Positions 1-64,000 of a stretch of 64,000 bases of DNA are shown here, in pieces (the first letter of the stretch is position 1; each line of letters opens with the position of its first letter). Under the pieces are notes generated by a model, which did no database searches, was not told the DNA's origin, and saw only the letters and a list, made by a program, of their open reading frames with translations. A program made the position numbers and the translations under genes. The stretch is from an uncultured Armatimonadota bacterium (GTDB lineage Bacteria; Armatimonadota; Fimbriimonadia; Fimbriimonadales; Fimbriimonadaceae): contig CAIYLG010000013.1 of the NCBI GenBank assembly GCA_903927025.1, positions 124,001 through 188,000 on the forward strand, in the 5' to 3' direction.

Positions 1-88
1 GAATCACGTCGTAACCCTTGCGCTCAAGCCTGCGCGAAAGCATGTCTCGGTTCATTTCATTGTCTTCAACCAACAGAATTTTGGTCAT
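1..88 (-). CDS. Response regulator receiver protein, partial (cut by window edge)
   Basis: The first 29 codons of a minus-strand gene are visible, starting at ATG 88. The translation opens MTKILLVEDNEMNRDM, the typical beta1 strand and acidic pocket (ED) of a CheY-like receiver domain. It starts 4 bases after the stop of the hybrid kinase at 93-3194, so the two are almost certainly one operon and this protein is a likely phosphotransfer partner. The output domain, if any, lies outside the window. Confidence 0.85.
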   Translation of the reverse strand, partial: MTKILLVEDNEMNRDMLSRRLERKGYDVI

Positions 89-92
89 GATC

Positions 93-3000
93 TTAATTTG
101 AGATTGTTTGACTCTTGCCATGAGCGGCGCAGCCAGCAACGGCGATCCGCACTTGATCGAGAAGAGATTCACGCGAGTTCGTAGCCTTGTGGAGGATTGT
201 CTCTACCAACCCGCTAAGCCTGTTGCGGTCCTGTGCACTCAAATCTTTAGCAGTTACGACGATCAGTGGGATTGAGCGCCACTCGGAGTGCAGCTGCATA
301 TGTTCCACAAAGGCGAAGCCATCCAAGTCGGGCATCATGAGGTCCAGCAGAATCAAGGTCGGTCGCTCTCGCTCGAGCGCCTTAAGCGCAAGTTCTACGT
401 TGTCGACTTCCGTGACCTTCCAACCTTCCCTTTCCAACATGCTCCGAGTCATATCTCGCGCAGTCGGGTCATTCTCGATAACTAGAACTGAAGGATTTGC
501 TGCAACGTACTTATTCAGAATCTGAGACAGGCGCTTCCGATTCACTGGTTTCGTGGCATATTCGGCCGCTCCCAGTGTAAAACCTCGGGCGGGGTCATCA
601 ACCATGGTCAGCATGATCACCGGAATCTCCCTCAAAGATTCATCCGCCATCAACGCCGACAACACGCTCCATCCGTCCATGCCTGGCATCATCACGTCAA
701 GCGTTATGGCAACGGGTCGAAGTTCACGGGCCAACTGCAAACCCACCTCTCCTCCAGAAGCGGTGCGAACGCAAAACCCGTCTTTAGAGAGGAACCGCTC
801 CAGCAAGTCCCTTTGTGCGGGATCGTCGTCGATCACGAGAACACAGCTTTCGCCGATTGGTACCGGTGCCGGCGCGTCTGCCGTTTGAAATTGCGCCGTT
901 CCCTCTGATGTGGAACTGCCTGAGGAGTTCTCTGGCTTTGAATCGATGACAACGGCAGGAAGCTTGATTGTAAATACACTGCCTTCGCCGAGGTGACTGC
1001 TGACGGTCACGTCACCACCCATCATCTGGCAGAATCGACGTGAGAGAGCGAGTCCCAGCCCGGTTCCTCCAAATTTTCGGGTCGTCGAAGCATCTGCCTG
1101 GCTAAAGTCCTTGAAGAGTTTTACGATCTGCTCCGAACTCAATCCAATTCCCGTGTCCGTCACACGAAACACGATCCACTCAACGCCATCCATTTGCTCG
1201 CGGGTTGCGTCCAGAGTGATCTCGCCCTCTTGCGTGAACTTCACGGCATTCGACAACAAGTTCGCAACCGCTTGCCGAACTTTTATTTGATCGGCATGCA
1301 TCGAACCAAGATTGTCTGACCGCCGAAGCTGGAGTGTATTTGCGTTTTTCTCGACCATGGGCTGGATCGTGGAGGCGATCTCGTCCAGCATCTTTCCAAC
1401 CTCGAATGTCTCGGTGAACAGCTCCATCTTTCCCGCTTCAATCTTGGAAAGATCGAGAATATCGTTGATGAGGTTGAGCAAATGCTTGCCCGCTCCCGTG
1501 ATCTTTTGGAGGTCGACACTAAAATCGTCAAGTTGCCGCTCATGAGCGTCTTCCTGGAGCATCTCCGAATATCCAAGGATGGCGTTCAGCGGAGTTCTAA
1601 GCTCGTGGCTCATGTTCGCAAGGAATAGGCTCTTCGTTTTGTTCGCGGTTTCGGCAGCTTCCTTCGCCTTGGCTGCTTCCTCTTGAACTCGCTTGCGCTC
1701 GGTAACATCTCGCGCCGCAGCGAAAACCCCGAGCACCTTTCCAGCTTCATTCCGATAGAGGCTCCCGTTGTAGAGCACGTCTGTTATTCGGCCGGAAACG
1801 TGTCGAATCGCCAAAGGATAATCGCGAACAAACCCCTCTAAGAACACTTGCTGGTATCCCGTGCGAGCCTGCTCGGGTTCTGTGAAGTAGTCCGAAAAGT
1901 CAGTGCCGATCAAATGCTGGCGCGCGATTCCCGTGACCAGTTCAGTTGCCTGATTGGCATCTGTGATTTTTCCTTCCGGGCTAATCGTGACAAGAGGGTC
2001 TGGACTCGCTTCGATGAGGCTACGGGCATATTCCGAGGCAGTGCGCTGAAGTTCAGCGGCGCGCTTTCGCTCAGTAACATCCTCCATAGCGAGAACAAGC
2101 AGCTCGCCATGGTGACCAGCCTGTAGTTTTCTTGCGTTCAGCAACATCACTCGTCGCCCGATCCCTGGGAAGTCGTACTCCAGTTCGAAATCGTTGAAGA
2201 CAGAACTCTTGGGAACGATATCTTCGAGCAAGGTTCGCAGATCTGGAATATCCCACTGCCCGTTGCCTAGTTCGTAAATGAGGCGATTCTCCGTCTCGTC
2301 TGCAGATACTTTGAAAGTCTGATAGAAAGCGCGATTGCCGGATCGGACCCGTAACGTGGTGTCCAATATCAGCAGTGGTTCCCGCACTGTGTCCACAATG
2401 TTCTGGGCGTAGGTTTCAATCGCCTTAAGGTCAGCCTCTGAGCGACGGCGTTCGGTGACGTCCTCCATGGCCAGAACAAGAAGCTCTCCATGGTGGCCAG
2501 CCTGCAGCTTACGAGCGTTTAAAAGCATCACTCGTCGCCCGATCGCGGGAAAGTCGTACTCCAGTTCGAAGTCGTTAAAGACTGAACTCTTGGGAACGAT
2601 GTCTTCGAGCAAGGTTCGGAGATCTGGAATATCCCATTGCCCGTTGCCGAGTTCGTAAATAAGGCGATTCTCCGTCTCTTCGGGTGAGACCTTGAAGGTC
2701 TGATAGAAAGCACGGTTGGCGCTTTGGACCCGGAGAGTTGTGTCGAGAGTGAGGAGGGGTTCTCTAACGGTATCGACAATGTTTTGAGCGTACATGTCGA
2801 TGGCCTTGAGATCGGCCTCGGAGCGGCGGCGCGCCGTGACGTCTTCCATTGCCAGCACAAGAAGTTCGGAGTGGCTGCCGGGCCGAAGTTTCCGTGCGTT
2901 GAGCAACATCACTCGGCGACCTATGACCGGAAATGTGTGTTCAAGCTCGAAGTCGTCAAACACCAAACTCTTGGGCACGACATCTTCCAAGAGGGTTCGC

Positions 3001-3194
3001 AGGTCAGGGATATCCCACTGTCCATTGCCGAGCTCGTAAATGAGCCTATTCTCCGTCTCCTCGGAAGTCACTTGAAAGGTTTGATAAAACGCGCGATTGG
3101 CGCTGCGAACCCTCAATGTCGCATCGAGCATCAACAACGGCTCTCGCACCGTGTTCACGATGTCTTGGGCGTACACTTCGAGTTCGTCTACCAT
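93..3194 (-). CDS. Hybrid sensor histidine kinase with four PAS and two receiver domains
   Basis: A 1033-residue protein without a signal peptide or membrane segment, so a cytoplasmic sensor. Domains in order: three near-identical PAS copies of 127 residues each (starting near residues 8, 135 and 262), a fourth unrelated PAS (about 389-500), a short coiled coil, a HisKA domain with the H box SHELRTPLNAILGYS (phospho-accepting His near 530), an HATPase domain with N box NLLSNAVKFT and G boxes DTGIGL and GGTGLGLAL, then two receiver domains. The first receiver has IDDD and LDVMMPGMDG; the second has IENDP and LDLMMPDLDG. SD-like AAGGA lies before the ATG. A separate receiver gene follows by 4 bases. 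The signal sensed is unknown. Confidence 0.95.
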   Translation of the reverse strand: MVDELEVYAQDIVNTVREPLLMLDATLRVRSANRAFYQTFQVTSEETENRLIYELGNGQWDIPDLRTLLEDVVPKSLVFDDFELEHTFPVIGRRVMLLNARKLRPGSHSELLVLAMEDVTARRRSEADLKAIDMYAQNIVDTVREPLLTLDTTLRVQSANRAFYQTFKVSPEETENRLIYELGNGQWDIPDLRTLLEDIVPKSSVFNDFELEYDFPAIGRRVMLLNARKLQAGHHGELLVLAMEDVTERRRSEADLKAIETYAQNIVDTVREPLLILDTTLRVRSGNRAFYQTFKVSADETENRLIYELGNGQWDIPDLRTLLEDIVPKSSVFNDFELEYDFPGIGRRVMLLNARKLQAGHHGELLVLAMEDVTERKRAAELQRTASEYARSLIEASPDPLVTISPEGKITDANQATELVTGIARQHLIGTDFSDYFTEPEQARTGYQQVFLEGFVRDYPLAIRHVSGRITDVLYNGSLYRNEAGKVLGVFAAARDVTERKRVQEEAAKAKEAAETANKTKSLFLANMSHELRTPLNAILGYSEMLQEDAHERQLDDFSVDLQKITGAGKHLLNLINDILDLSKIEAGKMELFTETFEVGKMLDEIASTIQPMVEKNANTLQLRRSDNLGSMHADQIKVRQAVANLLSNAVKFTQEGEITLDATREQMDGVEWIVFRVTDTGIGLSSEQIVKLFKDFSQADASTTRKFGGTGLGLALSRRFCQMMGGDVTVSSHLGEGSVFTIKLPAVVIDSKPENSSGSSTSEGTAQFQTADAPAPVPIGESCVLVIDDDPAQRDLLERFLSKDGFCVRTASGGEVGLQLARELRPVAITLDVMMPGMDGWSVLSALMADESLREIPVIMLTMVDDPARGFTLGAAEYATKPVNRKRLSQILNKYVAANPSVLVIENDPTARDMTRSMLEREGWKVTEVDNVELALKALERERPTLILLDLMMPDLDGFAFVEHMQLHSEWRSIPLIVVTAKDLSAQDRNRLSGLVETILHKATNSRESLLDQVRIAVAGCAAHGKSQTISN
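2031..3173 (-). repeat. Three tandem 381-bp PAS-encoding repeats inside the kinase gene
   Basis: Three head-to-tail in-frame units of 127 codons: 3173-2793, 2792-2412 and 2411-2031. Each encodes a PAS copy opening YAQ(D/N)IV(N/D)TVREPLL and containing ENRLIYELGNGQWDIPDLRT. Units 2 and 3 are most alike and share the stretch SSVFNDFELEYDF. This is a recent internal duplication, and recombination between units could change the copy number. Confidence 0.9.
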
Positions 3195-3687
3195 AGGGTT
3201 CCTTCACTATCTGGGGTTCTTCAACTGGACGAAGATTTCGAAAGCCAACTCGGAGATCACTTCTTGGAAGCGTCTCTTACGCCCACACATCCTGACCGCA
3301 CGCCTGATCAAACACTCTCGTTTAGATCTGAGACTCACCCGATTTTCACTGTCAACTTCGATGGCGTATCAGTGCGCGGGCAGGTGAAAATACAAGCTCG
3401 AAACTGATGCACCTCAGGAGGACTCGCCTGGTAATAGCGATGTTCCGTGTGTTTTAGGAATACATTTTCGGGAGCCTCTCGCCAAGTACCGGTTGAACTA
3501 GGAGTACAACGTTTCGAAGTCAATCGTCGACCTGAAAAGCAAGAGAGATAGATACGGAGCCGGCTGAAAGAATTCTCAGACAGCACCAACAAACGTTGCC
3601 CCCGTTGCTCTCCCTCAGCCCAACTGATAATCTAGGTAAGTCGGCATATGCCGACTGGCACCACGCAGCCGTGTTGCTTACCAACTT
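3195..3687. other. Divergent intergenic region between kinase and PQQ dehydrogenase
   Basis: About 490 bases between two divergent genes with no ORF I would accept. It must hold both promoters. The only clear element is an 18-bp perfect palindrome near the dehydrogenase start, listed separately. I see no RNA gene or riboswitch pattern. Confidence 0.6.
3639..3656. promoter_or_regulatory. 18-bp perfect palindrome upstream of PQQ dehydrogenase
   Basis: AGTCGGCATATGCCGACT is a perfect dyad with no loop, ending 31 bases before the ATG of the dehydrogenase at 3688. A loop-free dyad at this place fits an operator for a dimeric repressor better than a terminator. No regulator gene is adjacent, so the binding protein is unknown. 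Confidence 0.5.
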
Positions 3688-5808
3688 ATGAGATTTAGCA
3701 ATTGGATTCTGGGTGTTTTAGGCGTAGCTCCCCTTCTGTACGCGCTGGCAAACACACCCACAACTAAGCCGACACTCCCTTCGCAGGCGGAGCCTCAGTC
3801 CGATTGGCCGTTCTATGGCGGGAGTTCAAACGGGAACCGTTTTTCGAGCCTTTCTCAAATCAACCGTTCAAACGTAGACAAGCTGCAAGTTGCCTGGACG
3901 TATGATTGCGGCGAGGGGCCGGGAGGAACGGAGGCTCAACCCCTTGTGGTCGGCAACATCCTCTATGGGGTCACTCCAAACCATAACGTAGTCGCACTCG
4001 ATGCCGCGACTGGCGTCAAGAAGTGGAAATTCAAGTCCGGCATCGTCGGGAGCGGTGCCAACCGCGGCTTGACCTACTGGAGCGACGGAACCGAGGGGCG
4101 CTTGTTTGCTGCGGTTGGCCAGTACATCTATTCACTGGAGGCCGCCACTGGCAAGAACATCCAAAGTTTTGGCACCCAAGGGAGAATCGACCTTCGGGAA
4201 GGGGTGGGACGGGACCCTGCCAAGCAATGGATCGTGCTTACAACCCCGGGCGTGATCTACAAAGACTTGTTGATTGTCGGGGGCCGGGTATCAGAGGGAC
4301 TTCCCTGCACTCCCGGAGATATCCGCGCCTACGATGTCCGAACCGGCAAGGTTAGATGGTCCTTCCATACGATTCCTCATCCCGGCGAGTTTGGGTACCA
4401 CACATGGCCCAAGTTTGCCTGGAAGGTTTCCGGATCGGCCAACAACTGGGCGGGCATGGTAGTCGACTCAAATCTGGGAATCGTATTCGTTCCAACCGGC
4501 TCCGCCGCGAGCGACTTCTACGGAGCGGATCGGCTGGGAAACGATCTATTTGCCAACACTCTTTTGGCGCTTGATGCAAAAACAGGCAAGCGCATCTGGC
4601 ACTTCCAGGCCGTCCACCACGACATTTGGGATCGAGACTTCCCTTCGCCTCCCGCCTTGGTTCGAGTCAAGCGGGGTCGTAACTGGATCGATGCCGTGGC
4701 TCAAACAACGAAAACCGGACACGTCTACGTATTTGAGCGTCGAACTGGAAAGCCACTCTTTCCGATCCAGGATCGCAGCTATCCGCCGAGTCATACACCG
4801 GGTGAGATCGCTTCTGAGACCCAGCCGCTGCCCACCAAACCAGCCCCATTTGCTCGACAAGTATTGACCGAGGACATGTTAACCCAGCGGACGCCGGAAG
4901 CTCATGACTGGGCCCTGGAGAAGTACATCCTGTACTGGGGTGGGACGCCGTTCGAACCGTTTGAGGTTGATAAGGAAACGCTCATCTTCCCTGGATTTGA
5001 CGGTGGCGCAGAGTGGGGCGGTCCCGCGTTCGATCCGGAATCAGGACTCCTCTATGTGAATGCGAACGAGATGGCTTGGACTTCTCACCTGACCAAGAAC
5101 GAAAAGGAGAAATCCGCCCGGCAGCTTTACCTTCGAAATTGCGGAAACTGCCACGGAGACACCAAGGCTGGCTCGCCGCCACAGTTCCCCAACCTGCTGA
5201 AGTTGGACCCGAAATGGAACGCCGGCGCGATCAGTCGCTTGGTACGCCAAGGCGCAGGGCGTATGCCAAGCTTCCCGAATCTTTCGGACGCGGACTTGAA
5301 TGCCGTGGTGAATTACGTGCTGACTGGAGAGAGCAAGCCGCTGCAAGCGGACGAGGCAGCGGCGGTTGAGCAGGACTATCGATTCACTGGATATCGAAAG
5401 TTCCTAGATCCCGATGGCTACCCTGCGATCGCTCCTCCTTGGGGAACGCTCAGTGCGATCAACCTGAATTCGGGAGAGTACGCTTGGAAGATCCCGCTTG
5501 GCGAATACCCGGAACTGGCGTCCAAGGGCATGAAGGACACTGGCAGCGAAAACTATGGAGGACCGGCTGTCACTGCCGGCGGCCTGGTGTTTATCGCGGC
5601 AACCAACTACGACCGCAAGCTGCGAGCGCTAGATAAGTCCTCCGGCAAACTCCTGTGGGAAACCACCCTCCCATTCGCCGCCAACGCAACCCCGGCCATC
5701 TACATGGCAGACGGCCGGCAGTTCGTCGTTGTCTGCGCCGAAGGAAGTAAGGGACGCCCAAATGAGCCTAAAGGAGGCATGTACATTGCGTACGCGCTAC
5801 CTCGCTGA
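3688..5808 (+). CDS. PQQ-dependent dehydrogenase with embedded cytochrome c domain
   Basis: A 706-residue secreted quinoprotein. An N-terminal hydrophobic segment (about 1-22) is followed by DWPFYGGSSNGNRFSSLSQI, the usual entry to the eight-bladed PQQ propeller, and by repeated blade motifs such as VVALDAATGVKKWKF and LLALDAKTGKRIWHFQ. Near residues 475-560 a c-type cytochrome interrupts the propeller, with haem motif CGNCH at 485-489 and a candidate Met ligand in GRMPSF. The last blades follow (SSGKLLWETTL). It should oxidise a sugar or alcohol in the periplasm and pass electrons to its own haem. The substrate cannot be told from sequence. No PQQ biosynthesis gene is nearby. There is no SD before the ATG. 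Confidence 0.92.
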   Translation: MRFSNWILGVLGVAPLLYALANTPTTKPTLPSQAEPQSDWPFYGGSSNGNRFSSLSQINRSNVDKLQVAWTYDCGEGPGGTEAQPLVVGNILYGVTPNHNVVALDAATGVKKWKFKSGIVGSGANRGLTYWSDGTEGRLFAAVGQYIYSLEAATGKNIQSFGTQGRIDLREGVGRDPAKQWIVLTTPGVIYKDLLIVGGRVSEGLPCTPGDIRAYDVRTGKVRWSFHTIPHPGEFGYHTWPKFAWKVSGSANNWAGMVVDSNLGIVFVPTGSAASDFYGADRLGNDLFANTLLALDAKTGKRIWHFQAVHHDIWDRDFPSPPALVRVKRGRNWIDAVAQTTKTGHVYVFERRTGKPLFPIQDRSYPPSHTPGEIASETQPLPTKPAPFARQVLTEDMLTQRTPEAHDWALEKYILYWGGTPFEPFEVDKETLIFPGFDGGAEWGGPAFDPESGLLYVNANEMAWTSHLTKNEKEKSARQLYLRNCGNCHGDTKAGSPPQFPNLLKLDPKWNAGAISRLVRQGAGRMPSFPNLSDADLNAVVNYVLTGESKPLQADEAAAVEQDYRFTGYRKFLDPDGYPAIAPPWGTLSAINLNSGEYAWKIPLGEYPELASKGMKDTGSENYGGPAVTAGGLVFIAATNYDRKLRALDKSSGKLLWETTLPFAANATPAIYMADGRQFVVVCAEGSKGRPNEPKGGMYIAYALPR

Positions 5809-5834
5809 GCCGTCTTCGGCTTCGGGAAACGGCT
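5808..5834 (+). terminator. Weak hairpin after PQQ dehydrogenase
   Basis: AGCCGT and ACGGCT can pair just after the dehydrogenase stop codon. The stem is only 6 bp and no T run follows, so this may be an end-of-transcript structure or chance. Confidence 0.25.
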
Positions 5835-5980
5835 GTGGTAGATATGGGCTCGCTGGACGGCAACGTATTCGGAGACCGGGATAAATCATCTGGCTTTGAG
5901 GACACCACTGCGAAAGAAGAGATGATTCCAGTCGAGAAATGACACGACTATGCTCGAGGCGACCAGACATAGGACGAGCT

Positions 5981-6805
5981 ATGTCAACCTGTAATGTGAG
6001 CCACATCAAAATGACCACTTACAAGAGAAGAACCCACAGATTGAGCTTTGGCCCTTTGATTTGCCTGTGCATTTCAATGGTCGGTTGCGGGGGCGGAAGC
6101 GGAGGAGTGTCAGCTGCCTCAACTTTGAACATGGGTTTGATTCACGAATGGAAATTTGATGGAGACACCAACGACTCAATAGGCACCCTGAACGGGACTG
6201 CCGTGGGACCGGTGACCTATGTGAAAGGAATGATTGGCCAGGCCATCGTTCTGAACGGGAGCACGACGGGTGTCAACGTCCCTGCCGCTCCTGATATGCA
6301 GTTCCAGAAGTCGTTTTCGATCACTGCCTGGGCTTCCCTTTTTTCTTATCCAGACCCTTCTCAAGGTGCTTCATCCATCATCTTTGACGGCGACGACCGG
6401 AATGGCCTCGATCCCTACACCTTGATGGTTCTACCCTCTGGCAACCTACAGTTCAGTGTCGATGGGGCGGCGCAGCCCAATGGGGGCATAGACATCTGGG
6501 GCAAGATGCCGTTAAACAAATTCGTCTGCATCGCGGCTACATACGATCAGAAATCAGGCGCGCTGCGCCTATACAAGAATGGGATCCTGACCGGGGAAAA
6601 CCTTTTCAATTCCGCTTTAACCCCAGTTGTCCCTTTGGATCCAGCTTCCAACCCAGGTGTCGGAATTGGGACAAACAACAGCTTCCCAAATAGTTACGTC
6701 AACTACGGATTTAAAGGCGCGATTAATGACCTGAGAGTCTACAACCGAGCCCTAACCGGGTCCGAAGTTCAAGCACTCTATCGGGAAGGGCTCGCCGGCA
6801 GATAG
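5981..6805 (+). CDS. LamG-domain lipoprotein
   Basis: A secreted lipoprotein: basic N terminus, hydrophobic core and lipobox VGC followed by a glycine/serine linker (GGGSGG). The rest is a concanavalin A-like jelly roll of the LamG/laminin_G_3 type: HEWKFDGDTNDSIG at the front, then FSITAWASLFS, LRLYKNGILTG, and the terminal INDLRVYNRALTGSEV that is diagnostic of the family. It probably binds a glycan or protein at the cell surface. I choose ATG 5981 because AGGA lies 6 bases before it; ATG 6011 is possible and gives a more usual signal peptide length. Confidence 0.85.
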   Translation: MSTCNVSHIKMTTYKRRTHRLSFGPLICLCISMVGCGGGSGGVSAASTLNMGLIHEWKFDGDTNDSIGTLNGTAVGPVTYVKGMIGQAIVLNGSTTGVNVPAAPDMQFQKSFSITAWASLFSYPDPSQGASSIIFDGDDRNGLDPYTLMVLPSGNLQFSVDGAAQPNGGIDIWGKMPLNKFVCIAATYDQKSGALRLYKNGILTGENLFNSALTPVVPLDPASNPGVGIGTNNSFPNSYVNYGFKGAINDLRVYNRALTGSEVQALYREGLAGR

Positions 6806-6870
6806 CCTTAACTCTGTGAACTCACCTCAGGCTTCCGCCTTTTGGCGTTGCCCTGTACAATTTTACAGCC

Positions 6871-7545
6871 ATGGTGAAACTCCTACTAACCGACTCCGGC
6901 GTCACGAATCAGAGCATCCTTGAGGCGTTGGTTGGGCTACTGGGGAAACCGATTGAAGAGTGCAGCGCGCTTTGCATTCCTACCGCAGGATACGGTCACC
7001 CGATGAGCACCCCCGAGCGCGCCTATCGCTTCATCAGCGGACGCGAGGATCATTGCCCGATGAGCGGACTCGGCTGGAAGAAATTAGGAGTGCTGGAACT
7101 AACGGCCCTTCCGAGCCTTGAAAGAGATCGCTGGGTCAGCTGGGTTCAGGAAGCAGATGCTCTGTTGGTGAACGGCGGCGACGCTCTGTACCTTGCTCAA
7201 TGGATGCGAGAATCTGGCATGGCAGATCTCCTTCCAACGCTCGGTGATAAAGTCTGGGTGGGCTTGAGTGGAGGGAGCATGGCGATGACTCCACGTGTTG
7301 GGTCGGACTTCGTGCAGTGGAAGTCCCCCGCAGGAGCAGACGCGGCGCTAAATTTCGTCAACTTTTCAATCTTCCCGCATGTTGGCAACCCCGGTTGCCC
7401 GGACAACACGCTTGAGGCCGCTGAGAAATGGGCGGCAGAAATCGGCAACCCCGGATATGCAATTGATTACGGGACCGCAATCAAGGTGGTCGACAGCAAA
7501 GTTGAAGTCATCTCCGAAGGGGACTGGAAGCTCTTCAACGGATGA
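6871..7545 (+). CDS. Peptidase S51 family protein (dipeptidase E-like), copy 1
   Basis: A 224-residue cytoplasmic protein of the S51/type 1 glutamine amidotransferase-like fold. It opens MVKLLLTDSGVTNQSI, has ADALLVNGGDALYL (the strand before the elbow), a nucleophile elbow VGLSGGS with candidate Ser133, and FSIFPHVG with candidate His170. S51 enzymes remove N-terminal Asp from dipeptides or process cyanophycin. The elbow reads GLSGGS where the family and the second copy in this window (25288-26040) have S-A-G, a conservative change. The two copies are about equally long and clearly paralogous. Confidence 0.85.
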   Translation: MVKLLLTDSGVTNQSILEALVGLLGKPIEECSALCIPTAGYGHPMSTPERAYRFISGREDHCPMSGLGWKKLGVLELTALPSLERDRWVSWVQEADALLVNGGDALYLAQWMRESGMADLLPTLGDKVWVGLSGGSMAMTPRVGSDFVQWKSPAGADAALNFVNFSIFPHVGNPGCPDNTLEAAEKWAAEIGNPGYAIDYGTAIKVVDSKVEVISEGDWKLFNG

Positions 7546-7749
7546 AGCCAGGGCATGGACGGGTGCCTACGATTGGTGGAAGGCCATCGTCGTGATGGAA
7601 AACCTGCAGTTTCTCGACAGCTTGGAAAGCCTTTCGCGACCGTAGTCCTTGCCGCCGGCTGAGTGGAACTCCTATTTCGCCGTGTGAATCCTCATTCATA
7701 GCCGCATTTGGAACATCCACCAAATAGCTCTAGTCACACGACTCCGCTA

Positions 7750-8895
7750 ATGGCACAATTTAATGCAGATCACCGGTTTCGCCAGCGCGCAACCTTCAAC
7801 TTCCGCACGTTGTCGCTTGGGACTGGACTTGTGGCATTGTCAGCCTCGTCCGCCCTGGCGGTTGACCGACTTCATGAACCTACCAGTCGGGATGCTTTCA
7901 TGCGTGTGCAGTACACGTCGAAAGCAGAGTTCATCGAGGGGCTGAGGCAACATCCAAAGTCGCTAAGGGCGATGGCAAAGTGCTTCGGAACTCATTCGGA
8001 GACCCTCCTTCAGTACATTCGCGAAGACGTACACCTCGGCCGACTTCAGACCACTCGAAGCTACTCGTCTTGGGGCCTTCATGACGGACGCCCGTACGCA
8101 ACTCACGTTCGTTACACGGCGGGTAGCCCGGCCTGGGTTACTGCGGACGGAACACCAGTTATCTATTGGCGATGTTCCAACCCCATGATGGACAGTCTTC
8201 CGATGAGGATCGCCCCGCCTCCTCCTGTCGTAACGCCGCCACCGCCCGCACCACCTGCGGTCGTAACCCCTCCGCCTCCACCTCCTCCTCCTGTTGAAGT
8301 GGTCACGCCGCCACCACCCCCTCCCCCTGTAGAAGTTGTGACGCCGCCACCACCTGTGGTTATCGTAACGCCTCCGCCTGCCGTGGTCGTGGTACCGCAA
8401 CCCGCTGTGGTCGTGCAGCCAACACCGCCTGCGCCCGTCGAAGTCGATCGGCAGCATACGCGCTTGATCGGAATTAAGGCCGGAGCGATGCTCTGGACCG
8501 AGTACTTCGGAACGAACGAAACGATGGCGACAGCTGGCTTGGACGTAGATATCTGGGTCCCAAGCCCAAGCACCCGCGTCGGTCTCTACTTCGACACCGC
8601 GGGCGAATTTGAGAAGCACTCACCTTACGCCTGGTATGGCGGAGGGCTGGAATTCCGACAGGACCTATCCGACCCGAAGAGATCCACGACACCCTACTTT
8701 GGCGCTGGCTTTGGCTACTACAGCGGACATGTTGACGACCTACAGTCGGACAACTTCGTCAAGTGGGGAGCCAAGGGCTTTATCGGCCTACAGTTCCGAG
8801 GCGGACCCTTCCTCGAGCTGCAGTACAACCAACTCGGCAAAGAAAATAATCGAGACCTAAGCCGCTTCGGCCTCAGCCTCGGCTATCGGTTCTAA
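7750..8895 (+). CDS. Proline-rich outer-membrane beta-barrel protein
   Basis: About 381 residues from ATG 7750, the start that gives a clean signal peptide ending ASSALA. After a mature N-terminal domain (about 30-150) of unknown family comes a long proline/valine tract of repeated PPPPP and VEVVTPPP units (about 155-240), then a C-terminal domain with alternating aromatic strands (LYFDTAGEF, YFGAGFGYYSGHV) ending in GLSLGYRF. A terminal Phe after such strands is the usual outer-membrane barrel signature. The proline tract may cross the periplasm or peptidoglycan. An upstream in-frame ATG (7708) would bury the signal peptide. Confidence 0.75.
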   Translation: MAQFNADHRFRQRATFNFRTLSLGTGLVALSASSALAVDRLHEPTSRDAFMRVQYTSKAEFIEGLRQHPKSLRAMAKCFGTHSETLLQYIREDVHLGRLQTTRSYSSWGLHDGRPYATHVRYTAGSPAWVTADGTPVIYWRCSNPMMDSLPMRIAPPPPVVTPPPPAPPAVVTPPPPPPPPVEVVTPPPPPPPVEVVTPPPPVVIVTPPPAVVVVPQPAVVVQPTPPAPVEVDRQHTRLIGIKAGAMLWTEYFGTNETMATAGLDVDIWVPSPSTRVGLYFDTAGEFEKHSPYAWYGGGLEFRQDLSDPKRSTTPYFGAGFGYYSGHVDDLQSDNFVKWGAKGFIGLQFRGGPFLELQYNQLGKENNRDLSRFGLSLGYRF

Positions 8896-8902
8896 GGCAA
8901 AA

Positions 8903-8952
8903 GGGTAGCTGACCTGCGGCAAAGTTGCCAAGTGTCAGCTACCCACCTTTTT
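8903..8952 (+). terminator. Rho-independent terminator after outer-membrane protein gene
   Basis: GGGTAGCTGAC (8903-8913) pairs perfectly with GTCAGCTACCC (8934-8944). Inside the loop GGCAA and TTGCC form a second short stem. A run of five T follows at 8948-8952. It lies between two converging genes and may stop transcription from both sides. Confidence 0.85.
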
Positions 8953-9011
8953 GTCAGCTTTAGCGGGGTGGATGTCCATTTTCCAGTTGACTCGGTCTGA
9001 ACGAGACCTAG

Positions 9012-10370
9012 CTATCCACGAGGGAGATAGCCGTCATCACCGACCCGCACGTAATACCCCGGCACGATCGCGAGCACCTTTTTGAAGGCGCCTGAGTGAA
9101 TGTAGAATCGGCTTCCGGTTAACTCCTTCTGAATGGCCTGTTTCCTCGATTCAGCGTCCATCTTCTCGGTCTGAACCAGCACAGCTTCCGAGAAAGCGTC
9201 CTCGATCGGAATACGGGTGGCAATATCGGGGCGGTACGTGCCTCCGACACTTGACTCGCAGGAGATTTGATAGCGGTCAGGCATATCCCCCTCAAAAATG
9301 CGATTTAGGATCACGTACTTCCTTGCCAAATCCTTGGAATCAAGAGCACGTGCACTGTCTAACCCGCTTCGGATCTTCCCTGCCGAGGCAGGGTCAAGCG
9401 GAAAGTAGCCATGTAAATCGTAGGGACTGCGCTGATGGTCCTCTTGGAGAATACGGTCAAAGCACGCCAGTGCCCTATCTGGATTCCGATTCACGCAGGT
9501 TTCTATAATCGCCTTCATGACTTCAGCCTGCTGTAGCATTTCACCTTGAAGTCGATATTTGCGGATCAGTCGATCAACGTCCGCCACGGTTACCTTTGAA
9601 TTCAGCTTGTAGTCGTTTGCAAGGTTCTGCTCAGCGGCCTCCACCGCCCGACGGGCATCAAGATAGGCAAGGTATCCGGATTTGTCAGATGGATCGAGCT
9701 TACGAAGCTGTTCAATTTTTGCAGCCTGGAATCGCCACAGGAGGTCTGGCCGAACTTGCTTCATCCCAGCGACAATCGCATCGATCTTGGCCGTTCCGGA
9801 CAGATTTGCCGCCTTGGCAAGTCCTTGGCGAAATGCCTTGCCTTCCGCAATCAGTGGCTGGAGAGACGCCCAAAACTTCTCCGGCGTCGCCGTCTGCTCC
9901 GAATACGTTATCCACGCATAAGCCACGCCGTCTGGAGTGGCAAGCAGCACAGATGGGAATGAACCTATGTGATATTGCCGTTGCAGATCTTCATAGCTCT
10001 TTTTGCGCTGGGGCGATAGCCCAACGCTGAGGGCATCGATATCAACGCAGACCAGCTTTTTGAGTGCCTTCGAGTTAAAGGCTGGCTGAGTAAAGACCTT
10101 CCTCTTCAGCTCTCCGCATGCAAAACACCAATCGCTGCCGCCGAAGTCGATAAGCATATCCCGACCAAGCTGGCGTGCTTTTACTTTGGCGGCGGGGAGT
10201 TCGGCGTACCACCCGTCGTGGGACATTGCCGTTTCGCGGGCCAACCGCTTGGATGGCAACAACCCGGGTCTCGCACTGGAAACGGGACTGACCTGAGCCT
10301 GCCCAGCTTGAACGTGCAGCAGCGCGCCCAAGATCAAGCCAACGAAGACATATGCGGGATGCGAAATCAT
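9012..10370 (-). CDS. Secreted thioredoxin-fold protein
   Basis: A 452-residue protein from ATG 10370, chosen over GTG 10385 because GGAAGGAAGG lies directly upstream. The signal peptide ends near VQAGQA. Residues about 50-170 form a thioredoxin-like domain with LIDFGGSDWCFACGELK (C-F-A-C active site) and FPSVLLATPDGVAYAW (cis-Pro region). The rest is helical and of unknown family, with no second thioredoxin motif. This is the layout of periplasmic thioredoxin-like proteins that reduce or shuffle disulfides of secreted proteins. It is divergent from the DUF1801 gene. Confidence 0.8.
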   Translation of the reverse strand: MISHPAYVFVGLILGALLHVQAGQAQVSPVSSARPGLLPSKRLARETAMSHDGWYAELPAAKVKARQLGRDMLIDFGGSDWCFACGELKRKVFTQPAFNSKALKKLVCVDIDALSVGLSPQRKKSYEDLQRQYHIGSFPSVLLATPDGVAYAWITYSEQTATPEKFWASLQPLIAEGKAFRQGLAKAANLSGTAKIDAIVAGMKQVRPDLLWRFQAAKIEQLRKLDPSDKSGYLAYLDARRAVEAAEQNLANDYKLNSKVTVADVDRLIRKYRLQGEMLQQAEVMKAIIETCVNRNPDRALACFDRILQEDHQRSPYDLHGYFPLDPASAGKIRSGLDSARALDSKDLARKYVILNRIFEGDMPDRYQISCESSVGGTYRPDIATRIPIEDAFSEAVLVQTEKMDAESRKQAIQKELTGSRFYIHSGAFKKVLAIVPGYYVRVGDDGYLPRG

Positions 10371-10614
10371 AACCCTTCCTTCCACTAATGGGGATGAACC
10401 AGTGAGTTGGTGACCGAATGTAGCCTAGTCACGACCCAATTCCGTACTATGCACCAAAACGGTTGAGATGCAAAAAGTCTCGTTGTTACCCCCGAGGCTC
10501 CTCGCAAAGGTAAATGAAAGATCCCATGAACCAGATGAGTGGTTGCAGGCAGCCCCACCACCCAACGAAGCCTATACTCTCCTAAGCTATTAGCTCACAC
10601 AAACCGGAACCGAA

Positions 10615-11049
10615 ATGGACATTCAAGAACAGATCCAAGCTTATATTGCAAGCCAGCCGAAGCCCAAGCAAAGCGACATGCAGTCGCTCCATCAACTGAC
10701 GCTCCAACTGTTGCCAGATTGCAAGCTGTGGTTCCTAGACGGCAAGAATAGCGACGGGAAGATTGTTTCCAACCCAAATATCGGATACGGCTCCTACTTC
10801 ATCAAATACGCGGATGGAACCAGCAAAGAGTTCTATCAAATTGGCTTAAGTGGAAACACAACTGGAATCTCCATTTACATTCTTGGTCTCGAAGACAAGA
10901 CTTACTTAGCCAACACATTCGGTAAAGAGATCGGCAAGGCAACCGTGACTGGATACTGTATCAGGTTCAAAACCTTGAAGGACATCAACCTTGACATCCT
11001 TCGGGCAGCAATCCAAGGCGGAATTACCGCTCGGAATTCCGAACTCTGA
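10615..11049 (+). CDS. DUF1801 domain protein
   Basis: A 144-residue cytoplasmic protein that matches the DUF1801 (YdhG-like) family over its whole length: YIASQPKPKQSDMQSLHQ, CKLWFLDGKNSDGK, NPNIGYGSYFIKYADGTS and KATVTGYCIRFKTLKDIN. The family is common as stand-alone small proteins; its biochemical role is not settled. A TATACT box at 10573-10578 could be the -10 element, giving a leader of about 30 bases. Confidence 0.88.
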   Translation: MDIQEQIQAYIASQPKPKQSDMQSLHQLTLQLLPDCKLWFLDGKNSDGKIVSNPNIGYGSYFIKYADGTSKEFYQIGLSGNTTGISIYILGLEDKTYLANTFGKEIGKATVTGYCIRFKTLKDINLDILRAAIQGGITARNSEL

Positions 11050-11178
11050 TCGGACCAGTTAAATCTTCACGCAGGCAGATCGCACCCGCCTGATAATGCC
11101 ACCGAGCTGAAGCCCCGGAGATAACCACATCACCAGGAACTTATCTGGCCATGTTTCACACTTTGGCAGGTCGGGTTC

Positions 11179-11796
11179 TCACCAGTGGCATGCCGATTCA
11201 GGTGCCTTTATGGGTTCAAATCGCATTGGGTTGGTGTCCAGCAGCAATGTGCGGCCACATTCGGCGTCGACGTATATGCAACCCGCTTCAAACGTGATCT
11301 TTCTGCCGAACTGGTCGGCTCCGATGGCCGGCCCCCTACTGGCGTCGATCACCCAGTCGTGATCTCTCGGGCAATTTTGAAAATCGGGAATTCGCTTAAA
11401 CGGGCATCGAGATTGTGTGAGACTCTTCTTCTGAGCGTATTCCGGAACGGTGAGGATGTCGCCGGGCAGAAAGGCTAGTGAGTTCATGCAAAGTCCCCCC
11501 ACCCACGACTCAATTCCGGATACATAAGGTGGCTTACAGACAACTGCCACTTGGTGATATCCGTCGGCACCTCTTGAGCGTGTGCCCATGATGCCGAGTG
11601 CCATGTAGCGGCCATCCCAGCTAAGGGTTGCATGGTCAACTTTGCCACGAAACCATTGCCCTGGTGTAAAGGCGTCCTTGTCGGTATGCCAGAGAATGAA
11701 TCGGGTCAGGTCCGAGGGTCCGCGTCGGGCTATCACACATACCGGCGCACCGTGTGCGAAGAACCCGATTAGCCTGGTTGGCTCTGGCTGAGTCAT
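11179..11796 (-). CDS. Hypothetical protein, family shared with 59344-60039
   Basis: About 205 residues from ATG 11796 (MTQPEPTRLIGFF). I do not recognise a named domain. The protein is a clear paralog of the gene at 59344-60039: both have an SWDGRY/SPNGRY motif, a VCKPPY/ICRPPY motif, a W-x-G linker, and share the C-terminal block (GADQFGRKIT / GLDACGRKIT, then RFEPIKAP / AFEPIAPP), ending in Trp. Strand spacing and the Gly-Arg-Tyr turn recall one or two WD40/YVTN-like blades, which is inference only. There is no signal peptide. In-frame ATG at 11862 would add 22 unmatched residues. Confidence 0.7.
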   Translation of the reverse strand: MTQPEPTRLIGFFAHGAPVCVIARRGPSDLTRFILWHTDKDAFTPGQWFRGKVDHATLSWDGRYMALGIMGTRSRGADGYHQVAVVCKPPYVSGIESWVGGLCMNSLAFLPGDILTVPEYAQKKSLTQSRCPFKRIPDFQNCPRDHDWVIDASRGPAIGADQFGRKITFEAGCIYVDAECGRTLLLDTNPMRFEPIKAPESACHW

Positions 11797-12050
11797 GGGA
11801 ATACAGCGCTGAAGGTTCCGTCCTGGTCTAATTGCCCTTGACTTGCTTCGTCGAGCAAACAAAATCCATTGTTTAGCTGACCCACCGTTTGCGGAGGCTG
11901 CCGCTCACACGACGGCATCCAAAAGAGCTTCGGGGCGGACGTGTAAAAGGCCCTTGTGGACTAGGTATCCACCGTGATCCAAGTCGCTCATCCCGTCAGG
12001 CCCCGGTTCAAGACATCTCAATCCAACTGAAATATGACCGAGATTCGGCG

Positions 12051-12197
12051 CTAAATCCCTTGCTTTCGAATGCGGATGCTCGATTTTTTCTCAGGCAAAG
12101 CAGATGGGAGTTCTCGCGGCTTATCAGAGCCACCGGCAGACTTCTCTTTGAGTTTGTCGATGGAGTTCTTAATGTCTTTCTTAGAAGGGCGGCTCAT
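12051..12197 (-). CDS. Small basic protein, 48 residues
   Basis: An open frame from ATG 12197 to TAG at 12051 encodes MSRPSKKDIKNSIDKLKE, then AGGSDKPRELPSALPEKK and SSIRIRKQGI. The composition is gene-like: a charged amphipathic helix (Lys/Asp/Ile/Leu) then a Pro-rich, basic tail, with no low-quality stretches. GGAG lies 12 bases before the start, a weak ribosome site. Such small Lys-rich proteins often bind nucleic acid or ribosomes, but nothing here proves a role. It sits alone in a repeat-rich intergenic region. Confidence 0.6.
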   Translation of the reverse strand: MSRPSKKDIKNSIDKLKEKSAGGSDKPRELPSALPEKKSSIRIRKQGI

Positions 12198-12470
12198 ACT
12201 TCTAGACTACTCCATCTTGCATAAATCGTATGGTTCAACGTTTCGATGAACCGCACTGGCAGCAACTACTCTCCGAAGTCAGGCGACGTGAACGTTCAGA
12301 TTGTCGGCGACGGAGTAGACAATCGATGTGGGTGTCCCGATGCATCGGGGTAGTTCGAAAGGGTATTCAGCCCTGCCACTCAGCGTGTACTAGGCTGCAC
12401 CACGCGCTTGAATCAGCGAGAATCGTCGAGATGGGGTTGAAACCTCAGTGTAGATATGGGCGAAGTTCCC

Positions 12471-12495
12471 AGTGCCGTCCTGTTTGAGGTTCAGG
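12471..12495 (+). repeat. Dispersed repeat element A, copy 1
   Basis: Diverged copy reading AGTGCCGTCCTGTTTGAGG, related to the better copies at 12734, 47422, 47709 and 55608. Confidence 0.45.
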
Positions 12496-12733
12496 CTGAC
12501 GATCTCGGTGAGGACTGGAGCGATGGTTATTAGTCGTCTTCCCAGCGAGGGCTTGAGCAAATTGCGAACCAGTTTGAGAATTGCCGAGTAGGTGCGGCGG
12601 GAATCCAATCGCTAGTTGAGCCAGCCAAGGCAATTGGGGTCGGTTCCCTCGCCTGCCAGAGTTGGTGGGAGAAGGAGGCCAAACCGAGAATTTCGTCGCT
12701 TGAGCCTAGGTGTAAGGCGATACTACTCTTTCC

Positions 12734-12754
12734 AATCTCAAACTGGATGGCATT
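12734..12754 (-). repeat. Dispersed repeat element A, copy 2
   Basis: On the minus strand this reads AATGCCATCCAGTTTGAG and continues into ATT. The 21 bases are identical to 47709-47729, about 35 kb away. Confidence 0.7.
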
Positions 12755-12772
12755 AGGCTTGAGCCCCCAGGA

Positions 12773-12800
12773 ACCCTTTCCCGACTTGTCGGGAAAGGGT
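12773..12800. repeat. Perfect 13-bp stem hairpin in intergenic repeat
   Basis: ACCCTTTCCCGAC (12773-12785), a TT loop, then GTCGGGAAAGGGT (12788-12800). No T run follows. It lies between repeat element A copy 2 and element B, and is probably part of the repeat rather than a terminator. Confidence 0.7.
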
Positions 12801-12814
12801 GAATGAAACCTATG

Positions 12815-12876
12815 GGAACCTACGATGACGGGGTTCAAACCCCTTTCTGAATACGGTCTAAATGACCGCGCGCCCA
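12815..12876 (+). repeat. Dispersed repeat element B, copy 1
   Basis: Begins GAACCTACGATGACGGGGTT and ends near GACCGCGCGCCCA. It aligns without large gaps to 34359-34420. Inside it GGGGTTCAAACCCC can fold on itself. Confidence 0.6.
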
Positions 12877-12898
12877 TAGGCATCTTCAAGTGCGCATA

Positions 12899-14623
12899 AT
12901 GGCGTTGCGGGCACTTGCCTGCAAGGTGGATTTGTTGCCGCACATTGCCGTAGTTTCCAAGCTCCTCGTAGTTGCCTGCGCAGCCGGTGTCCTCGTTTGC
13001 CCTTCTGCAAGCCCCAAGCCGAAGGTGGCGGCGGCGGTGGTTCAAAAGTCCATTTCCCGAACGCAAAATCGCTGGCTTTTCTTCACCAGCGATATGACCG
13101 ATCCGAAGCAGATCGACCAGGTGATCGCACGCTTCCCCGCCGCCCAGACCGCTGGTTATAACGGTGTTGTCTTCTCCGCCGACGTCGCTAAGGAAAAGGC
13201 GGCTGAACTTAAAGCGGCAGCTAAGCGATACGGCCTGGACATCATCTGCACGGTAATGGGCGGCGCCCACGATAGGAACTATGTCGAAGGCGTTCCGGTT
13301 AAAGACGCCCTCTACGTTGTCCATGGCGGAACCGCGGTTCATCAACCAGACAATCCTACAGTCGTTCAAAACGGAGACTTTGAGGCGACCGCTGACAATA
13401 AATTCCTAGGCTGGGGTTGGCAGGACGATATTGGAGTGACCACCTTTGCAGACCATGAGGTGGTTCATGGCGGAAGGACTTCGCTCCGAATGGAGAGCAT
13501 CAGCAAGAATGCCAACGGCCTTTGCCGAATCTCGCAACCGATCAAGCTGCAGCCCAACCGCCACTATCACGTCTCGGTCTGGATCAAGACTGACAAGCTG
13601 ACCCCTGCAGTTCCAGAGATCAAGGTTCTCACAAGTACCCCACAGAACTGCGTGAGCTGGCAGACGTTTCACACTGAGGCGACTCAGGATTGGAAGCAGG
13701 TTGACCTGGTGTTCAACAGCTTTGATGAAACAGCGGCAAACCTCTACCTCGGGTTTTGGGGAGGCAAGAGCGGCAAAATCTGGTGGGACGATCTGAAAAT
13801 TGAGGAGATTGGACTCGTCAACGTTCTGAGGCGCCCTGGGTGCCCTGTTACCGTTCGCGGCGAGGACGGCATGGTTTTTCGCGAGGGCCAAGATTTCGAG
13901 AAAATCTTCGATCCGCAATTCCATCCATGGGTTCCTTGGCGCGGCGCTTCGCCGACGATCAAACTGACCTCTGAATCGCGAATCAAGAATGGCCAGCATC
14001 TGCGGGTCAGCTACTACCACCCGATCTCAATTTACGAGGATCGGATTACCTTCTGTCTCTCCGAGCCGAAGATCTTTGATGACTGGCGGGAAGACGTCAA
14101 GCGCGCCAATGAACTTCTTCACCCTGCTGGGTTCTTCATGTCGCACGACGAATTGCGATGTATGAACCAGTGCGCCCAGTGTCGCAGCATGAACATGACG
14201 GCTGGTCAATTGCTCGCCTGGAACGTTCGAAAGGCCGCCGCGATCATCCGCGACGTACGACCCGACGCATCGATCTGGGTTTGGAACGACATGTTTGACC
14301 CGATGCACAACGCCATCGACCATTACTATGCGGTGAATGGAACGATTGCAGGTTCCTGGAAAGGATTGGCGACGGATGTCGGGATCGTTAACTGGAACGG
14401 CGGACTGATGGGCAAGAACTGCAAGTTCTTCGCCGACCTGGGTCTTAAGCAAATTCTATCTGGCTACTACGACAGCGACGAAAACGGCGATGGCATCCGA
14501 CTGTGGATGGACACCACCAAAGGCATCCCTGGCATCGCGGGAGCGATGTACACCACCTGGGAAGCCAAGTACAACGCCATGAGCCCCTGGGCTGCAAAGG
14601 CATGGGGGACTGCGAAACGGTAA
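12899..14623 (+). CDS. GH20-like glycoside hydrolase with inserted carbohydrate-binding domain
   Basis: About 574 residues; ATG 12899 is preferred to the in-frame GTG 12890. The signal segment ends near LVCPSAS. A TIM-barrel begins at RWLFFTSDMTDPKQI and continues with YNGVVFSAD, then is interrupted around residues 155-310 by a CBM4/9-like jelly roll (VVQNGDFEAT, LGWGWQDD, TSLRMES, HYHVSVWIKTDKL, KIWWDDLKIEE). The barrel resumes with GFFMSHDELRCMNQC, where His-Asp-Glu is the likely catalytic region of GH20-like hexosaminidases, and SIWVWNDMFDP. It probably acts on an amino sugar glycan outside the cell. Substrate is unknown, and the GH20 assignment is by resemblance only. Confidence 0.65.
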   Translation: MALRALACKVDLLPHIAVVSKLLVVACAAGVLVCPSASPKPKVAAAVVQKSISRTQNRWLFFTSDMTDPKQIDQVIARFPAAQTAGYNGVVFSADVAKEKAAELKAAAKRYGLDIICTVMGGAHDRNYVEGVPVKDALYVVHGGTAVHQPDNPTVVQNGDFEATADNKFLGWGWQDDIGVTTFADHEVVHGGRTSLRMESISKNANGLCRISQPIKLQPNRHYHVSVWIKTDKLTPAVPEIKVLTSTPQNCVSWQTFHTEATQDWKQVDLVFNSFDETAANLYLGFWGGKSGKIWWDDLKIEEIGLVNVLRRPGCPVTVRGEDGMVFREGQDFEKIFDPQFHPWVPWRGASPTIKLTSESRIKNGQHLRVSYYHPISIYEDRITFCLSEPKIFDDWREDVKRANELLHPAGFFMSHDELRCMNQCAQCRSMNMTAGQLLAWNVRKAAAIIRDVRPDASIWVWNDMFDPMHNAIDHYYAVNGTIAGSWKGLATDVGIVNWNGGLMGKNCKFFADLGLKQILSGYYDSDENGDGIRLWMDTTKGIPGIAGAMYTTWEAKYNAMSPWAAKAWGTAKR

Positions 14624-14674
14624 GAACCCAACCGGTGGCTTTTTCCAAAGCGATTTCAAGTTCGCGACAATATT

Positions 14675-14703
14675 GACCACCCTGGCTTCATGCCGTGGTG
14701 GTC
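14675..14703. terminator. Possible bidirectional terminator between GH20-like and MFS genes
   Basis: GACCACC (14675-14681) pairs with GGTGGTC (14697-14703) between two converging genes, overlapping the last codons of the MFS gene. No clear T run. Confidence 0.35.
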
Positions 14704-15992
14704 AACGCCTGCGGCGGATCCCAGTCCACAATGGCTTCGCCCTCATGGGGGTCGGTCGCGGACTTCGGAAGGAAGATGATCGGCACAAAGATGAGGGCGG
14801 TGAATGCCATTGAGATGACCAAGGCGAGTCCAAACCCGCCCTTCTCATACAAGTACGAACCAAGAATGTCGCTTCCGTCTCCGGCTAGGGTGAATGCGGC
14901 ATAGCTGACCATGAATGCCACTCCCTCCAGTTCCTTCGGACAGCATCGGAAAAGGAGATCGTAGTACGCCGAGACGGCGATTCCGCAGGATGCCCCCGCG
15001 AGTAGGCACACCATGTTTGCCTGACCAGGCGAGTGGATCAACAGAAAAGTGGGTCCGCCGATCACGCCCAAAAAGGTGCCCAGATACAGAAGCTGCTTGA
15101 ACTTGAATCGGGTGCAAAGCCACGCATACGATAAGGCGGCGAGCACCGCCCCCATCCTCAGCCAACCTTGAGACGCGCCAAATGCGGCCTCGGTCAATTT
15201 CTGAGTATTGGTCAAATAGAAGAAAAGGGGCGTGCCCCAGCCTGGAGCGAAATCCCACAGGAAGAGAATCAGAGCAGGAATGTAAATCGCCTTGTGCCTC
15301 AAAAGTCGCTTGAGTGCAACGGTTGCATTCTCCGGAATAACGCTTACAAAAACCTCGTCGCCAGAACGAAAAATTGCCTTTGGATGCCAAAATGCTGCTA
15401 AGAGAACCGTGACACAGACGCAAGCCGAAACGATAAACGGAGCAATCCGGGAGTGCTCATCAAGCCAGCTTCCGACGGTTTGTTGATACACTAGCGCGGC
15501 CCTCATTGTCACGTAGGTGACAACGGAGAGCCGTCCCATCATGCCGAAATCCTTCGCAATGGCGGCAACTAAGCCCTGAGCAGCCGCCCCTAAAAGCGAA
15601 GACAGGGCAGCCAGCGCGACCAACCCGCCAACCAGCACCGCGTAAGTGTGCGGAGCGTAGCCCAGCACCAAATACACCAGCCCCATCAGCAAGGGCACAA
15701 ACAAGAAATACCCGCTATCCCCTTTCCCAAAAGGGCGCCACCTGTCACGCAGGAAACCAAACGCGAAGCCGACGAAGAAAGGACCGTCGGTTAAGAAACT
15801 AAAGAAGGAAACCTGTGTGGCACCAAGGTGCAGCTGGTTTTTCAGAATGAACTGAACGGGTACGACGATCAGTCCGGCTGAAGCGAAATTGTAGAGTGTC
15901 AACAGGACAAGGCAGTAGAAACCGACAAGTCTCGTAACACGTGGTGAGACGGAATCAGGCGATTTGAGGGAACTCACGTCGGGATTGGGCAT
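14688..15992 (-). CDS. MFS transporter, folate/biopterin-type permease-like
   Basis: About 434 residues with roughly twelve hydrophobic segments, such as LVGFYCLVLLTLYNFASAGL, FLFVPLLMGLVYLVLGY and VISMAFTALIFVPIIFL. The first cytoplasmic loop holds FGFLRDRWRPFG, the Asp-Arg signature of major facilitators. The long central loop (FWHPKAIFRSGDEVF) splits two six-helix halves. The layout resembles the BT1/FBT branch; the substrate is unknown. The in-frame ATG 16007 lies inside a TGTATAAT promoter box, so I choose ATG 15992 (MPNPDVSSLKS). It converges on the GH20-like gene, which could feed it, but this is only a neighbourhood argument. Confidence 0.8.
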   Translation of the reverse strand: MPNPDVSSLKSPDSVSPRVTRLVGFYCLVLLTLYNFASAGLIVVPVQFILKNQLHLGATQVSFFSFLTDGPFFVGFAFGFLRDRWRPFGKGDSGYFLFVPLLMGLVYLVLGYAPHTYAVLVGGLVALAALSSLLGAAAQGLVAAIAKDFGMMGRLSVVTYVTMRAALVYQQTVGSWLDEHSRIAPFIVSACVCVTVLLAAFWHPKAIFRSGDEVFVSVIPENATVALKRLLRHKAIYIPALILFLWDFAPGWGTPLFFYLTNTQKLTEAAFGASQGWLRMGAVLAALSYAWLCTRFKFKQLLYLGTFLGVIGGPTFLLIHSPGQANMVCLLAGASCGIAVSAYYDLLFRCCPKELEGVAFMVSYAAFTLAGDGSDILGSYLYEKGGFGLALVISMAFTALIFVPIIFLPKSATDPHEGEAIVDWDPPQALTTTA

Positions 15993-16240
15993 CGATTTGC
16001 CCGCCATTATACAGGCTCGTCTCGCCTAAACGGCAAAGAATTGCAATGTTAAAACTTCGAGGCAAGTTACTTTGCGTGCCGGACGGGGCCGTTTCTGCGC
16101 AGCGAAGGGATGTCGTCGTAAGACGAGGGCTTCCCTGGTATCAGTAGTGCCCGACAATCCCCGACCGCCACGCGGTTGGTTTTCCGGACATTTGGGTCAC
16201 CCAAGCATCCAGCATAAACACGTGAGCGCCAAACCCTCCC

Positions 16241-17107
16241 TTAGAACTTACAGTGACTGAGCCACTTGGCGAAATAGTCGCGCTTGCTGACCACCTCATT
16301 GTGTTCCAGTGTTGTTGTGAGGACAATCAACGGACCGCGTTTGACGATATCGGCGTCAGTTACGTCCTCCTCAAGCATCACTTTAGGTTGAACATGTCGC
16401 TTCTGAAGCAGGGCAATCAGCCTGGCATTCTCGTGCCCTAAATGCTCGGTACAGATTGAGATCAGTCGGTGCGGCGGGGTCGCGGCATATTCGGCAAAAG
16501 CAGGAAGCCCGCCGTAACTCGCGTCAAACAAGATGACATCGGTGATCTTGTCGTACAGTTCTTTTCGATCACAGATATAGGTCGTCACAAGGTAGCCGCC
16601 ACTGTGAGCAGTTAACGCGATGTGCCCCAGCACTGCTCCGTGCGGGACCCTTCCCTCTCGTTCGAGAACCTCAAGTGCCTCCCCAACAAAGGCGGTCAGT
16701 GATCCTCGATCGTGTTGGAGTTTTCCATCTGAAGAGTCCGAAGCGTCGCGCGGACCTTGTGGCACAAGGAGAACGGCGTTGAGTCCGCTCAGTTGCATCT
16801 GCCTCGCCAGATCAAACTGGTCGAACACTTGCTGGACATGGTTGTTCCAGCCATGAAAGTGAATCACGAAGTTGACAGTTTTGGAAGGTTTGAACTGCTT
16901 CGGGATGAAGATGCCTACCGTCGAATCGCTGTAGTGAGGATCCGCTGGGTAGAAGATCTTATCGTACTGATAGCCGTTGGCGCGGCTGCCATGGGGAAAG
17001 GGAGCGCTCTTAAATGCCAGGAGCGCCAAGTCCCCATCGGAAGTTGACTTCCAGTTCGCGGACTGAAGGCAGGCGCCCGTTACCAAAAGCGGCAGCAGCA
17101 GATTCAT
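16241..17107 (-). CDS. Secreted alpha/beta-hydrolase-like protein
   Basis: 288 residues from ATG 17107 (MNLLLPLLVTGACLQS), a signal peptide with a weak lipobox-like end. The mature part has NFVIHFHGWNNHVQQ (oxyanion region His-Gly), NAVLLVPQGPRD, the nucleophile elbow LTAHSGGYLV, and a late TTTLEHNEVV with candidate His. This is an alpha/beta hydrolase layout; the acid is probably in DVILFDASYGG. The enzyme may cleave an ester or amide in the periplasm. It lies about 130 bases downstream of the broken ankyrin gene on the same strand. No closer family can be named. Confidence 0.7.
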   Translation of the reverse strand: MNLLLPLLVTGACLQSANWKSTSDGDLALLAFKSAPFPHGSRANGYQYDKIFYPADPHYSDSTVGIFIPKQFKPSKTVNFVIHFHGWNNHVQQVFDQFDLARQMQLSGLNAVLLVPQGPRDASDSSDGKLQHDRGSLTAFVGEALEVLEREGRVPHGAVLGHIALTAHSGGYLVTTYICDRKELYDKITDVILFDASYGGLPAFAEYAATPPHRLISICTEHLGHENARLIALLQKRHVQPKVMLEEDVTDADIVKRGPLIVLTTTLEHNEVVSKRDYFAKWLSHCKF

Positions 17108-17236
17108 AAACTGTTTTGGCAATCCTCATATCGGAAAAATCTGGGCTTGTCTCGGGCCAAATCAGCGGACCGATTCAGATGGGCTCCGATGCCCCAATCG
17201 AAGTCTATCCGCCCGAATAGATGCATCATATCCTCC

Positions 17237-17683
17237 TCAATGGAGTGGGCGCGCGAATCGACGCACCAGATCCCTGAAGAATTGGTCCGTGTGCATGGTG
17301 TTGGATACCTTCGAGTAGTCGAAGGCGGTCCGACCAGACTTGTCCTTTCGGTTAGGATCAGCTCCGTGCTGGAGAAGCCAAATGGTTGGTTCCGGCAGGC
17401 CGTTAATGGCGGCAAGCATAAGTGGCGTAAAGCCCTTCCTCGGGTCGCAGTCATCGACTCCAACCCCACAGGAAAGCACGACAGGCAAAAAGGGAACGTT
17501 ATCCGTGCAGTAGTGCATCCATCCGAAACCCTGGTGGTCCCGTGCGTGAGGATTCGCACCATGCCGTACAAGCTCTTGGAGCGCCAACTCCTGACCATCG
17601 TAAATAGCCCACCAGGCTATCGGCACCCCTGCCGCGTCAGACTCATTGGCGTTGGCTCCATGCTTCAAAAGCCACTCAACGTT
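17237..17683 (-). pseudogene. Ankyrin repeat protein, distal part after in-frame TAG
   Basis: This is the continuation, in the same frame, of the gene at 17684-18472 after a single TAG codon. The first codons read NVEWLLKHGANANES, a normal ankyrin helix that directly follows the upstream AIRKGYP. Three more ankyrin repeats follow (ALQELVRHGANPHARD, GFTPLMLAAINGLPE, TIWLLQHGADPNRKD). A TTG at 17668 could restart translation, but it falls inside a helix. The reading frame is otherwise intact for 148 codons, so the stop is recent, or it is read through, or it is a sequencing error. One C-to-T change from CAG would explain it. Confidence 0.7.
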
Positions 17684-18472
17684 CTATGGATAACCCTTCC
17701 GAATTGCCTTGTACACCGGAGTTCGTTTGGATTTGGTCGTCTTGGCGTTCACATTTCCGCCGTGTGCCAACGCTAAGTCCAGCACGCCAGGATATCCGTT
17801 CGTGGCGGCAAGGTGCATATTGGTGACTCCGTTCGTTAACCTGAACTGCCACCCGGCACCATGGGCGGCAACATACTGAATGACCTCTGGCGGGCTGGTG
17901 GCCCAAGCCGCCTCGCCAACTCCATACCCGGAAACATCTTTGACGCTCACCAGGCTTGGGTCGGACTTAAAAAGCGAGATTGTATTCCTAGGGTCTCTCA
18001 ACATCCGCGTATATAAGTGCCCAAGGTTGTGCAGATCCTGCTTGCCTTTAAAAGTCCTGAGCCCGCAAATCCTCAAATCGGGGCTCGACCGGGTTGTCCA
18101 GTACTCTGAGGGAACCGTGAACGAAATCGAAAAGTCGTTGAGGGTTTTGTCGAACGGCAGAACCGGCCCGGTGAGGCCAAAGGCAACATTCGTAAAGCGC
18201 TGGAGTGCTTGAGGTGGGGTCTTGTAGTTGATTTGGCTGCCGCGACCCATCACCACCTGAACGTCTACTTCCGCAAGCTCGAACGGGGTCTCATTTTTGA
18301 AGCTGACTGTATAGATGAACTGAACAGACTGGGTTCCCGGAAGGCGCTTCGCGGACACGTACTTAACATCCCAGGTTCTCACGCCGCGTGATTCCATTGC
18401 CGTTAGCGGACGTGTCTCCTCCACGTTGACCGAGGGAGTGATGGACAAGGCAGCTAAGATCCAGTGCAGCAT
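17684..18472 (-). CDS. Ankyrin repeat protein, proximal part ending at in-frame TAG
   Basis: 262 residues from ATG 18472 (MLHWILAALSITPSV, a short export signal). Residues about 20-140 form a beta-rich domain with TVSFKNETPFELAEVDVQVV (fibronectin/CARDB-like, inference). Ankyrin repeats start at NTISLFKSDPSLVSV and run through EAAWATSPPEVIQYVAAHG and NMHLAATNGYPGVLDLALAH. The frame stops at TAG (17684-17686) in mid-repeat, and the same frame carries on to 17237. TAATAT lies 7 bases before the ATG, so the mRNA is probably leaderless. The ORF would be 411 codons long if the stop were a sense codon. Confidence 0.75.
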   Translation of the reverse strand: MLHWILAALSITPSVNVEETRPLTAMESRGVRTWDVKYVSAKRLPGTQSVQFIYTVSFKNETPFELAEVDVQVVMGRGSQINYKTPPQALQRFTNVAFGLTGPVLPFDKTLNDFSISFTVPSEYWTTRSSPDLRICGLRTFKGKQDLHNLGHLYTRMLRDPRNTISLFKSDPSLVSVKDVSGYGVGEAAWATSPPEVIQYVAAHGAGWQFRLTNGVTNMHLAATNGYPGVLDLALAHGGNVNAKTTKSKRTPVYKAIRKGYP

Positions 18473-18717
18473 CCCCTCAATATTACTGGACCTTCTGCGG
18501 ACGCACAATAGGTGCAATCGTGCCAGATTGTTCTGAATTTACAAGGTAGCTCTATGCATTGAATGTTGAACGCTCTGGGTCCCCATCCTCCTTCGCTGCT
18601 CGAGCTTCTGCGGATGCGTCCCTAGCCGCAGCATCTCGCCAACCGAAAGGAAGGGGGCCTTTGGCTAAAACTTTGGAACAGCCTACCAACCTCCAACTGG
18701 ATAGCTATACTGCCCGA

Positions 18718-19548
18718 ATGTCACCGATCTTTCCGATGCTGCTCTGTTCTTGCCTAACCACCTTGGCATCGGCGCAGACGCGAACTCAGGATGTGATCTA
18801 CTTGAAGTCCGGAGGGGCGGCGTTCACGATGGACGTGTGTCGGCCAGCTAAGCCAAACAAGGCGGCCGTGGTCTTCATGGTCAGCGGAGGATGGTTCTCG
18901 GACCACTCTATGCTCACCAGCTTCGCACCGGACCTCGAAAAGGTATTTGCCGGTGCTGGATTTACCGTCTTCGAGGTCGTTCACGGTGCTCAGCCCCGAT
19001 ATCAGGTTTCCGAGATCGTGGAACAGGTTCGCGCGGCAATCCGATTCGTGCATGTTCATGCCACCGATTACGGAATCGAAACAAACCGAGTGGGAGTCTC
19101 CGGAATCAGCTCGGGCGGACACCTCTCTCTTATGATCGCAGGTTCGCCGGATTCACCCGTCAACGCGGTGGCAGCCATCGCTCCACCTACAGACTTAGCG
19201 AACTGGGGCAAGCCAGCTTTCATGCTCACCGACGACTCTCAAATGGCGATATTCGCTCCCGTGCTCGGAATTGACCTAAAAGGACTTCGCGCCAGCAACG
19301 AAGCTTATGCCAAGCGGCTTTCACCGATCACATACGTGAACGCCAAGTATCCGCCGACGCTCATTGTTCATGGCGACGAAGACAAAGTCGTCCCGATTCA
19401 GCAGGCCAAGGATATGGTGGCGGCCCTGATGAAGGCCGGCATCAAGCACAGATTGGAAGTCATCCACGGCGGCGGGCATGACGAAAAGACCTTTGGACCC
19501 GGATTGATAAAAGCCCTTGAGTGGTTCAGAGTCCAACTTCTAAAGTAG
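18718..19548 (+). CDS. Secreted alpha/beta hydrolase, esterase-like
   Basis: 276 residues from ATG 18718, which gives the signal peptide MSPIFPMLLCSCLTT...ASAQ. Motifs: AVVFMVSGGWFSD (oxyanion GGW), VGVSGISSGGHLSL (nucleophile Ser in GISSGG), LIVHGDEDKVVPI (Asp) and VIHGGGHDEKTF (His). This is a complete Ser-Asp-His triad of the BD-FAE/prolyl oligopeptidase-like esterases. TATACT sits 6 bases before the ATG, a leaderless arrangement that also rules out the longer in-frame start at 18559. It is transcribed away from the ankyrin gene. Confidence 0.85.
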   Translation: MSPIFPMLLCSCLTTLASAQTRTQDVIYLKSGGAAFTMDVCRPAKPNKAAVVFMVSGGWFSDHSMLTSFAPDLEKVFAGAGFTVFEVVHGAQPRYQVSEIVEQVRAAIRFVHVHATDYGIETNRVGVSGISSGGHLSLMIAGSPDSPVNAVAAIAPPTDLANWGKPAFMLTDDSQMAIFAPVLGIDLKGLRASNEAYAKRLSPITYVNAKYPPTLIVHGDEDKVVPIQQAKDMVAALMKAGIKHRLEVIHGGGHDEKTFGPGLIKALEWFRVQLLK

Positions 19549-19666
19549 GAACTACAAAGGTTTGAATGAATGGTTGGAGGAATCTATTTACAGCCTCCAT
19601 ACGTGCGCGTTGACGTTTTGATGACGGACAACCAAGAAGAATGCCTTCGACAGTTCTCGGAGGTAC

Positions 19667-21217
19667 ATGAAGATACTTATCAACATATGCAAAGGCGCCG
19701 CCCTCGGTCTCCTTACAGCACTTAGTTTCATTTTATTGGGCTGCGGCGGCGGTGGTTCTGCCGGTGGCTCAGGCGCGGCCACGATCACACCCACTTTCAA
19801 AGGCTTCTACCAAGGCACTCTTTCTCCTACCGGCCCCATAAAGGCTAAGCCAGCTGTGAGCCCTCTAGCCAGCAGCTTTACGCTCAGCGTGCAGATGAAT
19901 GGCAGTTCAGGCACAGCCAACTTCTCTCAGTCAAATCCCCTGCTGAACTACACCGCCGGCATCAACAACATCATTTACAACAAGGGAACGAAGGAACTCA
20001 GCTTTACGATGAGCAACTTCAGCGCGGTGTACACCACCGCCAATTTCACGGGTTCCGTAACCACGGATGCCTCCAATCAAATCACCAACCTGACGGGCAC
20101 GTTCACTGCAGCTCCTGTCGGCGGAGGATCCGTCTCGGGAACATTCTCCCTGGACTTCAAGGTTGGCGTTGCCCAGGCAAACTTCACCGGAAATTGGTCG
20201 GGTACCGTCACAGCAACGGTCATCCTGGGGACTCCAACCACTTACAACTGGACTGGCACCTGGACCCAGACTGGCAATACCGTTTCTGGCACGATCAGTT
20301 ATGTCGATGGAAGCGGAACGACGCAAACCGTCACCTTCCCTTCTGGGCAAAATGGAAAAGGTGCAGTCACGGGCAACGTGATGACTGCTCAGGCCCAAGC
20401 CCCTTTCTCCTATAACGGGTTAACCCTTACTGCAAATGGCTCGCTACAGGCGACCCTGACCGACACAAATACGATGACGGGCCAGTTCGATTTCAGCACA
20501 AAGGACGGGACCATCAACCTGCCAGACGTGCTCACTGGAACCTTTACTGCAACGAGGACGGTGGTCAACACGAAATCCGCGGTTCAGTTTGTAAACTACA
20601 CCGTGCAGACCACTTCTCCGCTCCTCGGGAAGATCGGAAGCACGGCCCTTGGCACTGCGTATGTTGCTGCCGGCCAAGTTTCTGGGACTGGCCAGGTTTC
20701 CCCAGGCACATTCAACTTCACCCTGACGCCCAAAGGCTCCAGCGGCGCCATCGTGAATTCAAACTACTCGTTCGATGGTTCTTTTCGCGAACTATTCGTC
20801 GCCCTAGATGATACGCTCAGCGGTGGAACAACTGGAAAGCCGGTCGTAAAGGCGTTCCCGATCAGCTATCCAAACACTAACACTCTTCCATCCGGAGACA
20901 TTGGCCTGACCATTGTTGAAGGCGTGGATACAAGCGTGAACGGCTTTGGGACAAACGTGGACTTCTACGTCTATCCATCTGGCGGGCAAATGCCTAGCAC
21001 CCCAACTGCGGCAAACTTGGCTTACGGCCAAAATGTGCAGCTCAAGCTGGCTGCGGGATCGTACATCATCGCATCGTACGCTACCGGCACAAACTCAAGC
21101 CTCGCCACTTCAACTGCGATGAGCTTGACCTCTAGCAGCCAATACTATGTGACGGCGGTCGTATCCCCTCCGACAAGTTCCGCTATCTTTGAAGCACCAT
21201 CAAAGCTCTTCCAGTAA
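19667..21217 (+). CDS. Large secreted lipoprotein, Gly/Ser/Thr-rich, unknown function
   Basis: 516 residues with a good lipobox (SFILLGC) followed by GGGGSAGGSGAA. The mature protein is beta-rich and low in charge, with short repeated pieces: GNWSGTVTATVILG, YNWTGTWTQTGNTVSGTIS, LTGTFTA, DVLTGTFTATRT. The repeats resemble those of surface beta-solenoid or lipocalin-like proteins, but I cannot name a family. GGAGG stands 3-4 bases before the ATG. A hairpin follows at 21316-21341. Confidence 0.75.
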   Translation: MKILINICKGAALGLLTALSFILLGCGGGGSAGGSGAATITPTFKGFYQGTLSPTGPIKAKPAVSPLASSFTLSVQMNGSSGTANFSQSNPLLNYTAGINNIIYNKGTKELSFTMSNFSAVYTTANFTGSVTTDASNQITNLTGTFTAAPVGGGSVSGTFSLDFKVGVAQANFTGNWSGTVTATVILGTPTTYNWTGTWTQTGNTVSGTISYVDGSGTTQTVTFPSGQNGKGAVTGNVMTAQAQAPFSYNGLTLTANGSLQATLTDTNTMTGQFDFSTKDGTINLPDVLTGTFTATRTVVNTKSAVQFVNYTVQTTSPLLGKIGSTALGTAYVAAGQVSGTGQVSPGTFNFTLTPKGSSGAIVNSNYSFDGSFRELFVALDDTLSGGTTGKPVVKAFPISYPNTNTLPSGDIGLTIVEGVDTSVNGFGTNVDFYVYPSGGQMPSTPTAANLAYGQNVQLKLAAGSYIIASYATGTNSSLATSTAMSLTSSSQYYVTAVVSPPTSSAIFEAPSKLFQ

Positions 21218-21315
21218 GCGGTTAGCCTCGGTCAATATCTCGACGCCCTGGTCCTTCAGGTAAATCTGGAGGACTGGTGTCGAGAGGTCAACTCCTCATC
21301 TAGCTAGATCTATCA

Positions 21316-21341
21316 CCGTTTAGGACAATCGTTCTAAACGG
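21316..21341. terminator. 11-bp hairpin between lipoprotein and YceI genes
   Basis: CCGTTTAGGAC (21316-21326), loop AATC, GTTCTAAACGG (21331-21341), with one G-T pair. There is no T run, so it may end the lipoprotein transcript or act in the leader of the YceI gene. Confidence 0.5.
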
Positions 21342-21490
21342 AAACGGCTCTCCCCTAACATCGTGGGCCGGGAAGATTGAAGTCGTCTGTCCTTCGTGGG
21401 AGCTCTTCCAACGTCGCGAAAGCACACCAATCGATCTTGATGCTGGAACTTGAGATCTGTAATTGGACTCCAATGGCCGAGTACCAACAG

Positions 21491-22138
21491 ATGAACAGAA
21501 ACGCTGCACTTAGCCTCCTCGCCTTGCCAATCTTCGCCGCAAGTTATGTCGCGTTTGCGCCCGGCATCGCATTTGCCAAAACACCGCTTTCGAGCTCGCT
21601 CGCGCCTACTGTGTTTCGACAAAGCGGAAGCTTCAGCGTAGATCCAATGCACACCTTTGTGGGTTTCGACATCGGGCACCTTGGTCTCTCCAGAGTGCAG
21701 GGGAGATTTGACAAGCTTGCTGGAAGCATTCGAGTCGACACGAAGAATCCAGACAATTCCAGCGTGCAAATCACATTGCAGACCGACTCAGTGGATACAA
21801 ACGTCGCCCCACGAGACGCTGACCTCCGTTCCGTGAACTTCTTTGAGGCAACGAAATACCCAGAGATGACCTTCAGCTCCAATCACATTCACAGAAAGGG
21901 AAAGGGTTACGTCGCGGAAGGGATCCTGACATTAAAGGGTGTGGTCAAACCGCTTACGCTTTCCTTCAAGGTTTACGGCCCAATAAAAGACCCCTGGGGC
22001 GGTAACCGAGTTGGAATTTTGGCGGATCCCGTCACGATTCATCGCTCAGAGTTCGGCATGACGTACGACGCCGACTCAATTTCGGACGACGTGACCGTTC
22101 GTATATCGCTAGAGGCGACAGAAGACAAGGCGAAATAA
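21491..22138 (+). CDS. YceI family protein, secreted
   Basis: 215 residues from ATG 21491 (MNRNAALSLLALPIF), signal peptide ending PGIAFA. The body is a YceI lipocalin-like barrel: GSFSVDPMHTFVGFDIGHLG, GRFDKLAGSIRVD, VDTNVAPRDADLRSVNFFEA, YPEMTFSSNHI, GILTLKGVVKPLTLSF. YceI proteins bind long-chain isoprenoids such as quinone precursors in the periplasm. The PQQ dehydrogenase gene begins 110 bases downstream on the same strand, so a link to periplasmic quinone chemistry is possible but unproven. An upstream ATG (21473) is in frame. Confidence 0.88.
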   Translation: MNRNAALSLLALPIFAASYVAFAPGIAFAKTPLSSSLAPTVFRQSGSFSVDPMHTFVGFDIGHLGLSRVQGRFDKLAGSIRVDTKNPDNSSVQITLQTDSVDTNVAPRDADLRSVNFFEATKYPEMTFSSNHIHRKGKGYVAEGILTLKGVVKPLTLSFKVYGPIKDPWGGNRVGILADPVTIHRSEFGMTYDADSISDDVTVRISLEATEDKAK

Positions 22139-22248
22139 ACTTCTTCGCGCTCAGATCAACCCGCCGCGCGGTGGGATTCTGTTCCGTCCGACTCCTCGCT
22201 CCACAAAGCCACCGCGGTCGATCTTGAGCGCGGAAGGAACTCATTTTC

Positions 22249-23811
22249 ATGTTCATTCTCGCTTCCATTCTTTCACTTTTGGCTACTTGTCCAATCCAAG
22301 ACCCCGATACCAATTGGCTCACTTACAATGGTGATTTGGCAGGAAGGCGATATTCGCCACTCAAGCAGATCACAAGAGCCAATGTTGGAAAACTCAGGGA
22401 GGTGGCTCGGTTTGAGACAGGGCAAGACGCGAGTTTCCAAACGGGCCCGATTGTTGTCAATGGAACGATGTTCGTCACCACCTTCAGCCACACCTATGCG
22501 ATCAACGCGGTGACTGGCAAACTCAAATGGAAGGATGTTGCTGACGTCAAGAAGCAGGGCATCGCGAACAACCGCGGCGTTGCCTACGATGACGGAAGAG
22601 TCTTCCGAGGCTATGGCAATGGAGACATCGTTGCTTTCGATGCGGCGACCGGAAATCGCATTTGGACAAAGAAGGTCGGACATCCAGAACTTGGCGAATC
22701 CATGCCGATCGCCCCGATTGCCTGGCAAGGGCACGTATTCATTGGCAACGCTGGGGGTGACAACAAGGGAGTCACTGGCCACATTTACGCACTGGACGAG
22801 AAGACTGGAGAACAGGCTTGGAAGTTTGATACCGTCCCCACTTCTGGCCCCGCCGCAGACACTTGGAAGAACAAGAATCTGCCTCCAGCGGGAGGAGCTA
22901 CCTGGTCAACCTATAGCATTGACACCTCTACAGGTGTTCTCTATGCGTCAGTTGGGAACCCAGCTCCGGACTTCGACCTATCGCTGCGTCCTGGTGACAG
23001 CCTCTACACAGACTGTGTCATCGCCATCGATGCGAATACCGGAAAGCTTCTAGCCTACGTTCAGCCCACAAAGCACGATCAGCATGACTGGGATATTGCG
23101 GCTGCCCCTGTTGTTATCAAAACCAATGCCGGTAGGAGCTTCATTGCGGCGGGCGGCAAGGACGGCATGCTCTACGGTATTGATAATCGCAAGGTTGTCG
23201 GCGGCGATGCTAGCTTAATGTCCATCCTTTACAGCACACCCGTCACTCGGCGGCTGAATGTGGATGCACCTTTGAACAGCAAGGTTTCCACGCGGTTTGC
23301 TCCCGGCTCTCAGGGCGGCATGGAGTGGAACGGCCCATGTTACGACCCCGACTCCAACTTGATCTTCACCCCAGCAACCGACTGGCCAGTCTCTGTGAAG
23401 CTTGCGCCGAAAGCCAAGATCATCGCGACAAAGGATGGAGAGGTTTGGTCCGGAGCCAGCGACGACAGCTTTGGCACCAAGGACAAGCAGTGGGGTGGAT
23501 ACCTGACCGCAGTGGATGCCGATTCGGGCAAGGTTCGTTGGAAATATAAGTCTGATTCTCCAATCATTGCTGGTGTCACCGCAACCGCTGGAGGCGTCGT
23601 TTTCAGCGCAGAGGTTACTGGGGAGTTTCGGGCGTTTGATTCCGCGACAGGCAGAATTCTATGGCACCACCACCTCGGACGCTCCTGCGGCGGTGGCATC
23701 GTTTCTTACTCGGTTGACGGCCAGCAGTACATCGCGGTGGCTGCCGGCGCAATCTCGTTCCTTTGGCCAACGAAGCCTGCTACTGCGGAGATCGTCATTT
23801 ATCGGCTTTAG
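22249..23811 (+). CDS. PQQ-dependent alcohol dehydrogenase-type quinoprotein
   Basis: 520 residues with a short signal segment (MFILASILSLLATC). The PQQ propeller opens NWLTYNGDLAGRRYSPLKQI and shows repeated blade ends: AINAVTGKLKWK, AFDAATGNRIWTKK, ALDEKTGEQAWKFD, VDADSGKVRWKYK, FDSATGRILWHH. KHDQHDWDIAAAPV contains the conserved HDWD region near the active site. Unlike the copy at 3688 it has no cytochrome domain, and I see no vicinal Cys-Cys pair. It probably oxidises an alcohol or aldose and needs a separate electron acceptor. AAGGA lies upstream of the ATG. Confidence 0.9.
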   Translation: MFILASILSLLATCPIQDPDTNWLTYNGDLAGRRYSPLKQITRANVGKLREVARFETGQDASFQTGPIVVNGTMFVTTFSHTYAINAVTGKLKWKDVADVKKQGIANNRGVAYDDGRVFRGYGNGDIVAFDAATGNRIWTKKVGHPELGESMPIAPIAWQGHVFIGNAGGDNKGVTGHIYALDEKTGEQAWKFDTVPTSGPAADTWKNKNLPPAGGATWSTYSIDTSTGVLYASVGNPAPDFDLSLRPGDSLYTDCVIAIDANTGKLLAYVQPTKHDQHDWDIAAAPVVIKTNAGRSFIAAGGKDGMLYGIDNRKVVGGDASLMSILYSTPVTRRLNVDAPLNSKVSTRFAPGSQGGMEWNGPCYDPDSNLIFTPATDWPVSVKLAPKAKIIATKDGEVWSGASDDSFGTKDKQWGGYLTAVDADSGKVRWKYKSDSPIIAGVTATAGGVVFSAEVTGEFRAFDSATGRILWHHHLGRSCGGGIVSYSVDGQQYIAVAAGAISFLWPTKPATAEIVIYRL

Positions 23812-23942
23812 GCACTTTAGGGGACGCTTCCATCGTCAAGGTTGGCAAATCGGGCAACCTATTCCTTTGTAAAGATCATCGCCAGGTGAATCGCGTGTAG
23901 GATGCTCGGGAACGTTCATTTGCCGGCGGTAGAATCGCTCGC

Positions 23943-24707
23943 GTGATCCCGATTACGAACGCGAAGGTTGAGACTCTTGACCCAACGTGGACCCGGTTCC
24001 TCGGGTATTCACTGCTGTTTGACAATCCGGGCCGCTCCCTAGTCAGTTATCGGAATTCACAATTGAACTCCTGCAATATCGATTCAAGCCCGGAGCTGAC
24101 TCTCTATAAGGAACTCTCGCAAGCGGTCAAGGAGATTGACACCCAGGCGGCGAAGGAATTTGGGATCTGTCTCCTTCCTTCAAGCTCCTACCATGTCACC
24201 TTCTTTGATTGCGGAAATCAGGCGAACGCCGCCGACGCCCACGCCGCAGCACAGCCCTCCCTGGGCCACCTCCTTGAAGGGCTTCCTCATTCTTGGACTG
24301 AAGATCACGCACTAGTTCGGCCAGCCGCAGAGAAAGCAGCCAGCTTGAGCGCAGATCTTCCAATCTCCTTTCGCTTCTCGCGCCTCAAGAACTGGAGCAA
24401 CGTCGTACTGGTCGCAGTCCTTGAACCGACCGACGACAGCTCCGATAGGTTCCAAAGGATCGTCGAGGAACGAGCGTTGCTGTCCAGCGACTATCTGTCA
24501 TCCTACGGCTTCGGTGCAGGCGCAAAGTTCACGCCTCACGTCTCCCTTGCCTACTTCGCCAACCCGTCAGGTGCGGAGAACTCAATGGAGCTGTGCCAGG
24601 AACTGGAGGGAGTTCTCCGCCGTCGGACCGATGGACTTGAGATTTGCTTCAACTCCATCAGTGCGTATGCCTTTACGGACATGGCAACATTTTTCCGCCA
24701 CACTTGA
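23943..24707 (+). CDS. 2H phosphoesterase-like protein
   Basis: 254 residues with two H-x-[ST] motifs in the right places for the 2H superfamily: SSYHVTFFD (His84, Thr86) and FTPHVSLAYF (His199, Ser201). The superfamily includes 2'-5' RNA ligases and cyclic phosphodiesterases, which act on 2',3'-cyclic phosphates. The protein is cytoplasmic. The start is GTG 23943, with TAGAAT 7 bases upstream, a leaderless pattern. The stop codon touches the end of the converging DinB gene. No RNA repair gene is adjacent, so the substrate is open. Confidence 0.75.
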   Translation: MIPITNAKVETLDPTWTRFLGYSLLFDNPGRSLVSYRNSQLNSCNIDSSPELTLYKELSQAVKEIDTQAAKEFGICLLPSSSYHVTFFDCGNQANAADAHAAAQPSLGHLLEGLPHSWTEDHALVRPAAEKAASLSADLPISFRFSRLKNWSNVVLVAVLEPTDDSSDRFQRIVEERALLSSDYLSSYGFGAGAKFTPHVSLAYFANPSGAENSMELCQELEGVLRRRTDGLEICFNSISAYAFTDMATFFRHT

Positions 24708-25190
24708 TTAGAAGTGCATTTCCTGATCATCCCAGCAGGTCTGAAGATAATCTATCTGGGCGGCATGAGAGATGGCATGCATCCCAGGCAGGTTCATAAG
24801 GAATTCCATCGGCGGCGAGTAGCCGACGCCGAAATCCAGCGGCTGTGCAATTAGTTCCGGTGTCAGTGCAGCCAATGCAGCCAAAACCTCATCGGTGCCC
24901 TGCCGAAAGATGGCTTCAATGTCCTCCCGATTCGTAATCGCGATTTCTTCAGCGTCTCTTTCGTCAATCCATGCATCCAGAGTTTCGGTGATGGGAAGTT
25001 TTCGGGTCTCGATCATTTGAGCGAACCTACGGGCATAAAGCGCGGTGTGGGCGGCAATCCTGATAGCCGACTTTGCGGTAGGCGTTGGCGTCCAAGTCAA
25101 CTTATCGTCAGGAACAAATGAGAAGGTTTTCAGGAATTCCTCCATCCCTTCTACTGCGAGCTTCTGGCACGATTCAATCTGGCTTTCCAA
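24708..25190 (-). CDS. DinB family protein
   Basis: About 160 residues of a four-helix DinB/YfiT-like protein: MEEFLKTFSFVPDDKLTWTP, AKSAIRIAAHTALYARRF and GMHAISHAAQIDYLQ, where two His residues of the usual His triad can be seen. Such proteins bind a divalent metal and are thought to transfer thiols or act on xenobiotics. I choose TTG 25190 (MESQIESCQKLA) because GGAGG is 10 bases upstream and the family starts there; the frame stays open to 25331, which would overlap the divergent S51 gene. Paralogs lie at 27230, 61955 and 63694. Confidence 0.8.
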   Translation of the reverse strand: MESQIESCQKLAVEGMEEFLKTFSFVPDDKLTWTPTPTAKSAIRIAAHTALYARRFAQMIETRKLPITETLDAWIDERDAEEIAITNREDIEAIFRQGTDEVLAALAALTPELIAQPLDFGVGYSPPMEFLMNLPGMHAISHAAQIDYLQTCWDDQEMHF

Positions 25191-25287
25191 GCGGATAGTC
25201 CCTCCGAGGCATTTTGGTTCTGCCGCAATTCTATCTCCGCTATAAGAGTCTTGAATTCCATTCAGTAGAATGTGCCTTCGAGACGCC

Positions 25288-26040
25288 ATGAAACTCCTCC
25301 TCACTTCGGCCGGCATCAGCAACTCGAGCATTCACAAGGCACTCGTTGAACTGCTTGGCAAACCCATTTCCGAGTGTAGCGCTCTCTGCATTCCCACTGC
25401 GATCTACCCATTCCGAGGCGGAGCGGGAGGGGCCTATCGATTTATCAGCGGAACAGCTAAATCTCCACTTGTCGAATTGGGATGGAAGTCTCTGGGAGTA
25501 CTGGAGCTGACCGCCCTACCGAGCGTCGACAGGGAGAGTTGGGTTCCGGAAGTTGAGGAGACAGATGCATTCCTCGTTTTTGGTGGCGATCCGATTTATC
25601 TGCGCCGATGGATGAAAGAATCTGGACTAGCTGACCTCTTTGAATCGCTAAGGAATGAGATTGTTTACGTGGGAATAAGCGCCGGGAGCATGGCAGTGAC
25701 GTCGTATATCGGCGAAACTTACACCGGGCCAAATGTGCCGACTGGTGAAGATATTCGCTCAGAAATTATTGTTGTCAACACACCCGATGGAGATCTCAGC
25801 GTCAATTTCACCATCGCTCCGGGGATCGGATTGGCAGACTTTGCCCTCCTGCCGCACGCGGATCATAAAAGTTTCCCAGAAAACTCCCTGGCCAACTCGG
25901 CGCTATGGGCTTCCAAGCTGCCGGTACCGCTTTACGCACTGGACGATCAGTCAGCCATCAAAGTGGTCGATGGGGTCATCGAAGTGATCTCGGAAGGAAA
26001 CTGGGAACTGTTTGCTCCAAAGGGACATGGCTACGTTTGA
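25288..26040 (+). CDS. Peptidase S51 family protein (dipeptidase E-like), copy 2
   Basis: 250 residues from ATG 25288 (MKLLLTSAGISNSSI), matching the start of copy 1 at 6871. Shared motifs include ALVELLGKPISECSALCIPT, AYRFISGT, LGVLELTALPS, ADLFESL, the elbow VGISAGSMAV with canonical S-A-G, and FALLPHADHKSFPEN with the candidate His. It is longer than copy 1 by an insert (TGPNVPTGEDIRSEIIVVN) before the His strand. Likely a cytoplasmic Asp-specific dipeptidase or a related cleavage enzyme. A perfect hairpin follows at 26068. Confidence 0.87.
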   Translation: MKLLLTSAGISNSSIHKALVELLGKPISECSALCIPTAIYPFRGGAGGAYRFISGTAKSPLVELGWKSLGVLELTALPSVDRESWVPEVEETDAFLVFGGDPIYLRRWMKESGLADLFESLRNEIVYVGISAGSMAVTSYIGETYTGPNVPTGEDIRSEIIVVNTPDGDLSVNFTIAPGIGLADFALLPHADHKSFPENSLANSALWASKLPVPLYALDDQSAIKVVDGVIEVISEGNWELFAPKGHGYV

Positions 26041-26067
26041 TGCGTTCGTAGCGCAGGCCACTACACT

Positions 26068-26105
26068 TGATCTTCACTAGGCGCTGAAGCACCTAGTGAA
26101 GATCA
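26068..26105. terminator. 14-bp perfect hairpin between converging genes
   Basis: TGATCTTCACTAGG (26068-26081), a 10-base loop, and CCTAGTGAAGATCA (26092-26105) pair without mismatch. It lies between the ends of the S51 gene (plus) and the 26129-26671 gene (minus), the place for a bidirectional terminator, though no T run follows. Confidence 0.65.
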
Positions 26106-26128
26106 GCACAACAACCCGGCCTCGGGGG

Positions 26129-26671
26129 CTAACGATTTTGCTGCAGTCGAGCAACAAACAGCTCACGCTGAGCTGGAGTTAAGCTGGACCACATAGCGGC
26201 AAATGCGGCTTGGTCTTCATCGCTTAGAGACCCCGTCATCGCGTCCAGTGCTGAGTTGCCTGTCGTCGCGTTGGGAATTCCCACTCCAATGTCGCCACCC
26301 GCGGGCAATCCACCGGAGGCATTCATTGATCCAGGAGCAGCCGTGTTGCCAGCTGGCTGTGTGCCAGCGATCGGTTTAGAGCCGTCGACGATTCTTGTGA
26401 CTCCTGGCACAATCGCTCCTCCTTGGTTCAACTTGATCAGGTTCTGATTCGGAGTTCCTCCAAGGTTGCTCTCGGTCGGTTTCTGCGAGACGTTTTGGTA
26501 CTGGCCGACCATTTTGAAGTCGGAATCAGGAATTCGATTGGGCTGTAGAGTTCCTGAACTCGTCGTGTTTTGGACCGAATTGCTGGCTGACCCGGATTGA
26601 ACGCGCAACGACACTCCGAAAAGAATGATGGATGCGCTTACGATGACTAGCGTTCGATTTGAAATCTCCAT
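26129..26671 (-). CDS. Hypothetical secreted or anchored protein
   Basis: 180 residues. An N-terminal hydrophobic segment (TLVIVSASIILFGVSL) acts as signal or anchor. The centre (30-130) is a disordered Asn/Pro/Gly/Ser region, and the C terminus (DEDQAAFAAMWSSLTPAQRELFVARLQ) is a short helical hairpin. I do not recognise the family. The C-terminal helices resemble bacterial LTxxQ-type segments, which is weak evidence. Confidence 0.65.
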   Translation of the reverse strand: MEISNRTLVIVSASIILFGVSLRVQSGSASNSVQNTTSSGTLQPNRIPDSDFKMVGQYQNVSQKPTESNLGGTPNQNLIKLNQGGAIVPGVTRIVDGSKPIAGTQPAGNTAAPGSMNASGGLPAGGDIGVGIPNATTGNSALDAMTGSLSDEDQAAFAAMWSSLTPAQRELFVARLQQNR

Positions 26672-26842
26672 GAGAGATATTCTCCTGAGGCTTTCCTCTT
26701 ACTCAGTTGGATCACCCAGCCGAATACGGTGTTCCCCAAATAGCTCATTTCGGGTCATCTGGCAACCTGGACCCATCCACTATCAGGTTGAAAACGCGGG
26801 GGAATCAGCAGAGCAACAGCCTGTTCCCAATTGAGCTTGTGC

Positions 26843-27121
26843 TTAAGCGCGGGTGATGTACATAGCCGCTATGACCACGATAGCCACTCCAAAACCAACC
26901 AAGTTGTAAACAAGGATGGCCGTCTTCGTCGACTTGCCAGTTTTCCCATTGAATTGGTAGCCACAGGCCTGACACTTGGTCAGGGTCATCATCGCGGGGC
27001 CAAGGGCGCCGCCCCACCAGGTGTATCGCACTCGTTTACCGGCCGGTTGCCCACATTCTGGACACGGTTCGGCATCCTTCATGGTCAGATTGGGTCGAGG
27101 ATAGTTGGACTGCATGCTCAT
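26843..27121 (-). CDS. Small zinc-ribbon membrane protein
   Basis: About 92 residues from ATG 27121. CPECGQ and, 30 residues later, CQACGYQFNGKTGK form a four-Cys zinc ribbon. One C-terminal membrane helix follows (ILVYNLVGFGVAIVVIAAMYI). This is a common arrangement of small tail-anchored zinc-ribbon proteins with no assigned role. Start is uncertain: ATG 27115 and 27082 are in frame and none has an SD. Confidence 0.7.
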   Translation of the reverse strand: MSMQSNYPRPNLTMKDAEPCPECGQPAGKRVRYTWWGGALGPAMMTLTKCQACGYQFNGKTGKSTKTAILVYNLVGFGVAIVVIAAMYITRA

Positions 27122-27229
27122 AACAGGAATCAATTTTAAGGCATCCAAGCTTAATTGCGGGTATGCGTCACTTCCGACGCTCACGATTCGTAGCCAACAG
27201 CTGGCGTGTGGCTCCAAAGCGAATCCACC

Positions 27230-27757
27230 CTACCAACAGGGAAAATCCCTGCAGTACTTCTCCCACAGATCCCCTTCAGGCGGTGGCGGCGTCGATGTGG
27301 GAGCAAGAACCGCTCGCTGGAGGTGAATTTGACCTGCGTGGTAGGCATCATGCTGAATCACCATGGCAATCAGCTTCCATGCTGGGATAAGCGACCCGTC
27401 AAACCGTGGTCTGGGCTCATCTAGATTCTCAATCTTGGACCAGGAGTTCATCCAGTACTCGTGAGATTCACCCAACCACCCCACGACAGCGTCCAAATTG
27501 GGCCAAAGGGAGTCGATCTTGAGAGAGAGTTCGCGCCAGCGAACGTCTGTATCCCGGAATCCGACACTGCCGTAGATGATTTTTCCGTTGGCAACGTGCG
27601 CGATCTGGCTAAGGATGGATCCCTCACTGTGAAGGTACTCATTCGGCTGTAAGTTGACCAACGCCCACGAAAGCCCCTCTGACAAGCCATCGATAGACTC
27701 GCGAAACGAATCCCAGGCAAGGTTCGAGAGTTGGATCAAGGTATCGCGATCAGCCAT
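27230..27757 (-). CDS. DinB family protein
   Basis: 175 residues from ATG 27757 (MADRDTLIQLSNLAW). The four-helix DinB layout is clear: LQPNEYLHSEGSILSQIAHVANG with the first metal His, GSLIPAWKLIAMVIQHDAYH with the second pair (QHDAYHAGQ), and a terminal helix. TATAAT stands 7 bases before the ATG, so a leaderless mRNA is likely and the longer frame to 27799 is not used. It is one of four DinB loci in the window. Confidence 0.85.
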   Translation of the reverse strand: MADRDTLIQLSNLAWDSFRESIDGLSEGLSWALVNLQPNEYLHSEGSILSQIAHVANGKIIYGSVGFRDTDVRWRELSLKIDSLWPNLDAVVGWLGESHEYWMNSWSKIENLDEPRPRFDGSLIPAWKLIAMVIQHDAYHAGQIHLQRAVLAPTSTPPPPEGDLWEKYCRDFPCW

Positions 27758-28090
27758 CCTGCGAATTATACGAAGTTCGGCTCTGCCGGCTGGTGGCAAT
27801 CATAGGCACAGCCAGAACACCTTTACAGAGTCTATTGCTGACTCCCGAAGGAACCGAGTCAAAACCTTTTGGTGAGGTCCACCTTTCTCACAGATCGCAC
27901 CGAGAATGGTGCGGCTCCAGTAAAGAAACCCATCCATACCAAACCACGGAAGTTCTCGGCGTGAACCGGAGGGACCTATATTCGGAACAAGAGGCTCCGC
28001 TCCAAGGTCGTATCGGCACAGTTCCTAGACGTTTGTCTCGCCGATTAGAAGGCCCGAACAATTCGCCTTGGAAGGAAAAGGAAAGTAAGC
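27758..28090. other. Divergent intergenic region
   Basis: 333 bases between the DinB gene (minus) and the CuAO-N gene (plus). It contains the TATAAT of the DinB gene (27765-27770). I see no other element or credible ORF. Confidence 0.5.
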
Positions 28091-29170
28091 ATGACAGTAG
28101 TCAAAACAATCTCTCTCGCCGCCTTGGCATTTGCCACAGTCGCGATAAGAGCCCAAACCGACCAGAGTGAAATTCGAGTCGTCATCGACGGTCAACCCCT
28201 ACAATTTACAGATCGTCAGCCCATGGAAGCCGACGGCAGAATCCTCGTCCCGCTTCGAGGCATCTTTGAACGGCTGGGAGCATCAGTTGATTGGGATCGA
28301 TCCAGCCAGACGATCATGGCAACCAAGAATGGACTGCGCGTGAAGCTCTCTATTGGTCAACTCGACGCAATGGTGAATGGCAACAACGTGCATATGGATG
28401 TCGCGGCAGCCCTCGTTGGCGGCACAACTATGGTCCCCCTTCGCTTTGTTAGTGAGGCCCTCGGCGGTTATGTCAACTGGGACCAGGCGAACCATGAAGT
28501 CAGCATTACTTCATCCACTGAATACAATCTCCACAAGCGAGATGGCGACAATGCGCAGCCTCCACCCAGGCAGGAACGCCCCCCTCAGCAGACTCGTCCA
28601 CAACCATCCCGGCCCGCTTTCAGCGTCATCGCCGTAGACACCGTCATTCCATTTAGTCTGACCACTCGTCTGTCGTCCTTCAACGCCCATGTCGGGGACG
28701 AGTTCACGGCTACCCTCGCAACCAACGGCGAGAATCGATACCTCGGACTGCCGAAAGGAACAGAGGTTGTAGGTTCCGTCACATTCGTTCGGAGACAGCA
28801 TGACAGGCAGCCTGGAATCATTGAACTGACATTCGATCACCTTGTCCTGCCTGACGGTCAGAATCTCCCAGTCGATGGCCGGTTGATCGGCCTGGATGCC
28901 AATAGCGTCACGAGAAAGACAAACGGTGCGACGATGTCTAGAAATACCCCGCAAACTGGTCGAGTCGTATTCGCCGGATACGGGGTCGGGTCAGGACTCA
29001 TTGTGGGAATCCATACCAAAGATCACCTCGAAGAAGGAACCATCGGCGGATTTCTTGAAGGCACCCTAAGTGCCAGGCAGCGTGAGCAGCAGTTGAGAGA
29101 CGTTGAGCTGCGCCCAGGAACGGGCATCGGCCTGCGACTGTATGAGGAACTAAAGGTCCCCAGAAGATAG
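28091..29170 (+). CDS. Copper amine oxidase N-terminal domain protein, secreted
   Basis: 359 residues, signal peptide ending AIRA. Residues about 27-140 hold a CuAO-N-like domain (known from many Gram-positive and Armatimonadota surface proteins): RVVIDGQPLQF, RILVPLRGIFERLGASVDWD and TMVPLRFVSEALGGYVNWD. A Pro/Gln/Arg linker follows (about 155-175), then a beta-rich domain (FSLTTRLSSFNAHVGDEF, KGTEVVGSVTFVRR). There is no catalytic amine oxidase domain, so the N-domain likely works in wall binding or assembly. A strong purine-rich ribosome site (AAGGAAAG) precedes the ATG. Confidence 0.85.
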   Translation: MTVVKTISLAALAFATVAIRAQTDQSEIRVVIDGQPLQFTDRQPMEADGRILVPLRGIFERLGASVDWDRSSQTIMATKNGLRVKLSIGQLDAMVNGNNVHMDVAAALVGGTTMVPLRFVSEALGGYVNWDQANHEVSITSSTEYNLHKRDGDNAQPPPRQERPPQQTRPQPSRPAFSVIAVDTVIPFSLTTRLSSFNAHVGDEFTATLATNGENRYLGLPKGTEVVGSVTFVRRQHDRQPGIIELTFDHLVLPDGQNLPVDGRLIGLDANSVTRKTNGATMSRNTPQTGRVVFAGYGVGSGLIVGIHTKDHLEEGTIGGFLEGTLSARQREQQLRDVELRPGTGIGLRLYEELKVPRR

Positions 29171-29192
29171 GTGATTGTCCCTCTCGCAAAGT

Positions 29193-29225
29193 GGGCAAGC
29201 TCGGCTCGTACGAGCAACCTGCCCG
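29193..29225. terminator. Nested dyad downstream of CuAO-N gene
   Basis: GCTCGTACGAGC (29204-29215) is a 12-bp palindrome, flanked by GGGCA and TGCCC that can pair around it. It lies just after the CuAO-N stop and may be a terminator or an operator for the next gene. Confidence 0.35.
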
Positions 29226-29380
29226 CTCTGCCACCGGGGAGGCTTTTCATCGTCAAGAAGCCCGACCCTCTTTGCTTCCAGGTTTCGTGTTCAGAGCCGA
29301 TTCTTCACTCGAAGCTGACATGCCCGAGCACCACTCTCAGCGGCAAAGCCAAGACCATTAGAGGGATACTTCTGGGTCAT

Positions 29381-29947
29381 ATGCCACGCCCTCCCTATTC
29401 GCTGCTTTGCGTTTCAGGCAGTCTGCGCTCACCTTCCTATTGCCTCTCGACCTGCAGAGCCATTCACGCAATTGCAGATGCGGCAGAGTTCCAGGTTGAG
29501 ATCGCAGATCCACGGGAGCTTAATCTGCCAATTTACGAACCAGACTTCAGGTTGGAAGACTACACGGTTAAGCAAGAAGGTATCGAGCGGCTTGCCGCCG
29601 CCTACCGAAAGGCAGATGCCATGGTTTGGGTAAGCCCAACCTACCACGGCACCGTAAGTGGAGTGTTCAAAAACATGCTTGATTTTGCGGAGCTGCTGAG
29701 TCGTGATGATCGGCCGTACTTCCAAGGTCGTCCCGTTGGATTGATCGCAATCAACGACTCCACCCCATTTGCGGCAATGCGAGACTGCGCAAGAGAACTG
29801 CGAGCTTGGCTCGCTCCAACCCATATTGAATTGAGTCAGAGTGACTTCTCTGCGGAGGGAACGCTTTCATCGACTAAGTCGCTCAATCGAGTTTCGCGGC
29901 TGCTTGGGGAGCTGTCCACATTCGTCCATGCCCATTCGCCGTCGTAA
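29381..29947 (+). CDS. NADPH-dependent FMN reductase family protein
   Basis: 188 residues from ATG 29381. The flavodoxin-like motifs are present: LLCVSGSLRSPSY (phosphate loop for FMN), ADAMVWVSPTYHGTVSGVFKN (flavin contact), and RPVGLIAIND. These enzymes reduce FMN, azo dyes or quinones with NAD(P)H in the cytoplasm. The frame is open to 29171, but the conserved start lies at 29381. Confidence 0.85.
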   Translation: MPRPPYSLLCVSGSLRSPSYCLSTCRAIHAIADAAEFQVEIADPRELNLPIYEPDFRLEDYTVKQEGIERLAAAYRKADAMVWVSPTYHGTVSGVFKNMLDFAELLSRDDRPYFQGRPVGLIAINDSTPFAAMRDCARELRAWLAPTHIELSQSDFSAEGTLSSTKSLNRVSRLLGELSTFVHAHSPS

Positions 29948-30172
29948 GCAGAAACACATCAAAGGTGGTGGCCATTCCGTGCTTTGGCTGGGAAGCCTAA
30001 CAGTGCTTGCCTCCATCTCCAACCTCTCGCCATTCACCAGACAGCAGCCGCCAGATTTGCGCGTTGGGGCATGTCTCCCGGATCATCTCCTCACCACGGT
30101 CAGCAAGACCTGAATACGATATTCAATCGCCCAGATCAACCAGACCCCGAACTCCTGTTAAGATGGTGCGAG

Positions 30173-31276
30173 ATGGGAATTAAGGCAATTCGGGCTTATC
30201 AGGTTGACCTACCGCTGTTTGAAGGAAGCTACAACTGGTCGGGCGGGAAATCGGTGTCGGTGTTCGACAGCACTGTCATCGAGGTGGAGACTACTGAGGG
30301 CATCACTGGATGGGGAGAAGTCTGTCCGCTTGGTCCTTTTTATCTACCCGCCTTTGCTGCCGGCGTGCGCGCTGGGCTTAAGGAGCTTGGACCTCACCTC
30401 ATCGGCTATGATGCCTGCGAAATTGGTGTCCTGAATCAGCGGATGGATGCCGCGCTGCAGGGCCACCCCTATGTGAAGTCTGGAATCGACATGGCGTGCT
30501 GGGACATCCTCGGCAAGGCCGCGGGATTGCCGGTTTGCACCCTGCTGGGAGGACGATCTGGTGAAGACATCACGCTTTATCGAGCCATTTCTCAGGAGTC
30601 ACCAGAAGAAATGGCGGGCAAGGTTGCAAAGTATCGCGCGGAGGGATACCGGCGATTTCAGCTAAAGGTTGGTGGCGATCCAGACATCGATATTCAGCGG
30701 ATTCACGCAGTAGCCGCAAAGCTTGAACCCGGAGATCGGTTGGTAGCAGACGCCAACACAGGATGGTCGCTCCATGAGGCGATGCGAGTGGTGCTTGCAG
30801 TGAGGGATGTTGACGTTTACATCGAACAGCCTTGCCGCACATACGAAGAGTGTCTCAGCGTCCGTCGCCACACGAATCACCCGTTTGTCCTCGACGAGAA
30901 CATCGACTCGCTCGAAATGCTGATGCGAGCTCAGCGGGAATTGGCGATGGACGTGGTCAATATCAAAATCAGCAAGCTCGGCGGCATCACCAAGGCGCGC
31001 CAAGTGCGAGATCTCTGCGTCTCATTGGGTATCGCGATGACGATTGAAGACAGTTGGGGAGGGGACATCGTCACCGCCGCCGTTGCGCACCTGGCGCACA
31101 GCACGCCTGAGGCCAGCCGCTTTACATCGACCGACTTCAACAGCTATGTGACCGTGAGCATCGCTGAGGGTGCTCCTCAGCGCGTGAACGGAAAGATGAG
31201 CGCTTCCCTAACCCCAGGGCTTGGGATCACTCCGAGGCTCGACGTGCTGGGAGACTGCGTTGTTGAGGTGTCCTGA
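30173..31276 (+). CDS. Mandelate racemase/muconate lactonizing enzyme family (enolase superfamily)
   Basis: 367 residues from ATG 30173. The N-terminal capping domain ([13 protein letters not shown] ... [12 protein letters not shown]) is followed by the barrel with all metal ligands: [11 protein letters not shown] (Lys165), [10 protein letters not shown] (Asp193), VYIEQP (Glu218), LDENID (Asp241, Glu242) and [10 protein letters not shown] (Lys265, Lys268). The [11 protein letters not shown] motif and the Lys pair resemble cis-3-hydroxy-L-proline dehydratase-type members, but substrate calling in this superfamily is unsafe. It ends 17 bases from the converging nitroreductase gene. Confidence 0.88.
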
Positions 31277-31292
31277 ACTAACTAACCCACAC

Positions 31293-32420
31293 CTAGGGCC
31301 AAAGGATGACGTCATCGACTGATCTCCGATAGGACGACGGCATCGCGTCGGCGTACCCAAATCGGAGAAGCAGCTGCGGCAGAGTTTTTCCAAAACCGAA
31401 TGCGCTTCGAAAATGGCCCCGAACCTCTGGAACCTCGTTGGGTTGGTTGAGAAAGGCTGACTTGATGTTCATCGAAGTCATCTTGAGCGCTAGCCGCTCA
31501 TAAACCTGACCAGTTCGAACCCAAGACGCCTTGTCCTCGCTGGTGGAGGCAATTGCTAACGCTCCCGAAGAACTTCTGAGCTTCGTCGCATCCATGTCAA
31601 CTTGCTGGTTCGGAGCCATGTTGCCCAAGACTTTCTGCCCAATCCAGCGGGGTACCTGCAGACTTCCCATACACCCTGAGTACAACCCATCCATCGAGGC
31701 CAAGGCTTCCCGCTTGTCGAACCGAATCCATCGAGTCAGTTCGTCCAGAAAGGGCTTGTCTTCAAATTGACTGAGATTGCCCACGCTGACAAACTCCAAA
31801 ACCTTTTCAATATCAGAGTGGCTTTCGAACGCGCGCAACGAAATGCCTTCCTCAAGGGGAGTTGACAGCAGGTGCCTCATGTCAGCCGCCCCGACCCTAC
31901 TACCGTCATATTCGAACCGCGTATTCTGCCTAAAGGGAATTGAGGAGAACAGCTTCCCTTCCTCCGGTTTTCTCGGAATCAGGCTGACCGTAATGACATC
32001 ACTGGCTTTCGGGTAAGTGATCTCCGGGTCAAGTCCGACTTTGCGAGCCGCTATACAAAGGTTTTCAAGCGCGCAGCCGAGACTGATCCATAGTTCGCGG
32101 TCATGTGGGTCTACCGCCGGGAGACGACGGGATCGATCCGGTTGAATTTGGATCACATGATTTGCGACGGAGAAGATCCAAGGCTGGGCATTATGCCCAC
32201 TTGCCGCCAAGGTGGCGAATCGAATCAATTCGCGCATCAAAGGATCCCCTTTTGCTCGAACTTGAAGGGGCATCCGAACCTTAGCTGCTGGAGCACTTCC
32301 GTTTAGCCATGGAGCCAATTCATACAGCACGTAAGCACCAGCAGCGCCGCCAATCACGGCACCCGCAGTTTTTATGAATCGTGTTCGCGTCAGGTGTTCC
32401 GGCAGACTATTCTTCTTCAT
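31293..32420 (-). CDS. Acg-type nitroreductase family protein
   Basis: About 375 residues from ATG 32420. TRTRFIKTAGAVIGGAAGAY is a membrane-anchor or Tat-like segment. The body has FATLAASGHNAQPWIFSV, the FMN-binding start of the Acg branch, RELWISLGCALENLCIAA, and SGALAIAST with a terminal PQLLLRFGYA, the usual nitroreductase end. Acg proteins in mycobacteria bind FMN and may only store it. The frame extends to 32525 but the added residues look non-coding. Confidence 0.8.
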   Translation of the reverse strand: MKKNSLPEHLTRTRFIKTAGAVIGGAAGAYVLYELAPWLNGSAPAAKVRMPLQVRAKGDPLMRELIRFATLAASGHNAQPWIFSVANHVIQIQPDRSRRLPAVDPHDRELWISLGCALENLCIAARKVGLDPEITYPKASDVITVSLIPRKPEEGKLFSSIPFRQNTRFEYDGSRVGAADMRHLLSTPLEEGISLRAFESHSDIEKVLEFVSVGNLSQFEDKPFLDELTRWIRFDKREALASMDGLYSGCMGSLQVPRWIGQKVLGNMAPNQQVDMDATKLRSSSGALAIASTSEDKASWVRTGQVYERLALKMTSMNIKSAFLNQPNEVPEVRGHFRSAFGFGKTLPQLLLRFGYADAMPSSYRRSVDDVILWP

Positions 32421-32542
32421 CTCGATTCCGTTGGACTCTCGTATCGGGAAATCGATCCATGGTTGGGAAATATAGTTGGAGTTATCTCCTGGGATAGAGC
32501 GATCCATCTGCGTTTGCACGTTCAAGATGCGTAGCTTGAAGT

Positions 32543-33268
32543 GTGTCTTCCCTGAAACTGCTTAGCGAACTCCCATCCAATGAGATCGTTCTTCCTTCGA
32601 ATCAGGATGGGTGCGACTCCATTCCGGACGTGGCCAGCACGTACCTCCGCCACGCAATTGGCAATGCGAGTCCTCTGCGCTCATCGGTTCGTCTCGAGAT
32701 GACCGGAGAGATCAAGCTCAAGAAGTGGCTTCCGTTTACAGCGACTCAAGTGGTTAGGGTTGACCGAGGATTTGTCTGGAGTGCCAAGGTAAAAACCGGT
32801 CTGGCATTCATCCGCGGATTTGATCAGTTCATTGATGGCGTTGGAGAGATGCGATGGAAGCTTTTTGGCCTTATCCCAGTCATGAGCGGGAAGGGTCCGG
32901 ACATATCTCGTTCAGCGGGTGACCGGTACGCCATCGAACGCGTTCTATTGCCCTCAGCGTTTTGTCGACACGAAGTGAGATGGACGGGTGATGCAATCGC
33001 TCTCACAGTAGAGGCACCTGGAGTTTCACCGATCACGCTCGGCCTCGATTCTTCCGGCCGTGTGGTTTCGGTTTCGATGCTGCGGTGGGGCAACCCTGAT
33101 GGCGGAACGTTTGGCATGTTTCCGTTTGGCGGCTATGTCGATTCGGAGACGACATGGGACGGCTACACGATCCCATCCCGGCTCCGAATCGGCTGGTTCT
33201 TCGGCTCCGATCGGTTTGAGGAAGGCGAGTTCTTCCGAGCGACGATCACTCATGCTGCGTTCAAATGA
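32543..33268 (+). CDS. Hypothetical protein, DUF6544/DUF6920-like
   Basis: 241 residues from GTG 32543, divergent from the nitroreductase. Motifs recall the DUF6544/6920 group: VRLEMTGEIKLKKWLPFTA, VVRVDRGFVWSAKV, GPDISRSAGDRYAIE, and FGGYVDSETTWDGYTIPS. No signal peptide or membrane helix. The fold may be a LolA-like half barrel, by analogy only. It could cooperate with the divergent oxidoreductase, but nothing else supports this. Confidence 0.65.
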   Translation: MSSLKLLSELPSNEIVLPSNQDGCDSIPDVASTYLRHAIGNASPLRSSVRLEMTGEIKLKKWLPFTATQVVRVDRGFVWSAKVKTGLAFIRGFDQFIDGVGEMRWKLFGLIPVMSGKGPDISRSAGDRYAIERVLLPSAFCRHEVRWTGDAIALTVEAPGVSPITLGLDSSGRVVSVSMLRWGNPDGGTFGMFPFGGYVDSETTWDGYTIPSRLRIGWFFGSDRFEEGEFFRATITHAAFK

Positions 33269-33352
33269 TGAGACAGCGCAACACCGAGGAAGATTCCAGC
33301 CAGCAACACAATGTTGTGATACCACGACACAACCAAGCTTATAATGAGGTTC

Positions 33353-33760
33353 ATGCAGGCTCCAAACCCAAACTGGAACACCCCACCGAATCCAGGGCGT
33401 TCTAGTGCCAAAAACGCGTGGATGATCGGCTTGGGATTGCTTGGCTCAATCACCCTACTATTCTGCCTCATGGGTGTTTTTGCCGCAATGCGGCTGGGCT
33501 TAAGCGATGCATTCTCGTGCAGCAGCTATATGACAAAGGGTGAATACAAGAAGGCGATTCCACCCTGTCGAGCGGCAGCGCTCAAGCTTCCTCGCTCGGG
33601 TGCGGCTCACAACCAGCTAGCCTGGTGCCTCACGCTTGATGGCCAGGTTAAAGAGGGACTCGTCGAAGCAACTATGGCGGTTGCCCTCCAGCCCAATCGA
33701 ACCCACTATGACACCCTCGCCATGGCACTTGCCCTCTCAGGGAAAGCAAGGAGGCCATGA
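33353..33760 (+). CDS. TPR membrane protein, proximal part (frameshift-split)
   Basis: 135 residues from ATG 33353. TATAAT ends 7 bases before it and overlaps the earlier ATG 33344, so 33353 is the likely leaderless start. One membrane helix (WMIGLGLLGSITLLFCLMGVF) is followed by TPR helices KGEYKKAIPPCRAAALKL and GAAHNQLAWCLTLDGQVKEGL. The frame ends in mid-TPR with KARRP and a TGA that overlaps the ATG of the next frame (ATGA). The next frame resumes the TPR. See 33757-33948. Confidence 0.7.
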   Translation: MQAPNPNWNTPPNPGRSSAKNAWMIGLGLLGSITLLFCLMGVFAAMRLGLSDAFSCSSYMTKGEYKKAIPPCRAAALKLPRSGAAHNQLAWCLTLDGQVKEGLVEATMAVALQPNRTHYDTLAMALALSGKARRP

Positions 33761-33948
33761 ACATCGAAACCGAGCATGTTATGGTGAACGGAAGCGTTGG
33801 CACCGTCCCAGAGCGCGTCACCCTAGGCATGGTCTACTACGCATCGGGACGCAAAGTGGAAGCCAGGGAACAGTGGGAAATCGCGCGGAAGAGCACGAAC
33901 ATACAGGCGAGAAAGCTCGCCGAGGATTTTGAGGCGAAGTATCCGTAG
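33757..33948 (+). pseudogene. TPR protein, distal part in a shifted frame
   Basis: 63 residues in another frame; upstream of its ATG that frame reads ESKEAM, which would complete the broken helix of the previous ORF after a one-base slip in the GGGAAAG stretch. It carries one more TPR (VTLGMVYYASGRKVEAREQW). AAGGAGG lies only 2 bases before the ATG. It is either the tail of a gene split by loss of one G, a coupled small gene, or a product of frameshifting. Loss of one base is the simplest reading. Confidence 0.6.
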
Positions 33949-34449
33949 CAACCCTTTCCAGCGGATCCTATTCGCACGCGCCTACCGAGACCGCGACTCA
34001 CGAATTCCGGCATGGCCTGCAACGGCATGAATTGAGGGGTCTAGTAGTCCAAGTTCGCGCCGAAATCCGGAATCCGATCGGCATTTCGGGATGACTGAGT
34101 TGCCCGCCTTGCTTGAAGACACTGCTGGAGTAGTAGAGAACCCGATAGCCAGTTTTCATAGTTTCCATCAGCGTTGTTTGCGGTTCAGGAACACCGCCAA
34201 AGGGCACACTCAAAAACGGCTTCGACCAGAGTTTCCCTTAAGCCATCACTGTGAGCGAGAGCTAAAGTTGATACCAGGCTTTCTCTCGCTCAGAGTAATG
34301 GCTGAGCCCTGCGGCATGCTGAACCCGACGTGTCGCGATTGCGTGCTTCTAACTTGCGAGAACCTACGATAGCCGGGTTGAAATCCCTATTTTAATAGGG
34401 TCTGATCGACCGGGCTCCCACCGGAACGAGCCTGCACCAACTTGTCCGG
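33949..34449. other. Intergenic region with dispersed repeat element B
   Basis: 500 bases without an accepted gene. A minus-strand frame (33998-34213) has some protein-like composition (TGYRVLYYSSSVFKQGG) but no start, no partner and no recognisable domain, and could be a remnant. Element B lies at 34359-34420. Confidence 0.5.
34359..34420 (+). repeat. Dispersed repeat element B, copy 2
   Basis: Begins AGAACCTACGATAGCCGGGT and ends CGACCGGGCTCCCA. It matches 12815-12876 along its length. The middle forms a CCCTAT-TTTA-ATAGGG hairpin (34385-34400), where copy 1 has a different, weaker fold. Confidence 0.6.
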
Positions 34450-35310
34450 CTACAGCGCTTTGCCGTAGAGGGCAAGCAACCGTGACCAGGCTCTTTCTGC
34501 CTTTGGCTCGTTGTAGACCGAGGAGTCGGGAGGGCACCAGCCGTGGGCGGCGCCTTCGTAGACTTCGATCTCAGCTGACAGCTTCGCCTTCGCAAAGGTT
34601 TCCTTCAGCGTGACCTTATCGTTGGGTGCACGCTCATCGTCATTGGCAGCGATGGCGACAAGGAATTTCGCCCTGCTCTTGGCCGCTTCCAGGTGCGGAC
34701 TGTTTTCGGTAGCCGCCACCAACCCTCCACCATGGAAAGTAGCCACGGCCCCTACACGCTCCGACACCGCGGCGGCGGTGCGGAATGCCATCGGGCCACC
34801 CATGCAGTAACCCTGGGTGCCGATCTTGCGATGAGTGTTCACGGAAGGCTGACTATCGAGCCAAGCGATGAACGCCTTCGCGTCGGTGAACTCTGTGGCT
34901 TCAGTGAGACTCCTCGCCAAAGGCATGAGATCCTTGATGGCAGTTGCGGTGCCGGCGGCGGCGGTCGGCGCCTTTTGAATGCGATAGAACGGGTTGACGA
35001 CCAACACCGCATAGCCAGATTCTGCGAGGCGCTTGCCCATCTGCCGGAAGGCGGGGCGAAGGCCGAAGATATCGGGCCAGATCAAGATGCCAGGAGCATG
35101 CCCTCTGGACGGATGGACGAAGTAGCAGTCGGCGGTTCCGTCTGGAGTCGTGATCGTGACTTCAGATTCGGTCACCGTGGCAGCGTTGGCGACGCCAGGA
35201 AGCATCATCGCCACGCCGGCACCCAACATCACACCAAACTGGCGCCGCGTCACGAGGCCGCGCCGCTCAAAGTCTTTCAAGTCGTCGTCGAAATGGTCCT
35301 GATCGCACAT
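34450..35310 (-). CDS. Dienelactone hydrolase family protein, Tat-exported
   Basis: 286 residues. The N terminus has the twin-arginine motif TRRQFGVMLGAGVAM and a cleavage site near VANA. The catalytic triad of dienelactone hydrolases is complete: Cys in GTQGYCMGGPM, Asp in AANDDERA and His in EGAAHGWCPP. ILIWPDIFGLRPAFRQM is the conserved oxyanion part. It should hydrolyse lactones or esters in the periplasm. TAAGAT stands 6 bases before the ATG, so leaderless transcription is likely. Confidence 0.88.
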   Translation of the reverse strand: MCDQDHFDDDLKDFERRGLVTRRQFGVMLGAGVAMMLPGVANAATVTESEVTITTPDGTADCYFVHPSRGHAPGILIWPDIFGLRPAFRQMGKRLAESGYAVLVVNPFYRIQKAPTAAAGTATAIKDLMPLARSLTEATEFTDAKAFIAWLDSQPSVNTHRKIGTQGYCMGGPMAFRTAAAVSERVGAVATFHGGGLVAATENSPHLEAAKSRAKFLVAIAANDDERAPNDKVTLKETFAKAKLSAEIEVYEGAAHGWCPPDSSVYNEPKAERAWSRLLALYGKAL

Positions 35311-35406
35311 GTGTATATCTTACGGCAGGTCACGAATCTTTGTTGGCGCACTGTCAATTTCTCCGAGCAACAGACCGATTGGAATGCTCCGAAATTTCAT
35401 TCAGCC

Positions 35407-37224
35407 TTAATGGACCGGGGTATGCACAGAAAGCCACACTGGCTTGTTGAGGTCCTGAGCTTGCAGTTCAAAGGAGACAATGTCTTTGATATCAAGCCAC
35501 TTCGACCCTGACAGGACGAGGGTTCCTGCAGTTTGTTTCGAATATTCAAATCCATGATATCGATGCCCACGAGGGTGCTCGCCTGTGTAGCCGCTGGTGT
35601 TGAAGTTTAGATCGGCAATGCTTCCATCCTTCAGATTTGCGATTGCCCGGACGCGCTGCTTCCCTGGCCGCCATTTTGATTGGGAGACGAATAGCTGCAA
35701 GCCCTCTCGATGGATCCTGACGGAACCATCTTCATCAAGGTAGAGATCCAACACCCGGCTTCCAACTTCTCCCTTTTCAGAGACTGCCAACATTTGCTTA
35801 GTTACCGGGATCGATTCTAAGGTCTTCCAGATGCCCTGACCTGACTGAACCTCAAATCGGATGTAGGGACGACTCGTTGCCTTGCTGTAAATTCGCGTCA
35901 AGGGGGTCATGACCTGCGGTTCGTGGTCAAATGTCAGCCTCTCTTTAGGCGGCCCTGTCGGCGAGTCAGCGGCAAAAACATCATAGGTGATCGAACCGCT
36001 GTTGCCTAAAAACTCTTTGCTCGGCTGGAAGAGAACATCCCAGACTTCGTCTCGCACGAAATTCGAAGGATCGTATTCGCCGAATTCAAATCCATCTAAC
36101 TCGGAACCGGGATCGAGCCATCGCTTGCCGTCCGCCGCATAGAGAATGACGCTTCGCCATGGACCCTCCTTACCAGGCTCTAGCACCCCCAACAGCTTGC
36201 CAATTGGAGAAATCGCAGCGTGCTCGACTCCTTCGGACAATCTGTAAGCCTCCACCTCAGGTGCCTTTAAGGTGACATTTTCGAATTTAACGAACTCGTA
36301 GGGACGTTCTTGAATTTCGAAGCTTGCAACCTTGGCTGGAGAGTTTGGCCAGTAAAAACTATGCCCGAGATAGCCCGGGTTGTTGGGGCCATCTCCACAT
36401 CCTCCGAGCGACACACCTTTGGAGTCGTAAAACAGCACCTTTCGATCTGCGCTAGGGGGAATCGGACTCCCTAAAAGCTTGAAGACGTGCGTCGGATTGC
36501 CAGAGCCTTCAAATGTCGTCTTTGCGATGTGGCCAGCCTCGATTCTTCCCCACGAACCGGACGCTATCACAGCCGATTGCCCCTCTTTGAGGTCCATAAA
36601 TGGCATCACTGTGCCTTTGGCCACAACCTTATATTTTCCACGCGCAATTCCAAAGAGCACAGGTTGAGTCATCGTGTTTTGAACGCCAACTTTCAAGTTC
36701 ACCGAAAAGGGCCAAGAGCTTATGACGTAGCCGTTCACTTCTTCTCGAATGAAGAACGGAAGCTCAATCCTCACGGGACCTACCATCGCCGGGTCAGGGG
36801 AGAAATCATCTTTAACGGACCCACCATTTGGAAGGTAGGCAATTACGTCAATATCTCTCTCAAGTTCCGGTCTAACGTGGGTGCGTGTCCTCACCCCCGG
36901 AAGTTCCAACTCGAACACCAGCCAACGGGGGGTCCGGCCTCCGTCATTGCCTCCCGATGCTTGAGAATCGAGCCGCCGTTGGGGCCCGAGGTAGGGCTTG
37001 CCATTTGGCAGCCACGCATGATCGGCCATGCGAATCTCACGACGCCACGCCGCGTCCGCGACGACGACCGGTCGGACTTTGAATCCCGACAACATCTGGG
37101 GCGGGGCCGCGTCCGGGTTCGTTGAGGTCGAACTCGAAGAGGCATGGGTCAGCGCGAAGCATCCAAACGTTGATCCCACCAGGACAACTCGTCGGAGCGC
37201 GGCAAGAAAGTGGTTGCGTGTCAA
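35407..37224 (-). CDS. Secreted protein of unknown family, tandem copy 2
   Basis: 605 residues from a TTG start (37224) with a signal peptide near VVLVGSTFGCFALTHA. No named domain. It is paralogous along its whole length to the gene directly upstream (37442-39262): shared FEIQERPYEF, the FGIARGKYKVVAKG / FGIAQGEYKVIAKG pair, ASGSWGR / ASGPWGR, a KVLFYDS / KALFYNS pair, and a C-terminal LNFNTSGYTG / VDFNTSGYSG. The last third looks like a secretion or adhesion beta domain. The two genes lie 217 bases apart on the same strand. Confidence 0.75.
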   Translation of the reverse strand: MTRNHFLAALRRVVLVGSTFGCFALTHASSSSTSTNPDAAPPQMLSGFKVRPVVVADAAWRREIRMADHAWLPNGKPYLGPQRRLDSQASGGNDGGRTPRWLVFELELPGVRTRTHVRPELERDIDVIAYLPNGGSVKDDFSPDPAMVGPVRIELPFFIREEVNGYVISSWPFSVNLKVGVQNTMTQPVLFGIARGKYKVVAKGTVMPFMDLKEGQSAVIASGSWGRIEAGHIAKTTFEGSGNPTHVFKLLGSPIPPSADRKVLFYDSKGVSLGGCGDGPNNPGYLGHSFYWPNSPAKVASFEIQERPYEFVKFENVTLKAPEVEAYRLSEGVEHAAISPIGKLLGVLEPGKEGPWRSVILYAADGKRWLDPGSELDGFEFGEYDPSNFVRDEVWDVLFQPSKEFLGNSGSITYDVFAADSPTGPPKERLTFDHEPQVMTPLTRIYSKATSRPYIRFEVQSGQGIWKTLESIPVTKQMLAVSEKGEVGSRVLDLYLDEDGSVRIHREGLQLFVSQSKWRPGKQRVRAIANLKDGSIADLNFNTSGYTGEHPRGHRYHGFEYSKQTAGTLVLSGSKWLDIKDIVSFELQAQDLNKPVWLSVHTPVH

Positions 37225-37441
37225 GTTTTGGTTGCCTGACCGTCCGGCATGTGTTCATCGACAGCAAGAGTGGCGAATACACATTGATTACCAAATTGGA
37301 AATGAACATCGTTACCGTCTAGCACGACATTTGAGATATTCGTTGAACTGGCATCCACTGCCGATATTCATTCAAAGTGCACGCTGCGGCTAACCCTGGG
37401 TTGGATTAGGTTATCCCTCCGAGATATTTAAACGTCGAGCC

Positions 37442-39262
37442 TCAATTCACGGGAGCGTGGAGCGAGATCACGACTGGGACTTTAAGGTCCTGTTGTTGGA
37501 TCTCGAACGAGAGGATGTCTTTGAGGTCGATGCTCTTGAAGCCGGACTGGACGTGGGTTCCGTTGAGCTGCCTTGTGAACTCAAAACCGCGAGTCCGCTG
37601 CTCATGAGGTGGCGTGCCGCTGTAGCCGCTCGTGTTGAAGTCCACTTCTGCGATCTTGCCGTCTCGCAGGTGGGCGATGGCCCTGATTCGTTGCTCACCG
37701 GGATGCCAGGTTGACTTCGACGTCACTGGAGTCTGCTCGTCTCTCCAGATTCGAATTGAGCCTGTATCGTCTAGGAACACCTCGAGCACCCTCGTTCCGG
37801 GTGCCCCTTTCTCGGCAGCGGCAAACATATGGTCGCTGACCACGATTGATTCGAGCGTTCTCCATGTTCCTTCGCCAGCTCGAATATGCATCTGCACATA
37901 GGGGTGTTTGGTGGGTTTGCAGGAAATCATCGTCATGGGCATTCGGAACGGCATCTCGTTCCACCCGGTCAGCGTTTCCAGCTTGGGGCCGGTTGGTGTG
38001 TCCGAGGCATAAACCTCGCAGGTTACTGGCGTCGATGCTGTGGAGAACTCATGAACGGGCTCGAACAGGATGCTCCACTGCTCAACCAGCGGATGATTCC
38101 ACGGGTCGAACTGTCCATATTCGTAGCCGGCCAGCTGCATTCCTGGATCGATCCAGCGCGTACCGTCCGCTGCATAGAGGAGGGATCCGGACCAGGCACC
38201 GTCCTTGGTTGGCTTGATCAACCCGATGACTTTGCCAAGTCGAGAGTCAACGGCATGATCCAGTCCCTGTGAGCCCGTGTGGGCAGAAATGTGCGGTGGT
38301 TCGAAGCTGACCGCCTCGAACGTCGCAAACTCGTACGGTCGCTCTTGAATTTCGAAGCGACTAATATCTGCAATGCCATGCTGTTTGAGGAAAAACGAAT
38401 ACGCGTAGCCTGAACCGCTCGCTCTATCTCCGCAAGTTGCGACCACGTCTCCTTGGGAATTGTAAAACAGCGCCTTCCTCTCAGACTTTGGTGGAAAGAC
38501 GCCACCAAGGAGCCGAAATCGGTGGGTGGGAGAGGGCTTAGACTCCGCCCACGGCCTCGGCAGATGCGTCACTTCTAGTCGCCCCCAGGGGCCAGACGCA
38601 ACAACCGCCTTTTGATTCTCCGCGATCGACCCAACCGATGCAGAACCCTTGGCAATTACCTTGTACTCACCCTGAGCAATCCCAAATTCGACAGGTTGCG
38701 GGTCAGTGCTCTGCAACCGAAAGCCCAAGGAAGCGGCAGAAGGAGCGGGAAGGATGGCCGTGTTAGACGAGTCGCGTGCGATGCCGTGCCAAATGCTGAT
38801 GGGCAATGGCCCTGCCGCACCAGCGTTACCCTCCCGATCCCCATCTTCGTCTTGATTATTGTTGTTCGGCAAGTACGCAAAAACGTCTATGTTCGCGGTC
38901 GGTGGCATTTCCTTTTCGTGCTGGATGCCAGCCTTCGGCGCTGAAATTTCAAACGCCAAGCACACTGGAGATCCAGATCCAGACTGGGGAATCATCCCTC
39001 GCGCCGACAAGCGCGCTTCCGCTCCCTCGTAGGGAAATCCAGCTGGAGTCCAGGAATGGTCCGCGATTCTCTGTTCCCCGCTGACGGTGGCATCCTCAAC
39101 TGCAACCAGACGCACGTTGTATCCGGCAATCGTCTTCGTGAAGGAGGCAGAGTCTCCCTTTGCGCCAGAATGATGGCTGGCGAAAGCTACTCGCCGACAC
39201 CCAAAGTTGGAGCCGACACACCCGATAAGAACAATCGCCGCGAGAACCTGCTTCCCATTCAT
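37442..39262 (-). CDS. Secreted protein of unknown family, tandem copy 1
   Basis: 606 residues from ATG 39262 (MNGKQVLAAIVLIGCVGSN; a lipobox-like VLIGC is present, so it may be a lipoprotein). Full-length paralog of 35407-37224. Both carry an N-terminal block ending in an RMADHAWLP / RIADHSWTP motif, several beta-rich modules, and the FEIQERPYEF motif near the middle. The function is unknown. The Asn-Asn-rich loop (PNNNNQDEDGDR) is unique to this copy. Confidence 0.75.
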   Translation of the reverse strand: MNGKQVLAAIVLIGCVGSNFGCRRVAFASHHSGAKGDSASFTKTIAGYNVRLVAVEDATVSGEQRIADHSWTPAGFPYEGAEARLSARGMIPQSGSGSPVCLAFEISAPKAGIQHEKEMPPTANIDVFAYLPNNNNQDEDGDREGNAGAAGPLPISIWHGIARDSSNTAILPAPSAASLGFRLQSTDPQPVEFGIAQGEYKVIAKGSASVGSIAENQKAVVASGPWGRLEVTHLPRPWAESKPSPTHRFRLLGGVFPPKSERKALFYNSQGDVVATCGDRASGSGYAYSFFLKQHGIADISRFEIQERPYEFATFEAVSFEPPHISAHTGSQGLDHAVDSRLGKVIGLIKPTKDGAWSGSLLYAADGTRWIDPGMQLAGYEYGQFDPWNHPLVEQWSILFEPVHEFSTASTPVTCEVYASDTPTGPKLETLTGWNEMPFRMPMTMISCKPTKHPYVQMHIRAGEGTWRTLESIVVSDHMFAAAEKGAPGTRVLEVFLDDTGSIRIWRDEQTPVTSKSTWHPGEQRIRAIAHLRDGKIAEVDFNTSGYSGTPPHEQRTRGFEFTRQLNGTHVQSGFKSIDLKDILSFEIQQQDLKVPVVISLHAPVN

Positions 39263-39368
39263 CTCTTTCGTTGGTGTCAATCCACTCCTGATTCGTTCAG
39301 AAAACTCCGTGTTCTTTCTTTTGTCAGCTTAGACCCATGGGAAGAATTGCACTAGAGGGTCGTGCCCA

Positions 39369-41978
39369 TCAGGGAAACAGATCGTGAACTTCGGGGATGG
39401 TACCGATGAATGTCCCAGGCGTTTGAGCAACAGAATCCCATAATCCAGATTCGATGGGATGGGTGCCTGAAGCGAGAGACTTCCTAGAAGCCTGCAACGG
39501 GAAAAGTGAGGCCCTCGCTCCCGGTTTGCCCAGGTGCTTCAGGCTGTCATAACCCGGCCACAAGGCCGACTTGTCGGAGAATGCTCCGAACGCTATCCGC
39601 GATTGATAGTTCAATCCTGTTTCAGGAGCTAGCTCCTTCAGTTTGAGCACCGCAGTTCGAGTTTGCTCCTGGGTCGCGACGTGTTTGGGCCAAAGCTTAG
39701 CGATTCCTTCCCATGCGGGGATGGACCTAGGATCAATCTCAAGCGCCTTTTGGTAGCTTTCAACTGCGCCCATGAAGTCTCCGACGGAAACGTCAAATTG
39801 GGCAGTTGCCAACCACACTCTTGGGTTCTTGGCTTGGGCGCCCTGGACGATAGATAATTCAGACCGGATTTGATCCTCATCGCCGAGAAAATCGTATGCC
39901 GGCGCTCCTAGCGGCTCATCCTGTTCCGCGTCGTTACGACGGTCCACGGCAAAGTCGACGATCACCGGCACAAGTGATCGCGCGTCTGAGGGTCTGCCGA
40001 GAGTGGCGAGACACCGATAGAGGCCAGACATGATCGAAGCAACAACCGTCTTTGAACCGGCCGCCATCATGTAGGCATCCAGCGCCGATGCATAGGCATG
40101 CGCCCATTCAAGACGTTCCGCCTTTTCCACCAGTGTCCTAACCCGGGCGGGTGGTTCGGGCCGGAGAGGGTCTGTGGCGATCTCAGCCTTTCCCGCGAGT
40201 TGATTTAGGAGGTTGGTTCTGTCTTTCACCGTGGCAGGTAGGGCCACCAACACCTGGCGTGCCTGGGCGGTCTGCCCGGTTCGGGCTAAAGCCCATGCCG
40301 CGTAGAAGGCGATACCGTGTCGTTCTCCGTAACTCGAATATCTGTTACGGTCGCCTCTGAACATGAGCCCTGACAAATCCTCGGCTCCCCACCGTGGATA
40401 TTCACGGAGGAGACTCAGGATTTCTTTCGGTCGGTCCTCTAGGTAATAGAGTTCGGCAAGGCGTGTTCCCGTTTCTGGATCGGCGTTTAGCAGCCTGCCG
40501 TGACCTTCTGCGTTAAGGTTTACGTTGTGAACGTTCTGAGCAGCCTCGAGGATCGCGCGCTGCGCATCGGAGATACGTCCCTGTTCGACATAGGTGTGGT
40601 AGAGGTCTAGACGATTGGCTTCGGTTCCCAAACCTTTTGCCACTTTGGCAACGAAGTCCGCCGATTTGTGGTCGTCGAATACATTCGCTAATTCTAAAAG
40701 TTGGCTGGCGAGTTCGGTGTTGCCCATCTCAATGGCCCTTTCATAGCCAGAGATCGCTTCCTTGACTCGACCTTCCGCAACATCGAGTTCCGCCTGACGG
40801 CCCAGCCAAAGTGCCATCTTGTCCCGGAGAAATATGTGACTTGATAGCCAGTGGGCGAGGTGTCCTTTGACTTCAGCCATACGTCCGAGCGACCGTCCCA
40901 ACTGCAAATACAGAGGCCACACGGATTCAACCGGCCTCTGCGCCATGAGCTGGGACTCCAGGTCAAAAAGGAAAGTCTGTTCATCCCTCGTTTTTGCAAA
41001 CGAGCGCAAATCGACGTTGTTGCCGCTGATTGAATCAAGAAACTTCGCAGCATGCGCGGTATCCCCGCGCTTGGCGAGGGCTAGACCATAGATGAGGTCG
41101 GAGTTATGGTTGCTGCCGGTGTTCTTAACTGATTCTTCACCGAAATGTTGGACCAGTGCCATAACAAATGCGGTGTCACCAAAGCCCCGAACTAAATCCC
41201 AGGGGGGGCTTTTGATGGTCCCAAGATTTGCTGTGACGATCGTTCGGGCGAGGTCCTGCGTCTCCTGCCCTTCGAACCGCGTCCCTCCTGAGGTGGAGGA
41301 CTGAAGAATCTGCCTTATGATTCCTTCAGCACGACCCTTGCCGAATACGTGAACCAGGTTCGGCTGAGTATCCCACGGCAACAACCGGTCCCCAAGATTG
41401 CGGTTGAGAATCAGCTTCTCAAAGAGGTCCAGGTTTCCTGTTCGCTCCGCAATTGGCAGCTCAGCATCGGAGATCAAGTGCTCTGAGTTGAATACGTCCT
41501 CCTTCAATCCAGCTTTGTCTGGATCCCGTTTGCTCTCCAGATAGCGAATCACTTCTTGGTCCCGGCCAAGGAGGTCGTCCATGAGCGCAAGTTCTGCCTT
41601 TCTCTTTGCGCTTGGCGGCAAGTTGGAAAGTCGCTCTCGAATGAGGGGCCAAGTTGCAGGTTCTGGCAGGGCCGGCATCACGATTTCCTCCCACTGATCG
41701 GGAAGGTTCCGATTCGAAATTTCCGGGAGTTCAGATTCCCACGTCTGGACAAGCCTCACCCAAGCTTCAGATGCCTCGCTGGCAGATAGCTTTCGAAGGT
41801 GGCCAATCAGGGCGTTCGATTCATCTCTTGCCTTTCCAAAATAGGCTGTGCGGGCGGTTTTGGGAGACTGGGCGGCGATTGTTCGCAACGCCTCATCTGC
41901 ACCAACAAGACCAGCCTGAGACTTAGACTGCCCCGACTGCAGGGTTGCCCATCCGAATAGGAGTGTTGCGATCATCAT
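39369..41978 (-). CDS. Large secreted TPR protein, tandem copy 2
   Basis: 869 residues with a short signal peptide (MMIATLLFGWATLQSG). TPR-like helix pairs fill most of the protein, for example EGRVKEAISGYERAIEMG, DFMGAVESYQKALEID and QTAQARQVLVALPA. It is a paralog of the broken gene immediately upstream (41975-44833): both have a PATWPLIRERLSNLPPSA / PASWPYIKALAFKRPPSA block and the same C-terminal TPR. Its ATG overlaps the upstream stop in an ATGA, which indicates translational coupling. Its role is unknown; a scaffold or peptide-binding role in the periplasm is likely. Confidence 0.75.
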   Translation of the reverse strand: MMIATLLFGWATLQSGQSKSQAGLVGADEALRTIAAQSPKTARTAYFGKARDESNALIGHLRKLSASEASEAWVRLVQTWESELPEISNRNLPDQWEEIVMPALPEPATWPLIRERLSNLPPSAKRKAELALMDDLLGRDQEVIRYLESKRDPDKAGLKEDVFNSEHLISDAELPIAERTGNLDLFEKLILNRNLGDRLLPWDTQPNLVHVFGKGRAEGIIRQILQSSTSGGTRFEGQETQDLARTIVTANLGTIKSPPWDLVRGFGDTAFVMALVQHFGEESVKNTGSNHNSDLIYGLALAKRGDTAHAAKFLDSISGNNVDLRSFAKTRDEQTFLFDLESQLMAQRPVESVWPLYLQLGRSLGRMAEVKGHLAHWLSSHIFLRDKMALWLGRQAELDVAEGRVKEAISGYERAIEMGNTELASQLLELANVFDDHKSADFVAKVAKGLGTEANRLDLYHTYVEQGRISDAQRAILEAAQNVHNVNLNAEGHGRLLNADPETGTRLAELYYLEDRPKEILSLLREYPRWGAEDLSGLMFRGDRNRYSSYGERHGIAFYAAWALARTGQTAQARQVLVALPATVKDRTNLLNQLAGKAEIATDPLRPEPPARVRTLVEKAERLEWAHAYASALDAYMMAAGSKTVVASIMSGLYRCLATLGRPSDARSLVPVIVDFAVDRRNDAEQDEPLGAPAYDFLGDEDQIRSELSIVQGAQAKNPRVWLATAQFDVSVGDFMGAVESYQKALEIDPRSIPAWEGIAKLWPKHVATQEQTRTAVLKLKELAPETGLNYQSRIAFGAFSDKSALWPGYDSLKHLGKPGARASLFPLQASRKSLASGTHPIESGLWDSVAQTPGTFIGTIPEVHDLFP

Positions 41979-42565
41979 TCGAAGGGGTACCCAGTGGGAT
42001 GATAGAGGCGGCCGATGCTTCCTACGTCTCTCGACATCTGGAAGAATCGGCCGATGAGGCGTCCTCGTAGAGTGAACCGATCAAATTCCGGATAGATGCT
42101 TAGCCAGGTGTTTCGGTTGCCAGAATGAAGATTGAGCAGAGCACCGGTACCTGCGATGGGTATCCGCTGAAGCCGAGAGCGGATTGCCTGATAAACCCTG
42201 GATAGATCTCCAATGTTCGGAATGCCGATGGAGTCGCTCCAGTACTGCACGTCCGATTCAATAGACAGATTGATCTTCTTTAGCGCCAGCACTCCCATCT
42301 CTTTGGAGGTGAGGCGGGCTTCCCTCCCCACGGCCATGAGGCAATCCACCGCATCAATTCGAGCGGGATCGAGTGCGAAAGCCTTTCGGAAATCGGAAGC
42401 AGCTTCTCTAAAGCGGCCGCCAACACGATTCAGCATCCCTCTAGCCTGATAAGACGCGCTGTTCTTCCGATGCGAGGAAACCACACGACTGAGGATTTGA
42501 AGCCCAGGAGTTGCCAGATCCGATCGTGCCAGCGTCTCCGCAACCAACGACGGTGGTCCCGTTGT
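41975..42565 (-). pseudogene. TPR protein copy 1, distal part after in-frame TAG
   Basis: This segment continues the frame of 42566-44833 after a TAG (42566-42568). The 196 codons read TTGPPSLVAETLARSDL and then a TPR, GRFREAASDFRKAFALDPAR, that aligns to the C-terminal part of copy 2 (DFMGAVESYQKALEIDPRS). A TTG at 42547 could restart translation but has no SD. The open frame, the homology and the ATGA overlap with the next gene show that it was, or still is, translated. Loss is recent, or the stop is suppressed or mis-sequenced. Confidence 0.7.
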
Positions 42566-44833
42566 CTAGCCGACGGCATCAGAGATCGTCTCCAGAGCCT
42601 TCAAGAAATTGCGACGAGCATCTGACTTCCGGTTCTGCCTCTCAAGGCAAATGCCGAGTGACAGACGAAGTGCCGCATCGGCGGGACAGATAGCAAGCGC
42701 TCTTGTAAACTCTTCTTCCGCCTGCGGCAGTAGATTCACCCTGAGCAAGTGATCTCCACGGTGGCCCAATCGTATCGCTTTGAGCAGCTGCACGGTACGT
42801 CTCGCACCAGCTTGATCGCCTTGCTTTTCAAGGATTTGCACCCTTAATTCAGCCAGCTTCTCCCGGTATGAAAAGGATCCGATGGGGTCGATAGCCAATG
42901 CTCTTCGCACACCGGCAGCGGCCAGTTTGATATCCCCTCGGCGAAACATAAGGTCGCTTTCCCAAAGAACGGCACCTGCGGAATAGGGATTGCTGGCGCG
43001 AACATCCTTGTAGGCGGCGAGACAAATCTGGCCACCAATGCTGTTCAAAAGGTTAAAGCACGACGCGTTCTCGTCGGTATGCAGAAGAATATCTCTCAGG
43101 ATCTGGACGGCAAGATCCTTCCTGCCTGTTTTGGAATATGCCCAAGCCGCATAGAACCCGAGTGGCTGCATTGGCTGTTCCGTTGACGTTACACCGAGCT
43201 GCTGGTCTCGCCTATCCTCCACAGCAAGTGTCGGCTGAGCCCAGTTTGGAAACTTCTCCAGAATGGTAAGCACATCTTGCGGACGGCCGGCCCGGTAATA
43301 GGTGTCGCAGAGCAGCTTTGCCCCAAACTCAAATGGACCGTCTCCGGGATTGACCTCTTTGCAAAGGCTGATCGCCATTCGTTCAAGGTCCTTGAAGCGA
43401 TGAGCCTCAATCAGTGCCTGAATCAGCCCATCTGATGGAAACCTAGCTGGCTCCCTAAGGAATCGAGCGACTCCCTTATCAATCAGCGCTTGATCACCAG
43501 AAGCCACCGCGGTATCGATCAGCTGGTAGGTAGGGTCATAGTCATTCGGGCCATTTCTCAGGCGATCCACTGCATCGTAATCACGAGACAGCGCCTGTAA
43601 ATTCCCCGACATGGCGTCCAGTTCAATCAATTTGGATAAGAATTGAAGCTTCGTGTCCCGCTTATATTTGGGATTCTCGAGGAGTTTCAGAACGCGACTG
43701 GCAGCCTCGTGGGGCTTAAAGATGCCTGAAATTGCGCTCATCAACAGATTGCTGAAATCCTTTTTGGGGAATCGCGTCCCTAGAGTTTCGATGAACGGAA
43801 TCACCCCGCTATCGCTCGGCCACTCCAATTCCTCTAGCCTCGGTATATCCTCAGTGTCAGACAAGAACTGGATTGACTTCTTCAAATCTTTATGGGTGAC
43901 GATTCCATAGAAGTAGATCTGTTTGGCGGAAGCACCCTGGCCACTCTGCTCCATCATCTTCTTGTAGCCATAATGCTCGATGAGCTTGCCGAGGTACGGA
44001 AGGTCCTTGACATCCTCTGCCAACTCCCAGTGGGCGGAAGGGATTTGATTGATGTATTTGAGGGCGACTTTTCGGCCGAGTTCCTTCACCGCCGTGCCTC
44101 GGTTGGACAGCTGATTTTCAGGATTCTTCAAATAACCTAGCAGCAGCTCGTCGGTGACCTTTGGTGACAGGCCAGAAATATCCATGTCTCCCGTAGCCTC
44201 CAGTGCCAGCCGTGCCGCATTCCGTTCGTTCATCCTCCCGAGTCGCCAGTACGCGTCCAGTCTCGGAGTGATGGTGTCTGATTCGGAATAGCGTCCATTG
44301 CGACTGTCCGGAGACTGCAAAGCCTCAGCCTGTCTGTCGTATTCCTCGCAGAGGCGAATCACGCCAAGGTCATCTCCAGTGAGGCGAGCCACAAGAATGA
44401 GCAAGGCGGTGCGGTCTGCAGAAGGGGGCCGCTTAAAAGCCAGCGCTTTGATATAGGGCCAAGATGCGGGACCGGGCAAGGTGATGAGGACATTGGAAAG
44501 AGTCCCTACTGGCTCGGGAGGGGCACCGCCCATCGCCCCATGGAAGCTTCGATGCGGAAGCGCGATCGCTTCATCCAAAAGCGCGATCCACTTGGATGCC
44601 TGCTCACTCGGCTTTTCCGCCTGCATCTGGCTGACAAACTTGCTCAGATGCTCCGAATGCGCCTGCTCAGCAAATTCAATCTTGGTTTCCGGATCATTTG
44701 CCATGATCCGTCGAACCGCCTCGTGGGCGTTTATCAGCGGCTGATCCGTTCGACTTTGCCCCAGTGAAGCTGCCATCAAGGCACAACTGACACCGGAGAC
44801 CGCCGCAATTCGCACAAAGGCAATGATCTTCAA
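42566..44833 (-). CDS. Large secreted TPR protein, tandem copy 1, proximal part ending at in-frame TAG
   Basis: 755 residues from TTG 44833 with a signal peptide near VSCALMAASLGQS. Helical repeats throughout (NLQALSRDYDAVDRL, FKDLERMAISLCKEV, QAEEEFTRALAICPADAA). The frame stops at TAG 42566, where copy 2 (39369-41978) has further TPRs, and the same frame continues for 196 codons. Intact length would be about 952 residues against 869 in copy 2. The stop comes shortly after a TPR helix (LKALETISDAVG). Whether the short product works is unknown. Confidence 0.75.
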   Translation of the reverse strand: MKIIAFVRIAAVSGVSCALMAASLGQSRTDQPLINAHEAVRRIMANDPETKIEFAEQAHSEHLSKFVSQMQAEKPSEQASKWIALLDEAIALPHRSFHGAMGGAPPEPVGTLSNVLITLPGPASWPYIKALAFKRPPSADRTALLILVARLTGDDLGVIRLCEEYDRQAEALQSPDSRNGRYSESDTITPRLDAYWRLGRMNERNAARLALEATGDMDISGLSPKVTDELLLGYLKNPENQLSNRGTAVKELGRKVALKYINQIPSAHWELAEDVKDLPYLGKLIEHYGYKKMMEQSGQGASAKQIYFYGIVTHKDLKKSIQFLSDTEDIPRLEELEWPSDSGVIPFIETLGTRFPKKDFSNLLMSAISGIFKPHEAASRVLKLLENPKYKRDTKLQFLSKLIELDAMSGNLQALSRDYDAVDRLRNGPNDYDPTYQLIDTAVASGDQALIDKGVARFLREPARFPSDGLIQALIEAHRFKDLERMAISLCKEVNPGDGPFEFGAKLLCDTYYRAGRPQDVLTILEKFPNWAQPTLAVEDRRDQQLGVTSTEQPMQPLGFYAAWAYSKTGRKDLAVQILRDILLHTDENASCFNLLNSIGGQICLAAYKDVRASNPYSAGAVLWESDLMFRRGDIKLAAAGVRRALAIDPIGSFSYREKLAELRVQILEKQGDQAGARRTVQLLKAIRLGHRGDHLLRVNLLPQAEEEFTRALAICPADAALRLSLGICLERQNRKSDARRNFLKALETISDAVG

Positions 44834-44973
44834 CTCTTTGACCGGGGACCGAATCTACAGACGGGTTGAGCTCGCTTGCCGTTACGTCGCATGCTCAATA
44901 TTACGGCAACTCGCATCGCAAGCCCTCACCCAGCTTGTTTTTCAGAAGCAAAGACAGGATGGGTGTCGCCGAG

Positions 44974-45924
44974 CTAGAAACCCAAGGTGCCAAGGACACG
45001 ACGGATCGTCGCCGCGCTTCGGCAGAGTCCCGCTTCCTCATCCTCGGTCATGGGTATCGGAAGTTTGACGCGTACGCCCTGACGGTCCACGATGGATGGC
45101 CAAGAGATGCATACATCTTTGACCCCTCGGTACTCCTCGACCAGCGAACTCACAGAGAGGACTCGCTTCTCATCCCACATGATCGCCTGGAGAATGGTGG
45201 TCACGGCCAGACCCACCGCATAGTTGGTGGCTCCCTTCCCCTGAATGATCTTGTAGGCGGAAGTGCGAACCTCTTCGATGATCTCCTGTTCGTCCTTCGC
45301 CGTCATTGACCCGAATCCAGCGATATCCCACTGGCTCACCGGAACGGCGCCGATCGTCGCGCTCGACCACAGCGGTATTTCGCTGTCTCCATGTTCCCCA
45401 GCGATGTAGGCGTGGACGTTTTGAACCGCAACACCGCATCTCTGGGCAATGAGAAAGCGGAATCGTGAGCCATCCAGCACGCATCCACTGCCCAGGACAC
45501 GATGGCTGTCCAATCCGCTCAGCTTGAGGGCAACGTAAGTGAGAACGTCGACCGGGTTCGTCACCATCAGGAGGATGGCATTCGGAGCCACCTTCAATAG
45601 TTCCGGAATCAACTTGGTGCAGATGTCAGTGTTTGCCTGGGCTAGGTCCAGCCGAGTCTGACCAGATTTTTGCTTTGCGCCTGCCGTCACCACGATCACG
45701 TCGGAGTCCGCCAGCACCTGGAGATCATCAGATCCGTCCAGCTTGGCCATTGGGGCAAACATGAGACCGTGGTTCAGGTCCAAAACTTCCGCCTCGACCT
45801 TCTCCTTAGCCAAATCGTAGAGGCTGATGTGCTTGCCAATGCCCCGAATCATGCACGCATAGGCAATCGTGGCCCCAACGTTTCCGGCACCAACGATCCC
45901 AATCTTTCCCGTTTGCTCACTCAT
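44974..45924 (-). CDS. ldh: L-lactate dehydrogenase
   Basis: 316 residues from ATG 45924, preceded by AAGGAAG. The NAD Rossmann motif is IGIVGAGNVGATIA. The active-site loop reads GQTRLDLAQANT (the Arg contacts substrate), NPVDVLTYVALKLSG is conserved, and the catalytic His is in AGEHGDSEIPLW. The loop carries Gln (KQKSGQTR) where malate enzymes have Arg, so lactate/pyruvate is the expected pair. It is a cytoplasmic NAD enzyme. The next minus-strand gene upstream encodes a small membrane protein. Confidence 0.93.
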   Translation of the reverse strand: MSEQTGKIGIVGAGNVGATIAYACMIRGIGKHISLYDLAKEKVEAEVLDLNHGLMFAPMAKLDGSDDLQVLADSDVIVVTAGAKQKSGQTRLDLAQANTDICTKLIPELLKVAPNAILLMVTNPVDVLTYVALKLSGLDSHRVLGSGCVLDGSRFRFLIAQRCGVAVQNVHAYIAGEHGDSEIPLWSSATIGAVPVSQWDIAGFGSMTAKDEQEIIEEVRTSAYKIIQGKGATNYAVGLAVTTILQAIMWDEKRVLSVSSLVEEYRGVKDVCISWPSIVDRQGVRVKLPIPMTEDEEAGLCRSAATIRRVLGTLGF

Positions 45925-45964
45925 CGGTCTTCCTTTGTCCCTGTTCGTAGCGGTGCCTGACAAC

Positions 45965-46456
45965 CTAGACGAAACCTGAAGCCCACCGTTCCGCACACAC
46001 TTGATTGGGTCGGAGTCTACACTGGCCCGTTACTCGCGTTACTTGCCCGGTTGAAGTGTGCCAGACAAAAAATGTTGAAGCCACGCCTAAAACGATCGAT
46101 GCCAACCAAAGCCAGCCACCGAAAAGGAGCGCATCAGTCGATAGGCTCAACAGGATGTAAAAGATCCACCCTACCGCCAGCGCAAGCGCCCAGAACGATA
46201 GGCCCAAGGCCTTCCGACGATTCTTCAGCACACGGAACCATGTGATGAAGATAAACGGGTTAGCCAGCGAATCGAGAAACCAGATGATGCCCACGGTGAG
46301 ACATACCCAGCCAGGATCGTCGACGTATTGACTCGGCGAGCCAACACCTCCCGAGATGCGGATCGCCGGTATGAAAAGCGCAACTGCATACAAGCACATT
46401 GAAGCCGCAGTGAGGAGCTTAGCAAGGTGCGGAGTCGCTGTCACACCGTGGCCCAT
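45965..46456 (-). CDS. Small integral membrane protein
   Basis: 163 residues from ATG 46456 (MGHGVTATPHLAKLL). Four likely membrane helices: LTAASMCLYAVALFIPAI, WVCLTVGIIWFLDSLA, ALGLSFWALALAVGWIFYIL and WLWLASIVLGVASTFFVW. I do not recognise the family. The reading frame continues upstream to 46558 into the divergent VOC-GNAT gene start, but this extension is not needed. Confidence 0.65.
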   Translation of the reverse strand: MGHGVTATPHLAKLLTAASMCLYAVALFIPAIRISGGVGSPSQYVDDPGWVCLTVGIIWFLDSLANPFIFITWFRVLKNRRKALGLSFWALALAVGWIFYILLSLSTDALLFGGWLWLASIVLGVASTFFVWHTSTGQVTRVTGQCRLRPNQVCAERWASGFV

Positions 46457-46549
46457 CAGAACGGAATTCGCACCTGTTGTCCTTCGCCTAGAGGAACGGA
46501 GCACGAGATCAAAGCTGCTCCAATTAGGACGTGAGTGCAAGCGAGCTGT

Positions 46550-47320
46550 ATGATCCATTCCGTGATTAGCTCCACTGCAATCTTCGCGGCGTCTGATATT
46601 GAAGCGACGCTTACCTACTACAAAGATGTGCTTGGATTTGAATCCACCTGGACATGGGGCGATCCCCCCGTGTTTGGATCCGCCTCAAAGGGAGGGGTGA
46701 CGATCACATTCAACCTTCAGCCTGAGCTGGCAAAAAACATCCGCGGACATCAGCATGGGGTGCGTGTTGACGACATCGATCAGCTCTATCAGTACCATAA
46801 GTCGACGGGAGCCGTGATCGTGTCGAAACTAGAGGACAAGCCGTGGGGAGTGCGTGAGTACATCTTAGAAGACCTTAACGGCTACCATCTTCGATTCTCT
46901 GGACCCATGGCAAGCGACGTTCCAAAGTCGAAGCCCCTACCAAACGAAGTCGCGATCTTGAGACGGAAGCCTACGATGGATGAATACACTGCGGTGGCAG
47001 GCCCCGCCTTCCACCACAACGACCCGAACCCAGAGATCTTGGAGCATACATGGGGAGGAGTGATTGCTCAATTGCCAGATGGCCAGACGATTGGTGTGGC
47101 GAGGATCATGTGTGACGCCCCCGGCTGGTACAGCATGTGGGACGTTGCTGTCGTGCCTGAGTGGCAGGCACACCGCATCGGGTCCGAAATGATTAAGGCC
47201 GCCGTCGAACTCATTCGAGAGGCTTCACCCAGTGCAATCATTCACCTGTTCACTTACAAGCACGGATTCTACGAACGGCTCGGATTTACGAAGGAGTCAG
47301 TAAGCGTGTTGCGCCTATAG
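46550..47320 (+). CDS. VOC-GNAT fusion protein
   Basis: 256 residues from ATG 46550. Residues about 3-125 are a VOC/glyoxalase-like module (SDIEATLTYYKDVLGFESTW, GVTITFNLQPE, LEDLNGYHLRFSG). After a linker, residues about 135-256 are a GNAT N-acetyltransferase: MWDVAVVPEWQAHRIGSEMI (acetyl-CoA phosphate loop, QAHRIGS) and HGFYERLGFTKES at the end. This joins substrate binding of the VOC type with acetyl transfer in one chain. It may modify and sequester a toxic amine or antibiotic, which is inference. Confidence 0.82.
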   Translation: MIHSVISSTAIFAASDIEATLTYYKDVLGFESTWTWGDPPVFGSASKGGVTITFNLQPELAKNIRGHQHGVRVDDIDQLYQYHKSTGAVIVSKLEDKPWGVREYILEDLNGYHLRFSGPMASDVPKSKPLPNEVAILRRKPTMDEYTAVAGPAFHHNDPNPEILEHTWGGVIAQLPDGQTIGVARIMCDAPGWYSMWDVAVVPEWQAHRIGSEMIKAAVELIREASPSAIIHLFTYKHGFYERLGFTKESVSVLRL

Positions 47321-47421
47321 GCTGTTGCGCGCGACAGCAACACCCATCCGGGGAGTGCGGGATTTATCACGCTTGCCAACCGGCCCCGTGTTGAAACCCG
47401 AGGCGCAGGCGAGCTGAAGCC

Positions 47422-47446
47422 TAATGCCATCCAGTGTGAGGTTGGG
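47422..47446 (+). repeat. Dispersed repeat element A, copy 3
   Basis: Reads TAATGCCATCCAGTGTGAGG. It is the plus-strand counterpart of copy 2 at 12734, preceded by AAGCC in both. Confidence 0.6.
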
Positions 47447-47499
47447 AGCAAACGGTTCACCATGCACTTAGACTCGAGCGACCCAGTTTTCGGGTGCGA

Positions 47500-47533
47500 C
47501 TCCTTCTCCTGCCAAACCTGGCGGGAGAAGGAG
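47500..47533. repeat. 15-bp hairpin in intergenic repeat region
   Basis: CTCCTTCTCCTGCCA (47500-47514), loop AACC, TGGCGGGAGAAGGAG (47519-47533), one T-G pair. A degraded version is at 12645-12678. Similar hairpins in two repeat islands suggest a mobile intergenic unit, not a terminator. Confidence 0.7.
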
Positions 47534-47708
47534 GGTTGAGCGTGAAGCTGATAGGCCCGCCCCTGGCACCTTGGAAAATCCGGGAACCTGGAGAGGAGCC
47601 ATTAAAAGTGCTGATCAGATGAACCCGCTCTTCTCTGCGATAGCCCGCAATCCGTGTGAGGCAAGGCAGTTCAGGTTCGAATGTTGCGGATTTCCATACC
47701 AAATGGCA

Positions 47709-47729
47709 AATCTCAAACTGGATGGCATT
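47709..47729 (-). repeat. Dispersed repeat element A, copy 4
   Basis: Identical over 21 bases to 12734-12754, in the same orientation. Confidence 0.7.
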
Positions 47730-47793
47730 TGGCAGAACCCATCGCTCCTGTGGTCGGCACCAATCCGGGGAGTGCGGGCAAAAAACTCTAGCA

Positions 47794-48423
47794 TCACTCC
47801 GCGAAAAGAACTAAGTTCCCGTCCGGATCAGCGATGATAAAGGTTCTTGCCCCCCATGGCTCTGTACGGAGAGTTTGCTTGAAGTCTGCTCCCTTCGCCT
47901 GGTAGTCAAGGAATAATTCCTTGATCGATTCGACGCAGATGGTGGCAGCAAGCAGGTCATCCTGCCCTCGAGCGGCAGGATCGAACGGCAGCAGTTCGAC
48001 CCACCGCAGGTTAATGTGCGCTTCACCCCTGCCTACCTGAGCGTAAAAGGGTGGGTCGCCATAGGCGAACTTGGTCTCAAAACCGAGCTTCTCGTTGTAG
48101 TAGGTCAGTGACCGCACGAGGTCTGTGGTGAAAAGTTGTGGTTCCGCTCTTTTGAAGGCGGTCGACGATTGGTTAATGGGTTGCTGTTCAGACATGTCAT
48201 TGGCTCCTTGGAGGAGCGCTTGCCAAGATGGGAATCCCTGTTGCTTCGCGATCAGTTCCTGCGCATCGATCAGTTGAAACCGATGCGCAAGAATATCCAC
48301 GTCCGACATCTCACCAAACGCGGTGAGATGTAGCCGAATCAGTTCGGCGACAGGATGATGACCCTCGCGGTGCCAGCGGACAATACGCTTGGCTTGCTTT
48401 CGGAGATTCTCGATATTTGGCAT
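47794..48423 (-). CDS. VOC family protein with N-terminal LRKQAK module
   Basis: 209 residues from ATG 48423. The first 75 residues, opening MPNIENLRKQAKRIVRWHRE and including AQELIAKQQGFPSWQALLQ, are a small helical module that in many bacteria precedes ankyrin repeats. After a linker comes a VOC/bleomycin-resistance-like module (FTTDLVRSLTYYNEKLGFET, GRGEAHINLRW, FIIADPDGNLVLFAE), with His and the terminal Glu as likely metal ligands. It may bind a toxin or a lactone, as the family often does. The fusion is unusual. Confidence 0.8.
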   Translation of the reverse strand: MPNIENLRKQAKRIVRWHREGHHPVAELIRLHLTAFGEMSDVDILAHRFQLIDAQELIAKQQGFPSWQALLQGANDMSEQQPINQSSTAFKRAEPQLFTTDLVRSLTYYNEKLGFETKFAYGDPPFYAQVGRGEAHINLRWVELLPFDPAARGQDDLLAATICVESIKELFLDYQAKGADFKQTLRTEPWGARTFIIADPDGNLVLFAE

Positions 48424-48662
48424 ACGCACCCTACGGTTAGGTAGTAGGAGGGCTTGGCCCTTTCGGCGATTCACCGGTGCGCCCTACGGCAACGAACCTA
48501 TTATAAGCAATGGAAACGCCTGCGATCTGCGCCAGTCCGGAAAATCAACATTGAAGTGGTTCAGGACAACCTGAACGGGCATCGGATCACAGACCCGTTT
48601 GGGCTCCAGCGCCTCTCAAAAGCTGCGAGCTTGACCATACGCTGCATAATCTCAGTTATCTA

Positions 48663-49754
48663 ATGCTAAGAGCCGGAAATGTTGGCCTGCCGAATGTGGG
48701 CAAATCGACGCTATTCAATGCAATCGTCGAAAATTCAAAGGCGCAAGCCGCAAACTTCCCTTTTTGCACCATCGACCCCAATGTAGGGATTGTCGATGTG
48801 CCGGACGTACGACTCAACCGCCTCGCCGAGATCGCTAAATCGGAGCGTATCCTACCCGCCAAGCTTGAGATCGTTGATATCGCAGGTCTCGTGAAAGGTG
48901 CTTCTCAGGGTGAGGGTTTGGGGAACCAGTTCCTTGCCAATATCCGTGAAGTCGATGCGATCATTCACGTGGTCCGCTGTTTCGATAACGACGACATCAT
49001 CCACGTCTCCGGGTCCATTGATCCGGCTAGAGACATTGAGATCATCAACATTGAACTGATCCTCGCCGACATGGCCCAGGCGGAGCGACGCCTTGAGCGA
49101 GCTCGAAAGGAGTCCCGCACCAAGAAGGAAGCTCAAGTAGAAGTGGAAGCGCTTGAGAAAATCGTTCCTGCCCTCGAAGATGGCAAGCCCGCCCGTTCCG
49201 TGGCGCTAACCGAAGACGAAGCGAAGTCGATCAAGAACCTCGGACTGCTGACACTGAAGCCGATCATCTTTGCCGCCAACGTTTCGGAAGAGCATCTGGC
49301 AAAAGGCAACAAATACGTCGACGCGGTTCGCGCTATCGCCAAGACAGAAGGTGCTGAAGTCGTGGTTATCTCCGCGCAGGTAGAAGCGGAACTGCTGGAG
49401 CTGCCGGAAGAAGATCGAAAGGAGTATCTAGCCTCCCTAGGAGTAAACGAAGGTGGTCTTCAATCCCTGATCCGCTCAACGTTCTTCCTGCTCGGCCTTC
49501 AAACCTACTTCACCTGCGGTCCGAAAGAAGCTCGAGCGTGGACGATTCTGCGAGGAATGACTGCCCCTCAAGCAGCCGGCGTTATTCACAGTGACTTCGA
49601 GCGAGGCTTCATCCGTGCCGAAACGGTGAGCTACAAAGACTTAGATGAAACCGGCGGCATGGCCGCCGCCAAAGCCAAGGGGCTGGTCCGCAGCGAAGGA
49701 AAAGAGTACGTTGTCCAGGAAGGCGACGTGATGAACTTCCTGTTCAACGTGTAG
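48663..49754 (+). CDS. ychF: Ribosome-associated P-loop NTPase YchF
   Basis: 363 residues. The P loop GLPNVGKSTLFNAI, the G2 region NFPFCTIDPNVG, the G3 motif DIAGLVKGASQGEGLGNQFL and the C-terminal TGS region (FTCGPKEARAWTILRGMTA, HSDFERGFIRAETVSY, VMNFLFNV) match YchF/Ola1. Members of this family bind ATP rather than GTP, associate with ribosomes and respond to oxidation. The family's normal C-terminal end is followed by TAG, so TAG is a normal stop in this genome. It is the only core housekeeping gene in this part. Confidence 0.95.
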   Translation: MLRAGNVGLPNVGKSTLFNAIVENSKAQAANFPFCTIDPNVGIVDVPDVRLNRLAEIAKSERILPAKLEIVDIAGLVKGASQGEGLGNQFLANIREVDAIIHVVRCFDNDDIIHVSGSIDPARDIEIINIELILADMAQAERRLERARKESRTKKEAQVEVEALEKIVPALEDGKPARSVALTEDEAKSIKNLGLLTLKPIIFAANVSEEHLAKGNKYVDAVRAIAKTEGAEVVVISAQVEAELLELPEEDRKEYLASLGVNEGGLQSLIRSTFFLLGLQTYFTCGPKEARAWTILRGMTAPQAAGVIHSDFERGFIRAETVSYKDLDETGGMAAAKAKGLVRSEGKEYVVQEGDVMNFLFNV

Positions 49755-49820
49755 GAATCTCAAATCCGTTTTGGCGCCGATACCGGTGCCAGAACGACGC
49801 CAGTCTTACAATGAATCTTA

Positions 49821-50432
49821 ATGGGAGTTCGGATCAGATCTAAGTGGAAGTCGAAGTGGATCATCGTATCCGCGATCTGTGCCGCTCTACTCGCGCCTGA
49901 GCTAATCCCTTTCTTGACCCATCACCAAATTGCGCCAAGGACCTCGTCGTCTTTCGAGAATCGCCCCGTCAACAACGATCTGGTGAAGGCGGCTGCTGCG
50001 GGCAATCTGGAAATTGTCACCCACGATCTTGATGCTGGCGTTAGCCCGAACGCGGGCACCGGCGGCGAAGGAGGAGTGAGCGCGCTCTCGACAGCCGCCT
50101 CGGCAGGTCAACTGGAAGTCGCTAAACTCCTGCTTGATCGAGGTGCGGACGTGAATGCCGACGATTTCTGGGGAGGCAACGCTATCGTCTCACCAAGCCT
50201 GGACGGAGACGTTGAAATGGTGAAGCTGCTTCTGGCCCGTGGCGGCGACCCCAACATGGAAGATGACGGGGTTACCGCCCTTGACTATGCTTCCCACCAA
50301 CTCCTACTTCACGAAACAAAGGCACCTTTGCGCAACTACTCCCAAATCATTCGCCTCCTTAAGATGAACGGCGGCAAGACAATGATTATCTGTGATCCGC
50401 TCGTCAGCCTTGGATTCTTCCTTCCTTGGTAG
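49821..50432 (+). CDS. Membrane-anchored ankyrin repeat protein
   Basis: 203 residues. One hydrophobic N-terminal segment (WIIVSAICAALLAPELIPFL) is a signal or anchor. Ankyrin repeats start at VNNDLVKAAAAGNLEIVTH and continue with ALSTAASAGQLEVAKLLLDR and VEMVKLLLARGGDPNMEDDG. The last 17 residues (after KMNGGK) do not look like an ankyrin end, and the gene overlaps the converging 50304-51050 gene by 129 bases. TACAAT lies 8 bases before the ATG, so the mRNA may be leaderless. Confidence 0.78.
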   Translation: MGVRIRSKWKSKWIIVSAICAALLAPELIPFLTHHQIAPRTSSSFENRPVNNDLVKAAAAGNLEIVTHDLDAGVSPNAGTGGEGGVSALSTAASAGQLEVAKLLLDRGADVNADDFWGGNAIVSPSLDGDVEMVKLLLARGGDPNMEDDGVTALDYASHQLLLHETKAPLRNYSQIIRLLKMNGGKTMIICDPLVSLGFFLPW

Positions 50433-51050
50433 TTCCTGGGTGTCCGCACGGCGAACGTCCTGACTGCCGACAGTCTCTGAGTCTTCGTCGACCATGCCTG
50501 GTTCAGCGTCGTAATCCACGTTAGATGCTCGGTAGATCGTTACGACAAGTGATGCATTTGCCGCCGCCATTCTTTGAAGAACTGCGGGAGTCAATTGCCA
50601 GGTTGAGTGCGTCCAACGCTGATCAGTCCAAGGGTGCGGATCATCGCTCGGTAGGTAGCCAATATCGAAGCGCCTGCTCTTGCAAGCCTCCCACAGTCGC
50701 ATTCCGGCAGGGCTAAGTCGTTCCACAAGATCCAACATTCGCTCGATCGCATCGGATGGGTGGTCATGGATGATGTCTGCTTCGTACCTTGCTTCCCACA
50801 CCCCTCCACTTAACTTCAATGGAAATTCGTCCAGTCCAGCGGCGGCGAGCTCCAAGTCCAGTTCATTAAGGTCAAACCTGGCTCGCAGTACTAAGTCAGT
50901 GTTCTCGTAAATCGCTCCCATTTCCTCAATTATGTCCTTGCTAATGACCACGGAGGCAGATCCGTGCCACTCTGAGAACCCGCTTGAGCTCACCGCTAAT
51001 GCATGCCGAATTGGGGCCTGCGCCTGAAAACCAATTGTCGTGGGATGCAT
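50304..51050 (-). CDS. Hypothetical protein
   Basis: 248 residues from ATG 51050 (MHPTTIGFQAQAPIRHA), with AGGTGG 7 bases upstream. I do not recognise the family. It is cytoplasmic and acidic, with ENTDLVLRARFDLNELDLELAA, and a late SLVVTIYRASNVDYDAEPG. The 3' end overlaps the ankyrin gene on the other strand, and the last 40 residues (rich in Glu/Lys) may be an extension after loss of the original stop. The frame is open to 51236, but the upstream part reads as antisense of the next gene. Confidence 0.6.
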   Translation of the reverse strand: MHPTTIGFQAQAPIRHALAVSSSGFSEWHGSASVVISKDIIEEMGAIYENTDLVLRARFDLNELDLELAAAGLDEFPLKLSGGVWEARYEADIIHDHPSDAIERMLDLVERLSPAGMRLWEACKSRRFDIGYLPSDDPHPWTDQRWTHSTWQLTPAVLQRMAAANASLVVTIYRASNVDYDAEPGMVDEDSETVGSQDVRRADTQELPRKEESKADERITDNHCLAAVHLKEANDLGVVAQRCLCFVK

Positions 51051-51116
51051 CTTGGGCCACCTAGCCGTGGCGCGGCGTAGAGTCCGTATACTTCCGACAG
51101 CTCCACAGGCAACTCT

Positions 51117-51500
51117 ATGCCAGTCCAACACCCGTTCAGACTCCTCGCGATCATCTGCATGGTTTGGTCCACGATCAGCGGCATCGCTGAACTTTGTGGT
51201 TTCCGGCTGATCCAGGTCACTATGGGTGAAGGGCACGCAGGATCGTTTCCATACGAATTTATTGGAGTCTATGTGGGAGTCGAGTTTGTGCTGGCGATCG
51301 CACTAGCGATGGTCCTCAGGAAAAGTAAGTGGTCAGCGCTGGTTCTGTATCTGATTTTTTTAGGGACATTCGTCGGAACGTTCGTCGGACTACGGCAGGG
51401 TGCATACACGCCTGATTTCACACCCAATGCAGTTGTCCTGGAGCTCATCTGGCTTTCGCCTTGGCTCGGGTTGATACGGCAACTTAGGAAATCAAGCTAG
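51117..51500 (+). CDS. Small membrane protein, paralog of 53067-53444
   Basis: 127 residues, three to four hydrophobic helices (LAIICMVWSTISGIAEL, VGVEFVLAIALAMVLR, ALVLYLIFLGTFVGTFVGL). It shares with the 53067 protein the frame MVWS...GFR, a FPYEF/FPFEL motif, the ELIWLSPW/ETVWLSPW end and similar length. No known family. The pair flanks a lipoprotein and a cupin gene, so a small duplicated block is possible. Confidence 0.7.
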   Translation: MPVQHPFRLLAIICMVWSTISGIAELCGFRLIQVTMGEGHAGSFPYEFIGVYVGVEFVLAIALAMVLRKSKWSALVLYLIFLGTFVGTFVGLRQGAYTPDFTPNAVVLELIWLSPWLGLIRQLRKSS

Positions 51501-51608
51501 GCTTCGAGCAGTTGGAGTTCAACAACGCGGATTCACAGCATTCAGAACAGTGAATAAGAGGAGCATCAAACCGGAAACCTGTACCCGGCAATACTGCTAA
51601 GCTGGCCA

Positions 51609-52367
51609 GTGTGTAAACAATGGCATCCGATTATTCTTGCGAGTCTGCTTGTTCTCTTGAGCGGATGCGGTGGTTCGAGTGTGGCAACGGCAACCCACCC
51701 AGCTGAAGGAGGCGTTTCCCTCTCTCAATATCAGGCCACATTGCCAGATGGATCTCTGATGGAAATAGAGATCTTTGCCAATGATAGTCTTGCCTGGAAC
51801 GGTGACTTTGCTGTGGCCGCAGAGACCGGCCCGTACGCCCACCAAACAGGTTCCTTCCAAGGGACGATTACCGGAAGCCAGTTGAACGCAACGTGCGAAG
51901 CGGCGGACGGAACTTCCTTCCAGCTATCGGGAACATCCAATGGCGACAGCAGCTTCACTTTAGTGAGGTCCGATATTCCTGGGACAACCCTAACCTTTCT
52001 GCCTGTGTTGCAGTCTGGACCGGTCAAGCGCGCTGAAACGAGCTTTAATCTGAACACCAACAACACAAGCGGTCGAGTAGTGCTCTCGACAACTCCATTC
52101 TCGGTCCAGGGCAGCGGCACCATGACCGAATACCGAGGAACTTGGCTCGGCCTCAATGTCACCTTCTGGGCTTACGCCTCGGGCTACGCTTCTGTGATCG
52201 TTTATGTAAACGACTTCGCAATAAGCACCTCGAATTTCAGTAGCTACAAGCTGATTGATTTTGGATCTGCAAACCTTACTGCCGCATCGGGTCGAGTCTC
52301 GGTTTACAGTGCCGTCACAAGGAGCCAGTTCCAGTTCAAGAACCTTGCCAGCGTTTCCCCTGGATAG
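51609..52367 (+). CDS. Secreted lipoprotein of unknown function
   Basis: 252 residues from GTG 51609. Lipobox LLVLLSGC is followed by GGSS. The mature part is beta-rich (SQYQATLPDGSLMEIEI, GTTLTFLPVLQSG, GSGTMTEYRGTWLGLNVTF). It shares style but no obvious sequence with the lipoprotein at 19667. It sits between two paralogous membrane protein genes. I cannot name the family. Confidence 0.68.
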   Translation: MCKQWHPIILASLLVLLSGCGGSSVATATHPAEGGVSLSQYQATLPDGSLMEIEIFANDSLAWNGDFAVAAETGPYAHQTGSFQGTITGSQLNATCEAADGTSFQLSGTSNGDSSFTLVRSDIPGTTLTFLPVLQSGPVKRAETSFNLNTNNTSGRVVLSTTPFSVQGSGTMTEYRGTWLGLNVTFWAYASGYASVIVYVNDFAISTSNFSSYKLIDFGSANLTAASGRVSVYSAVTRSQFQFKNLASVSPG

Positions 52368-52406
52368 GAGTTCTTCCACCCGAGTTGACTTTCTTGATAG
52401 GATCTT

Positions 52407-52838
52407 ATGGTGTCAGAAGCCAAAGAAGTCATCCGTCTGGGACATATCCAGGTCCAGTTCCTTCAGGAATCTGCCGATACCGGCGGAGTGAACTCAGTGT
52501 TCGAATTCTGCGTGGCGCCAGGGGCAAAGGTTCCGGCGCCACACTATCACGAACACTTTGACGAGTTCTTATACGGCCTCGAAGGAGTGCTGACGTTCAC
52601 TGTGAATGGTGAAGTGCGCGAAATCGGCCCTGGTGACCAGTGGTTTGTGCCGAAGGGTGCAGTGCATCACTTTGCCAACCACGGAACCATCTCCACGCGC
52701 ACGCTCACTGTGATCACGCCCGCGCTTCTCGGACCGGAATACTTTAAGGATATCGCCGCGGTGATGAAAGGAGGCCCGCCTGATCCATCCAGCGTCGCGG
52801 AGGTCATGCGCAAGCACGGGCTCGTCGCAGTGCCGTAG
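52407..52838 (+). CDS. Cupin domain protein
   Basis: 143 residues. The cupin metal motif is PHYHEHFDEFLYGLEGVLTF (His46, His48, His50 and Glu53 as candidates) and the second motif is PGDQWFVPKGAVHHFANHG. One single-domain cupin_2; the substrate is unknown. These are often dioxygenase-like or binding proteins. AGGA lies 5 bases before the ATG. Confidence 0.88.
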   Translation: MVSEAKEVIRLGHIQVQFLQESADTGGVNSVFEFCVAPGAKVPAPHYHEHFDEFLYGLEGVLTFTVNGEVREIGPGDQWFVPKGAVHHFANHGTISTRTLTVITPALLGPEYFKDIAAVMKGGPPDPSSVAEVMRKHGLVAVP

Positions 52839-53066
52839 CGGTTCCACTTTCTGGAAGAATCTGCCGAGTGAACTATTTGGATGATTTGACAGGGATCGAG
52901 TCAGGCTTCATCACTTATCAGCTCGGCAATCCCACGCACTGATCAATCCCGGTTTTGGACACGGGAGGTCAACTCCGGTGCCGTTGAATGCAACCATGGA
53001 TCGACAAAGTTTACTGGTCCCATCTCTCTGAACAACTCAAATTCCTATTGGAAGCCTAAAGTCCTG

Positions 53067-53444
53067 ATGCGTCCCCTTCACAAGTTTGCTGTTGGTTGCA
53101 TGGTCTGGTCTGCTCTCGTAGGAGCCGCTGGTCTCATAGGCTTTCGGGGTCTACAAATCATCGGCGGATCTGGGCACACCGACGCGTTTCCCTTCGAACT
53201 GCTCAGGTTCTATGTCGCCGCTGAGGTGGGATTCGCCATTTGTCTCTTCGGGCTATTGAGACGAAGGCTCTGGGCTAGACCGGGGTTGTTGATCCTTCTC
53301 CCGGCAATTGTCCTCGTCACGGTGATGGGGTTCCGCATCCAAGGCTGGTCGTCGGAAGCCATTCCCATGGCGGCATGGTTTGAAACTGTGTGGCTGAGTC
53401 CATGGGTCCTCTTTGCCGGACTCAGCTTCATGCAAAAGTCTTAG
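53067..53444 (+). CDS. Small membrane protein, paralog of 51117-51500
   Basis: 125 residues, helices FAVGCMVWSALVGAAGLIGF, FYVAAEVGFAICLFGLL and LLILLPAIVLVTVMGF, then WLSPWVLFAGLSFM. See the paralog for shared motifs. No known family. Confidence 0.7.
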   Translation: MRPLHKFAVGCMVWSALVGAAGLIGFRGLQIIGGSGHTDAFPFELLRFYVAAEVGFAICLFGLLRRRLWARPGLLILLPAIVLVTVMGFRIQGWSSEAIPMAAWFETVWLSPWVLFAGLSFMQKS

Positions 53445-53484
53445 TTGGAGCCAGCTCGCTGAGCGAGTGCCACCCGTCCACTTT

Positions 53485-54150
53485 TCATCCCTGCCGACTA
53501 ACCATTTCTGCGATCCAGATTGGGGCGAAGGGTGAAGTGCATCCCTTTGGAGTCGGGTAATCCCTGAAGGCTCCGATTCTCTCGCCCATTTCGAGGGCGC
53601 GGGCACGAAACTCTGGGAAGTTAATGCCGATTTCGGCAAGGCAGTAGTTCATCGTCCACTGCACGACTGTAGGTGCAGCAGGCATTTCTTGATCGAGGCG
53701 ATCCAACAGCCCGGAAAGACTGAGGCCATCAGGCGTCTTGCAGATTCTCTCGGCAGTAAGGCTCCAACCCAGTCGAGCGGTGATCTCATGTGCCGATCTC
53801 ATCCATGGCTCGCGAAGGGCTTCTTTCTGCGAATGCTGCTTGACGACGTAACTGACGAACCAGTCCGCGAGCGGTACGCTTTCGATGCCCGCAACCAACT
53901 CCTCGACGTCGGCAAGGTCTAAGGCCTTTGGCTTCATCAGGAGCGTCGCAACCATTTGGGCGTCAAAATTCCCGCTGTTCCACAAGGTAACAACGAGTTC
54001 CGGGTCCGATCCGATCTCCTTAGCAATCCCGCGCAAATCGCCCATCTTTGCACCGAACTGGGCCTGCGAGACGCCATTTCGCTCGTTGATTTTCCGGCCC
54101 TTCTCAGTCCCAAGGCTCTGGAGCTTTTCCATTACTTCGTCGTAAGTCAT
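53485..54150 (-). CDS. DNA alkylation repair protein (AlkD-like)
   Basis: 221 residues of HEAT-like helical repeats. GAKMGDLRGIAKEIGSDPELVVTLW, NFDAQMVATLLMKP, VPLADWFVSYVVKQH and REPWMRSAHEITARLGW match the AlkD/AlkC-like fold, which lifts alkylated bases such as N3-methyladenine out of DNA. The gene begins 9 bases after the DUF1905 gene on the same strand. TAGAAT lies 6 bases before its ATG and the TAG is the stop codon of the DUF1905 gene, so it may have its own leaderless promoter. Confidence 0.85.
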   Translation of the reverse strand: MTYDEVMEKLQSLGTEKGRKINERNGVSQAQFGAKMGDLRGIAKEIGSDPELVVTLWNSGNFDAQMVATLLMKPKALDLADVEELVAGIESVPLADWFVSYVVKQHSQKEALREPWMRSAHEITARLGWSLTAERICKTPDGLSLSGLLDRLDQEMPAAPTVVQWTMNYCLAEIGINFPEFRARALEMGERIGAFRDYPTPKGCTSPFAPIWIAEMVSRQG

Positions 54151-54159
54151 CTGTAGATT

Positions 54160-54465
54160 CTATCCACTCAACGCTTCGTCACACGCTATCGTTAGGCGGA
54201 CTCCGACTAGGTCTCCGACTCCTACACTCTCAGCCTTCTGGACGAACTTTTTCACCGGGACGAGGTAGCCACCGTTCTTCGGGAATAGAGATGTTTCGTA
54301 ATCCGTTTCGCCGACGGTGACTCGAACAGGGATCACCCCCCAGCCGTAAGTGACTTGAGAAGAAATGGCCTTTATCTCAGCAGACTCTACCGGCGGAACC
54401 GGGACGAACACAAAGGGAGCCGGACCTCGCCACCAAATTGCCTCGCCCACGAACTCCAAAATCAT
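54160..54465 (-). CDS. DUF1905 domain protein
   Basis: 101 residues matching DUF1905 over the whole length: FVGEAIWWRGPAPFVFVPVP, GWGVIPVRVTVGETDYETSL, GGYLVPVKKFVQKAE. The fold is a small beta barrel; the function is unknown. TATAAT stands exactly 6 bases before ATG 54465, a clear leaderless promoter. An AlkD-like gene follows. Confidence 0.88.
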   Translation of the reverse strand: MILEFVGEAIWWRGPAPFVFVPVPPVESAEIKAISSQVTYGWGVIPVRVTVGETDYETSLFPKNGGYLVPVKKFVQKAESVGVGDLVGVRLTIACDEALSG

Positions 54466-54498
54466 TGAACGATTATAACAACGGCCCCGCTCCGCTTG

Positions 54499-55518
54499 TC
54501 ATCGGCGGGCAGCTAGAAGCTTCGCGACGTCTTGTTTTCTGCAGTTTTGTGCGCGAAGCAGGGGTGTGAATCCATTCTTGTCTCGCACTTCAGGGTTTGC
54601 ACCCAGCTTCAAAAGCATCTCTGCGATCTCAAATCGACCATGACGAGCCGCTTCGTGCAGGGGTGTTGAACGGTTGACACCGCCCCCGTGGTCGATGGAC
54701 GCTCCCGCCTGCACCAATTCCCGAACGACGGATGGGCCGTCAACGGGGAACGGTGAACCTGCAGCCCTGTAAAGCGGCGTGTGCCCACCGCGATCGGGCA
54801 CATCAGGGTCGACTCCCAACGATAGGATCAGCCTGACGACAGGAAGGCAGGCGTTGCCAGCCGCAAAGTGAAGCAGTGTTCTTCCACTGAACATTGCTTT
54901 CGCCAAATCTCGCTCATGGTTGATGCTCTCGAGAACGAAATCAATGGGTTGCACCCGGGCCGTTCGCATCATCCGCGCTAGTATCCCGACGAAAACGGCC
55001 GGCTGCAGAGCAAACCGGCGAGCGAGTGCGATGGCTTCGCTGTCGCTTCCGTTTACGAGTTCTTGGATCAATTGATCAAGGGCGCGCTGTCGGCACCATC
55101 GGTCATATAGCTCTGGGTGCTCCGGCGCGGCTTCTTCGCCTCCAACGAGGTATGCCGAGGTAACCCCAAAGAACTGCTCAAGCGCGTGCTGAAGGTCGGG
55201 ATCGCCGACCTTTGAACGAATCGTCTCGCGCATGTGGCGGAGCCATGCCATGCGTTGCCGAGCGCTGATTTCAAAGCGAGCGTGGGATTCTCGGAGACTT
55301 AGCCACCATCGGTACTGTGTCTGGTCTGGGTCCCCATCCAGAAACTGAATCAAAAACGCAGAGAACTCCTCCGTAGCACACCGGAAACTTTTCCCGGGAA
55401 ACAGGGGTTTCAGCACCTCATCGGTCGCGACGCGAGCATAGAAATCGCGGGCAAATTCAAGGCACCCGGATTCCCCTCCCAATATGTCCAGTAAGCACCG
55501 CTCGTCCCTCTTTGGCAT
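54499..55518 (-). CDS. Truncated haemoglobin-ankyrin fusion protein
   Basis: 339 residues from ATG 55518, preceded by GGAG. Residues 1-130 form a truncated globin: LEFARDFYARVATDEVLKPLF, then FSAFLIQFLDGD and WLSLRESHARFEISARQRMAWL, in which His79 is the proximal haem ligand in the usual ESHARF(R/E)I setting of bacterial group II/III globins. After a helical linker (about 135-190), ankyrin repeats run to the end (RTLLHFAAGNACLPVVRLIL, HTPLYRAAG, STPLHEAARHGRFEIAEML, GFTPLLRAQNC). It is soluble. A globin joined to ankyrin repeats could sense O2 or NO and bind a protein partner. Confidence 0.85.
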   Translation of the reverse strand: MPKRDERCLLDILGGESGCLEFARDFYARVATDEVLKPLFPGKSFRCATEEFSAFLIQFLDGDPDQTQYRWWLSLRESHARFEISARQRMAWLRHMRETIRSKVGDPDLQHALEQFFGVTSAYLVGGEEAAPEHPELYDRWCRQRALDQLIQELVNGSDSEAIALARRFALQPAVFVGILARMMRTARVQPIDFVLESINHERDLAKAMFSGRTLLHFAAGNACLPVVRLILSLGVDPDVPDRGGHTPLYRAAGSPFPVDGPSVVRELVQAGASIDHGGGVNRSTPLHEAARHGRFEIAEMLLKLGANPEVRDKNGFTPLLRAQNCRKQDVAKLLAARR

Positions 55519-55607
55519 TGCAGTCTCCATCCCGGGCGATCCCGGCTAATTCGCTAGATTCATTGTAACCGGAAGGTCTTTAAAGAATGGATTAGGTACA
55601 TGGAGCC

Positions 55608-55632
55608 AAATGTCATCCAGCTTTCAGCTTGC
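55608..55632 (+). repeat. Dispersed repeat element A, copy 5
   Basis: Reads AAATGTCATCCAGCTTTCAG. A diverged copy of the element at 12734 and 47422-47729. Confidence 0.4.
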
Positions 55633-55735
55633 CTGTCCAATTGGGCTGGTTGACTGACGGCAGCGGAGGTCGGCATGAACTGTCGTATCGGCTATCTCAC
55701 AGGCATTGCTGAAAGTAACAAGGAGTCCACCTCCT

Positions 55736-57865
55736 TTACTTCCCTGCTTTTCGAATTCGAAACTTCACGCGAAGAGTCCCTCTGATGTGCTCATCTGTAT
55801 TGATATTGGCAACGGTGTCCGCGCTGTATACGGTTGCGGAACCTTCTCCGCTGATCGTGACTGGGAACGTCCATTTGCCGTCTGTGAAAGAGCTTGAGTC
55901 GATTTCGACTCGCTGTCCAGTATCTCCAGTTATCGTCTGAACAACATCGCCAGAGTGATCTCCTCCCTTGAAGTGCTTCGTCCACTTAATGTCGCCAGTG
56001 CCAGCGGCGATGACTGTGGCAATCTTCTTCGTTGCGTCAATCGCGATCATAAAACTGGCAACTTTGCCGCCCGTGTTGAGAATTTTGATGTCCCCGCCGC
56101 CATTCCACGTCTGCTCTACGGTCCCTCCGCTTGTCTGGTCCATCACCCCCCAATGACCCACCGTCGCATCCTTAGGGTCCAGCACGAACGTGGTCCATGG
56201 GTCGACGACGTGCACTCCGGCAAGGGCGGCGACCACCTTCGCTCGCTCTGCCTCAGGAATGTACTTAAGCTGTTCTGCGGTGAGAGTTGTTTGGATATTC
56301 GGTTTGGGAAGTTCGACGACCTGTGCATTCTCCGCATTGAAGAAATGGAAGATCGTTTCGTGGATAACCCCGTTGACGCCTTCTGCGTTGTACTCCAGTG
56401 AAATGTCAGCAGTCGCTTTGGCATTGACCCAGTCTCTGACAACCAAGATGTATTTGGTGCCGGTCTTCAGTTTCATGCCGGCCATGAAATCCGTCAATAC
56501 ACCAAAGGTGCCTTCGCCTCCACCGCGAATGGCCGAAAACGCGCCCATACCGAGTTGCAGGTTTGAATCTGCCGACGGGCGAACAAGCTGAGGAGTTACG
56601 TAAACCAAATACTTCTTGTCCACTGGAGCAGCAAAGTCTTCCGCAATCGCCTGAAACTGCGGTGTGCCCTCGATGGTCACCTTTGCCACTCCTTCAGAGT
56701 CCGTGACAACACGACTGACGTCGCCTTGTCCATCGACCGTTCGAAACGTCTGCTGTGTTGCCAGTGTCGGCGTTCGAAAATCCCAAGCCGTTTCAACTCC
56801 AGCCAAATCACCTTGTGGCATTTCAGGCGAGATGCCCAAGGCGTTAAAGTAGGCGAGATTGCTGTTCATGAAATCTCGAGCTTTGTCCTTGTCATAGTAA
56901 AAGTGAGCCGTGATCGTGCGCTTCTCGCCAGCATCATCGGCATGCCAGGACTTCGTACGAACGAGGGGTGCTCCCGGGGCTTCCATTTCCATATCCCCTC
57001 GCAGGCACGCGTAGCTGGCAACCACCTTGACGACTGCCAAGATCGGATTGAGCTTAGATAAGGCCCCGGTTAGCTTGCCCTCCTCAAGTCCCTCGACCCA
57101 AGCCTCAACTTTGGGCAAGTAGCCTGCAATGCTGACGACATAGCTATTTGTAGCGAAACCCTCCGGGAGCAGGTCAACTGCGGACGTGGCGGTACCGCTC
57201 AGAATGTCGGGAACAGACTGTTGAAGCGTCTCAAGTGCATGGCGGCCGGCAAGCCTCTTGCGAAGGGGAATCTCCAACTCTTCCGTCATCACTCGCATGA
57301 CGAGGAAGGATTGGATTGCATCTAAGCTGGTGGCGTCCGAAATGGTGATGTCGTTCACATTCGCGTGGGCGTTGCCCAAGTCCCGAATGAAGGAAGTGAT
57401 CAGTCTGGTCTCACGATTAGCCGATGTTCGGCCGTCCTGGAGCCAACCGTAAACATACGGCTTGCAAGAAGTTGTCAGACCAATACTCTTCGCCAATTTA
57501 TCTAGGCTGGCTACCAGATCGGCAAGGTTGGTCCACTGACCACCATGATAGAGATCTGAGAATTCGCGCATCTCCGATTCCGATACATAGAGATTGTTGT
57601 TCGGGTCCGTGCTCGCTGCAAGAGATGCCGCAGCGCCATGGCTGGTGAAGAAAGAATCTGGCTGAACCTTGAACCCGCAAATCTTGACAGCCTCAGAGAG
57701 GAGCTCGTCTCCATGTTCGCGTCGATCCTGCAGTCGAGTTGTCAGGATTGATAGCCGCTGAAGCTTCTCCGTATCATCTGGCGCTTGCGGCGAAGCCTTT
57801 GCTCCCCCCACAAGTGCGGCACACAAAGTTAAACCAACAGCAAAACTACTTGAGCGAAAACTCAT
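55736..57865 (-). CDS. Large secreted protein of unknown family
   Basis: 709 residues from ATG 57865, signal peptide ending GGAKA. TAATGT sits 7 bases before this ATG, so ATG 57901 in the ORF is unlikely. The first half is mostly helical (NLADLVASLDKLAKSIG, FLVMRVMTEELEIPLRKRL), the second half beta-rich (LVRPSADSNLQLGMGAF, VNAKATADISLEYNAEG, VHVVDPWTTFVLDPKDAT). No recognised domain, no membrane segment. It may be a surface or envelope protein. Confidence 0.7.
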   Translation of the reverse strand: MSFRSSSFAVGLTLCAALVGGAKASPQAPDDTEKLQRLSILTTRLQDRREHGDELLSEAVKICGFKVQPDSFFTSHGAAASLAASTDPNNNLYVSESEMREFSDLYHGGQWTNLADLVASLDKLAKSIGLTTSCKPYVYGWLQDGRTSANRETRLITSFIRDLGNAHANVNDITISDATSLDAIQSFLVMRVMTEELEIPLRKRLAGRHALETLQQSVPDILSGTATSAVDLLPEGFATNSYVVSIAGYLPKVEAWVEGLEEGKLTGALSKLNPILAVVKVVASYACLRGDMEMEAPGAPLVRTKSWHADDAGEKRTITAHFYYDKDKARDFMNSNLAYFNALGISPEMPQGDLAGVETAWDFRTPTLATQQTFRTVDGQGDVSRVVTDSEGVAKVTIEGTPQFQAIAEDFAAPVDKKYLVYVTPQLVRPSADSNLQLGMGAFSAIRGGGEGTFGVLTDFMAGMKLKTGTKYILVVRDWVNAKATADISLEYNAEGVNGVIHETIFHFFNAENAQVVELPKPNIQTTLTAEQLKYIPEAERAKVVAALAGVHVVDPWTTFVLDPKDATVGHWGVMDQTSGGTVEQTWNGGGDIKILNTGGKVASFMIAIDATKKIATVIAAGTGDIKWTKHFKGGDHSGDVVQTITGDTGQRVEIDSSSFTDGKWTFPVTISGEGSATVYSADTVANINTDEHIRGTLRVKFRIRKAGK

Positions 57866-58227
57866 GCGAAGCACATTACCCCCTGATCCTGAGTCAATCA
57901 CGCCGGCACGGACTTTTCGCGCAGGGGTGTGACACGGTACCCCTCGGGCACCTAGAGCTTGAACGAGGTTCCAGAGCTGAATCTATCAGCCACCTCGGGG
58001 AATTGAACATCAACAATCTCGCGTGGACGGTGCCGATGGAACTCACTCGAATCGTGACGCTTTTCGAAATACATTCTGGCCCCCGCTAAAATCCGGGGTT
58101 AACCGTTTGGAATCGCCAAGGTCGCGACGAGTTCAAATGAATGGCTGTAGTAGTAGGTCGCGAGTCGCTCCGGTCCACCGTGACGCCAAGGCAGACCTTG
58201 CGAATTTGTCCCACGCTCCAGGTATCT
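57866..58227. other. Divergent intergenic region
   Basis: 362 bases between the unknown secreted protein gene (minus) and the serine hydrolase gene (plus). It contains the TAATGT box of the minus-strand gene (57873-57878) and a small CCCCG/CGGGG hairpin. Nothing else is visible. Confidence 0.5.
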
Positions 58228-59325
58228 ATGCTCACACCACTGTTGCTCGGTCATTTGCTCTTCCTACCCACCCAGGCGCCTGTTGCGACCGCTTGGAACA
58301 GTGCTGTTCAACACGGTTTTACTGGTGGAGGCATTGTTGTGTCCGGTGGGAAGATACTATTCTCCGGCCTCGCCAACGGCGCAGCTCCGAAAGAATTTCG
58401 CATTTTACGAAATACGCATTTTCCTGTCTGCAGCGTCACCAAAGCGATGACAACTCAGATCGTATTCAGCCTGGTTCAGGAAGGCAAACTGTCTGTCTCT
58501 GGGAAAGTTGGAGACTACTTGCCGTGGGCACCGCCGTTCACGGCTCAGATCTCGCTCTCTCAGCTGCTCACTCATACCAGTGGGATTCGGAATATGGACA
58601 CAGTATTGGGTCCAGATGAGGATGGGGTTGGAAAGATCTACCGCTCTTTCGATTCCTCATTTGAACCGCTGAAAGTTAGAGTCCTGAAGTTCCTTGGGGA
58701 TAAGCTGGTCGCTGAACCGGGATCGAAGTACGACTACAACAACACCGACTTCATCTTGTTGCAGGCGATTGCCGAAGAAGCGACAAAGAGTTCGTTCCAA
58801 ACTCTTCTCCAAGATCGAGTCTTCCGGCCTGCCGGAATGCGCAATTCCTTTTTGGCGGAATGGAATCGTCCTCAGTCATGTGTCGACTGCTTTAGCACTA
58901 CCAACGGCAAAAGCATCCAACTGGCTCCGTTCAACATGGCGATGTACGGTGGCTCTGCCGGAGTCATTTCCACTCCCGATGACATCGCCAAGTGGATCAA
59001 GTTCACCCTCACCCAACCTGGCGGGAAGAGCCTTCTCGTCTCAGGCAGTCAGTTCGGCGGCTTTCAAGGCTTTGGTGGATATGCCTACAAGAGCAAAGCG
59101 ATTTCTAAACTTCTCGGCACCGACAGGAATGAGGACGTCTTCGAAAGGCCTGGTGCCGTCAACGGCTATTCGCTTCAAATCAGCTTTCTCCCAGAAAGGA
59201 ACATTGCAGTTGCTGTGTTCTCCAACCGTGAGGGCATTCAATTGGGGAGCGTATTTGAAGGAAAGGGTCTTACCGTCGACCTATTGGTCGCCGCTAGCCG
59301 AAGCCTGGGTGCAGCCGCCAAGTAA
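58228..59325 (+). CDS. Serine hydrolase, beta-lactamase/PBP4-like, secreted
   Basis: 365 residues from ATG 58228 (MLTPLLLGHLLFLPTQAP, signal peptide). The family motifs are all visible: VCSVTKAM (Ser69-x-x-Lys72), KYDYNNTDF (Tyr-x-Asn), SQLLTHTSGI and a late PGAVNGYSLQI in place of the KTG/HxG motif. This is the beta-lactamase-related class C or EstB-type esterase group, which includes D-aminopeptidases and lipolytic enzymes. Its true substrate is unknown. It converges with the hypothetical gene at 59344 with an 18-base gap. Confidence 0.87.
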   Translation: MLTPLLLGHLLFLPTQAPVATAWNSAVQHGFTGGGIVVSGGKILFSGLANGAAPKEFRILRNTHFPVCSVTKAMTTQIVFSLVQEGKLSVSGKVGDYLPWAPPFTAQISLSQLLTHTSGIRNMDTVLGPDEDGVGKIYRSFDSSFEPLKVRVLKFLGDKLVAEPGSKYDYNNTDFILLQAIAEEATKSSFQTLLQDRVFRPAGMRNSFLAEWNRPQSCVDCFSTTNGKSIQLAPFNMAMYGGSAGVISTPDDIAKWIKFTLTQPGGKSLLVSGSQFGGFQGFGGYAYKSKAISKLLGTDRNEDVFERPGAVNGYSLQISFLPERNIAVAVFSNREGIQLGSVFEGKGLTVDLLVAASRSLGAAAK

Positions 59326-59343
59326 TTCTCACAAGCATTTCGA

Positions 59344-60039
59344 TTACCACTCACCCGCCCAGTCCGGAGGCGCTATGGGCTCGAAGGCGGTCTCCGTGCA
59401 GTCAAGAATCAATTCGCCGTCTGCGTAAACACCCCAACCGCGGATCGTGATCTTCCTTCCGCAAGCATCCAACCCGACCCAATTCCGGACGCTCTGAGGT
59501 GGTCCATCTTGATAGGCATTCAGTTCGGACATCCAGGCCTTCGAGCACCGGGCCCGCGTGACTTCGCTGTATTCCTGCGTGTCATGAAGCATCTCGACCT
59601 TCACCAGTCGGAGGGGACAGCCCGGTGTCATTCGCTCTGCAATGCGCTTTCCGTACGAATTCTCATTCGCTTTGGAATATCCGAATAGCACGAGTTTGCG
59701 ACCGAGGAAGACGAAGCCTCGCCAGCTGAAGTTGACGACGTTTCGGATCCAGAGCGCCTGAAAGTACGGCGGACGACAGATCGCAACATAGAACTGCCCC
59801 TTACTTTCCGCCTCAGCATAGTATCCGCAGTATCGGCCATTCGGAGAGATGTCCAAAAGCTCGATTCTGGCCTTCACCTTCTGAGTGCCGATGATCTCAA
59901 GCGTTTTCACATCCCAAGACCACATCTGACTATGGCGAAGCGAGTACGACGCAACCGCGACCCCTACCCGTGAGGATGGACATACGGCCACCATCACCGA
60001 ATTTGATCCGGGCCGTTTGGGCTTTGGTTGGACTCCCAT
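59344..60039 (-). CDS. Hypothetical protein, family shared with 11179-11796
   Basis: 231 residues, no signal peptide. Paralog of the 11179 protein (shared SPNGRYCGYYAE, VAICRPPYF, GLDACGRKITIRGWGVYADG, AFEPIAPPDWAG). An N-terminal extension (VMVAVCPSSRVGVAVASYSLR) could be another blade. The repeated R/K-Y/W, W-rich strands hint at a beta propeller of unknown family. TAATCT lies 7 bases before the ATG, a leaderless pattern. Confidence 0.7.
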   Translation of the reverse strand: MGVQPKPKRPGSNSVMVAVCPSSRVGVAVASYSLRHSQMWSWDVKTLEIIGTQKVKARIELLDISPNGRYCGYYAEAESKGQFYVAICRPPYFQALWIRNVVNFSWRGFVFLGRKLVLFGYSKANENSYGKRIAERMTPGCPLRLVKVEMLHDTQEYSEVTRARCSKAWMSELNAYQDGPPQSVRNWVGLDACGRKITIRGWGVYADGELILDCTETAFEPIAPPDWAGEW

Positions 60040-60276
60040 CGTTGCAAGATTACGCGATTAGGTGGTCAATCCTCCAACGTTTTGTGGAATCTGCATTCCA
60101 GCGCCCGGGATCGATATATCCACGCCCATTGGGCCGGCTTGCCGACTTGAGCTTCAGCGCGGGAGATGCGCTTCGGCATCTTCAAGCCTCAAAGGTGTGC
60201 ACTAAATCATCACACCGCAGGTCGGGTGAATCCAGCGCTCCATTTGATTGGTAGAATCCCGGCAGGTTGCTTCCTC

Positions 60277-60837
60277 ATGACTGATTTCACCACCAAACCT
60301 TTGACCGAGGCCACTTGGCCGGACTTTGCGGCGCTTGTTGAAAAGCACAACGGAATTTGGGGTGGGTGCTGGTGTATTGGGTTCCATCAGAAGCCGGGTG
60401 GCGACCACCGAGCTCAGAAGGAGTGCCGGGTTCGAGAGGGGCGTGCTCATGCTTCGCTGGTTTATGAGGGTGATGCGGCCGTTGGCTGGTGCCAATTTGG
60501 CTCGCCGGAAGAGTTGCCCAGGATCAAGCATCGGAAGCGGTATGAGAGTGACCTTGAAAGGCTCCCCGACTGGCGGATCACCTGCTTCTTTGTGGACAAA
60601 GAGTATCGCGGAAAAGGAGTGACCTCGGCTGCCCTAGCCGGCGCACTTGAGCAGATCAGCGCTCTCGGCGGAGGACTCGTCGAAAGCTATCCGGAGGACG
60701 CTGAGGGACGAAAGACCGCTGGTGCCTTTCTTTACAACGGCACCGTTTCCATTTTTGAACGACAGGGTTTTGAGCGCATCCGACAAATTGGAATGCACCA
60801 CTGGGTCGTCCAAAAGACGATCGGACCACAAAGCTGA
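60277..60837 (+). CDS. GNAT family N-acetyltransferase
   Basis: 186 residues from ATG 60277. Acetyl-CoA motif A is VDKEYRGKGVTSAALAGAL, with the end block SIFERQGFERIRQIGMHHWVVQK. An N-terminal variant GGCWCIGFHQKPGGDHRAQKE is Cys-rich and is also found in other Armatimonadota and actinobacterial GNATs. Cytoplasmic; substrate unknown. TAGAAT lies 21 bases before the ATG. Confidence 0.85.
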   Translation: MTDFTTKPLTEATWPDFAALVEKHNGIWGGCWCIGFHQKPGGDHRAQKECRVREGRAHASLVYEGDAAVGWCQFGSPEELPRIKHRKRYESDLERLPDWRITCFFVDKEYRGKGVTSAALAGALEQISALGGGLVESYPEDAEGRKTAGAFLYNGTVSIFERQGFERIRQIGMHHWVVQKTIGPQS

Positions 60838-60921
60838 CAGACACAGAATGCAACGACTCCCAGGCTCAGAGAATGGGAGCCTGAGAATTGTTCCTTCAAG
60901 AGCTCACATTCCTGAGCTTAA

Positions 60922-61107
60922 CTATCGCTGGACATTGCCACCCCTGGTCCGGGCTCCAGGATGCTGGTGCTGGACCTGAGTTTGCACGGTCCCCGAAGGT
61001 TGAGACTGCCTGACAAAGTAGGCGATGACAAAAACCAATGAACCGATGATCAAGCCAATAGAGGAGATGAACATCGCCGAATTTCTTCTTTGACGAGCCT
61101 TACTCAT
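60922..61107 (-). CDS. Small single-pass membrane protein
   Basis: 61 residues from ATG 61107: MSKARQRRNSAMFISSIGLI then IGSLVFVIAYF as membrane segment, with a Gln/His/Gly-rich tail. Its start codon overlaps the stop of the H-X9-DG pseudopilin gene (ATGAGTAA), so the two are translationally coupled. Probably an assembly partner or anchor; no family recognised. Confidence 0.65.
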   Translation of the reverse strand: MSKARQRRNSAMFISSIGLIIGSLVFVIAYFVRQSQPSGTVQTQVQHQHPGARTRGGNVQR

Positions 61108-61846
61108 TTGAAGGAAGGTTGTCGATATTGTGCATTCCCTTGTTCGCAACATCGGTGGCGGCCAAGGTCCTGTCCAGCGTCTGCGTGAACTTGAACCACT
61201 TCGCGTGACCATCGACAAAGCCATAGTTGTTTCCACCGGTATGTCGACCGATGTTCAATGGATCGGGAACCTGACTGTCCGCGTTGACATCCCCAATCTG
61301 ATAGCCGCTTCCATCCAGATAGCCTCGCTCCCAGTTGTTGTCTGGCGCAGATGCCCAAGGGTGATAGTCGAAAAACGCAATCCCAGCGTGGCGCTCTCCA
61401 ATGACAATTTGCTCTGAGGGCCGAGAAAACATTCCGAGGTTCGCCCCGTGGGCGAAGAATCCGTTGATCAGGTAGTCCGTCCGGTAGGTGCTCCAATCTG
61501 AGAGAGTGACCGGATAGGGAAAGAGTGTCGGAGTGTCGTTAACGACCGGATCCCTAAAGATCTCCCCTGACTTAATGTATGGCTGAAGAGGCTGGTACCA
61601 GGTGTAAAGGTTTGCGATCGTCTCGGGAGGTGCCAAATCGTGGTGGGTTCGGCAGGTGCAGTCGTCAAAGTCGTTGGCATACATCAGAACGGCAACCATG
61701 ATTTGCTTCTGGTTGGAAAGGTCCACCGTCTTCTTTGCGGCGGCTTTGGCCTGTGCGAAAACCGGAAAAAGAATCGCCGCAAGGATGGCAATGATTGCGA
61801 TCACGACGAGAAGTTCGATGAGAGTAAAGGCACGGGTTTGCTTCAT
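61100..61846 (-). CDS. Prepilin-type protein with H-X9-DG C-terminal motif
   Basis: 248 residues. The N terminus TRAFTLIELLVVIAIIAILA is a type II secretion/pilin processing signal, cut before Phe. The C-terminal part contains RHTGGNNYGFVDGHAKW, the H-X9-DG motif of a family found mostly in Planctomycetes, Verrucomicrobia and Armatimonadota. Such pseudopilins may build short surface structures. No assembly ATPase or peptidase is near, so processing depends on genes elsewhere. A small membrane protein overlaps its 3' end. Confidence 0.92.
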   Translation of the reverse strand: MKQTRAFTLIELLVVIAIIAILAAILFPVFAQAKAAAKKTVDLSNQKQIMVAVLMYANDFDDCTCRTHHDLAPPETIANLYTWYQPLQPYIKSGEIFRDPVVNDTPTLFPYPVTLSDWSTYRTDYLINGFFAHGANLGMFSRPSEQIVIGERHAGIAFFDYHPWASAPDNNWERGYLDGSGYQIGDVNADSQVPDPLNIGRHTGGNNYGFVDGHAKWFKFTQTLDRTLAATDVANKGMHNIDNLPSNE

Positions 61847-61954
61847 GAGGTTCCATCTTGCCGACTACAGCACGTCGGCAATGCCATCATACAATACCCA
61901 TAGGGGGTATAGGCATAAGGATTCTATCATTAGCTAAATCTTGGGGCAGAAGAA

Positions 61955-62158
61955 GTGATCACAGAAGTTAAACGAATCCACGAAGAAGCGAAGGCTGCCG
62001 TCCTAAGGATTGATCGAAACAGCGAAGATCCAATCATCGGCAGCGAGAAGGCGACTTGGGGTTCGTATTTGCGGTACCTGGGATTTCATGCCGCCTACCA
62101 CGCGGGCCGGGCCTACCCCGTTCGGCACCTGTTGGGTCACACGACCCCAGACAACTGA
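61955..62158 (+). pseudogene. DinB family protein remnant
   Basis: 67 codons from a GTG. Only the last part of a DinB protein is visible: GSYLRYLGFHAAYHAGRAYP and VRHLLGHTTPDN, equivalent to the third helix with its paired His (HAAYH). The region encoding the first helices is missing and an in-frame stop (TAG) lies 24 bases upstream. It is probably a degraded gene. An intact paralog begins at 63694. Confidence 0.6.
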
Positions 62159-62260
62159 ATGGTTTGCGCGGAGCAGCCAGGATCGGCCCTAGCAGGTGCG
62201 AGTCTTAAGTCCCATGTTCAGGCTCGTGCAATTCCATGCATTATGGTAACGTTCCCGGTC

Positions 62261-62692
62261 ATGAGCGAAACCTCCTACGCTGGACAGTGCTTCTGTGGCG
62301 CTGTCGAACTCGTTGTCACCGGTGAGGCGCTTGGCGCCGGGTATTGCCACTGTGAGTCTTGTCGAAGCTGGTCAGGTGGCCCCGTGAATGCCTTCACACT
62401 TTGGAAGCCAGGTGCGGTGAAATTCACCAAGGGTGAAGAGCATGTTGCGACGTACAACAAAACGGAAAAGAGCTATCGCAAATGGTGCAGTCTGTGCGGC
62501 GGCCACCTACTGACCGCGCACCCTCAATGGGACCTTGTCGACGTATTTGCAGCGACGATTCCCAGCTTTCCCTTCACGCCTGGCGTCCACGTGAACTACG
62601 AAATGACGGTGCTTCCGATGAAGGACGGTCTGCCGAAGCTGAAGGACTTCCCCACCGAACTAGGCGGTACCGGCGAAGCAGTTCCAGAATAG
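62261..62692 (+). CDS. GFA family protein
   Basis: 143 residues from ATG 62261. Zinc motifs of the glutathione-dependent formaldehyde-activating (GFA/CENP-V) fold are present: QCFCGAV, GYCHCESCRSWSG and KWCSLCGGHLLT. The structural zinc and catalytic zinc sites both seem intact. The family binds or moves thiol adducts; stand-alone members often have unproven activity. The GNAT gene starts 6 bases after the stop. Confidence 0.88.
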   Translation: MSETSYAGQCFCGAVELVVTGEALGAGYCHCESCRSWSGGPVNAFTLWKPGAVKFTKGEEHVATYNKTEKSYRKWCSLCGGHLLTAHPQWDLVDVFAATIPSFPFTPGVHVNYEMTVLPMKDGLPKLKDFPTELGGTGEAVPE

Positions 62693-62698
62693 GTTCCA

Positions 62699-63223
62699 AT
62701 GAACCCATCCCCTCACGTCCAGGTCGCGGTTCCTCAATCAGAGCAAGACTTTGATGCAATTCGCGACCTGATGCGATCCTTTATGGATTGGCATCGGGTG
62801 CGACACCATGATCAGCTTGATCTCGTGTTCGGATATTTTGACCAGTCCGCATTCGATTTCGAACTCGCGAACCTCGCAGACAAATATGCTCAGCCAGAGG
62901 GTTGCCTACTCCTCGCAAAACTCGACGGTCAGCCGGCAGGCTGCGTAGGGCTGCGAACGATAGAGCCTGGCATTTGTGAGATGAAGCGTATGTTTGTGAA
63001 TCCCAATTTCCAGGGCAATGGAGTTGGGATTGCTTTGGCCACCGAGATCATTTCCAAGGCGAGGGAATTGGGTTTTTCCAAGATGCGGCTCGATAGCGGG
63101 GAGAAGCAGTTCGAAGCCCATCAGCTTTATCGCAAAGTGGGATTCGTCGAAATTCCCGCCTACTATGACGTCCCGGAAGACCTCAGAAAATGGCTGACGT
63201 TTATGGAGCTGTCCCTGGCCTAG
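62699..63223 (+). CDS. GNAT family N-acetyltransferase
   Basis: 174 residues. N-terminal FDAIRDLMRSFMDWHR is typical of the ElaA-like/GNAT branch. Motif A is KRMFVNPNFQGNGVGIALATE, and EAHQLYRKVGFVEIPAYYDVP is the end. Cytoplasmic, with unknown amine substrate. It follows the GFA gene by 6 bases, probably one transcript. Its stop overlaps the stop of the converging alkyltransferase-like gene. Confidence 0.87.
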   Translation: MNPSPHVQVAVPQSEQDFDAIRDLMRSFMDWHRVRHHDQLDLVFGYFDQSAFDFELANLADKYAQPEGCLLLAKLDGQPAGCVGLRTIEPGICEMKRMFVNPNFQGNGVGIALATEIISKARELGFSKMRLDSGEKQFEAHQLYRKVGFVEIPAYYDVPEDLRKWLTFMELSLA

Positions 63224-63612
63224 TTGAGTTCCAAATCTAGCAGCTGCCGATGGTGATCCAAGCCACCGGGGAGGTGAGGGCTCAACTTGCCGTCTTTCAG
63301 AATCCGCCACCACGGACACGCCTGAATGTCGGCTGGTGCCAGAGGTTCTTGGGACGCCCAGGCAACCCACTTCCAATGCTTGATTGTGGCCGCAGGGCAT
63401 GCTATCTCAGCACCCGCATCGGCGGCAAGCTGCCTCCGAAGGTCGAGAATCGTGCGCGTTTCACCAGGCGGAATCAATGCAACCGCATTGGCCACGTCCT
63501 GAGGTGAAGGTATCACCATGGTGGCCCCACCCAGACGCTTTGCCTTTGCCGGCTCCAAGACGTGAAACGACGAAGGGGCTGCGTTGGCAAGCTTCTCCAA
63601 GGCTCCGATCAT
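63220..63612 (-). CDS. Alkyltransferase-like (MGMT-family) DNA-binding protein
   Basis: 130 residues from ATG 63612. VIPSPQDVANAVALIPPGET and ACPAATIKHWKWVAWASQE are unlike MGMT, but CPWWRILKDGKLSPHLPGG matches the DNA-binding C-terminal domain of methylguanine-DNA methyltransferases. The active-site PCHR is replaced by CPWWR, so it cannot accept an alkyl group and is probably an ATL-type protein that flags lesions for repair. The frame is open to 63645. It ends on the GNAT gene in a 4-base convergent overlap. Confidence 0.7.
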   Translation of the reverse strand: MIGALEKLANAAPSSFHVLEPAKAKRLGGATMVIPSPQDVANAVALIPPGETRTILDLRRQLAADAGAEIACPAATIKHWKWVAWASQEPLAPADIQACPWWRILKDGKLSPHLPGGLDHHRQLLDLELN

Positions 63613-63693
63613 GAAACCGAGTATAGGGCCAACTGAAACTTTCAAGTGTGCGAATGTCTCGGACTGGCAATTGCAGTGGGTAAAACACCCGGC

Positions 63694-64000
63694 ATGAACG
63701 TTGTGGATGCTCTTCTAGACTCTTGGGATCGACAGTGCAGAATCGTGGAAGCGATTGCCTCAAAAGTTGATGAATCCAACCGACACTTGAAACCATCGGA
63801 GGATGGCTGGTCGCTGGATTTTCATCTTGCCCATATGCACAGCGTTCGCCACTACTTCCTCACCAACGTGGATCCGGAGAGGGGCAAGCAGCTCGGAAGT
63901 TCGTTTACCGACGGGTGGACGACCCCAATTTCTGACCTTGCCGAAATCAAGTCCCTCCTCAACCAAAGCGGCCCGGCGGTAAGAGAATCGGTAAAGGAAG
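63694..64000 (+). CDS. DinB family protein, partial (cut by window edge)
   Basis: 102 codons from ATG 63694 are visible: MNVVDALLDSWDRQCRIVEA, WSLDFHLAHMHSVRHYFLTN and GWTTPISDLAEIKSLLNQSG. The first helix and the first metal His (FHLAHMH) fit the DinB fold. The rest lies beyond the window end. It is the fourth DinB locus here and the second intact one near the 62-kb remnant. Confidence 0.8.
   Translation, partial: MNVVDALLDSWDRQCRIVEAIASKVDESNRHLKPSEDGWSLDFHLAHMHSVRHYFLTNVDPERGKQLGSSFTDGWTTPISDLAEIKSLLNQSGPAVRESVKE

Follow-up and report, generated by a model that had tools for sequence, protein, structure and literature searches.

The window, that is, the whole stretch of 64,000 nucleotides from an Armatimonadota bacterium analysed here, carries on its minus strand an open reading frame encoding a truncated haemoglobin (trHb) domain followed by ankyrin repeats (Table 1). 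The frame opens with an ATG, runs from 55530 to 54499 and contains no internal stop. The initial annotation found the gene but placed its start at 55518, which corresponds to a second ATG (Met5). It also described the chain as soluble, and this fits: neither a signal peptide nor a membrane helix is visible by eye in the sequence. The fusion gene is the sole one of its kind in the source genome (98.4% complete), where the next-best matches to the protein cover its ankyrin part only. A second PF01152 gene, encoding a stand-alone globin, is located on another contig. Within the window, a 203-residue ORF (49821-50432, plus strand), 4 kb away from the fusion gene, has an N-terminal hydrophobic stretch and ankyrin repeats, without a globin.

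Table 1. Features of the globin-ankyrin gene, its product and its surroundings (window coordinates; residue numbers refer to the 343-residue protein)
Feature	Position	Strand	Basis or remark
Globin-ankyrin fusion gene	54499..55530	-	ORF call, Pfam, AlphaFold2 model; 343 residues
Group II truncated haemoglobin domain, residues ~13-130	55141..55494	-	PF01152, profile and fold matches
Tyr31, B10, distal pocket	55438..55440	-	Alignment to 2bmm/5d1v; Tyr in 30 of 31 sequences
Phe44, CD1	55399..55401	-	Alignment to 2bmm/5d1v; invariant, n=31
Arg74-Trp75-Trp76 motif, just ahead of the proximal helix	55303..55311	-	Alignment; specific to the sub-family
His83, F8, putative proximal haem ligand	55282..55284	-	Invariant in every aligned fused and stand-alone sequence
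Trp96, G8, group II hallmark	55243..55245	-	Alignment; invariant, n=31
Middle helical segment, residues ~138-205	54916..55119	-	Alignment of relatives and model; Trp145 and Asp152 invariant
Four ankyrin repeats, residues ~213-342	54505..54894	-	Pfam and fold match to 1n0r
DUF1905 gene	54160..54465	-	33 bases downstream of the fusion gene; ORF and Pfam
DNA alkylation repair enzyme family gene (PF08713)	53485..54150	-	9 bases past the DUF1905 gene; ORF and Pfam
Terminator-like hairpin, end of the upstream gene	55720..55736	-	Pattern match only

The fusion gene may share a transcript with the DUF1905 and PF08713 genes, in the source genome only. On the other side, the hairpin found by pattern matching suggests that the fusion gene has its own transcript start. 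The upstream gene (55736-57901, minus strand) encodes a 721-residue protein, probably secreted, in which no Pfam family scores above the cut-off. Clustering of the neighbourhoods of the window and of 32 related loci, described below, gave no conserved neighbour gene that could be named as an operon partner. A single protein family, carboxypeptidase-regulatory/TonB-like by look, recurs in at least three of these loci, at varying positions. DUF1905, PF08713 and the upstream gene each turn up beside fewer than three of the related fusion genes. Thus, the operon is local and tells little about function. A partner of the ankyrin arm would then be encoded elsewhere.

The N-terminal part matches Bac_globin (PF01152) over residues 14-114 (E-value 3.6e-13, 50.2 bits; the Pfam cut-off for this family is 21 bits). 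A profile derived from 31 globin parts gave 5d1v (1.9e-25), 2bmm (8.8e-24) and 1ngk (9.3e-22) as top matches, all of group II. Because the fold search with the whole model had returned ankyrins throughout, the globin was folded and searched separately. Its model (pLDDT 80.3) recovered trHbs, with group II leading (4uur, 1ngk, 2bkm, 1ux8, 4uzv, 2bmm and 5d1v, at query TM-scores of 0.75-0.81; 0.74-0.81 over the best fold matches). By both sequence and fold, the domain is a group II trHb of the 2/2 type having His F8, Trp G8 and Tyr B10, where positions are named according to established globin usage. In group II globins, bound O2 is held tightly by Tyr B10 and Trp G8.

In the alignment with 2bmm and 5d1v, position E7 is occupied by Ala52, invariant among the 31 sequences. 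Judged from its residues, the haem pocket is complete, with Tyr31, Phe44, Ala52, His83 and Trp96. The overall identity across the 31 sequences is 38-56%, and these pocket residues are invariant or nearly so. Lys47 and Cys51 are also invariant (n=31) and particular to this sub-family. The Arg74-Trp75-Trp76 motif is near-invariant in the sub-family and absent from stand-alone trHbs, where Trp-Trp and the residue next to it are replaced by Gly-His-Pro. It is also absent from a sister type of fusion, type B, described below. Sequence profile, fold match and residue conservation therefore agree with the initial view of a complete globin with its proximal His, assigned here to His83 at F8. Structure prediction, which could have shown the lack of a globin fold, matched trHbs instead. 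Fold alone does not prove haem uptake, and the globin part could be imagined as a mere structural domain of an ankyrin adaptor, with no haem bound. We consider this very improbable in view of the invariance of His83, Trp96 and Phe44, and the near-invariance of Tyr31, in distant relatives; His F8 and Trp G8 are retained in the sister types too.

The whole chain, modeled with AlphaFold2 using 30 relatives as the alignment, reached a mean pLDDT of 92.7 and a pTM of 0.88. The residues between the end of the globin (~130) and the first canonical ankyrin repeat (~213) are conserved and helical and do not form a plain linker. VIA-align matches to ankyrin chains extend back to residues ~148-175, so that this middle segment may consist of degenerate ankyrin repeats. 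The C-terminal part is recognized by Pfam as Ank (PF00023, E-value 1.3e-22, 79 bits) and Ank_2 (3.5e-19, 69.6 bits). Residues 215-343 of the model superimpose on the solved ankyrin structure 1n0r with a Z-score of 23.2 and an rmsd of 1.5 over 124 aligned residues. With several 33-residue repeats arranged in a solenoid, the arm is an ankyrin repeat protein. The single frame, the Pfam matches in both halves and the close match to a solved ankyrin confirm that the repeats are joined to the globin in one chain, as first proposed.

The globin and the ankyrin arm are about equally conserved, with 30% of the columns at 90% or more in each. Positions 13 and 14 of ankyrin repeats face the ligand and are the usual carriers of specificity. 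These inner-face positions are Asn (88%) and Glu (71%) in repeat 2, Arg (96%) and Arg (82%) in repeat 3, and Asn (92%) and Cys (96%) in repeat 4. The protein of the window has itself lost the Asn-Glu pair of repeat 2. Such conservation would argue for one kept partner. The case is only moderate because, averaged over the repeats, the binding face is hardly more conserved than the outer positions (mean entropy 1.47 versus 1.56 bits, not a clear difference). The conserved inner-face residues could instead bind the protein's own globin domain.

Search for the same domain order in other genomes, as had been proposed with the initial annotation, found it in dozens of them. Full-length homologues with the same order and 48-56% identity occur in independent assemblies. 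Within the genus, the same full-length protein is present in 7 of 20 genomes, the window's own included. Querying species genomes with the single protein gave no match; querying them with the alignment gave 32 loci, 30 of which have globin and ankyrin repeats in one frame. According to the labels of these metagenome-assembled genomes (MAGs), most loci belong to Acidobacteriota, and the others to Armatimonadota/Fimbriimonadaceae, Eremiobacterota, Chloroflexi and Rhodanobacteraceae. We distrust the Rhodanobacteraceae label, that of locus L047: some genomes are common to the class sample taken around this locus and the one centred on the Terriglobia record L023. In two MAGs (L047 and L049), the fusion genes are frameshifted or cut short, reflecting either assembly errors or decay. 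In plasmid records, partial matches only were obtained, none spanning 80% of the query.

The sample of an acidobacterial class drawn around L047 comprised 399 genomes, of which 22 have matches with E-values no higher than 2.5e-36, and the matching frames span 329-502 residues; one frame of 166 residues among the 22 is the frameshifted L047 gene itself. Stand-alone globins of the same sample are well separated from the fusions (best E-value 4.2e-22). Among the matches of this sample that were fetched, the ankyrin arm lies in the same frame in 14 of 15, the frameshifted L047 being the exception. The 49 globins of the window's own type, type A, form one clade (SH-aLRT 98) in a tree of globins, and no stand-alone globin falls inside. 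The fusion is thus conserved well beyond the source genome, in dozens of bacteria that are mostly uncultured. As the source genome is a draft in 66 contigs, an assembly artefact or the chance join of two genes might be suspected. This explanation is refuted by the single open frame and by dozens of independently assembled relatives that have the domains in this order, and it retains a negligible probability.

Two sister types were observed. Type B (L012-L016, L053-L056, L060 and L067) is shorter, ~316-330 residues, and has no middle segment. In its globin, B10 is His and a Cys-Arg-His-Ala-His motif is present; its ankyrin arm is akin to that of type A. Among the genomes with type B is a single-contig genome of 5.2 Mb from the window's genus (G007), which may belong to a cultured strain. 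Type C (L059 and L061; 477-513 residues) has a different globin and a longer ankyrin part. In a sample of 291 genomes of the phylum Armatimonadota, we counted 11 of type A, 11 of type B (one of them truncated where its contig ends) and 2 of type C, with any PF01152 found in 74 genomes. No genome of this sample has both A and B, the numbers being too small for a test. In a tree of ankyrin arms, which rests on few columns and has unsettled bootstrap values, the arms of type A form one clade (96/90), those of type B another (100/98), and the two clades are jointly separated from 22 other ankyrin proteins (92/77). The frameshifted L047 and the cut L067 are counted there as fused arms, and all fused arms group together. 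This grouping indicates either a common origin of the A and B arms or the re-use of the arm with a second globin; the tree does not choose. Two further arrangements were noted. Tandem PF01152 pairs, in ORFs of ~290-336 residues, occur in L065 (G026), G075, G064, G163 and G035, in relatives of the same family and order. At L071 (1590-3169), a globin frame and an ankyrin frame overlap in different reading frames, resembling a type C fusion with a frameshift.

The fold, Tyr B10, His F8 and Trp G8 are common to the fusion and to the group II trHbs of Mycobacterium tuberculosis (HbO, 1ngk), Thermobifida fusca (2bmm) and Chloroflexus aurantiacus (5d1v). The solved group II trHbs are single-domain proteins, whereas the fusion adds the middle segment, the ankyrin repeats and the Arg-Trp-Trp motif before the F helix. 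Another chimera that includes a truncated globin is NR2-2/2HbN from Heterosigma akashiwo (PMC3820574); it is eukaryotic and its globin is joined to an enzyme, nitrate reductase, while the window's fusion has a docking scaffold. Globin-coupled sensors and flavohaemoglobins likewise combine an N-terminal globin with a further C-terminal domain, but their globins are of the 3/3 type and their C-terminal domains are signalling or reductase domains (PMC1457004). The present protein is not a globin-coupled sensor, its globin being 2/2 group II and followed in the Pfam scan by ankyrin domains only. Nor is it a flavohaemoglobin, since a FAD/NAD reductase domain is absent from the same scan. By stating that globins usually occur as single domains or are joined to enzymes, the initial annotation passed over the globin-coupled sensors (PMC1457004). 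Ankyrin motif and globin also share one chain in the NO synthase KnNOS2 of Klebsormidium nitens (PMC8728061), but there the globin is of the M family and the protein is a large algal synthase.

Bacterial ankyrin proteins are known to dock on haem enzymes, as in the pairs AnkB-KatB and Cj1386-KatA (PMC10294975, PMC11442138). These catalase helpers act on haem enzymes without a globin domain having been reported in them. Since Cj1386 is a haem-binding protein that supplies KatA with haem (PMC11442138), the globin-like domain might similarly hold haem and pass it to a client haem enzyme bound by the ankyrin arm. A conceivable client in the source genome is the product of a 746-residue frame in which two peroxidase domains occur, which would fit a catalase-peroxidase. 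We nevertheless think a haem carrier improbable: a pocket of the globin kind, whose residues stabilise a ligand, is poorly suited to giving haem away, and no globin is fused to Cj1386. For the source genome, transfer to a monofunctional catalase, the kind served by these helpers, was rejected, as PF00199 was not found there (98.4% completeness; the control was positive in 5 genomes).

We favour a targeted haem protein, with a probability of roughly 0.45, as the most likely of the readings considered. The protein would be a cytosolic haemoglobin whose ankyrin arm brings O2, NO or peroxide chemistry to a conserved partner. The N-terminal group II globin would bind haem b via His83, and the pocket formed by Tyr B10 and Trp G8 would hold O2 or react with NO or peroxide. 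The middle helical segment would fix the orientation of the C-terminal ankyrin arm, which would dock on a conserved cytosolic partner. The gas or redox chemistry of the globin may thereby be delivered to the partner or protect it. Alternatively, the partner, for instance a reductase, may supply electrons to the globin. As a precedent, the trHb of a nitrate reductase chimera acts on NO, reductases have been seen as electron donors of trHbs, and truncated globins are tied to NO dioxygenation, in some cases with a reductase as partner (PMC3820574). The docking of AnkB and Cj1386 on haem enzymes is a further precedent. The domains, the fold, the pocket residues, the conservation of the fusion and the conserved ankyrin residues are observed; we infer that haem and its ligands are bound, that a partner exists and of what kind it is, and that docking serves catalysis rather than signalling. 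In view of the patchy spread (22 of 399 genomes in one class sample), this partner would have to be widespread, or the function one that cells can do without.

The second reading, possible but less likely, is the gas-regulated docking switch proposed in the initial annotation. Binding of O2, NO or CO to the haem would shift the proximal side, then the middle segment and the ankyrin arm, turning partner binding on or off. The Arg-Trp-Trp motif is found only in proteins that have the middle segment with Trp145 and Asp152, and not in type B or stand-alone globins; from this co-occurrence, the motif and Trp145/Asp152 may touch. Residues 71-90, around the proximal helix, are modeled with a confidence of 78-81 in the whole protein versus 56-70 in the globin alone, with different alignments in the two cases, a hint that the proximal-helix face packs against the rest of the protein. 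Engineered LOV2-DARPin fusions (7tbo, 7tbq), in which a sensor domain likewise sits on an ankyrin scaffold, show that such a design can be built, although they are man-made, respond to light rather than gas and use a different sensor fold. On the other hand, known globin sensors are 3/3 and not truncated globins (PMC1457004), and type B keeps the ankyrin arm without the motif and without the middle segment. The switch is plausible, but a targeted haem enzyme accounts for this anatomy as well.

A literature search for truncated haemoglobin or globin with ankyrin, in which subscription papers were mostly outside coverage, found no description of the fusion; domain databases may already list a globin-ankyrin architecture. 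The globin survey of Vinogradov and co-workers describes chimeras among the 3/3 types only (PMC1457004). A conserved truncated-globin chimera with a scaffold widens this picture of chimeric globins. Were the haem-ligand state of the truncated globin to govern binding by the ankyrin arm, which we find rather doubtful, the protein would be a natural gas-controlled docking protein and a new signalling output for trHbs, in at least two bacterial phyla. The function of group II trHbs is still disputed, and most, being lone domains, give no hint of a partner. In the present protein, the attached docking arm offers such a hint as to what the globin works with.
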